Shown here piece by piece: positions 1-32,303 of a stretch of DNA of 32,303 nucleotides. A program made the translations under genes and the position numbers. The stretch lies in the NCBI GenBank assembly GCA_030612705.1, contig JAUWNI010000036.1:1-32303 (forward strand). The letters run 5' to 3'. A model generated the notes under the pieces. It made no database searches, had not been told where the DNA came from, and worked only from the letters and a program-made list of their open reading frames with translations. Source of the stretch: Phycisphaerae bacterium (lineage in GTDB: Bacteria; Planctomycetota; Phycisphaerae; UBA1845; Fen-1342). Every line of letters starts with the position of its first letter. Positions within the stretch are counted from its first letter, which is position 1.

Positions 1-100
1 GGGGTGGGGGGGGGGGGGGGCCGGCGCGGCCGCGGCCGCGCGGGGTGGGGGGGGGGTGGGGGGGGGGGCGGCGCGGGCGGCGGCGGGGGGGGCCCCCCCG
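1..100. other. G/C-only low-complexity contig end, probable artefact
   Basis: These bases are almost entirely runs of G with short CG-rich blocks and a few T, then change abruptly at about position 100 into ordinary mixed sequence. Nothing else in the window looks like this. Poly-G runs at a contig edge are typical of sequencing or assembly error, so I would not annotate biology here. A genuine G-quadruplex-rich region cannot be excluded from sequence alone. Confidence 0.7.
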
Positions 101-158
101 CTACCCGCAAATCGAGGTGTGACGGAGCACTAGTTCGCAAACCCGTTCGACCGCTCGT

Positions 159-186
159 TTGTTAGCTCGGCCGGTACGCGTATAAT
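159..186 (+). promoter_or_regulatory. Candidate sigma70-type promoter for gspE
   Basis: A perfect TATAAT lies at 181-186, with TTGTTA (4 of 6 to TTGACA) at 159-164 and a 16-bp spacer. The gspE ribosome binding site AGGAG (203-207) and ATG (215) follow at once, giving a short leader. The -10 box is exact and the -35 box is weak. Promoter consensus in this phylum is not well established, so this is a pattern match only. Confidence 0.4.
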
Positions 187-214
187 AGGAAGCGGTTTTG
201 CCAGGAGTGCTTGC

Positions 215-1969
215 ATGCTCGAAATTGATATGCCGCCGATTTCGCAGTTGCGCGGCCGGCCGCTCGGACGCATTCTGATCAAGATGGGCAAGGTGACCCG
301 CGCCCAGGTTTCCGAAGCGCTCGATCTCCAGAAGAAAAAACGCGGCCCGCTCGGCCAACTCCTGATCGAACTCGGCTTCGTCGAGGAAAGAGACGTGCAC
401 CTGGCCCTGGCCGCCCAGGTCGGAATGGAATCGATCACGCTCGCCAACATCGACATCGACCAGAACGTGATCGACCTGCTGCCGTCGCAGATGGCCCATT
501 CCTACCGCATCGTGCCCACCGAGTATGACCGTGAATCGAACACGCTCGGCGTCGCGCTGGCCAGCCCGGATAACTTTCATGCGACCGACGACCTCAAAAC
601 GTTGATGGGCTTCAACGTCGTGGCCCGGATCACCACGCATGAGGATATGACCGAGGCCCTCAACCGCTTCTACCCCGAAGAGGAAGCCGACACCATCAAC
701 GAACTGATCAGCGAGATCGGCGAGGATAGCGACCTGGCCAAATTCAAGGACCGGGGCGAGTCGATCGACCTCGACGACCTCAAGGAGATGGCTCAGAGCA
801 ACCCGGTCAAGAAACTCGTCAACCTCGTCCTGCTCCAGGCAATCCGCGACTCGGCCTCGGACGTCCACTTCGAGCCGTTCGAAGACGAATTCAAAATGCG
901 CTACCGCATCGACGGCATCCTGTTCGAAATGGTCCCGCCGCCCAAATACGTCGCCATGGCGATCGCCTCGCGTATCAAAGTCATGGCAAACCTCGATATC
1001 GCCGAGCGACGCGTCCCACAGGACGGCCGCATCGAGCTGATTGTCGAAGGTCGGCCGGTAGACCTGCGCGTCAGCGTCTTGCCGACGATGTTCGGCGAGA
1101 GTGTAGTGCTGCGCGTACTCGACCGGGCCCAGGTAAACCTCGACCTCGAGCAGCTCGGCTTCCGTGAGGAAGAGTTGAACGTCGTCCGCCAACTGATCAA
1201 AAAGCCACACGGAATCATCATCGTAACCGGTCCCACCGGCTCCGGAAAGACGACCACGCTGTACTCTGCGTTGCGCGAACTCAACACGCCTGAGGTGAAG
1301 ATTCTGACCAGCGAAGACCCGGTCGAGTACGACCTCGACGGGATGATTCAGGTGCAAATCAAGGCTGACATTGGACTTACGTTCGCACGCTGTTTGCGCA
1401 GCTTTCTTCGGCAAGACCCGGACATCATCCTGGTGGGCGAGATTCGAGACCTCGAAACGGCGCAAATCTCTGTGCAATCGTCACTTACGGGCCACTTGGT
1501 GTTCTCCACACTTCACACCAACGATGCGCCAAGCTCGATCGCCCGGCTGCTCGACCTTGGACTCGAACCGTTCCTGGTGACCGCGACGCTGGAAGCCATT
1601 GTTGCACAACGACTTGTGCGACGAATCTGCCTGAACTGCAAGGAGGAGTATGAGCCCAGCGAGTCACAGTTGATGGAAATAGGGCTCATGCCCGAGGATG
1701 TCACCGGCCGGGTGTTCTACTACGGCAAGGGATGCGACTATTGCAACAACACCGGCTACAAAGGTCGTCAGGCGTTGTACGAACTGATGCTGATGGACGA
1801 CGAGCAGCGCGAGTTGATCATGAAGAACGCCTCGACGAACGTTCTGCGGTCCGAGGCACGCAAGCGTGGGATGCGAACACTGCGTGAGACGGGATTGCTG
1901 GCGATTTACGACGGAGTCACGTCGATCGACGAGGTTGTGCGCGAGACACTCGGGGAGGAGGCGGAATAA
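215..1969 (+). CDS. gspE: GspE/PilB-type assembly ATPase
   Basis: This is the cytoplasmic hexameric ATPase that powers pseudopilus or pilus assembly. The 584 residues begin with an MshEN-type N-terminal domain (about 10-165), followed by the secretion ATPase core. Visible motifs are Walker A GPTGSGKTT at 339-347, the Asp box SEDPVEY at 366-372, Walker B DPDIILVGEIRD at 401-412 and the His box GHLVFSTLHT at 426-435. A zinc-binding tetracysteine (C472, C475, C507, C510) is typical of GspE/PilB and absent from PilT. Length is normal for the family. The ATG has AGGAG seven bases upstream. It is the first gene of a run ordered E-F-G-G-G-H-I-J-K, which favours GspE over PilB, although the two cannot be cleanly separated by sequence alone. 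Confidence 0.95.
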   Translation: MLEIDMPPISQLRGRPLGRILIKMGKVTRAQVSEALDLQKKKRGPLGQLLIELGFVEERDVHLALAAQVGMESITLANIDIDQNVIDLLPSQMAHSYRIVPTEYDRESNTLGVALASPDNFHATDDLKTLMGFNVVARITTHEDMTEALNRFYPEEEADTINELISEIGEDSDLAKFKDRGESIDLDDLKEMAQSNPVKKLVNLVLLQAIRDSASDVHFEPFEDEFKMRYRIDGILFEMVPPPKYVAMAIASRIKVMANLDIAERRVPQDGRIELIVEGRPVDLRVSVLPTMFGESVVLRVLDRAQVNLDLEQLGFREEELNVVRQLIKKPHGIIIVTGPTGSGKTTTLYSALRELNTPEVKILTSEDPVEYDLDGMIQVQIKADIGLTFARCLRSFLRQDPDIILVGEIRDLETAQISVQSSLTGHLVFSTLHTNDAPSSIARLLDLGLEPFLVTATLEAIVAQRLVRRICLNCKEEYEPSESQLMEIGLMPEDVTGRVFYYGKGCDYCNNTGYKGRQALYELMLMDDEQRELIMKNASTNVLRSEARKRGMRTLRETGLLAIYDGVTSIDEVVRETLGEEAE

Positions 1970-2072
1970 CATTATCGGACTATACACGAACTCGACGAAT
2001 GTGCCACGTTCGCGGTTTCACTCTACTTGCATCGCTTCCTGGAAACACCCGTCCGATAGTGATAGACTTGGA

Positions 2073-2101
2073 TTGTCGAGCCACTTGGTATCGCGAATAA
2101 T
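2073..2101 (+). promoter_or_regulatory. Candidate promoter ahead of gspF
   Basis: The 232-bp gap after gspE is the largest within the first five genes. It holds TTGTCG (2073-2078, 4 of 6) and AATAAT (2096-2101, 5 of 6) separated by 17 bp. This could give gspF and the pseudopilins extra expression relative to gspE. Both boxes are imperfect, so this is a weak pattern match. Confidence 0.28.
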
Positions 2102-2201
2102 GTCTGTGGTTCGTCGGTCGGGTTCGCGCGCGGGGTGCGCGGGAGAAAGAGCGGCCGACGCGTTTTGAGCGGCGGAGATAGTAACGGCGGGAGGCCTTCT
2201 G

Positions 2202-3467
2202 ATGGCGGTATTTTCATACCAGGCGCTGAACTCCTCGGGGCAGGAAGTCAAGGACGAGGTCGAGGCCCCGAGCAAGGAGGAAGCGGTCGCCAAGGTTCGC
2301 AGTCTCGGGTATTTCCCCACCAAGGTGATCGAAAAGGCCGGCAAGAAGAGACTTGCCGCCAAGCGGGAGGCTGCCGGGGGCAAGAAACGCAAAGCGGCCG
2401 GCACGGGCTTGGGGTGGGTCTCCACCAAGGTTTTGACGCAGTTCACCCGGCAGTTGTCGACGCTCCAGGACGCGGGTCTGCCCATCCTGCGCAGCATCAA
2501 GATCCTCGAGCAGCAACAAAAGCCCGGCATGCTCAAGAACTCGCTCAAGCAGGTCGGCGAGGATGTCGAGGGCGGGGCGACGCTCTCCGAGGCGATGGCC
2601 CGGCACACCAAGGTCTTCAACAAGCTCTACAGCAACATGGTCGCCGCCGGAGAGGCCGGCGGTGTGCTCGACGTCATTCTTCAACGATTGGCCGAGTTTC
2701 TCGAAAAGGCCCAGAAATTGCGCAGCAAGGTGATCGGCGCAATGATCTACCCGGCGGTGGTCATCACCATCGCGTCGGTCATCACGCTGTTGATTGTTCT
2801 CTTTCTCGTCCCGCAGTTCCGGACCGTCTTTCTTGACTTCGGCGTCAAGGACATGCCCGCGATGACAGAAACGCTGATCAAGATTTCCGATTGGCTGATC
2901 AGCGGTTCGCCGCCCGGCTGGCTCGTGATTATCCTCGCCCCGGCGATCGTGTACGGCATTTACAAGCTGATTCGCCAGGCCTACGTGGGCCGCTACGTGC
3001 TGGATTCGATTGCACTGAAAATCCCCGTCATGGGGCAGATCGTCTCCAAATCCGGTATCGCCCGCTTCACACGGACGCTCGGCACGCTGATCGCGGCCGG
3101 CGTTCCGATCCTCGAGGCGCTCAAAATCACCCGTGATACCACCGGCAACGAGGTTTACGCCAGCATGCTCGCCAAGGTGCACGACTCGATTCGCGAGGGC
3201 GACTCGTTTGCCAACCCGCTGCGGGCCTCCAAGTGCGTCGACTCGATCGTGGTAAACATGGTCGACGTCGGCGAGGAGACCGGCGAACTCGACAAGATGC
3301 TCTACAAAGTCGCGGATAACTACGACGACGAGGTCGATACGCTGGTCGCCTCGCTGGTCAGCCTGCTCGAGCCGATCATGGTCGTCGTGCTCGGCGGCAT
3401 CGTCGGCTTTATCGTTGTTTCCTTGTACCTGCCGATGATCCACCTGATCCAGGGCCTGACGCAGTAG
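2202..3467 (+). CDS. gspF: GspF/PilC-type inner-membrane platform protein
   Basis: This polytopic inner-membrane protein forms the platform on which GspE acts to extrude pseudopilin subunits. The 421 residues carry two T2SSF domains, at about 78-201 and 283-405. The domains share the family motif, seen as LSTLQDAGLPILRSI in the first and LGTLIAAGVPILEAL in the second. Membrane segments lie at about 182-204, 238-256 and 383-410. Residues 45-70 form a Lys/Arg/Gly-rich linker, which is longer and more basic than usual. The ATG at 2202 follows GGGAGG (2189-2194) by seven bases. Length is typical (about 400). The gene sits between gspE and the pseudopilins, as expected for this system. Confidence 0.95.
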   Translation: MAVFSYQALNSSGQEVKDEVEAPSKEEAVAKVRSLGYFPTKVIEKAGKKRLAAKREAAGGKKRKAAGTGLGWVSTKVLTQFTRQLSTLQDAGLPILRSIKILEQQQKPGMLKNSLKQVGEDVEGGATLSEAMARHTKVFNKLYSNMVAAGEAGGVLDVILQRLAEFLEKAQKLRSKVIGAMIYPAVVITIASVITLLIVLFLVPQFRTVFLDFGVKDMPAMTETLIKISDWLISGSPPGWLVIILAPAIVYGIYKLIRQAYVGRYVLDSIALKIPVMGQIVSKSGIARFTRTLGTLIAAGVPILEALKITRDTTGNEVYASMLAKVHDSIREGDSFANPLRASKCVDSIVVNMVDVGEETGELDKMLYKVADNYDDEVDTLVASLVSLLEPIMVVVLGGIVGFIVVSLYLPMIHLIQGLTQ

Positions 3468-3506
3468 GATGGCTCGATGACGTGGCGGCAACCAAGAGGT
3501 GAATTC

Positions 3507-4535
3507 ATGCACAATATTAAATCCCGCGGCCGGCCGGGTTTTACGCTGGTCGAGTTAATGACCGTAATCGCAATCATCGTTTTGCTGATCTCGATTCTGA
3601 TCCCGGCGCTCTCCTCGGCCCGCACCCAGGCCAAGAAGAGTTCCACCGCCGGGCTGCTCAGCGCCGTCGACCGCGGCTGCGAAATGTTCCAGGTCGACTT
3701 CAAGCGCTATCCGCAGTCGCGCGGGTATAACCCGTTCGAACCCCAGGGTGACAACATCCTGTTAATGGGTGCCCAGTGGCTCGGGTTGCAGCTAGTCGGC
3801 CCCGACAGCCGCGGTATCGTCGATTGGCGGGATCTGCGGAACGACACCAATGACGACCGGGTCATCGACGAAAACGATTGGCTCGAATGGTACGCACTGA
3901 ATCCAGCGAATCCCTCGCGTGAATACACGCGCATGGGGCCTTACGCCAGCGTCGAGGGCAACGCCGTCCAGTCGCTCGTGACGTACCCCAACGTCAAGTC
4001 CGACGTCGGAGACTGGCCGGTCGAGTTGTCGGACGGAACGAGCGATTGGAACAACGAGCGGATACCGTTCTTCATCGACGCCTTTAGTAACCCCGTGCTT
4101 TACTACCGGGCCAATCCGAAGGTCGACGAGCCATTCACGACCGGCACGCCGGGCAGCGATTTCGTCGTCGGACGCTACGACCAGGCCGACAACGCGTACA
4201 TCACGGGTTCATCCGGTGCAAAAGGACGCTATCCCTCGATCAACACCGTGGGCTGGGATATCTCCGGCGTCGGGTATACCGGCAATTTCGCGCACGACCT
4301 CGGCGACCTCGACAACGACGGCAACGCCGATTATGTGGTCGATCAATTGACCTTCCCGTCACCGAAGACGTTCGCCGCCTTCGTCTGCGACGGAAACATC
4401 TTCGACACCACGGAGCACAACGGCCAAGGCCGCTTGTGGCCGTATAAGCCCGACTCGTACCTGCTGATCTCGGCGGGCGAGGACGGGGTCTACGGCACGA
4501 TGGACGACCTCACCAACTTCAGGACCTCGAATTGA
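3507..4535 (+). CDS. gspG: GspG-like major pseudopilin 1
   Basis: This is a prepilin with a type III signal. An 11-residue leader ends in Gly, followed by FTLVELMTV with Glu at +5 and a hydrophobic helix (residues 12-36). The C-terminal loop ISAGEDGVYGTMDDL (D326, D333, D334) matches the calcium-binding end of GspG pseudopilins. At 342 residues it is about twice the size of classical GspG. The extra part contains an EF-hand-like stretch DLDNDGNAD (267-275) and another acidic loop DTNDDRVIDEND. I chose ATG 3507 because AGAGG (3495-3499) precedes it by seven bases and it gives a short leader; ATG 3477 is an in-frame alternative. It probably forms the pseudopilus shaft together with one or both of the next two proteins. 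Confidence 0.9.
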   Translation: MHNIKSRGRPGFTLVELMTVIAIIVLLISILIPALSSARTQAKKSSTAGLLSAVDRGCEMFQVDFKRYPQSRGYNPFEPQGDNILLMGAQWLGLQLVGPDSRGIVDWRDLRNDTNDDRVIDENDWLEWYALNPANPSREYTRMGPYASVEGNAVQSLVTYPNVKSDVGDWPVELSDGTSDWNNERIPFFIDAFSNPVLYYRANPKVDEPFTTGTPGSDFVVGRYDQADNAYITGSSGAKGRYPSINTVGWDISGVGYTGNFAHDLGDLDNDGNADYVVDQLTFPSPKTFAAFVCDGNIFDTTEHNGQGRLWPYKPDSYLLISAGEDGVYGTMDDLTNFRTSN

Positions 4536-4585
4536 CCCGCTCAGCCGTCGCCGCCCGAGCGCGTCGGCGACAGGAGACGCCAGCA

Positions 4586-5698
4586 ATGAAACGCAGATCA
4601 TTCCAAAAAAACACGCGACAGACCGCGGCGGTCGGCTTTTCGCTGGTCGAGTTGCTCACCGTCATCGCCATCATCGTACTCCTGATCGGGATATTGGTGC
4701 CGGCGGTCAACATGGTCCGCCAGAAAGCCAAAATCACGGCGACCAGGGCGACGATCGGAGCGCTCTCGACCGGGCTCGACATGTTTCGGGCCGACCAACA
4801 GATCGGCGGCGCGTATCCGCCGTCGGCGTCGGACCTGATCGGCGGTAACGAATTGTTATACCAGGTGTGGAGCCCCTACGGTAATCTCCAGGGTGGCCCG
4901 ATGCGCCTGATAGATATTTCGGGCGCCGGTCTACTGGTTTGGGCGCTCGCCGGTGCGGATCTACTCGGTTCGCCGGGCTTTCGCACGTTCCGAGACGACA
5001 GTACTTATTGGGCGGATGACACCGACAACCGGGTGAACGGGCTTGCCGATTCCGGAGCGTACGCCTTGGTGGCAGCGACGCACGAGCCGTTGCGCCCGCG
5101 CGTAAGCCCGTTTATCGATTTGAGCAAGGTAACGGTGACGAAGTGGAATCCTAACGCCCAGATAGTCGGCGGCGGGATGGGCAGCTTTGAGATTCCGGTT
5201 GAAGACGAAGCAACCGAGGCGCTCGGTGGACAGCCCGAGCGTCGTAATTATCCCATGTTTCTGGACGAGTTTGGCGGACCACTTCTTTACTGGCGAGCCG
5301 ATCCGGCTGGATTAAAGGTTGCGGACCGATCACCCACGGATGACGATGTGAGCGGGACCAACCGAAATCGGCGCGGCGTATACCACTTCCGCGACAACGA
5401 CGATTTGCTGAACTGCTTGGACAGCAACAAACATCCGTTGCAACTGTCGGCCGGCAACAATGTACACCGTCTGGATTTCGGTTATCCCGCTCCGTACATT
5501 CCGGCCGACATAGACCCCGAGACCCAGGGGCAAAATTTTCCGTTGTACATCCGCAACAAGAGTATCGAGGCGAAAGTCGCGTCGCAGAAAACCGATTCAT
5601 ACATGCTGATTAGTGCCGGGCCGGACGGTATCTACGGGACGGCGGACGATGTTGCCAACTTTGACCACAACGGTGCCGAGCTCACCAACCCGAATTGA
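4586..5698 (+). CDS. gspG: GspG-like major pseudopilin 2
   Basis: This is a second GspG-like prepilin of 370 residues. A basic 17-residue leader ends in Gly, followed by FSLVELLTV and a hydrophobic helix nearly identical in style to the preceding protein. The C-terminal loop ISAGPDGIYGTADDV (D347, D354, D355) is again the GspG calcium-loop signature, so the two genes look like diverged duplicates. The ATG at 4586 has AGGAGA (4572-4577) eight bases upstream. An upstream in-frame TTG overlapping the previous stop is less likely. The middle region is long, variable and of unknown fold. Which of the two copies is the main shaft subunit cannot be told. Confidence 0.9.
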   Translation: MKRRSFQKNTRQTAAVGFSLVELLTVIAIIVLLIGILVPAVNMVRQKAKITATRATIGALSTGLDMFRADQQIGGAYPPSASDLIGGNELLYQVWSPYGNLQGGPMRLIDISGAGLLVWALAGADLLGSPGFRTFRDDSTYWADDTDNRVNGLADSGAYALVAATHEPLRPRVSPFIDLSKVTVTKWNPNAQIVGGGMGSFEIPVEDEATEALGGQPERRNYPMFLDEFGGPLLYWRADPAGLKVADRSPTDDDVSGTNRNRRGVYHFRDNDDLLNCLDSNKHPLQLSAGNNVHRLDFGYPAPYIPADIDPETQGQNFPLYIRNKSIEAKVASQKTDSYMLISAGPDGIYGTADDVANFDHNGAELTNPN

Positions 5699-5707
5699 GA
5701 AGGACTT

Positions 5708-6724
5708 ATGCCGCACTCGTTTATACTCCGGCGCACACCTCGCTCGATCGGCTTTACGATGATCGAGCTGTTGGTCGTGATGGTGGTCCTGGGGTTGCTG
5801 ATCTCGCTGGTCACCGCGGTTGCCGGCAAGGCGATCCGCCAGCAGAAGGTCCGCAACACGCAGCAAATCATGCAGAACGTGACGCTGGCGCTCCAGCAAT
5901 TCGCCGCCGAAGACCCGCTCCAGGCCAAGTATGGCCGGAAGGGCAGCGAGATGTTCGGCACGTGCCCGCCGTACCAGCTTGCCGACCCGGACAACAACGA
6001 CAGCGTGTGTTACGCCGTGGAACCTCATCTGACGGGACCAGACCCGTATACGCCGCCGGATACGCTTGTCGAGCGGTTATGGCGTGACCTGGGCAATCGT
6101 GTGGCCCCGGAGGACAACTGGGTCGTTATCAACACGCCGGCGGGTACGCCTGATCCCGACGGCTACGACGATTCGCGAGCGCTGTACACGTATTTCAGAG
6201 TATTCAGCCCCGAGTCGTTGAACCTGATCCCTGAGGCGTCGATAAAGCCGCTCTATCCGCAGTTGCAGGCGGACGGTCGCAGCTACGTCAACAGCCGGGG
6301 CGCTGGAGCATCGCAAGGCACGGACGGCGCGGAGGACATCCTCACGATACACGATGCCTGGGGCGTGCCGCTGGATTACATGATGTATGTGAAGGTGGAG
6401 TGGATGCTGCCAACGGGCGGCACTGCCGCGCGCTTCGTGGTCACCGAGCGCAAGCCCGTGCTCCGCTCGCTCGGCATCAAGCGCGAGGTCTACGACGCGG
6501 AAGTAAAAGCGGTGGACAACCCCACGGAGCGGGTTTTCGATTCGTCGAAGTGGCTCTTCAGCGAGCAGTTGTCCAGCCCCCTGGCCAAGTTGACCGACGG
6601 CCCCGATTATCGACAAGGAATCCTGGATAGGGGTCAGGCGTCGAGAGCCAACGGCTGGGTCCGCGTGGTCGGGGCGGCCGAGAGCTATGCATATCTCCCC
6701 GACGGCGATGTTGAGGAGCCCTGA
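5708..6724 (+). CDS. GspG-like pseudopilin 3
   Basis: This 338-residue prepilin has a 15-residue leader ending in Gly, then FTMIELLVVMVVLGLLI with Glu at +5 (residue 20). The helix continues into a KIRQ-type amphipathic segment (AIRQQKVRNTQQIMQNV) like GspG. The C-terminal SAGxDGxYGTxDD loop of the two preceding proteins is absent, so it may be a specialised or minor subunit. AAGGA (5700-5704) lies just before the ATG, and only nine bases separate it from the previous stop, so translation is probably coupled. The start of the soluble part is acidic and Pro/Asp-rich. Confidence 0.85.
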   Translation: MPHSFILRRTPRSIGFTMIELLVVMVVLGLLISLVTAVAGKAIRQQKVRNTQQIMQNVTLALQQFAAEDPLQAKYGRKGSEMFGTCPPYQLADPDNNDSVCYAVEPHLTGPDPYTPPDTLVERLWRDLGNRVAPEDNWVVINTPAGTPDPDGYDDSRALYTYFRVFSPESLNLIPEASIKPLYPQLQADGRSYVNSRGAGASQGTDGAEDILTIHDAWGVPLDYMMYVKVEWMLPTGGTAARFVVTERKPVLRSLGIKREVYDAEVKAVDNPTERVFDSSKWLFSEQLSSPLAKLTDGPDYRQGILDRGQASRANGWVRVVGAAESYAYLPDGDVEEP

Positions 6725-6856
6725 CCCCCCGCGGACAATTGGGGGAAACGTACAATTCGAACGTGCGAGCCCGCGGGCCCGCGAGTCTTTCGAGTTATCA
6801 GTACCGTAGCGGCAAAGTGACGTGGAGAAGTATTTTGCAGCAGCTTGGCAGTCCAA

Positions 6857-6965
6857 CTAGTACCCTGTCCACCCTAAAATGTTGGGTGGCTTGGGCGTCC
6901 CGCCCGAGCTTTCCACAGGCGAGACGCCTGTGCCACCCGACATTGTGCACGGGACGGGGTACTAG
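6857..6965. repeat. TIR element with CTAGTACCC ends
   Basis: The left end CTAGTACCCTGTCC (6857-6870) is repeated inverted at the right end (6952-6965) with 13 of 14 positions matching. Inside is the palindrome ACAGGCG-aga-CGCCTGT (6915-6931) and a second inner inverted match around TGGGTGG. The size (109 bp), terminal inverted repeats and lack of coding content fit a MITE-like non-autonomous element. No clear target duplication was seen. Confidence 0.6.
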
Positions 6966-7075
6966 CAGACGCACCGGACAACGGGTGCCACCGGAGGCTC
7001 GTCCGCCGATGCCGACACGGACAGGCATGTCCGGGTTCAGCGTTCCGGCAGTCCCGGAGGGACGCAAGACAGTAG

Positions 7076-7095
7076 CCCAGGGCGTGAGCCCTGGG
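7076..7095. repeat. REP-like palindrome CCCAGGGC/GCCCTGGG
   Basis: This is a perfect 8-bp stem with a GTGA loop, within the repeat-rich gap before gspH. Nearby at 7112-7136 is a related palindrome around GCCCCGGAGGGGC. Neither is followed by a T run, so an intrinsic terminator is unlikely. Confidence 0.6.
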
Positions 7096-7204
7096 TTGAG
7101 GGGGCACTGTGTGTCGCAAGCCCCGGAGGGGCGACAGAAACGCGATACACGTCTGGAACTCTCTGTCGCCCTTCCAGGGCTTTCGTCACCGGTCGTCACA
7201 CTTT

Positions 7205-7224
7205 CCGGGGGCTCGCGCCCCCGG
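7205..7224. repeat. REP-like palindrome CCGGGGGC/GCCCCCGG
   Basis: This is a perfect 8-bp G/C stem with a TCGC tetraloop. It belongs to the same cluster of hairpin-forming intergenic repeats and has no T run after it. Confidence 0.6.
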
Positions 7225-7258
7225 CTATTAACTGCCGCCCCTCACGGGGCTGCGACGC

Positions 7259-7393
7259 TAACAGTCCGACGTAAGAGCGATGTAGCGTCCGGCCTCCGTG
7301 CCGGACGCAGGATGACAACCGCGTTCGACGGCCGACACGGGGGTCGGCCGCTACGATCTCCGGGCACTGCCTGGCTTTGCGGCGGATTGCTGA
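7259..7393. repeat. Type I TIR element, copy 1 (abuts gspH)
   Basis: The left end TAACAGTCCGACGTAAG and right end TTTGCGGCGGATTGCT are degenerate versions of the terminal inverted repeat AGTCCGCCGCAAAAGTC, seen intact at 20827-20969 and 27131-27278. Internally it has a 9-bp stem GCGTCCGGC/GCCGGACGC (7285-7308) and an 8-bp stem CGGCCGAC/GTCGGCCG (7329-7350) next to GTAGC/GCTAC boxes. The element ends two bases before the gspH ATG. Confidence 0.65.
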
Positions 7394-7395
7394 AT

Positions 7396-8334
7396 ATGTA
7401 CGCGGACAAGCCGGCCGCGACCCGTGCCCAACGCGCGTTCACCATCGTCGAGATGATGGTCGTCATCGGTATCATCGCGCTGGTCCTGGCGTTCGGCGTG
7501 CCGGCGTTTAACAGCATGGCGGTGCAGCAGCGGCTGAGTAAGACGCGGCAGTTGCTCAACGGCACGCTGCTGCGCACGCACGTCGTCTCCGTCTCCGACC
7601 AGACGCAGACCGCTGTCCGGCTCTGTCCCGCCGACTGGCTCCTCCACGAGGACGCCGCCATGGGGCCGATCGCGGGCCGACAGATTATGACGACGTACAG
7701 CTATGTCTCGACATCCGCGGCGAATCCGAGCAACCCCACGCAAGTCTTGCTCGACGATCGCTTCGAGCGGATCGCGGACGGGCCGACGCAGTTGCTCCCG
7801 CCCGCGACCTGGATCGCACCGAGCGAAGCGCTGGACGACATTCGTAAGATTCCGATTATCGAGGGATGGGGTAATGACTACATCGGTGACTACGTGCTCG
7901 ACGGGACCATCGGCGAGTTCGATTTGAACGCCGATGACCGCAAAAACCCCGGCGAGGAGGTGCTCGACGCCGACGATTTCCTGATCGTCTTCGATCCCGA
8001 GACCGGCGTGCGTGGCAGCCAGCGGCGGCAGCCGTGGCGACTGCTCGCGTTCGATCCCCGGGAAGAAGGAGATGCAGCGACGGCGCAGCTCGAAACCGAC
8101 GGTGAGCGCGATTCTGGAACCGGCCAGACGATCGAACCGTTCCAGCGTTTCAATTTCACCGGGACGGTGATATATCAACGGGATGCGTTTACAGCCCTGG
8201 GGGCGGCGGCGAGCAGCCCCGACGAAATCCGTGCCCGACGCGGTGTCCTGCGGCGTTACGGACAGACGTACTACGTGGACCGCACCGGCGGCAATCTGGT
8301 CTCCGGCGGCGGTGAAGCCGTGGAGGAAGACTAG
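7396..8334 (+). CDS. gspH: GspH/FimT-like minor pseudopilin
   Basis: From ATG 7396 this is a 312-residue prepilin with a 14-residue leader ending ...AQRA, then FTIVEMMVVIGIIAL with Glu at +5. The following VPAFNSMAVQQRLSKTR and the helix continuing into an early strand are typical of GspH/FimT. The residue before the cleavage site is Ala, not the usual Gly. The soluble part has acidic loops (FDLNADDRKNPGEE, LDADD). No good ribosome binding site precedes ATG 7396; an in-frame ATG at 7312 lies inside the adjoining repeat and cannot be excluded. It ends exactly where gspI begins. It would sit near the pseudopilus tip with GspI, GspJ and GspK. Confidence 0.82.
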   Translation: MYADKPAATRAQRAFTIVEMMVVIGIIALVLAFGVPAFNSMAVQQRLSKTRQLLNGTLLRTHVVSVSDQTQTAVRLCPADWLLHEDAAMGPIAGRQIMTTYSYVSTSAANPSNPTQVLLDDRFERIADGPTQLLPPATWIAPSEALDDIRKIPIIEGWGNDYIGDYVLDGTIGEFDLNADDRKNPGEEVLDADDFLIVFDPETGVRGSQRRQPWRLLAFDPREEGDAATAQLETDGERDSGTGQTIEPFQRFNFTGTVIYQRDAFTALGAAASSPDEIRARRGVLRRYGQTYYVDRTGGNLVSGGGEAVEED

Positions 8335-10022
8335 TGCTCCGCCAGCGCTCAACCAATGGATGGGTGGCCCATGGCTTTAGCCGTGGGGGACGCGAATCAA
8401 CAAACCATTCGTGTCAGCGCTCAACCGATGGATGGGTGGCCCACGGCTTGTTACCTTGTCACCTTGTTACCTTGTCGCCAAAAAGGTGGGCCACCCCGGC
8501 GTTCAGTCTCGCCGAGTTGATGATCGCGCTGGTCATCCTTGGGCTGGGCCTGCTGTTCATCGCGGCGGCGTTGCCGGTCGGGCTGGAATACACCCGACAA
8601 ACGATCGCCCTCGAGACCGCCGAGGCCGCCGGCGAATCCGCCCTGAATCAACTCGAACTGAACCTGCGCACATCGATCCGGCTGTACGATTGGAACATCG
8701 CCGCGACGACGGTAAAGCGACATCGGCTTGACAACATTCACAGACCGCGCGAGATGATTCCAGGTGTACCGCCGAACCCGAATCGCTACCGATTGCGTCC
8801 GACGTACGAGCCGGTTATCAAGGTCCGCCCGCTGGCTTTGGGCAACATCGGGATGGCGCAGGTTCTGGGAGGCGAACCTCAGCGCGGAGCCGAGTTGGTC
8901 GACAACGCCGAAATGGCAATCTCGCTGTACTTAAAGTCAGTTTGGGGGATGAGCTTGCCATTAAATCTCCTGCGCAACGAGTTTGAATTCCCGTACGACA
9001 ACACCGGCATCTTCAACGATTTGGTGAGCTTGGTACAGAACCCGGTTCTGTCAGGTTTGGCGCGAGTGTATCCACCGGTCGAGCCTGTCACGACCTTCAC
9101 GGTCGCTAACTTCTTTGACGCTATAAATAACGACGGTTATCCGAAATATGACGCGCGCTTTCGAAACCCGCCGCTCGGTGATCTAGACAGCCTATACCGC
9201 GAGCGCCAGAAGGCTGTCGAGCGGCGCGTGGCGTGGACGGCGTTCTATCGCCGGTTGTCTTACAAAGGCAGCGCAGGTCCGGACGGCGTCTGGTATAGCA
9301 ACGATGACGTTGCCGAAGACCCGCTTTTGTACGAGCTGATCGTGGTAATTACGCAGCGGACTTCGCTGAACCATCGTTTCCCGCGGCAGGATCTCAGCGT
9401 AGCGAGGCCGTTTGAGCAACCGGCAGCGGTAGCCCCGACGACGACGATCCCGCTGGTTGGAACGGATCGCCTGGCGCCAACGCCGTGGTTGGTGACGTTT
9501 GACAGCACGCCGCCATCCGGCACCACGTGGGTCAACCCGGTGTTGCTACCGACGATGCATTACGCCGCCTGGCCGGATCCGTTGAATCCGAACTACATCG
9601 AGCGGGTCTTGCTTAACACATTCAGCGACCCGCCGACTCTGACATTCAAATGTACGCCTAACGTTGGAATGCTGCTGCCGGTGGGGAGCATATTCATACC
9701 GGCCGTTAACGATCAGCGTTATGTGCCGCCGACGATGGGGGTGGTTCAGCAGGTCGGATTTGTTCCGAGTGCCCCTGATGCACTCCCGATCTACGAGGTG
9801 GTCGAGCGGCCCGACGAGACGACGGTTATCGTCAAGAACAATGGATTCTACCCGTGGCTTAACCCTGGTAATAGTGGACTCAACGCGGCGTCCTTCCCCG
9901 TCTGGGTTATTCCGCCGGCGTTTGTCGAGCGCGATGGCTCCGGGCAGCCGATTTATGAACGCGGGTCGTCGATTCTGCAAATTGTGCGGCGGACGGTCAC
10001 GCTGCGTGAGATAACGCGATGA
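8334..10022 (+). CDS. gspI: GspI/PilV-like minor pseudopilin with repeat-derived leader
   Basis: This 562-residue prepilin has the segment FSLAELMIALVILGLGLL beginning at residue 57, characteristic of GspI/PilV. The GTG start overlaps the gspH stop by one base and has GGAGG (8322-8326) seven bases upstream, so it looks like the genuine start. Residues 4-48 are encoded by intergenic-type repeats (8343-8478), giving an unusually long 56-residue leader that the prepilin peptidase would remove. An internal TTG at 8472 would give a 10-residue leader but has no ribosome binding site. The residue before cleavage is Ala. The mature part is far longer than classical GspI and contains a loop SAGPDGVWYSNDD resembling the GspG calcium loop. 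The stop overlaps gspJ. Confidence 0.83.
   Translation: MLRQRSTNGWVAHGFSRGGRESTNHSCQRSTDGWVAHGLLPCHLVTLSPKRWATPAFSLAELMIALVILGLGLLFIAAALPVGLEYTRQTIALETAEAAGESALNQLELNLRTSIRLYDWNIAATTVKRHRLDNIHRPREMIPGVPPNPNRYRLRPTYEPVIKVRPLALGNIGMAQVLGGEPQRGAELVDNAEMAISLYLKSVWGMSLPLNLLRNEFEFPYDNTGIFNDLVSLVQNPVLSGLARVYPPVEPVTTFTVANFFDAINNDGYPKYDARFRNPPLGDLDSLYRERQKAVERRVAWTAFYRRLSYKGSAGPDGVWYSNDDVAEDPLLYELIVVITQRTSLNHRFPRQDLSVARPFEQPAAVAPTTTIPLVGTDRLAPTPWLVTFDSTPPSGTTWVNPVLLPTMHYAAWPDPLNPNYIERVLLNTFSDPPTLTFKCTPNVGMLLPVGSIFIPAVNDQRYVPPTMGVVQQVGFVPSAPDALPIYEVVERPDETTVIVKNNGFYPWLNPGNSGLNAASFPVWVIPPAFVERDGSGQPIYERGSSILQIVRRTVTLREITR
8343..8478. repeat. Composite repeat: duplicated 35-mer plus octamer array, inside gspI leader
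   Basis: A 35-bp unit beginning CAGCGCTCAACC is present twice (8343-8377 and 8415-8449; two substitutions). The first copy holds the hairpin CCCATGGC-TTTA-GCCGTGGG (8368-8387). Four octamers CTTGTTAC/CTTGTCAC/CTTGTTAC/CTTGTCGC follow at 8447-8478. Reverse-complement counterparts of both parts lie at 11900-12179 between gspJ and gspK. Here the repeat is read in frame as the gspI leader. Confidence 0.75.
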
Positions 10023-11533
10023 TGTTGGATTTTGCAAAGCTGGTATCCCGGATGCACGGACAAACGAGTTTGTCCGCGGCACCCGCGCCATGGCGTGGCA
10101 CGCGACGCCCCGCCTTCACGCTGACCGAGATGCTGGTCGCGTTGGCGGTGATGGTGCTCGCGATGGCGATGGTCACCGGCGTCTTCAGCATGACCACCAA
10201 GACGGCCGCCATCTCGGCCGCGATCGCCAACGTCGAGATGCTCGCCCGCAACTTTGCCGACCAGTTACAGCAGGACCTCGAATACTGCGACCCGACGCAG
10301 AGCGTCCTGGTCATCCACGGCCGCACGCAGGCCGCCGGCTTGACCGAGGACAGCCGCCAGGCCGGGCAGTACTACCGCGTGATGACGGGCGATCCGGCAA
10401 ATGTGACTGTTGGTTATAATACGCGGTTCGACCCGTCCTCGGGCGGGACCCCGTCGCGCGATCAGTACAGCGACCCGCGGGCCGACGTCCTGATGTTCTT
10501 CACCAACCGCCCAACCGTCTCCAAGGCCCCGGCGGTTAACCCGGCAAATACTTTCCAGCTCTCGCTCTATCGCGGCGCCCGGCAGTCGCCGATCCAGGTC
10601 GTCTACGGGCACGCCACGCTCGACACCGCGGTGCAGACTGGGGGAACCTGGCAGTTCGCGAACAACTTGCAGCACATTGAAACAACCCCGTCAACGAATC
10701 TGAGTCCACTGCCGGCCAGCCGCTGGCACCTTGCTCGCCGGGCGACGCTGCTAGGTGAGCCGCCGCCGGGTTACTATATGATCCCGAAGTTCAACAACAC
10801 TGATTTCCTGCGGATTTTGAGGTGTTACAGCAACAACGACAATTTCGCCGCCGATGCGGTGCGGTTCAGTCTTACGGACTATCTCAACGTGTTCGCGCCG
10901 TATGTGGATGTAGGTAGTGGGTCGTTAATGGGGCTCGCGCGACGAAGTCCGTATCTGTTTAAGGGCACTAGCTTTGGCCCTGGTCACATAGTATGGCCGC
11001 CCAATAAAACTGACTGGATCGACCGTGTGCTCTGGGCGTACGGAGACCCGCCAAACCACCACATTGCGACGGTGATCGAGCATCCGCCGGCGGCTTTGCA
11101 GGATAATCTGGGTCTGCACCTCGTGCCGGGGTGTGTCTGGTTTCAGGTTGAGCTTTTGCTGCCCGAGGACCCGCGTAACGGGCTCGATCATCCGTTATCG
11201 GATCAACGCCGCGATACGCCCCGCTGGGTCGAGGTCGAGGCCGGGCAGACATACGTTTTTGTGCCGGATTCGGACGAGAATCGCCAGTTGGTGGAACAGC
11301 AGGCGGTGGCGAACCCGATGAACGTCTCACTGATCGGTCAGCGAGTGTCGACGTTCATGCAGTTGGTACCTCCTGGGACCGTTGCCGGCGTCAATTACAA
11401 CGGTGCGGACACGATCGCCAATCGCCAGGTCCGCATGTGGCCTTATGCGATTCGTGTCACCGTTCGCGTGATCGATCAGCGTGGTCGGCTGGAGCAGCCG
11501 ATTGTTCGCAGTGTGGTGCATCGGTTTGATTGA
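10019..11533 (+). CDS. gspJ: GspJ/PilW-like minor pseudopilin
   Basis: This 504-residue prepilin has FTLTEMLVALAVMVLAMAMV starting at residue 33. Its following amphipathic helix contains ADQLQQDLE, as in GspJ/PulJ. The leader of 32 residues ends RRPA, again with Ala before the cleavage site. A perfect palindrome, GGACAAAC-GA-GTTTGTCC flanked by C/G (10057-10076), lies inside the leader and encodes GQTSLS. The ATG overlaps the gspI stop (ATGA-type), suggesting translational coupling; ATG 10052 is an alternative start. The protein is about 2.5 times longer than classical GspJ and has no recognisable extra domain. Role: tip-complex pseudopilin with GspI and GspK. Confidence 0.83.
   Translation: MMLDFAKLVSRMHGQTSLSAAPAPWRGTRRPAFTLTEMLVALAVMVLAMAMVTGVFSMTTKTAAISAAIANVEMLARNFADQLQQDLEYCDPTQSVLVIHGRTQAAGLTEDSRQAGQYYRVMTGDPANVTVGYNTRFDPSSGGTPSRDQYSDPRADVLMFFTNRPTVSKAPAVNPANTFQLSLYRGARQSPIQVVYGHATLDTAVQTGGTWQFANNLQHIETTPSTNLSPLPASRWHLARRATLLGEPPPGYYMIPKFNNTDFLRILRCYSNNDNFAADAVRFSLTDYLNVFAPYVDVGSGSLMGLARRSPYLFKGTSFGPGHIVWPPNKTDWIDRVLWAYGDPPNHHIATVIEHPPAALQDNLGLHLVPGCVWFQVELLLPEDPRNGLDHPLSDQRRDTPRWVEVEAGQTYVFVPDSDENRQLVEQQAVANPMNVSLIGQRVSTFMQLVPPGTVAGVNYNGADTIANRQVRMWPYAIRVTVRVIDQRGRLEQPIVRSVVHRFD
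10057..10076. repeat. Palindrome within gspJ leader
   Basis: CGGACAAAC and GTTTGTCCG form a perfect 9-bp inverted repeat with a 2-base loop. It sits in the part of gspJ that encodes the cleavable leader. It resembles the REP-type palindromes of the intergenic regions and may be a repeat captured by the coding sequence. Confidence 0.6.
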
Positions 11534-11545
11534 TGACCGGCTGAC

Positions 11546-11655
11546 GATTGGGGATTGACGATTGGGGATTGGAGATTGCACGGTCTCCCCCGCAACATCC
11601 ACTGGGCTCACACCTCTCATCAATCCGAAATCCCCAATCTGCAATCCCCAATCGA
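11546..11655. repeat. Inverted pair of GATTGNN heptamer arrays
   Basis: Five heptamers run in one direction (GATTGGG, GATTGAC, GATTGGG, GATTGGA, GATTGCA; 11546-11580). Five reverse-complement heptamers follow (CAATCCG, AAATCCC, CAATCTG, CAATCCC, CAATCGA; 11621-11655) after a 40-bp spacer. The whole can fold as one long imperfect stem. It begins 12 bases after the gspJ stop and may act as a transcript 3' end structure. Confidence 0.75.
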
Positions 11656-11695
11656 GCGGCCTACTGGAAGCTCCGCGGGCGCCAGCGGAGCCGAT

Positions 11696-11795
11696 GACGC
11701 TTCCCACGTCGACGTGGACGCTTCCCGGGGCGACGTGGACGCTTCCCGGGGCGACGTGGACGCTTCCCGGGGCGCCGGCGGCGCTTCCAGCGGGC
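11696..11795. repeat. 21-bp tandem repeat, three perfect copies plus degenerate flanks
   Basis: Three identical 21-bp units beginning GACGTGGACGCTTCCC occupy 11711-11731, 11732-11752 and 11753-11773. A partial unit lies before them (11696-11710) and a degenerate unit after (11774-11795). Because 21 is a multiple of three, every frame gives a heptapeptide repeat, but no frame has a convincing start or ribosome binding site. Confidence 0.75.
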
Positions 11796-11899
11796 CCGGC
11801 TGAGCTTCTGGGAACGCTCCCGACGCCTCCGGCAGGGCCCGTGACCCGTTTACCATGGCGTCACGTGGCGCAGTCACCCGCAATCACTCACTTAACCGG

Positions 11900-11987
11900 G
11901 TGACAAGGTGACAAGGTAACAAGGTAACAAGGTGACAAGGTGACAAGGCGACAAGGTGATAAGGTGATAAGGTGATAAGGTGATAAG
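11900..11987. repeat. Octamer array GTGACAAG, 11 copies
   Basis: Eleven head-to-tail octamers occur: GTGACAAG x2, GTAACAAG x2, GTGACAAG x2, GCGACAAG, GTGATAAG x4. The variants are grouped rather than scattered, as expected from local duplication by slippage. The same octamers in reverse orientation appear at 8447-8478 in the gspI leader. The pattern recalls the short tandemly repeated repetitive sequences of cyanobacteria. Confidence 0.85.
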
Positions 11988-12123
11988 GCGCGGCGGCCAC
12001 GCGAGGGGCTGATGTCCGCCTGTGTCGATATCGGGCACATGCGGGAGCGCGCGCCGGGCGCCATGCAACAGAGCCGGGCCGTCCCCGGCCCGGAAACCGG
12101 CGTGGCGACACGACGGGGCCGTC

Positions 12124-12179
12124 GATTCGTGTCCCCCACGGCTAAAACCATGGGCCACCCGACACGCCGTGCGTGTTGA
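12124..12179. repeat. Palindromic block homologous to the gspI leader repeat
   Basis: The stretch starting GATTCGTGTCCCCCACGGCT is the near-exact reverse complement of 8361-8397, including the CCCACGGC/CCATGGG hairpin. Both copies are bordered by GTTGAGCGC. Together with the octamers at 11900-11987 it forms a composite repeat shared by the two loci. Confidence 0.7.
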
Positions 12180-12265
12180 GCGCCAACCACGGCCAAGCTT
12201 CGCTTGACCGTGCCACCCCCTATCCAGAGTTCAAAGTAGGTGCTCTCAACGGCGAGGCCCAGCAA

Positions 12266-12349
12266 TAATCCCCAATCGTCAATCCCCAATCGTCAATCGT
12301 CAATCGTCAATTCCCAATCCCCAATCGTCAATCGTCAATCGTCAATCCC
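12266..12349. repeat. Heptamer array CAATCCC/CAATCGT, 12 copies
   Basis: Twelve consecutive heptamers run in one orientation, mostly CAATCGT and CAATCCC with one CAATTCC and a degenerate first TAATCCC. It is the same family as 11546-11655 and 23513-23586, but here without an inverted partner array. It lies about 180 bp upstream of gspK. Confidence 0.85.
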
Positions 12350-12532
12350 CATGCCCCTTTGGTTGCTGCCAACGGCCGCGCTGGTGTCACAGCAGGTTCC
12401 ATGGCCGTGCCGGTCGTGGTACAATTCGGTAAGACCTGTTTTTACAAGACGTTCCGTACCTGTTGGGACGCGTGGGAACATTGACCGAGCCATCATAATA
12501 GAGGTGGAAAGAAACTAAGGCGGAGCCTACAA

Positions 12533-15500
12533 GTGGATCATATGCGTGCCACAAAAACGAAGAATCGGCGTCGGGCGACCGTACTCCTGCTGGTGGTCAG
12601 CCTGCTGGCGCTGCTGTTCGTCATCGTCACCGGCTTTCTGAACCTGGCCCGGACCAACCGCGGGATGGTCGCCGACATTCAGCGGTCCAATCTCGCCGAG
12701 GCGATCTCGGAAGACATGGCCGACTGGGGCACGTCGCTGATCAAAGAACAGGTCGTCAACGCGTCGGGCAAGGTGCTGGCCGGGGGCAGCGGGCAGAACT
12801 GCTCCCTCGAAGACATCCCCGGCTATCGACATTCAAACTATCTCGCCGCCCTCGAACCGGTCTGGGATCCGGCCCCGTTCGTGCCTTCGGCGTTGAGCAC
12901 CGGCAGTTGGGCCGTACTCGGCCAGTTGCGCTGGCCGGCGGTGACCTCGCTGGACGACGGCGTTACAACTCCGCAGCCGTTCCCGCTCTTCCAACTCATG
13001 CGGGATTACGACTTTAGCAATACGGGGTTTCGCAAGACGGACGCCCAGTGGAACGCTCGCAACCCGTTCATGGATGCCGACGGCGACGGCGTGCCGGATT
13101 CGCACTTCCTGCTCTGCGCATCGGCGACGGAGGCCGCCAACACGATGGCCGGTGCGTCCGTGCAGCTCCCGCGCTATAACCCAGCGGGCTACGGTGGCGG
13201 TGCGTTTGTGCCGTACCGCATTCCCCGTCCGGGGTTTGACCCTGGTGGCCTGTTCCGTGGCGAAAAGTGGCAGCGCTACGACGAGCAGGCCCGCTACGAG
13301 GTTGCCATGCGGGTCATCTCGCACGGCGGAATGGTCACGCTCGATTCGCCGACGCTTTACAGTCCGAACGGCGCCACGGCCTATACGCCTTTCAATCGCG
13401 ATTTCACGATCAACATGTTCGACGCGGTAAGGCGCGGCGGGCGGTCGATGAGCAATCAGTACCAGGTCCTCAACGAGCAGCACCGTCTCTTCGACGACCT
13501 GCGCGCGAGTGTCGGCGCGGTCGAGTCGTCGTTGCGCCGGCGGTTCATCCTGCCGGCACCGGCGGAACTGGATCGCCAGCACCAGCAGATTCGACGCATA
13601 CCCCCGATCCTCGCCGAACTCCAGGGCGAGACCGACCTGCACGCCGGCTTCCCGGGGACGCTGGTTCCGTCGTTCAGATTCCCGGCCCCGCTGTCCAATC
13701 CGACGAACTGGCAGCGAATCAACATCGGCGTCGACTCCCGCAGCGGCGACGAACGCCTGGGCTGGGCCCTTGCTACCGCCTGGAACCCGACCACATACAA
13801 CACCACCGGCACCGGCCAGAGCTTGATGCAAACGCCGTACGACCGCCGACACTTCATCACGGCGATCAACAACAGCGACGAGCTGGCCCGGAAACAGGAA
13901 CCGAACGATCCCCAACCGACGTCGATCACGCGGCTCGACCTCGGCGCTCCGGACGATCACGGCGCGACGTACGAGGGTGAGCTAAAATTCTATCTCGGTG
14001 AGGTTGCCAAGGCGTTCGTGGAGGTCGACAACGCCGGAGTGCCTCAAGCGGGCACGGGTTGGTACAGCTACGATCTCACGAGGGGGAACCTCATTGTCGA
14101 GCGCCTCGCACGCCTGTATTACGATATGTTGAGAAGCCACTCGTCCGCGGGGGCGACGCCGGACGACTGGGGGGATGCGACTGACCCCAACGACACGGGT
14201 AGCACGCCGGTGAGAGAGGCGGCCAGCCGGCGCCAGCAGGCGATGATGCTGTCGGTCAACACCGTCGCGTTCGCCGCACCGCGCAGCATCGACCCCAACG
14301 CTCCCGGGTTTATCCCGGTCGTTTCGTACGCCGACGTCATCAGTGGCGGCGTGGCGTACGATAACCCGTTGGGCAATGGTACCGGTGCCGACGATATCAG
14401 GTATATCGGCTACACGCCGCAGCCGTTCTTCACCGAGGTGATCGCGTACCGCGAGGCTGACGCTGATCCGAACGACCCGAACTACGTGTCCGATCCGAAC
14501 GACCCTGAGTACGATGACCCGAACGCTCCGAACCTCGTCCTGGCGGTTGAGCTGTATAACCCGAACACGCCGTGCTACGACGGATCGACCGACACGTACG
14601 GCTTGGTCGATGTGCACGGGGCGTGGCTGCCACAATTCGCGATCAGCGTGAACGGCGCCAATCCTGGTGATCCAAACGACGTCGACCAATGCCAGCAGTT
14701 CGGCCTTACGTTCGGTTTTAGCCAGCGCCTGAACGGTCGCTCTTTCATGCGGCTGGTGATCGAGAACGACGAGAGCTCCCATTTTAACTCGCTGGTGAAT
14801 TCCAACCCGCCGGACTTCGCGCTGAAGATCAGCCTCGACATCGAGGATGATCCCAGCAACCCGGAGACGTTGACGCTGTGGCGCTGGGATTGGCGTGACG
14901 TAGCGGGGAATCCGGTCCGTGTCTGGTTCCCGGTCGACGAGATCGAGATCGGGAACTCGTGGCCCGGCACCGGTTTCTGGAGGAGCGCGTACCGTGACAC
15001 CTCGCCGAACCGGGAGTACGCCGCTCCGGACTACGACGTTGATGGGCTTTTCGAGTACGCGCGCTGGAACGTCATTGCCCGCCAGCGCACGTCCGTGCCT
15101 CCGACGACCACACCCGGAAAGCCGCAGACTGGGTCGATTGGGAATTCCGCGTGGCTCTTGGCAGACGGGCCCAAGCCTGAGCTCGGAGTCTTGCAGTCAC
15201 CCGACATGGTTGGAATGCTCCCGGTCGCGTTCTCGCCGACAACGACGTTGATCACGATGAACGCCGGTCCGGTCGTGGTTACGGGCGCCGAGCCACTGCA
15301 TCAGCAGTTTAGCAACTACCCGATGTTCGGCGCGCTCGATGCGGTCGGCAGACCGATCGACCCGCGGCCGCGCTCGTTTCCGACAGTCGGTTTCCTGCTG
15401 TTCGTGCCGCGCTTCTCGCACATGCAGAAAGTCATCGCCGGCACAGACAACCCCGTCATTCCGATATCAGAGACGCTGACGAAGCAGTGGTCGAATCAGG

Positions 15501-16759
15501 GCTATGCCATTAGTAACGGCTCGTACGTGACGTCTGCCGACTATCCAGCCGACTTCGGGCACATGCCGGTCTTCGATAACACGCAGCAAGTGCCGGGCGG
15601 CTCGTACTTTGACAATACGACCGGCGTTGGGAACTTGCCGTGGGGGCAGTTGGTCTTCGACTACTTCACGACGCTCGACCCGATACGCGACGTGAGCGGT
15701 GACGGCGAGCCGGACATCGACCCGCTGCGCATCCCCGGGCGGATCAACATCAACGCGGCACCGTGGTACGTGTTGGCGAACCTGCCGCTGTTGGGGCCGG
15801 ACGGTACCAATGAGCTACCCGTGCGGCCCTTCGGCACCGGGGTGGTGCCTACCGCGGCTGAGCCTTCTCCGGCGTTCTGGGATCCGTTTGCGGGCATGCT
15901 TGTCGGGTGGGATTCGTATGGCACCACGGCGCGCCTCCTGGCACAGGATCCCGCGTATACGTCTGCGCCCCTGTTCGAATACAGCGTCCCGTACGCTCCT
16001 ACTATCGGGCTGTCTATCGGCCGTTATCGGCTCGGACCGTGGTTGGCGCAGTCGGCGGCGGCCTATCGCGACGGGGTGCAGTACGTGCCGAATAATGCAA
16101 GTCACTTGTTTTACGTCTATTCGGACGCCCAGGAGCGGAATCTGGGTGCGGTCTTCATGAAACACCGGGCCGATGCCCGGTATGGCACCGTGCGCGGCCA
16201 GGCAACGGCGTCCGGCGCGTCGCCGACGCAGTTCGGCTTCGTCAGCGTGGGTGAACTCCTGAACGTGAAGGGATTGGACTCTTCCACCGACGTGGATTTG
16301 CTGACGCCCGATTTCAACGGGGCCGGTTCCGCCGACTCCGCAGTCGCGCGGGGCGACTTCGTGAAAGCCGTCAGTGTCGTGGCGCTGCTCGACTCGCAGT
16401 ACCTGACGACGCGGAGCAACACGTTCACGGTTTACACGACCGTCATGGATCGCGAGGATCCGCAGGCCAGCGTGCGGTCGCAGGTCACCGTCGATCGCAG
16501 CAACCTGCTGACGCGCCTGACGTATGCGTTCTACTACTACGATAGTGGTACGACGACGCACTACTACTATCCACTGCTGAAGCCGTACTTGAGCGATCCG
16601 GCATACAACTCGCTGCCGGTCGTGCCGCGGTTGCTCAATCTCGATGGCGATGCGTTGGCGATTCCGGAAACGCCCGTTCGGACCACGAATGGCGGGGCGT
16701 TGCCGCGGGTTATTGCCAAGGAGCGGGTGGGGTATTACAACGCTCGCTACGACGATTAG
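12533..16759 (+). CDS. gspK: Giant GspK-like tip pseudopilin
   Basis: This 1408-residue protein occupies the gspK position. Its N-terminus is basic (TKTKNRRR) followed by a hydrophobic helix (about 15-36, ATVLLLVVSLLALLFVIVTG) and no Glu at +5, which is the known exception in GspK. Near the C-terminus, GRININAAPWYVLANLP (about 1069-1085) matches the GspK INxNTAP motif. GspK is usually about 300-350 residues, so roughly a thousand residues are additional. Calcium-loop-like motifs occur at DADGDGVPDS (181-190) and DVSGDGEPDID (1053-1063), and residues about 642-667 are DPN-rich. GTG 12533 has GGAG (12522-12525) seven bases upstream; ATG 12542 is possible. It would cap the pseudopilus tip and may contact substrate or surface. 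Confidence 0.82.
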   Translation: MDHMRATKTKNRRRATVLLLVVSLLALLFVIVTGFLNLARTNRGMVADIQRSNLAEAISEDMADWGTSLIKEQVVNASGKVLAGGSGQNCSLEDIPGYRHSNYLAALEPVWDPAPFVPSALSTGSWAVLGQLRWPAVTSLDDGVTTPQPFPLFQLMRDYDFSNTGFRKTDAQWNARNPFMDADGDGVPDSHFLLCASATEAANTMAGASVQLPRYNPAGYGGGAFVPYRIPRPGFDPGGLFRGEKWQRYDEQARYEVAMRVISHGGMVTLDSPTLYSPNGATAYTPFNRDFTINMFDAVRRGGRSMSNQYQVLNEQHRLFDDLRASVGAVESSLRRRFILPAPAELDRQHQQIRRIPPILAELQGETDLHAGFPGTLVPSFRFPAPLSNPTNWQRINIGVDSRSGDERLGWALATAWNPTTYNTTGTGQSLMQTPYDRRHFITAINNSDELARKQEPNDPQPTSITRLDLGAPDDHGATYEGELKFYLGEVAKAFVEVDNAGVPQAGTGWYSYDLTRGNLIVERLARLYYDMLRSHSSAGATPDDWGDATDPNDTGSTPVREAASRRQQAMMLSVNTVAFAAPRSIDPNAPGFIPVVSYADVISGGVAYDNPLGNGTGADDIRYIGYTPQPFFTEVIAYREADADPNDPNYVSDPNDPEYDDPNAPNLVLAVELYNPNTPCYDGSTDTYGLVDVHGAWLPQFAISVNGANPGDPNDVDQCQQFGLTFGFSQRLNGRSFMRLVIENDESSHFNSLVNSNPPDFALKISLDIEDDPSNPETLTLWRWDWRDVAGNPVRVWFPVDEIEIGNSWPGTGFWRSAYRDTSPNREYAAPDYDVDGLFEYARWNVIARQRTSVPPTTTPGKPQTGSIGNSAWLLADGPKPELGVLQSPDMVGMLPVAFSPTTTLITMNAGPVVVTGAEPLHQQFSNYPMFGALDAVGRPIDPRPRSFPTVGFLLFVPRFSHMQKVIAGTDNPVIPISETLTKQWSNQGYAISNGSYVTSADYPADFGHMPVFDNTQQVPGGSYFDNTTGVGNLPWGQLVFDYFTTLDPIRDVSGDGEPDIDPLRIPGRININAAPWYVLANLPLLGPDGTNELPVRPFGTGVVPTAAEPSPAFWDPFAGMLVGWDSYGTTARLLAQDPAYTSAPLFEYSVPYAPTIGLSIGRYRLGPWLAQSAAAYRDGVQYVPNNASHLFYVYSDAQERNLGAVFMKHRADARYGTVRGQATASGASPTQFGFVSVGELLNVKGLDSSTDVDLLTPDFNGAGSADSAVARGDFVKAVSVVALLDSQYLTTRSNTFTVYTTVMDREDPQASVRSQVTVDRSNLLTRLTYAFYYYDSGTTTHYYYPLLKPYLSDPAYNSLPVVPRLLNLDGDALAIPETPVRTTNGGALPRVIAKERVGYYNARYDD

Positions 16760-16779
16760 ACCAATCAACCGATACGACC

Positions 16780-16947
16780 AGTACTCTGTTTCACAAATAC
16801 GTCGACTATGGGGAACCGCGAAGAACCGCGGACCTGAAGTCCGCGCGGCGCCGCGGGGAGTGGAATTTTCCCTTCCCGAAGGACCGTGCGGACTGAAGTC
16901 CGCGGCTCCTCAGGTTGAACCCATCAAAGCAACACTGACAGAGTACT
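16780..16947. repeat. TIR element with AGTACTCTGT ends
   Basis: AGTACTCTGT (16780-16789) and its perfect complement ACAGAGTACT (16938-16947) bound a 168-bp block. The interior holds two palindromic CGCGGAC-CTGAA-GTCCGCG-type repeats around 16827-16847 and 16888-16907. It has MITE-like architecture and is distinct from the other TIR families in the window. Confidence 0.55.
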
Positions 16948-16973
16948 AGACCGATCACCGATCGGGATCCGAG

Positions 16974-17011
16974 CGGGTCGGCGTTTCTTGGGAACGCCGA
17001 CCCGATTTTTT
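16974..17011 (+). terminator. Rho-independent terminator after gspK
   Basis: CGGGTCGGCGTT (16974-16985) pairs perfectly with AACGCCGACCCG (16993-17004) across a 7-base loop, followed by ATTTTTT. A 12-bp GC-rich stem with an immediate T run is a classic intrinsic terminator. It closes the gspE-gspK run. Confidence 0.88.
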
Positions 17012-17037
17012 GTAGCACGGTCGCCCCCGGTTGTGAC

Positions 17038-17108
17038 GGTTCCACGGCCGGCGAGGCGCTGGCCGCTACATATAGGTTCCACGGCCGGCGAGGCGCCGGC
17101 CGCTACAT
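17038..17108. repeat. Two tandem REP-like palindromes ahead of tsaB
   Basis: A unit of about 34 bp, GGTTCCACGGCCGGCGAGGC followed by GCYGGCCGCTACAT, is present twice (17038-17070 and 17075-17108) with one substitution. The stem GGCCGGC/GCCGGCC and the GCTAC box are the same module found inside the type I TIR element at 20827-20969. Confidence 0.7.
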
Positions 17109-17135
17109 GTCACATTCGGGTGGTTGTCGCTTACA

Positions 17136-17951
17136 ATGACTCGTGACATGGCTGATGAACTTCTCCTGGCAATCGAGACCTCGGGACTGCTCGGCAGTGT
17201 CGGGCTCGCGCTCGGCGGCCGGACGCTTAACGGGCAGCCGCTCGACGGGCCGGGGCTCGACGGGCAGACTCTTGGTGGGCCGGTGCTCGGCGCGCAGGTG
17301 CTCGGCGCGCGGTACCTGTCGGCCGATCGGCGGCATACGTCGGAGCTGTTGCCGACCATTCGCGACCTGCTGCGTGATAACGGTCGGCTGCCGGCCGACG
17401 TTGACGTGTTCGCGTATTCGTGCGGGCCGGGTAGCTTTACCGGGCTGCGCGTGGCGGCGACCGTGGGGCGGATGTTGCAGTCCGCCGTCGGCTGTCGCGT
17501 GGTGGCGGTTCCCACGCTGGAGGTGATCGCGCGGAACGCGCTCGCGCATCCGGACTGTCCGACGCGGATCGTCGCGTTGCTGGACGCCAAGCGCGGGCAG
17601 GTCTACGCCGCCGCGTATGAGCGCGTGGCCGACAACGAGCTGCGTCCGCTGACCGAGGCGGGTCTTTACGAGCCGGCGGCGCTGTTCGGGACGATCGAGC
17701 CGCCGTTCTGGATCGTCGGCGACGGCGTCGGGCAGCACGTCGAGGCATGTGCGGCGTCCGGGGGTGACATGCTCGCCGAATCGTATTGGCCGCCGACGGT
17801 CGAGCACGTGTTGGCGATCGGTTGGCGGATGGCGTCGGAGGGCCGCGTCTGTCAGCCGGAGGAGATAGTGCCGCTCTATCTTCGTCCGCCGGAGTGTGAG
17901 GAGGTTTACGAGAAGCGTCGGGCGGAGGCCCGGCGTCGGCGTGGGGAGTGA
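17136..17951 (+). CDS. tsaB: tRNA threonylcarbamoyladenosine biosynthesis protein TsaB
   Basis: TsaB is the non-catalytic ASKHA-fold partner of TsaD and TsaE in forming t6A at position 37 of ANN-decoding tRNAs. Family signatures are LAIETSGLLGSVGLAL near the N-terminus, HTSELLP, GPGSFTGLR at 97-105, DAKRGQVYAA and a PLYLRPPE-type C-terminal motif. Length is 271 residues; TsaB is usually about 220-235. The excess is mostly six tandem pentapeptides of LxGxx type (residues 31-60) encoded by a 15-bp DNA repeat, in the strand region after the first motif. Start is uncertain: ATG 17136 and ATG 17148 are both plausible, with GGTGG at 17119. No rimI or tsaD neighbour is present. Confidence 0.92.
   Translation: MTRDMADELLLAIETSGLLGSVGLALGGRTLNGQPLDGPGLDGQTLGGPVLGAQVLGARYLSADRRHTSELLPTIRDLLRDNGRLPADVDVFAYSCGPGSFTGLRVAATVGRMLQSAVGCRVVAVPTLEVIARNALAHPDCPTRIVALLDAKRGQVYAAAYERVADNELRPLTEAGLYEPAALFGTIEPPFWIVGDGVGQHVEACAASGGDMLAESYWPPTVEHVLAIGWRMASEGRVCQPEEIVPLYLRPPECEEVYEKRRAEARRRRGE
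17226..17315 (+). repeat. 15-bp coding tandem repeat inside tsaB, six units
   Basis: Six consecutive 15-bp units, each beginning CTY and encoding LNGQP, LDGPG, LDGQT, LGGPV, LGAQV and LGARY, run in frame. Adjacent units resemble each other most closely, pointing to local duplication. The corresponding segment is absent from typical TsaB proteins. Confidence 0.75.
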
Positions 17952-18060
17952 TTGGCGGGTTTGATCGGGGGGTGGGCAGGGCCATGGGCCTTCGCTTGCG
18001 CTTCGGGTTCTGATGCTGGCCCTCGCTTGCGCTTCGGGTTCCGATTTTAGCCCTTGCCGG

Positions 18061-18193
18061 TGTACTGTCTCAAAAAGAACGAATCGTATGAAAGCCGCGC
18101 ATAACGGCGAGCACGCTTGAATGCGTGGCGCCGGGCGGGCTGAAGCCCGCGGCTCTTCATCTGGAAATGAGGCATTATTTTTGAGACACTACA
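18061..18193. repeat. TIR element with TGTASTGTCTCAAAAA ends
   Basis: The left end TGTACTGTCTCAAAAAG (18061-18077) matches the inverted right end (18177-18193) at 15 of 17 positions. The interior has a GGGC-TGAA-GCCC palindrome (around 18136-18152). Its position, apparently inside a third copy of the CTTGCGCTTCGGG repeat, suggests insertion. It is MITE-like; no transposase is in the window. Confidence 0.65.
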
Positions 18194-18239
18194 CTAGCGC
18201 TTCGGGTTCGGATTGGTGTTGCAAATCGCTGTTGGCGAC

Positions 18240-18268
18240 CTGACGTAATCACGCGGAACCGTTATAAA
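18240..18268 (+). promoter_or_regulatory. Candidate promoter for ftcD
   Basis: CTGACG (18240-18245, 4 of 6) and TATAAA (18263-18268, 5 of 6) are separated by 17 bp, about 70 bp upstream of the ftcD ATG. The arrangement fits a sigma70 promoter; it is a pattern match only. Confidence 0.38.
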
Positions 18269-18337
18269 TACCTTGAATTGACCGGAATGCGCACCGGTCG
18301 ACGCGAGAGGCTCTTTGGACTTGAGGAAGCATGGAAT

Positions 18338-20032
18338 ATGAGTGACCAACTAATTGAGTGTGTTCCCAACTTCAGCGAAGGGAACGACTTGTCAATCATC
18401 AAGCAGATCACCGGTCAGATCGAGGCCGTCGAGGGTGCCACGCTGCTCGACGTCGATCCCGGCAAAGCCACGAACCGCACGGTCGTTACATTCGTCGGCT
18501 CGCCCGACGCGGTTCTCGACGCGGCGGTGGCCGCCGTCAGGAAAGCTGCCGAGCTGATCGACATGAGCAAGCACAAGGGTGAGCACCCGCGTTTTGGCGC
18601 GACCGACGTCTGCCCGCTGGTGCCGGTTGCGAATATCACGATGGACGAGACGGTCGAGTACGCTCGGAAGCTGGGTAAGCGGCTCGGCGACGAGGTGGGG
18701 ATTACCGTTTATTGCTACGAAAACGCGGCGCTTAGCGACCAGCGGCGAAATCTGGCGGTCGTTCGCGCGGGCGAATACGAGGGGCTTGCCGAGAAGTTGA
18801 AGAAGCCGGAGTGGAAGCCGGACTTCGGCCCCGCCGAGTTCAACGCGAAGTCGGGTGCGACGGCGGTGAGTGCCCGCGACTTCCTCGTCGCGTACAACGT
18901 CAACCTGAACACGACCTCGACCCGCCGAGCGAACGCGATCGCGTTTGACGTTCGCGAGAAGGGTCGCAAGAAACGCGAGGGCAACCCATTCACCGGCCCG
19001 GTCGTCAAGGATGAAAACGGCAAGGACGTCTGGCTCCCCGGCTCGCTTAAGTGCGTCAAGGGTATCGGGTGGTTCATCGAGGAATACGGCGTCGCGCAGA
19101 TTTCGATGAACCTCACGAATATCAACGTCACGCCGGTGCATGTTGCGTTCGATGAGGTTTTCAAGAAGTCCGAGGCTCGCGGCGTGCGGGTGACCGGCTC
19201 GGAGTTGGTTGGTCTGATGCCGCTGAATGCGATGCTGGATGCCGGCAAGTATTTTCTACGAAAGCAGAGGCGTTCGCTTGGCGTATCAGACCAGGAGCTG
19301 ATCAAGATCGCGGTCAAGTCGCTGGGGTTGGATGAGCTCTATCCGTTCAAGCCGGAAGAGAAGATCATCGAGTACGCGATCGAGCACAAGAAAGGGTCCG
19401 GCAAGAAGCGGCTGATCGACATGACCGTCGAAGGCTTCGTACACGAGACCGCGAGCGAGTCAAAGGCCCCCGGCGGCGGGTCGATCTCGTCGGCGATGGG
19501 CGCGATGGGGGCGTCGCTCGGCACGATGGTCGCCAATCTCTCGAGCCATAAGCGCGGCTGGGACGAACGCTGGGAGGAGTTCAGCGACTGGGCCGAGAAG
19601 GGCAAGGCCTGCCATGATGAGTTGCTCCGCCTGATCGACGACGACACCGACGCGTTTAACAAGATCATGGCGGCGTTCGGCCTGCCGGGGACTACGGACG
19701 ACGAGAAGGCCGCCAAGAACCGGGCGATTCAGGATGCGACCAAGGAAGCGATCGAGGTTCCGCTGAGGGTAATGCAAAGATCGCTGGAGTGCATGGAGGT
19801 CTGCCAGGCGATGGCCGAATTCGGCAACCCGGCGAGCGTATCCGACGCAGGCGTCGGCGCCCTGGCCGCCCGCTCGGCGGTGATGGGTGCGTTCCTCAAC
19901 GTCAAGATCAACTCCGCCGACGTGGAGGACAAAGCGTGGATGAACGACATTCTCGCGAAGGGCAAGGAGATCGAGGAAAAGGCGATCTCGCTGGAGAAGG
20001 AAATCCTGGAGATCGTTGAGAGTAAGCTGTAG
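18338..20032 (+). CDS. ftcD: Bifunctional glutamate formiminotransferase / formiminoTHF cyclodeaminase
   Basis: This cytosolic enzyme moves the formimino group from N-formimino-L-glutamate to tetrahydrofolate and then cyclises it to 5,10-methenyl-THF with release of ammonia, linking histidine degradation to one-carbon metabolism. The 564 residues start with the formiminotransferase domain (VPNFSEG at 9-15; KGEHPRFGATDVCPLVP with the catalytic-type His at 83). They end with the cyclodeaminase domain, containing APGGGS at 377-382. Overall length and order match the fused animal-type FTCD (about 541). ATG 18338 is preceded by GAGGAA (18323-18328) nine bases upstream; a longer in-frame start at 18278 adds residues absent from the family. 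No other hut genes are in the window. Confidence 0.95.
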   Translation: MSDQLIECVPNFSEGNDLSIIKQITGQIEAVEGATLLDVDPGKATNRTVVTFVGSPDAVLDAAVAAVRKAAELIDMSKHKGEHPRFGATDVCPLVPVANITMDETVEYARKLGKRLGDEVGITVYCYENAALSDQRRNLAVVRAGEYEGLAEKLKKPEWKPDFGPAEFNAKSGATAVSARDFLVAYNVNLNTTSTRRANAIAFDVREKGRKKREGNPFTGPVVKDENGKDVWLPGSLKCVKGIGWFIEEYGVAQISMNLTNINVTPVHVAFDEVFKKSEARGVRVTGSELVGLMPLNAMLDAGKYFLRKQRRSLGVSDQELIKIAVKSLGLDELYPFKPEEKIIEYAIEHKKGSGKKRLIDMTVEGFVHETASESKAPGGGSISSAMGAMGASLGTMVANLSSHKRGWDERWEEFSDWAEKGKACHDELLRLIDDDTDAFNKIMAAFGLPGTTDDEKAAKNRAIQDATKEAIEVPLRVMQRSLECMEVCQAMAEFGNPASVSDAGVGALAARSAVMGAFLNVKINSADVEDKAWMNDILAKGKEIEEKAISLEKEILEIVESKL

Positions 20033-20038
20033 AAGAAG

Positions 20039-20066
20039 GGTTCAGGGTTCAGGATTCAGAGTTCAG
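20039..20066. repeat. Heptamer array GGTTCAG, four copies
   Basis: GGTTCAG, GGTTCAG, GATTCAG and AGTTCAG follow head to tail, starting six bases after the ftcD stop. The unit differs from the CAATCCC family but has the same 7-bp period and the same habit of lying at a gene end. Confidence 0.75.
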
Positions 20067-20205
20067 GATTTGTAGTATCCAGGCCCCGTACCGGACGTGG
20101 GCATATGAGTCGCACTACTCTGTAAGCAAAGCAGGTAACCGCAGGATTGGCTCGGCACGCTGCTGGAACAGCAGAAGCACTTGACACGAAGGAGATTCCC
20201 GGGCG

Positions 20206-20802
20206 ATGGATTTCGAACGGGAGCTGACATTCGATCTCAGCGACGCACTTTTTAGACGAGCCCTGAATAGGTTCTGGTTTCGCACGTATGGTCTACGACT
20301 GATTATCTGTGCCGGGATTGTGGAGTTGGGACTGATCTGTCTCTCATCCACCGTAATGCGGGGGGGTTTCTTGTTTGCTTCCTGGTCGGTCTTTGTGATC
20401 ATCGTGGTGCTATCATTAGTGAACTACACCAGATATATGCGCAACTCGATGCGCATCCGATCGAAACTGGAGGATCATTCGGTCAGCTGCCGATTCAGCA
20501 ATCAGGGTGTTTCGATTTCCAGCGAACTTGGTTCCTCGGAACTCAAATGGAGAGCTTTTGAGAAGCTATGGAAGCACTCTGATCTGTGGTTTCTGTTTAT
20601 GGATAAGAATCAATTTCTGATCTTGCCCACAGACAAGCTTGATGAGGACTTGCGTGATTTCATTGAACATTGCATCCGGTTGACAGGCGGCGGTCGTCCG
20701 AAGTGCCGACAGTGCGGATATGATCTGCGCGGCCAGCAGACTCCACGGTGTCCGGAGTGTGGGACACCTTTCGATGAAGATGTTCTGGAGATCGAACAGT
20801 AA
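20206..20802 (+). CDS. YcxB-like membrane protein with C-terminal zinc ribbon
   Basis: This 198-residue protein has two membrane segments (about 28-48 and 53-73), then a cytosolic part resembling the YcxB-like domain (VSISSELGSSELKWRAFEKL ... NQFLILPTDKL). It ends with a four-cysteine zinc ribbon CRQCGYDLRG...CPECGTPF (about 166-186). That ribbon is common at the ends of planctomycete proteins. AAGGAGA (20189-20195) lies ten bases before the ATG. YcxB-like proteins have no settled function. The gene is convergent with the glycosidase gene, and a palindromic element separates the two. Function unknown; domain calls are by eye. Confidence 0.82.
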   Translation: MDFERELTFDLSDALFRRALNRFWFRTYGLRLIICAGIVELGLICLSSTVMRGGFLFASWSVFVIIVVLSLVNYTRYMRNSMRIRSKLEDHSVSCRFSNQGVSISSELGSSELKWRAFEKLWKHSDLWFLFMDKNQFLILPTDKLDEDLRDFIEHCIRLTGGGRPKCRQCGYDLRGQQTPRCPECGTPFDEDVLEIEQ

Positions 20803-20826
20803 CGTAGAATGAATCGAGCGTACCCC

Positions 20827-20969
20827 TAACAGTCCGCCGCAAAAGTCATGTAGCGGCCCGCGCCTCGCGGGCCGTACGCCCAAAGCGGCGTTTTCGGCCT
20901 ATTACGGCCGGCGAGGCGCCGGCCGCTACGTCATTCCCGCCCCGTAGTGACTTTTGCGGCGGACTGCTA
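20827..20969. repeat. Type I TIR element, copy 2 (intact)
   Basis: TAACAGTCCGCCGCAAAAGT (20827-20846, continuing TCA) is matched by TGACTTTTGCGGCGGACTGC (20948-20967, continuing TA) in inverted form, a near-perfect 22-bp terminal inverted repeat. Inside are two palindromes, GCGGCCCGCG/CGCGGGCC and GGCCGGC/GCCGGCC, each bordered by GTAGC or GCTAC. It lies between convergent genes and could act as a bidirectional transcript end. Confidence 0.8.
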
Positions 20970-20983
20970 AACAGGTTCCACAG

Positions 20984-23320
20984 TTACGGGCAGCTTTCGC
21001 CGTAGACGCCGAGTAGTTGCGCCAGGTCGGAGAGGTCGACGTCGCCGTCGCGGTCGATGTCGCCGTCTTCGTAGTTGGCGCCGCTAGTGATGCCGTAGCC
21101 GCCGAGCAGTTGGGCCAGGTCGCTCAGGTTGATTTCGCCGTCGCGGTTGAGGTCTTCGGGGCAGGGCGGATCGTTGTAGCGGAAGACCAGCAGGCCCATC
21201 TGTGGGATCGTGAGAAAGGCCGACTGGGCGAAGCCGTCATACGCACCGCCGGTGGTTTCGACGCTGTCGCCGTTGCCGAGCCCGTTGCCGTCGTACTCGC
21301 CGGCCTGGCTGTTGAGCAGTTCGTACCACGTGCCGTTTTGCGGCAGGCCGAGTTGGTACGTCGTGTGGTCGGTGTCGCTGAAGTTAGCCACGACGACCAC
21401 GTCGTTGCCGGCGTAATCCCAGCGATGGAACGCGATCACGTTGCCGCCGTCGTTCACGTGGAACACGTTGACCTCGGCATCGGCCCGCAAAGCGCCGTTG
21501 TTCTTGCGCACCGCGATCGCGTCACGGAAGTACTCAAAGATGGGGGCGTAGACGGTCTTGAGCGCCCAGTTGATCCGGTCGTCACCACTCGGGTTGCCGG
21601 CTCCGAAGCCGGTGTATTCCAGCCATTCCGAACCCTGGTGGATCATCGGGATCCCCGGCGAGAAAAATACCAACCCCTGGGCGAGCTTGATGCGACCCTT
21701 GGCGTAGATATCGTCGTGCGGATACGTTGGGTCGATTGTCTTGACCAGCCGCTGGCCGCCGCTGGAGGGCCAGATCTCGTCGTGCAACTCGAGGTAGTTC
21801 ATGACGTACCTGCCGTTAAGATACGTTCCGCCGCCACAGATGATGTCGCGGATCTTCCACATCTCGGGGTTGCCATAGGCGCAGTCGATGATTTCCTGGC
21901 GCAGATTGTCGGTAAACGCGTCGTGCCATTGGCTGTCGAAACCGGCACCGCCCAGGTGCGTCGGGCGCGTCACCCACGAGTCGTTCGGCAACTGCTCGGC
22001 GATCGCGATTTTGTTGATCCAGCGGTTGTCGATGCTGTCGTTGAAGCTCTGCATCAAGCCCCACCCGCTGCCCTGGTACATATTCATGAAATCGGTGGCG
22101 TCCATGCGGAAGCCGTCGACTCGGAATTCCTCCAGCCAATACAGCGCACTGTCGAGGAGGTAGCTTCGCACCTCGGGATTGTCGAAGTCGGCCTGTGCCC
22201 CCCAGGGCGTGTCAACCGCGGGGTCGTCGAAGTAAATCTGCGAGCCGTCGTAATACCACAGGTAGTTGTCCGTCGGCGAAAAATGGTTCCAGACCACGTC
22301 GAGCATGACCGCGATGCCGTTGGCGTGCAGGACGTCGATCATGTACTTCAAATCGTCCGGGTCGCCGTACTTCCACTCGGGCGCCCATTGCGAGACCGGA
22401 TTGTACCCCGCGGAGAAATCCCACGGGAACTCGGTGATCGGCATCAGCTCGACCACGTTGATACCCAACTCGACAAAATGATCGACGTGGGCGGCAACGT
22501 CGCGATACGTCGCCGGTATCGATCCCGAGGCGACCGGATCGTTGCGGCCGGCGAACGTGCCGACGTGCAGCTCGTAGATGATCATGTCCTCGAAAGCGGG
22601 CGTCGGAAAATCGCCGCTCTCCCAGTCGTAGCGAAACGCGTCCTCGATGTGCGAGTTGTAATTGTTGCCCGGGTTGAGCGACTTGGCCCGCGCGTCGGGC
22701 TTCCAAACCGTCCCCGGCTGGAAAACGTACTTGTACATCTGGCGATCCGAGGCGTTGGGAATGTACGCGACGAAGTAATCGCCATGGCTGGTCATCGGGT
22801 TGGCGGTGGTTGACCACCCGTTGAACTGGCCGGCTACGTAGGCAGATGTCGGGTGCGGTGCCCAGACCTTGAAAACGGTGCCGCCGCCGCTGACCTGCGT
22901 CGACCCGAGCGGGGCGTGGCTGAGCGTGTCATAGTCGATCACGAAGCCGCCGTCGGTCGGCGGGTTCTCGGACATGCCGTTGACGCTGTAGTAATCGGTG
23001 TCGCTGCCGTCGGTCAGCTCGATGTAATAGCTCAAGGTTGTGGAGGACGTCGCCGGTATTTGCGCGCCCCAGACGGCATACGGGCCGCGATCCTCGAGCC
23101 AAGCCGCTTCGTACCCGACCGGGCCGTCGTCATCGACCATCACGCGTGCCGTTGTCAGGTCGTTCCGGTAGGTTTGAAAACGCACCTGGAACGATTCGCC
23201 ACCCATCGGGCAAATCGGTCGGCAATCCTGCCAGGCAACGTGCGAAATGCCGTCCCATTCCACATTGTTGTCGGACGGAGCGAAAAACAGGATCAAGACG
23301 GCCAATTGTGTAACAATCAT
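20984..23320 (-). CDS. Secreted GH13 alpha-amylase/branching-type enzyme with dockerin tail
   Basis: This is an alpha-glucan-active enzyme. Numbering is from the longer start at 23347 (787 residues). In order there are an N-terminal hydrophobic signal (about 10-23), an Ig-like N-domain (45-140), a CBM48-like domain (145-212) and the GH13 barrel (about 255-600). Motifs are DVVWNH 350-355, GFRMDAT with nucleophile D416, AIAEQL with acid E451 and LHDE with D523; a C-terminal beta domain follows. The tail has two dockerin-like calcium repeats, DLNRDGEINLSDLAQLLG (732-749) and DIDRDGDVDLSDLAQLLG (763-780). I prefer ATG 23320 because GGAGAGG (23324-23330) precedes it; 23347 is possible. Branching enzyme and amylase specificities cannot be separated by eye. 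Confidence 0.88.
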   Translation of the reverse strand: MIVTQLAVLILFFAPSDNNVEWDGISHVAWQDCRPICPMGGESFQVRFQTYRNDLTTARVMVDDDGPVGYEAAWLEDRGPYAVWGAQIPATSSTTLSYYIELTDGSDTDYYSVNGMSENPPTDGGFVIDYDTLSHAPLGSTQVSGGGTVFKVWAPHPTSAYVAGQFNGWSTTANPMTSHGDYFVAYIPNASDRQMYKYVFQPGTVWKPDARAKSLNPGNNYNSHIEDAFRYDWESGDFPTPAFEDMIIYELHVGTFAGRNDPVASGSIPATYRDVAAHVDHFVELGINVVELMPITEFPWDFSAGYNPVSQWAPEWKYGDPDDLKYMIDVLHANGIAVMLDVVWNHFSPTDNYLWYYDGSQIYFDDPAVDTPWGAQADFDNPEVRSYLLDSALYWLEEFRVDGFRMDATDFMNMYQGSGWGLMQSFNDSIDNRWINKIAIAEQLPNDSWVTRPTHLGGAGFDSQWHDAFTDNLRQEIIDCAYGNPEMWKIRDIICGGGTYLNGRYVMNYLELHDEIWPSSGGQRLVKTIDPTYPHDDIYAKGRIKLAQGLVFFSPGIPMIHQGSEWLEYTGFGAGNPSGDDRINWALKTVYAPIFEYFRDAIAVRKNNGALRADAEVNVFHVNDGGNVIAFHRWDYAGNDVVVVANFSDTDHTTYQLGLPQNGTWYELLNSQAGEYDGNGLGNGDSVETTGGAYDGFAQSAFLTIPQMGLLVFRYNDPPCPEDLNRDGEINLSDLAQLLGGYGITSGANYEDGDIDRDGDVDLSDLAQLLGVYGESCP

Positions 23321-23512
23321 CATCCTCTCCGGCGTTGTGAAACACACATGAAGAATATCCCCCCCCCCGGGCGTTACGTTTGATTATAACGGAGCCCCAT
23401 GCAAATTCAGAAGCGAAATCATCCCGACGCGGCGATTCCTCAAATGGCGGGTCAATGCCCACAACTAGCGAGGTTTGGGCTCATTTGGCGGAGCGGCAGG
23501 CAGGAGACAACG

Positions 23513-23586
23513 GATTGGAGATTGGGGATTGGGGATTGGAGATACCGTCCTCAATCCCCAATCGTCAATCTCCAATCCCCAATCGA
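23513..23586. repeat. Inverted pair of heptamer arrays at the pilT 3' end
   Basis: GATTGGA, GATTGGG, GATTGGG and GATTGGA (23513-23540) are followed, after an 11-bp spacer, by CAATCCC, CAATCGT, CAATCTC, CAATCCC and CAATCGA (23552-23586). The arms can pair over about 28 bases. The array ends one base before the pilT stop codon on the minus strand, so it would form the first structure of the pilT 3' untranslated region. Confidence 0.8.
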
Positions 23587-23587
23587 A

Positions 23588-24724
23588 TTATCCTCCGTCC
23601 GTCCGCTTCACGCGGTGCACCAGCGTCTGGGCGGTCGCCTTGATGCCACGGACGTGGCCCATGAGCTGCTCGCGGTTGGGGGCGAACTGCATCGCCGTGT
23701 CCAGATAGACCAGATCCTTTTCGACCAGCTCGGCCAAGGACACCGTAAAGTTGTGCATGCCGGCGTGTTTGCTGCCGGAGATGATCGCCGGCAGGTCGTT
23801 CTCTTCGCCCTCGCGAATCTTCTCCTTGACGACCATTTCGGCCAGCAGCACTTCGGTCGCCGGCACACGCAGAATCTTGGGATCGATCGCCGGCAGCAGC
23901 CGCTGGGCCGTGACTGCCTTGATGCCGTTGGCGAGCGCGCTACGGATGAAATCATGTTGCTCACGCGGGAAAAACTCGAGCATGCGCGTCAGCGACTGCA
24001 TAGTGTCGGCGGTGTGTAGCGTGCCGAAGACCACGTGTCCGGTCTCCGCCGCTTGTAGTGCCGCCAGCACGGTCTCCTTGTCGCGCAGCTCGCCGACGAA
24101 GATCACGTCCGGGTCCTCGCGCACCGCGGCTCGCAAACCGTCGGCAAAAGTTTCGAGATCCAGCCCGATCTCGCGCTGGCTGATGATCGACTGCTTCGGC
24201 TTAAACGAATACTCGACCGGGTCTTCGATGCTGATGATGTGGACGTGCTTGGTTTCATTGATGTAGTCGACCATCGCCGCCATCGTCGTGCTCTTGCCGC
24301 AGCCCGTCACGCCACAACACAGAATAAGCCCCTCGTTCGTCTCCTCCGCCAGCTTGCGGTAGATCGGCGGCAGGTGCAGCTCTTCAAAGTTTGGGATGAT
24401 GGCCTTCACGCGTCGAATCGCGGCGTGCATGTGGCCGCCGGCCCGCAAGATGTTCACCCGGAATCGGTCCCCATCCGGCAACATGTGGGCAAAGTCGAGC
24501 GAGCCGCGCTCCTCGTAGATATGCTTGCGATTCTCGGGAATGATCTCCGACATCAATTCCTCGATCAGGCGGCTGTCGGGCGCGATCACCGGCATGTCGG
24601 TCTTGCGCAGGTGTCCACCGATGCGATAGGTCGGCGTGATCCCCGTCTTCATGTGCAGGTCGCTGGCGTCGAGCGTCTTCATGACTTCCAGCAGGGGGAT
24701 GATCGAATTAGGCATTTCTTGCAT
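23588..24724 (-). CDS. pilT: PilT-type retraction ATPase
   Basis: This is a cytoplasmic hexameric ATPase of the PilT branch, which depolymerises type IV pili. The 378 residues contain an N-terminal PAS-like region, Walker A GVTGCGKST (138-146), Asp box IEDPVEY (166-172), Walker B DPDVIFVGELRD (204-215) and His box GHVVFGTLHT (229-238). The equivalent of the PilT C-terminal motif is VVKEKIREGEENDLP. It lacks the tetracysteine of GspE/PilB, supporting PilT. The P-loop has Cys where Ser is usual and Val where Pro is usual. ATG 24724 has GAGG (24732-24735) seven bases upstream; GTG 24730 is less likely. It may serve the gsp-type machine encoded at 215-16759 or a pilus encoded elsewhere. Confidence 0.93.
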   Translation of the reverse strand: MQEMPNSIIPLLEVMKTLDASDLHMKTGITPTYRIGGHLRKTDMPVIAPDSRLIEELMSEIIPENRKHIYEERGSLDFAHMLPDGDRFRVNILRAGGHMHAAIRRVKAIIPNFEELHLPPIYRKLAEETNEGLILCCGVTGCGKSTTMAAMVDYINETKHVHIISIEDPVEYSFKPKQSIISQREIGLDLETFADGLRAAVREDPDVIFVGELRDKETVLAALQAAETGHVVFGTLHTADTMQSLTRMLEFFPREQHDFIRSALANGIKAVTAQRLLPAIDPKILRVPATEVLLAEMVVKEKIREGEENDLPAIISGSKHAGMHNFTVSLAELVEKDLVYLDTAMQFAPNREQLMGHVRGIKATAQTLVHRVKRTDGG

Positions 24725-24843
24725 GCACACACCTCAGTTCAGACAAGTTCGCTCCCCACGCGCTCCCACACGGCACGGGGGCTGTGAAATGGAGGGCGGA
24801 ATCGTATGAATCCAAGACCGAAGCCGGCCCTCTTACATATTCA

Positions 24844-24849
24844 ATTATA
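24844..24849 (-). promoter_or_regulatory. Perfect -10 box upstream of pilT
   Basis: On the minus strand a perfect TATAAT lies 120 bp before the pilT start, within the 149-bp gap after the propeller-like gene. No good -35 hexamer is present at 16-18 bp. It suggests pilT can be transcribed independently of the upstream genes. Confidence 0.33.
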
Positions 24850-24873
24850 TGCCAAACGGACAGCGGCCGGAAC

Positions 24874-25827
24874 TTATGGCTCGACCCGCTCTTCGTTTTT
24901 CAACACCCGTGCTTCGTAAAGCGTGGTCGGCGTCATCTCGCTGATCGTCAGCAGCGCGCTACCGTCCGCGGAAAAACACAACGCCTCACCCTGCGGCTCC
25001 CCCGCCAGCCATAGCGCCGTCGGCGTCCGCTCGAAGATGCACGCGAACTCGTCCGGCTTCGGCAAACACCACTCCCATCCGCCGGCGTAGCTCCGCGTTA
25101 CCAGCCGTGTACCGTCCGGCGAAATGTCCGCCGCCGTCACCATTCGCGATATCGGCGAAGCGTCGGGGAACTTCAGCGACACCACTCGCTTCAGCGTCGT
25201 CACGCCGGTCGCCCGCCATGGGGCGGCCAGCCGGTAAACGTAACACGTCCCGTCGAACCGCTTGGTAAAAACATATCCGTCGCTCGTCCGCGGATCAACC
25301 GCGAACCCCTCCGCATTCCGGGCCCCGTCCGCGTACTTGCAACGAAACACCTTCGGCATAATGTCGATAACCCCACGGGCACGGACGACCGCGTCGAACT
25401 CCGGCTCGGCAAAACGATAAAAAACGACGTTCTCGCGCCGCGCCTTGTTATCGCCGATATCGGCCACGCACACGTCGAACGTTCCGGGCTTTTCACCAGG
25501 TGCCGACGTGATGTCCTCCCAGTCGATATTCTCGGCGCCGACCAGTCGAATCGTCACGCAAATCCGCCCGTGACGGTTCAGAACATAAACGTGCGGCCGA
25601 CCCCCGGAATCATTATGCGCGTAGTAATAGCCCGGGTTACGCCGGCTGGCCGCCAGCCCCGACGCCTCGTCCAGCCGTCGATCCGTGACCTCGCAAACCG
25701 CGCGCGGCTCGCCGTACTGGATCGCGGGTTGCGACGTCTGCGCCCCGGCGGACATCGGTAAACAAACCAACAGCCCGGCAATCAGCAAGCCCACTCCCGG
25801 CGCGAACAGGTCTTCACCAAACCTCAT
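24874..25827 (-). CDS. Secreted beta-propeller-like protein of unknown function
   Basis: This 317-residue protein has a clear signal peptide: a hydrophobic stretch at about 11-24, then SAGAQ as a likely cleavage site. The mature part carries repeated motifs of a propeller-like family: EASGLAASRRNPGYYYAHND (54-73), IDWEDIT and DVCVADIGDNKARRENVVFY. It later has AADISPDGTRLVTRSY and ALCFSADGSALLT, which resemble blade strands. I recognise the pattern from uncharacterised exported proteins but cannot assign an activity. GAGG (25838-25841) lies ten bases before the ATG. It starts 16 bases after the coiled-coil gene stop, so the two are probably co-transcribed. Confidence 0.75.
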   Translation of the reverse strand: MRFGEDLFAPGVGLLIAGLLVCLPMSAGAQTSQPAIQYGEPRAVCEVTDRRLDEASGLAASRRNPGYYYAHNDSGGRPHVYVLNRHGRICVTIRLVGAENIDWEDITSAPGEKPGTFDVCVADIGDNKARRENVVFYRFAEPEFDAVVRARGVIDIMPKVFRCKYADGARNAEGFAVDPRTSDGYVFTKRFDGTCYVYRLAAPWRATGVTTLKRVVSLKFPDASPISRMVTAADISPDGTRLVTRSYAGGWEWCLPKPDEFACIFERTPTALWLAGEPQGEALCFSADGSALLTISEMTPTTLYEARVLKNEERVEP

Positions 25828-25843
25828 CCCGCGACAACCTCGT

Positions 25844-27097
25844 CTATTTGCGCTTCATCAAGTCGTTGTAGTCCTCGTACGCCATGTCCGCGGCCTGCTT
25901 GCGAAACAGCGTGCCCAGCTTTTCGGGAATCGTTTTCTGGGCGGTCTCCTTGTAGTACTCGCCGAGGGCGGCGTCCTCGGACTTCGCGAACCCGCCCTTG
26001 ATCGGCCAGGACTTGTAGTTGAGTTCGTCGGCGATCGTCACCGGGCTGCGCACGATCACCTTGTACGCCCCGCTGGCAAACGCCCGCGCCCAGGCCTGCT
26101 GCGCCCGCAGCAAGTTCATGAAGTTCCCTTTCCGCTTGCCGGTCGCCAGGAAATCCCGCAACGTCTCGGCCAACCCGGCGTTCTTCGTGAACATGATGTA
26201 AAAGTGGTTCAGCTTGTCGCTCTTCTCGCTTACCTGCCGCAAGTCTCGCAGCAGGTGGTGCACGTGTAGCTCCAGCGTGGCGAACGCCCGCAACAACTCC
26301 ACAAACGCGTCGCAAAGCTGCTCGAACGTCTTCTCCGTCGGTACGTTTGTCTCGACGAAAACCTCCGGCACCTCGCCGCCCATACGCTTCCAGAGACGCT
26401 TGAAGGCAGCGTCCGCCCGGGCATCCTCGGCCGCCCCGGCGACTTCCTTCGCGCCGGCCACGTCGCGGTCGCGTTCTTTCAGTGCCGCTTCAAGCTCCTG
26501 CTTCAGGCGTTCGTTGTCCGCCTTCAGCGCGTTGATCTGTTCCGCCTGCTCGGTCGCCTGGTCACCCATGATCTGCCTCGAGGCCTTCAGTTTCTCGTAC
26601 TTCAGTTCGGCTTGCTCGGTCGCGTTGATCTCGACCCGCAGCTTGGATTCTAGTGCGCCGACATCCGACAGCAACTTCGAGCGATCCTCTTGCAACTCTT
26701 TCAGCTTGCGCTGCTGTAGCGAGAGCGCCTCGACCGCCTCGCGATGCTCTACCCGCTCCCGCTCGTAGGCCTGATCGAGTTCCTTACCCTTTTCCTGTTC
26801 CGTCCGAAGCTTCAATTCCAGGCTCGCCCGCTGCCGCAACACGTCGGCGGCCCCGCCGGACTCCGATTCACCCAGCCTGGCACCCGATGGCGTCGGCTCT
26901 GATTCGGGTTTCGCGAACAGACGTTCCACCTCCTCAAGCACCGCGGGGCGTTGCTTCTTATCAATTTGGTTCACATGCCGATTGCAGATGCCCTCAAGGG
27001 CCGCTCGCTCGGCCGATGCATAGCGCCGCCCCTCGACCGCCGCCCGCGTCAAAATCGCCAAACGTCCCGCCGCCAACGTCTCGCCTGCTTGTGACAT
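25844..27097 (-). CDS. Long coiled-coil protein, unknown function
   Basis: This 417-residue protein has a short helical N-terminal domain (1-62), a Ser/Pro/Gly linker and a long charged coiled coil (about 84-232). A conserved-looking helical C-terminal domain (about 240-417) contains FEQLCDAFVELLRAFATLEL and GYK/PVTIADELNYKSWPIKG-like segments. The C-terminal part faintly resembles the helical C-terminal domain of FHA proteins associated with type VI secretion, but no FHA domain is present and I do not assert homology. There is no signal peptide, so it is likely cytoplasmic. ATG 27097 has GAGG (27105-27108) seven bases upstream. It lies between the 701-residue protein and the propeller protein on the same strand, suggesting a shared process. 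Confidence 0.8.
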   Translation of the reverse strand: MSQAGETLAAGRLAILTRAAVEGRRYASAERAALEGICNRHVNQIDKKQRPAVLEEVERLFAKPESEPTPSGARLGESESGGAADVLRQRASLELKLRTEQEKGKELDQAYERERVEHREAVEALSLQQRKLKELQEDRSKLLSDVGALESKLRVEINATEQAELKYEKLKASRQIMGDQATEQAEQINALKADNERLKQELEAALKERDRDVAGAKEVAGAAEDARADAAFKRLWKRMGGEVPEVFVETNVPTEKTFEQLCDAFVELLRAFATLELHVHHLLRDLRQVSEKSDKLNHFYIMFTKNAGLAETLRDFLATGKRKGNFMNLLRAQQAWARAFASGAYKVIVRSPVTIADELNYKSWPIKGGFAKSEDAALGEYYKETAQKTIPEKLGTLFRKQAADMAYEDYNDLMKRK

Positions 27098-27130
27098 CAC
27101 GCTTCCTCTCTCATCAAAGATTCCGCCTGT

Positions 27131-27278
27131 TTAGCAGTCCGCCGCAAAAGTCATGTAGCGGCCGACCCCCGTGTCGGCCGATCCCGTGTGAGCAGCCGTT
27201 TACCCGTACTCTACGACCGACACGGGGGTTGGCCGCTACAGTCTATGGGCGCCGCCGACTTTTGCGGCGGACTCTTAG
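27131..27278. repeat. Type I TIR element, copy 3 (intact)
   Basis: AGTCCGCCGCAAAAGTC at 27136-27152 is repeated perfectly inverted at 27257-27273, with TTAG-like outer bases on each side. The internal palindromes are GGCCGAC/GTCGGCC variants bordered by GTAGCGG and CCGCTAC. It lies in the gap between two minus-strand genes, so transcripts from 27384-29489 would read through it. Confidence 0.82.
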
Positions 27279-27283
27279 CCGAG

Positions 27284-27342
27284 ACCCTCGCTTGCGCTTC
27301 GGGCTCTGATTTGCCCACTCGCTTGCGCTTCGGGCCCTGATT
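27284..27342. repeat. Direct repeat CTCGCTTGCGCTTCGGG, two copies
   Basis: The 17-base core occurs at 27287-27303 and 27318-27334, each followed by CTGATT within a few bases. The same core is found at 17992-18041. It has no obvious palindrome and its function is unknown. Confidence 0.7.
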
Positions 27343-27383
27343 GCACGGCGCGGTTCAGTGCACGGTTATCCAGAACTGGATTG

Positions 27384-29489
27384 CTAACCCACGAACGCAT
27401 CGCGCACCGCCGCCCCGGGTGCCGTCCGGCCGAAAAGCTGATCGTCCAGCAACGCAACCAACCCACGCAGCTCAACCAGCGGCAGCAATAGCCCATCCCC
27501 GACGCGCGGGGCCGCACAACCGCGATCCTGGCAGAAGCTAAATCCCACGATACTCGTCGTCAGCCGTAATCCGAACGTCATGATCTCCTGCCACAACGCC
27601 GCCCCGAACGCGTCGAGCCGGGTGGCGTTGCGGTCGTCTCGTCGATAGAGCAGGTTGCGCCGGGTCCAGACCGCGGCCGGAGCGTCCGCCTCGCACCGCT
27701 CGGTCACCCAGTTTCGGGCGTACTCGTCACGTTGCTCGATCGGCAAACTGCGGCACGAGCCGGTCAGCTCGGCGATTTCCGCCGCCATCTGCTCGCGAAA
27801 TGATTGGATGCTCCGCTCGTCGTGCGACAAGAGCGCTTCGAACAGGAGTATGCCGACCGCGTGCAGGTCGACGGCCTCGTTGAAGCGTGGATACCAGCAG
27901 CACTCGACACCGTCGATCTGCTCACCCTTCTTCAATCTCTCGATCTTACCGCTCGCCCGTCCGGAAAACGGCAGCCCCTCGCCGTCGTCCGGGTTCCGAT
28001 CGGCGGCCGGCGCCAGGACCGCCCGCCACCCATCGCCGACAACGTGCACACCATCGCTCGTACAGAACAGCTCCCACGGAACCCCCAACTCTTCCAGTAA
28101 AACATCCACATGGAGCGCGTCACCGTCGGCCCGCGATGCCTTTATGAACACCGTCGCCACGCGCGGCTCGTCGAAATAGCGTGCCGCGTCGACCGCCGGC
28201 GGCGGTAAATAAGCCGCGCCGGAAAACGCCGGCGGATACGGCAACGGCCGGTCGTCCACCGTCTCGAACGGCGTCTCGGGCTGCAAACCCGCCTTGCGCA
28301 ACAACGGCTGGAAACCCCAGCAAGTCGCCGGCGTCGACACCGGCCGTTGCCACCAAACCCGCACCGTCTCCTCGTTCCAGCACAAGTGCGGCCGACCGCT
28401 CACCCGCCAGACAGGCTCAAGCTGCGCCAGAATGTCCGCGATCATCCCCAATTTCAGCCGAGCTACCTCGAGCAATTCGCGACCGTCGCTTTCGCCCGCC
28501 AAGAGTCGCGCCGGCCCGACACTCTCCATCGCTCGCGCCTGGGTATCGCACCAGCTCTCGAAATCGTTCTCGTCACGCTTTCGCATCGCAAGGCAATCAC
28601 TCGGCGACAGCCCACCCATCACACGCGCCGTCTCGTCAAATCGCCATTGCCCCATCGGCGAAAACACCAACGGAGCATTTGCCGCACTGAGCGCTACCAG
28701 CCGATCCGCCGCGTATGCATACCCGTCCCCCCGCGGATAGCAGCGCTCGCGTTCCGGGCATTTGACGCAGGCGTGCTCGCCCGCCAACCGCTCCGCCGCC
28801 GCGGGATCGTCTTTCGCCATCCCGTCCGCCAACGCGACTACCTTGCCCTGATCCAGGAACAACTCGTCGAATGACTTGATTATCCCCAGTGAGCTGGAGC
28901 CGCCTCGGCCGCCATAAATTGCCGGTGTCCGTTCACTCTCCGCCGGCCCATCCCAACTCAGCAACTCGATCGGCAACTCGCCGCCGTCGGCACTCTTGAC
29001 GTCTTCGATCTGATCCGTCGGCACCGCCCGCAGCAGTTCCGCCGTGCTCGGCGACCGGGCAGCGAAAACGCACTGCCGCTTGCGACAGTACAGTAGCGGT
29101 CCCAGCCGCGACGGCTGAACGACTGCTTCCCGCGGCACCTCAAATCCGCCGGTTGCCGGCAACCCGGCCCGCAACTCCGGCAGCGCATCGAACATCCTCA
29201 ACAACGCCGACGTCGGTACCTGCTTGTTCGGCACCACCGTCGCCGGATCAACCACCAGCGCAAGCTCGATCGGCCGCACCAGCCGTCCATCCGCGTCGCA
29301 CACCCCCGCGATGAACGACTGCACTACCGTCAGCGGCTCGTCCAGCTTCACCAGCGGCTCAACCGCCACCGCCGCCTCTTCCGGCTTGGGCCCCAACACG
29401 CGCGGCATGTCCCCGCGCGGCACCGGCAAAGGCACAAACGCCGAACCGGCCTCCTGTCTCTCCGGCAATCTGGCATCGCTCTCGGGCAC
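27384..29489 (-). CDS. 701-residue Cys-containing protein with pseudokinase-like C-terminal region
   Basis: I do not recognise a named family. From GTG 29489 (GGGAGG at 29498-29503, eight bases upstream) the protein has an N-terminal domain with C135 and C140, then CVKCPERERC (241-250), which together could bind zinc or an iron-sulfur cluster. Residues about 357-378 (LEPVWRVSGRPHLCWNEETV) recall a degenerate kinase catalytic loop. DLHAVGILLFEALL (541-554) strongly recalls the kinase DxxxxGxLLxE helix, but HRD and DFG are not visible. The C-terminal 80 residues are helical. A longer open frame reaches 29711 only by running through intergenic palindromes. It is the first gene of the probable unit with 25844-27097 and 24874-25827. 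Confidence 0.78.
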   Translation of the reverse strand: MPESDARLPERQEAGSAFVPLPVPRGDMPRVLGPKPEEAAVAVEPLVKLDEPLTVVQSFIAGVCDADGRLVRPIELALVVDPATVVPNKQVPTSALLRMFDALPELRAGLPATGGFEVPREAVVQPSRLGPLLYCRKRQCVFAARSPSTAELLRAVPTDQIEDVKSADGGELPIELLSWDGPAESERTPAIYGGRGGSSSLGIIKSFDELFLDQGKVVALADGMAKDDPAAAERLAGEHACVKCPERERCYPRGDGYAYAADRLVALSAANAPLVFSPMGQWRFDETARVMGGLSPSDCLAMRKRDENDFESWCDTQARAMESVGPARLLAGESDGRELLEVARLKLGMIADILAQLEPVWRVSGRPHLCWNEETVRVWWQRPVSTPATCWGFQPLLRKAGLQPETPFETVDDRPLPYPPAFSGAAYLPPPAVDAARYFDEPRVATVFIKASRADGDALHVDVLLEELGVPWELFCTSDGVHVVGDGWRAVLAPAADRNPDDGEGLPFSGRASGKIERLKKGEQIDGVECCWYPRFNEAVDLHAVGILLFEALLSHDERSIQSFREQMAAEIAELTGSCRSLPIEQRDEYARNWVTERCEADAPAAVWTRRNLLYRRDDRNATRLDAFGAALWQEIMTFGLRLTTSIVGFSFCQDRGCAAPRVGDGLLLPLVELRGLVALLDDQLFGRTAPGAAVRDAFVG

Positions 29490-29534
29490 GTCGGTTGCCT
29501 CCCGATCATTATCAACATTAGACCGATGGGCAGG

Positions 29535-29540
29535 ATTATA
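29535..29540 (-). promoter_or_regulatory. Perfect -10 box for the 27384-29489 gene
   Basis: TATAAT on the minus strand lies 46 bp upstream of the GTG start, at a suitable distance for a short leader containing GGGAGG. The region 17 bp further upstream reads CCCACA, matching only half of TTGACA. Spacing to the start supports the choice of GTG 29489 over the longer open frame. Confidence 0.42.
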
Positions 29541-29624
29541 CCGGCAAGCCGGCAAAATGTGGGGTCCGCTGTCATTCCAAGCAGCGCAACGCCGAGGAAT
29601 CTGTCCCCGAGTCGGGTTCCGGCT

Positions 29625-29742
29625 GGCAGTCCGCCGCAAAAGTCGGCGGCGCCCATGGACTGTAGCGGCCGACCCCCGTGTCGGACGTCGGGTAGCGAAA
29701 GATTTCCACATTCTACGTCCACCGCGGGGGGCGGACGCTACG
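29625..29742. repeat. Type I TIR element, copy 4 (one end missing)
   Basis: AGTCCGCCGCAAAAGTC (29628-29644) is intact and continues with GGCGGCGCCCATGGACTGTA, which matches the inner right side of copy 3 in reverse complement. A palindrome GGCCGACCCCCGTGTCGG and a second, GCGTCC-type, palindrome (29714-29742) follow, but the opposite terminal repeat is absent. Confidence 0.7.
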
Positions 29743-29947
29743 TTTTCCGGCTTACACAGCGCCCGCCAAAACTGTCATACACTCCGCACACGGGTTTTCC
29801 GGCGAAGACACTTGATCCGTTAATCCGGTTTGGTTAACGTCGCGGGGTTGGTTGTTGCAGATCTTATCGTAACATGTGCGGTCTTAACCGCTGTCGGGGA
29901 ACATCAGTTTCCCTTGATTCGCCACCCGAAATCGGCCGCAAGCAAAG

Positions 29948-31204
29948 ATGTCCAAGAAACGCGCTTATCAGCCACAAGCCCGTCTGCACTGGATACATTC
30001 CACCAGGTTGCACGTCGTGCTCTACAGCATGCTCCTGATCGCGACCCCTTTCCTGTTGTTGCGGGATTTCCTGCAATCGGCCATCGGACACCTGTCCGTA
30101 TACACAGTCGAGCTGGGCGGCATACCGCTCGTGGTCGTGCCCATAGTTGCCTTGATCGTGGCGATTGCACTGCTGGTCGGTTTTCGGACCTATATCACCA
30201 AGCTGCGCATCCTGGCCGGACTGGTCGCCTTTCTGATGATCGCCCTGGCCCAGCAGGTCACCGACTATTACATGCACCACAACTTCTACGATCTCCAGCA
30301 TAACTGGCATTATGTCGCCTATGCCATCTTCGCTTTCATGATGTACCGCGACCTGGGGCCGCGCGGCGTATCACTGGCCACGATCATGCTGATCACCTAC
30401 TTCGCCGCCCTGCTCTTCTCCACCATCGACGAGGCCTTTCAGAAGAATATGAGCAGCCGCGTTTTCGACGTCAGCGACATTGCCAAGGACGTCTGGGGGA
30501 CTTTGATCGGAATGACGCTCCTCTACCTGGGCGGAACCCGCGCCGGCTCACTGCTGACCAATTGGAAACCCCTCCGCCACCGCGGGCTGCGCGGCTATGT
30601 CACACATCCACCCAGCGCCTATGTATTGATGATCGTCCTGGCCTTCCTGCTACTTTGCTCCAGCTCTCTGCTCAGCGATTTCCGTCACTGGAAGCTCAAC
30701 ATTATCCTGCCCGCCGGCGGCTTCGTTGTCTTCTTCCTGCTGTTCCACGTCAGCCAATATAAATGGGGTAAATACAGCCTTTTGACAATCCTCGTGGCCG
30801 GCATACTCATCCAGTCATACTTTCTCGCCAAACACCGCGACGACTACATCGTTCACAACCAGTACGGCCTCACCGTATACAAAGGTATTCCCATCGTCTT
30901 CTTCGACGTGATGATCTTCCCCGACGGAACGTTCCGGCTGGTGGACAAGAAACACTATTTCAACTCACGCGATCAGGCTTTCTTCCTGAAGATTCACCCG
31001 GACATTATCGTCATCGGCAGCGGCTCGGAAGGCTTCGGCGGCCGAGGCTTCGACAAGGAGAGCGTCAATCAATTCATTTACAATCCCTACACTCATCGGG
31101 GTACCCAGGTAATAATTCTGAAAACCCCCGAAGCCTGCCGGCTTTTCAATAGACTAAAACGCGAGCACAAGAATGTTCTCTTTATACTTCACAACACCTG
31201 CTGA
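29948..31204 (+). CDS. VanZ-like membrane protein fused to Mth938-like domain
   Basis: The 418 residues have about eight or nine membrane segments (roughly 22-38, 60-78, 86-103, 120-133, 141-158, 180-196, 223-240, 251-268, 276-293). The VanZ-like signature lies in the first half: HNWHYVAYAIFAF (118-130), DEAFQ (161-165), R171 and DVSDIAKDVWGTLIG. The C-terminal 105 residues (about 315-418) look like an Mth938/DUF498 domain: FDVMIFPDG, DIIVIGSGSEG (352-362), VIILKTPEACRLFNRL and terminal ILHNTC. VanZ relates to glycopeptide resistance in enterococci, and Mth938-like proteins include NDUFAF3; neither assigns a biochemical role here. No strong ribosome binding site is visible. The TPR gene overlaps the 3' end. 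Confidence 0.85.
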   Translation: MSKKRAYQPQARLHWIHSTRLHVVLYSMLLIATPFLLLRDFLQSAIGHLSVYTVELGGIPLVVVPIVALIVAIALLVGFRTYITKLRILAGLVAFLMIALAQQVTDYYMHHNFYDLQHNWHYVAYAIFAFMMYRDLGPRGVSLATIMLITYFAALLFSTIDEAFQKNMSSRVFDVSDIAKDVWGTLIGMTLLYLGGTRAGSLLTNWKPLRHRGLRGYVTHPPSAYVLMIVLAFLLLCSSSLLSDFRHWKLNIILPAGGFVVFFLLFHVSQYKWGKYSLLTILVAGILIQSYFLAKHRDDYIVHNQYGLTVYKGIPIVFFDVMIFPDGTFRLVDKKHYFNSRDQAFFLKIHPDIIVIGSGSEGFGGRGFDKESVNQFIYNPYTHRGTQVIILKTPEACRLFNRLKREHKNVLFILHNTC

Positions 31205-32120
31205 TCGTCGGCTAAAACGCCAACGACGACAACCGGACGTAATCCCGTCCCGGACTCAGGTAATCCTTACCTGTGGCCTTGTACTGGTATGGCTGCTGTT
31301 AATGTCTTTCGGCATCGTCTCCTCCCTGGATCCCAAGTGGTTACAGGAATTATCCCACCCGGGAAAGAAGACCGAAGCCCTGGATTACAAGCACTTCGGC
31401 GACGATATGCTGCGCCAAGGCAAATATTCGCTCGCCGTCACAAACTATCTACGCTCGCTCGAGATAATGCCCGACCAAGTCCCCGTGCTGGCAAACCTGG
31501 CGGTCGCCCATAGAGAGTTGGGCGACTACGCCGGCGGCGCTCGGATCCTCACGGACGCGCTCCAAAAGGAAAACAGTCCCAGTCTCAAGGCAGTCATCAG
31601 CTACAACCTCGGCGAACTGCGTGAGAAGCAAGGCGAACTCGATCAGGCGATACACCACTACCGGGAGGCACTACACTGCAATGTCGAGCAGGATCGCATC
31701 TACCACAAGCTGGCAATGCTCCACATCAAGGCGGGACAGTTCCGGGAAGCGCGGACGGCTTTTGAAATGGCATTGACGAAACGACTGGATCCCAGCCTGG
31801 AATACCAGCAGATGCTACAACACGCCGTCGATCTCTATCAGGATGAACCGACACACTTGTCGATTATCGAAGAGCAACTGGCCCGCGGCGTCTGCGAGGA
31901 AGACCTCGCACACTATGACCTGGGAATCATTCGCAGCATCCAGCAGCACGATCCGACTATCGCCTCAATCCACGATTACCTGGGTCTGATCTGTGCCAAA
32001 CTGCGAGACATCAACGCAGCCGTTGACCACTTTGAGAAGTCGTTGCAAATCTACCCCGACAATCCAAGTGCAAAACAAAGGCTGCACGAGTTGCGCCAAT
32101 TACAAAACAAGCAGCCTTAG
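31173..32120 (+). CDS. Membrane-anchored TPR protein
   Basis: This 315-residue protein has a basic N-terminal tail (RRLKRQRRQ), one membrane segment (about 29-49, VILTCGLVLVWLLLMSFGIV) and then tetratricopeptide repeats. The clearest repeats lie at about 68-101, 102-135, 138-171, 172-205 and 264-297, the last being YLGLICAKLRDINAAVDHFE. By topology the repeats probably face the periplasm. Its ATG lies 32 bases inside the VanZ-fusion gene, so the two are translationally coupled and probably functionally linked. The stop codon TAG (32118-32120) is formed by the TTAG terminus of a type I repeat. TPR proteins are scaffolds and no specific partner can be named beyond the neighbour. Confidence 0.85.
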   Translation: MFSLYFTTPADRRLKRQRRQPDVIPSRTQVILTCGLVLVWLLLMSFGIVSSLDPKWLQELSHPGKKTEALDYKHFGDDMLRQGKYSLAVTNYLRSLEIMPDQVPVLANLAVAHRELGDYAGGARILTDALQKENSPSLKAVISYNLGELREKQGELDQAIHHYREALHCNVEQDRIYHKLAMLHIKAGQFREARTAFEMALTKRLDPSLEYQQMLQHAVDLYQDEPTHLSIIEEQLARGVCEEDLAHYDLGIIRSIQQHDPTIASIHDYLGLICAKLRDINAAVDHFEKSLQIYPDNPSAKQRLHELRQLQNKQP

Positions 32121-32170
32121 CAGACCGCCGCAAATAATCATGTAGCGTCGGGTCTCCGTGCCCGACGCAG
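32117..32170. repeat. Type I TIR element, copy 5 (left half)
   Basis: TTAGCAGACCGCCGCAAATA (32117-32136) is a degenerate left terminal repeat, followed by ATCATGTAGCG and the stem GCGTCGGG/CCCGACGC (32145-32168). No matching right end occurs before the window edge. Confidence 0.7.
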
Positions 32171-32297
32171 GGCCAGCGCGCATAAATAGGTACTCTGGGT
32201 AATATAGGTAATCTAGCATTCGCCGCCGTTTTCGGTTATATCTTGCTCAACCTTGACGGATGGAACCGCAAGGAATGACAGAAGGAGGATAGAACCG

Positions 32298-32303
32298 ATG
32301 GCC
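32298..32303 (+). CDS. Start of a further gene, cut by the window edge
   Basis: ATGGCC at the very end follows a strong ribosome binding site, AAGGAGGA (32282-32289), with an eight-base gap. Only Met-Ala is visible, so nothing can be said about the product. The 127 bases before it hold no other gene. Confidence 0.6.

Follow-up and report, generated by a model that had tools for sequence, protein, structure and literature searches.

Why does the open reading frame at the gspI position of a Phycisphaerae gsp cluster begin in repeat DNA, and is this DNA read as a prepilin leader? The locus lies in a window of 32,303 nucleotides (contig JAUWNI010000036.1 of assembly GCA_030612705.1), where a frame of 562 codons is open from 8334 to 10022. 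An earlier, sequence-only reading of the window had proposed that the leader is a permissive site for repeats, since the leader is removed from the mature protein. We consider it probable that a MITE landed at this junction, was rearranged and now provides an in-frame leader of 56 residues that is removed by the peptidase, and that repeats recurrently survive at such junctions.

Anatomy of the gspH-gspI junction

Gene names are used here in a positional sense, because no GspI model matched the mature protein. Neither Pfam nor NCBIfam gave a match that would assign the 562-aa product to GspI or another named family, and the name gspI follows from its operon position after GspE, GspF, GspG-like and GspH-like genes. 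The product scored 21.5 bits for N_methyl (cut-off 21.2) and presents a class III prepilin signal, with a basic leader ending in G or A followed by F, E at +5 and a hydrophobic stretch (PKRWATPA^FSLAELMIALVILGLGLLFI). The genome contains one Peptidase_A24 gene, and the codons contributed by the element all lie N-terminal to the predicted cleavage site.

As first described, GTG 8334 overlaps the gspH stop codon (TAG at 8332-8334, GTG at 8334-8336), GGAGG stands seven bases upstream, and the frame stays open through the repeats to FSLAELMIAL, up to 8502. The start was then thought to look native. This holds for the Shine-Dalgarno sequence, but the GTG and the gspH TAG both lie within the 5' terminal repeat of the MITE, whose end reads CTAGTG. 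Comparison with other copies indicates that the GGAGG is native and that the putative start codon is part of the MITE. The same reading had counted some 136 bases of repeat after the start. The duplicated 35-mer and the octamers are indeed present, and the octamers do recur in the gap between gspJ and gspK (as GGTGACAA at 11899-11988, with another copy of the palindromic core at about 12110-12160). The repeat DNA is nevertheless more extensive: it spans 8331-8496, including the stop-start overlap and the KRWAT codons, and accounts for the gspH TAG, the GTG start and 54 of the 56 leader codons (Table 1).

The two copies of the 35-mer (8343-8377 and 8415-8449, 94% identity) are offset by 72 nt, a multiple of three, such that the frame is kept. 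Three to four octamers follow, and the complete leader reads VLRQRSTNGWVAHGFSRGGRESTNHSC-QRSTDGWVAHGL-LPCHLVTLS-PKRWATPA. A spacer of five bases (CGGCG) is all that separates the 17-base MITE 3' remnant from the mature part of the gene. Instead of some 45 residues added onto an existing leader, as had been supposed, the native leader would have been essentially replaced, with the last two residues (P A) as all that remains. On the alignment with intact copies, the frame of the MITE is preserved end to end in the gspI leader and the basic residues at the predicted cleavage site are MITE-encoded. The open frame alone carries little weight, since frame +1 is likewise open across 8334-8500 and frame +2 contains one stop; the weight comes from the comparison across genomes.

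Table 1. Features of the gspI locus (positions in the window).
Feature	Position	Strand	Remarks
Upstream pseudopilin (gspH position)	7396..8334	+	C-terminal tail of 10 residues past NLV, equal to same-genus relative
GGAGG Shine-Dalgarno	8322..8326	+	Within gspH 3' end, outside the MITE; duplex energy -9.3 kcal/mol for GTG 8334
MITE 5' terminal inverted repeat CTAGTGCTCCGCCA	8331..8344	+	Same end in many copies
MITE 5' half with REP-like hairpin GGTGGCCCATGGCTTTAGCCGTGGG, translated VLRQRSTNGWVAHGFSRGGRESTNHSC	8334..8415	+	61 own-genome DNA matches; aligned copies; intact-MITE peptide
Truncated second copy of MITE segment (35-mer), translated QRSTDGWVAHGL	8415..8449	+	
TTGTYACC octamer array (TTGTTACC/TTGTCACC), translated LLPCHLVTLS	8447..8478	+	Octamer also at 11899-11988
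MITE 3' palindrome remnant AAAAAGGTGGGCCACCC, encoding KRWAT in the MITE's own frame	8480..8496	+	16/17 match to intact MITE; intact-MITE peptide PPPLKRWATQS
Mature pseudopilin (gspI position), 506 residues, class III motif A^FSLAELMIALVILGLGLLFIAAALP	8502..10019	+	
Downstream pseudopilin (gspJ position)	10019..11533	+	ATGA overlap with gspI; leader of at most 32 codons without tandem array

The MITE family in its genome

The MITE unit is 154 bp long (CTAG(T/C)GCTC...GAGCACTAG), and intact copies consist of the terminal repeat CTAGTGCTC, two oppositely oriented hairpins and GAGCACTAG. The terminal repeat was matched 339 times genome-wide, relative to 24 times for a control pattern, and the ends are often paired, facing each other 154 bp apart. 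A DNA search with 8334-8415 matched at least 61 sites in the 4.4-Mb genome, and in the aligned copies the element starts at CTAG, just 5' of and across the GTG (CTAGTGCTCNGYCA). A short unit of non-coding size, terminal inverted repeats and a high copy number are the properties of a MITE, and the 154-bp units show all three. Most intact copies present CTAG at both ends, which is compatible with either a target-site duplication or a part of the repeat; no parent transposon with these ends was found. At gspI, the MITE is intact at its 5' end only.

Translated from their own GTG, intact MITEs read VLRxxSxDGWVAHGFSRGGxES...PPLKRWATQS without a stop, and their remaining frames are stopped. These peptides have GWVAHGFSRGG and KRWAT in common with the gspI leader. 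It is a long shot, in our view, that the CTAGTG end acts as a portable stop-start (the TAG/GTG overlap) followed by a stop-free frame, by which an insertion at a gene end would stop the preceding gene, reinitiate translation and supply the next gene with a basic leader, in a family shaped for packed operons with prepilin leaders as its refuge.

Many CTAGTGCTC ends are found less than 200 bases from contig ends (e.g., C7:66, C38:24, C77:172, C94:75, C114:120 and C116:144). The family probably interrupts contigs in the assembly and is probably present in more copies than counted. Near the match at L067, a different palindromic core (AGCCGCGGACTTCAGTCCGCGCGG) lies between CTAGTGCTC-type ends, which suggests that these ends may mobilise different REP cores.

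Repeats in the leaders of related pseudopilins

Alignment with close relatives had been suggested as a check on insertion, and the closest one, of the same genus (G001; JALSRY010000050, L091), gave the expected picture. Its mature residues 1-25 are identical to those of gspI, its leader is short and free of repeats, and the distance from stop to mature part is 73 nt versus 167 nt in the window, with a gspH tail past NLV of equal length. Other leaders presented heptamers (L113 and L114), GGCACGAA octamers (L100 and L110), NPKSKIQNPKSKI heptamers (L099 and L101) or a REP pair (G036, where a single possible ATG is located 50 codons 5' of the cleavage site). In a DNA search of eleven leader segments (14 genomes), most were multi-copy in their own genome (G010, G016, G019, G020, G036, G041 and G043); for two of the eleven, in G018 and mainly G044, the own-genome search gave no clear sign of dispersal. 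Comparison of these loci supports the recurrent, in-frame entry of unrelated repeat types into pseudopilin leaders in many related genomes. A phylum-wide search with one heptamer leader and its pilin start returned ordinary pilin matches only.

We then quantified tandem arrays across 36 Phycisphaerae/Planctomycetota loci with 167 pseudopilins. The density of arrays of period 7 or 8 reached 10.4% in leader DNA and 0.10% in mature pilin DNA; for other ORFs it was 1.0% over the first 60 codons and 0.10% in the body, and it was 2.3% in the remaining DNA. These arrays occurred in 34 of the 167 leaders and in 15 of the 36 genomes; of 167 windows of equal size placed in mature coding sequence, 0-2 were hit. 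Only tandem repeats were counted, so that most MITE and REP cases are missed, and the counts are not fully independent, since the genomes, which are metagenome assemblies, and the paralogues are related. Arrays of periods 5, 6, 10, 11 and 13 were absent from leaders, which indicates that the leader signal is specific to repeats of 7 or 8 bases.

Between array and cleavage site, no stop interrupts the pilin frame in 32 of 34 cases, in contrast to 38 of 68 for the other frames (Fisher test, P = 4e-5), and 25 of 32 array-bearing junctions present no ATG, GTG or TTG after the array. Together, these results argue that the arrays are translated and do not serve as untranslated spacers; some starts lie inside arrays, and not every array need be fully read. 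Only this frame test is strong, as openness within the arrays is common to all frames (45, 37 and 37 of 47 arrays are stop-free in the three frames). Reading the repeat stretch in the pilin frame did not clearly raise its net charge over that obtained in the other frames (P = 0.75 and 0.12), which provides no evidence of selection on charge.

The distribution of arrays among pilin genes is uneven. In G017, G020 and G042, an array was present for 9 of 16 pseudopilins in the gsp clusters, and none of the 26 best-scoring alone-standing pilin genes of these genomes had one in its leader or within 210 bases 5' of it. The proposal of a permissive leader therefore stands in part: repeats do enter in frame, recurrently and as unrelated types, but permissiveness is not a sufficient cause given the isolated pilins, and we reject it as the whole cause. 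A close-packed operon, whose stops and starts often overlap, appears to matter. The start overlaps or touches the upstream stop in 16 of 32 array-bearing junctions versus 30 of 96 others, and median junction length is 172 bases with an array and 97 bases without. In the window's own genome, we found 34 N_methyl genes and examined 30 loci, among which a clear leader array was detected in L140 only; of the 34, gspI is the second gene with repeats. L140 (G000:C210:12344) carries heptamers in its leader (NQQSAISNPKSQ), and two further pilin genes adjoin it on C210.

Hairpin elements are known modulators of mRNA. The confinement of repeats to the multi-gene cluster, and their absence from alone-standing pilin genes, would also be expected if hairpins and arrays were kept to stabilise or process the polycistronic mRNA, or to tune translation between subunits, with their position in leaders as a by-product. 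However, repeats from different genomes share neither sequence nor structure, and 96 of the 128 sister junctions have none. We regard a role in the mRNA as unlikely.

Start codon, proposed history and relation to known elements

Duplex energies with the anti-Shine-Dalgarno sequence were -9.3 kcal/mol for GTG 8334, -8.6 for TTG 8448, -2.4 for the two internal GTGs and +1.0 for TTG 8472. Based on this value and on the overlap with gspH, GTG 8334 is the best start candidate. Rather improbable, in our assessment, is a start at TTG 8472 (or TTG 8448), with a short leader of the ordinary kind, untranslated repeats and an accidentally open upstream frame. A start at TTG 8472 would give a 10-residue leader (MSPKRWATPA) of the usual, canonical length (most alone-standing pilins present about 6-24 codons), the Shine-Dalgarno sequence of TTG 8448 is fair, and intact MITEs contain no stop in that frame in any case; Di Nocera et al. 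(PMC3733652) also caution that many REPs at ORF N-termini reflect misannotation. Yet TTG 8472 lacks a Shine-Dalgarno sequence, most comparable array junctions have no start codon 3' of the array and a preferentially open pilin frame, and a start at TTG 8472 would still keep the MITE-derived KRWAT in the leader. Initiation may instead occur at TTG 8448, in which case the leader would still be repeat-derived. A decayed gene or an assembly chimera is very improbable: the genome is a MAG of 214 contigs with MITE ends close to many contig ends, but the 506 mature codons are intact and conserved, the frame is kept across four junctions and the pattern recurs in 14 other assemblies.

We thus return to a MITE-derived leader read from GTG 8334. 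Its anatomy, its MITE origin, the recurrence of repeats, the frame bias and the mostly missing later starts are read in the DNA itself; initiation at 8334, cleavage, near-neutrality and the order of events are what we infer. The 154-bp MITE, with its CTAG...CTAG ends, would have inserted at the gspH-gspI junction and been partially duplicated, and the octamer array would have grown or arrived. The MITE 3' end would also have been lost along with the native leader, which would have fused element DNA in frame to the mature pseudopilin. Ribosomes terminating gspH would restart at the overlapping GTG with the help of the native GGAGG, and the element would be translated as a basic leader of 56 residues. 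Prepilin peptidase would cut at A^FSLAEL on the cytoplasmic side, such that the repeat peptide would never be found in the pseudopilus. More generally, the start would often be pinned where the preceding gene ends, and nearly any basic, stop-free stretch ending in Ala or Gly might serve as a leader. In a packed and coupled operon that pins the start in this way, anything arriving at the junction would persist only if translated as leader. Junction and leader may thus be where unrelated repeats survive, because the start is pinned and the requirements on the leader are low.

Several known systems resemble parts of this locus. Rickettsia palindromic elements (RPEs; Ogata et al. 2000) are, as reviewed in PMC10969869, mobile and about 150 bp long; they carry an open frame and are translated as in-frame insertions in protein genes. 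The gspI element is also palindromic, mobile, open-framed and in frame in a protein gene. RPEs, however, are found in many unrelated proteins and are retained in the product, whereas here several unrelated repeat types share a single cleaved segment within one gene cluster, and a start codon also lies in the element. With the predicted cleavage, the element peptide would be absent from the final product and the locus would be RPE-like only up to processing. In Yersinia, a palindromic MITE of 168 bp forms part of the predicted signal peptide of YPO1552 (Delihas, PMC2229807). There too, the frame of a MITE is fused in frame into a predicted N-terminal export signal, but this concerns a single locus and a predicted secretory signal peptide; here, the leader is of the class III prepilin type, expected to be cleaved at the cytoplasmic face, and the arrangement recurs in many genomes.

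The ends of GTAG-type REPs, associated with RAYT, are reported to provide TAG stops to flanking ORFs, and many were noticed at ORF N-termini and then dismissed as probable misannotation (Di Nocera et al. 2013, PMC3733652). The elements described here similarly present GTGG/GGTGG (GGTGG being the tag) followed by an imperfect hairpin, paired hairpins in opposite orientation and a high copy number, in a genome with 12 Y1_Tnp genes. They differ in that the core is embedded in a larger unit bounded by inverted CTAG...CTAG ends and that no RAYT was linked to the family. Prepilin leaders are variable in length, end in Gly or Ala and are cleaved at the cytoplasmic face (PMC10191384, PMC6497953). Long leaders, such as those of type IVb pilins and of PilE1/PilE2 in S. 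sanguinis, likewise vary in length and need the terminal Gly/Ala for cleavage (PMC10191384, PMC6497953), but these are not reported to be repeat-derived, in contrast to the 56-residue leader of gspI. In the literature searched, we found no earlier account of repeats in prepilin leaders or of leaders as a recurrent site for them.

Repeat-derived leader peptides appear compatible with a conserved pseudopilin. These loci may represent a natural repeated experiment on the minimal needs of a prepilin leader, in which unrelated, junk-derived peptides, some 50 residues long at most, directly precede the cleavage site. They would also illustrate how mobile and tandem repeats enter coding sequence while sparing the mature product, and how a start codon can originate from a mobile element. 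This could account for unusual N-termini in the annotation of planctomycete pseudopilins, which would otherwise pass for annotation errors.

Further repeats are found around the cluster. The gap at 11540-12360, between gspJ and the ORF at 12533, is dense in CAATCCC heptamers, octamers, 21-mers and a REP core and is an untranslated counterpart of the leader repeats. That ORF (12533-16759, 1408 aa, gspK position) has a basic and hydrophobic N-terminus, and neither Pfam nor NCBIfam matched it. In the intergenic gap preceding gspH, Rfam Acido-Lenti-1 matches at 7050-7095 (-) and 7205-7251 (+), inverted and about 110 bases apart, look like a paired mobile element and not like two sRNA genes. An ORF from TTG 6739 runs through this pair and is probably spurious 5' of about 7396. 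Finally, a G-rich tandem stretch at the contig start (1-93) is possibly an assembly edge artefact.
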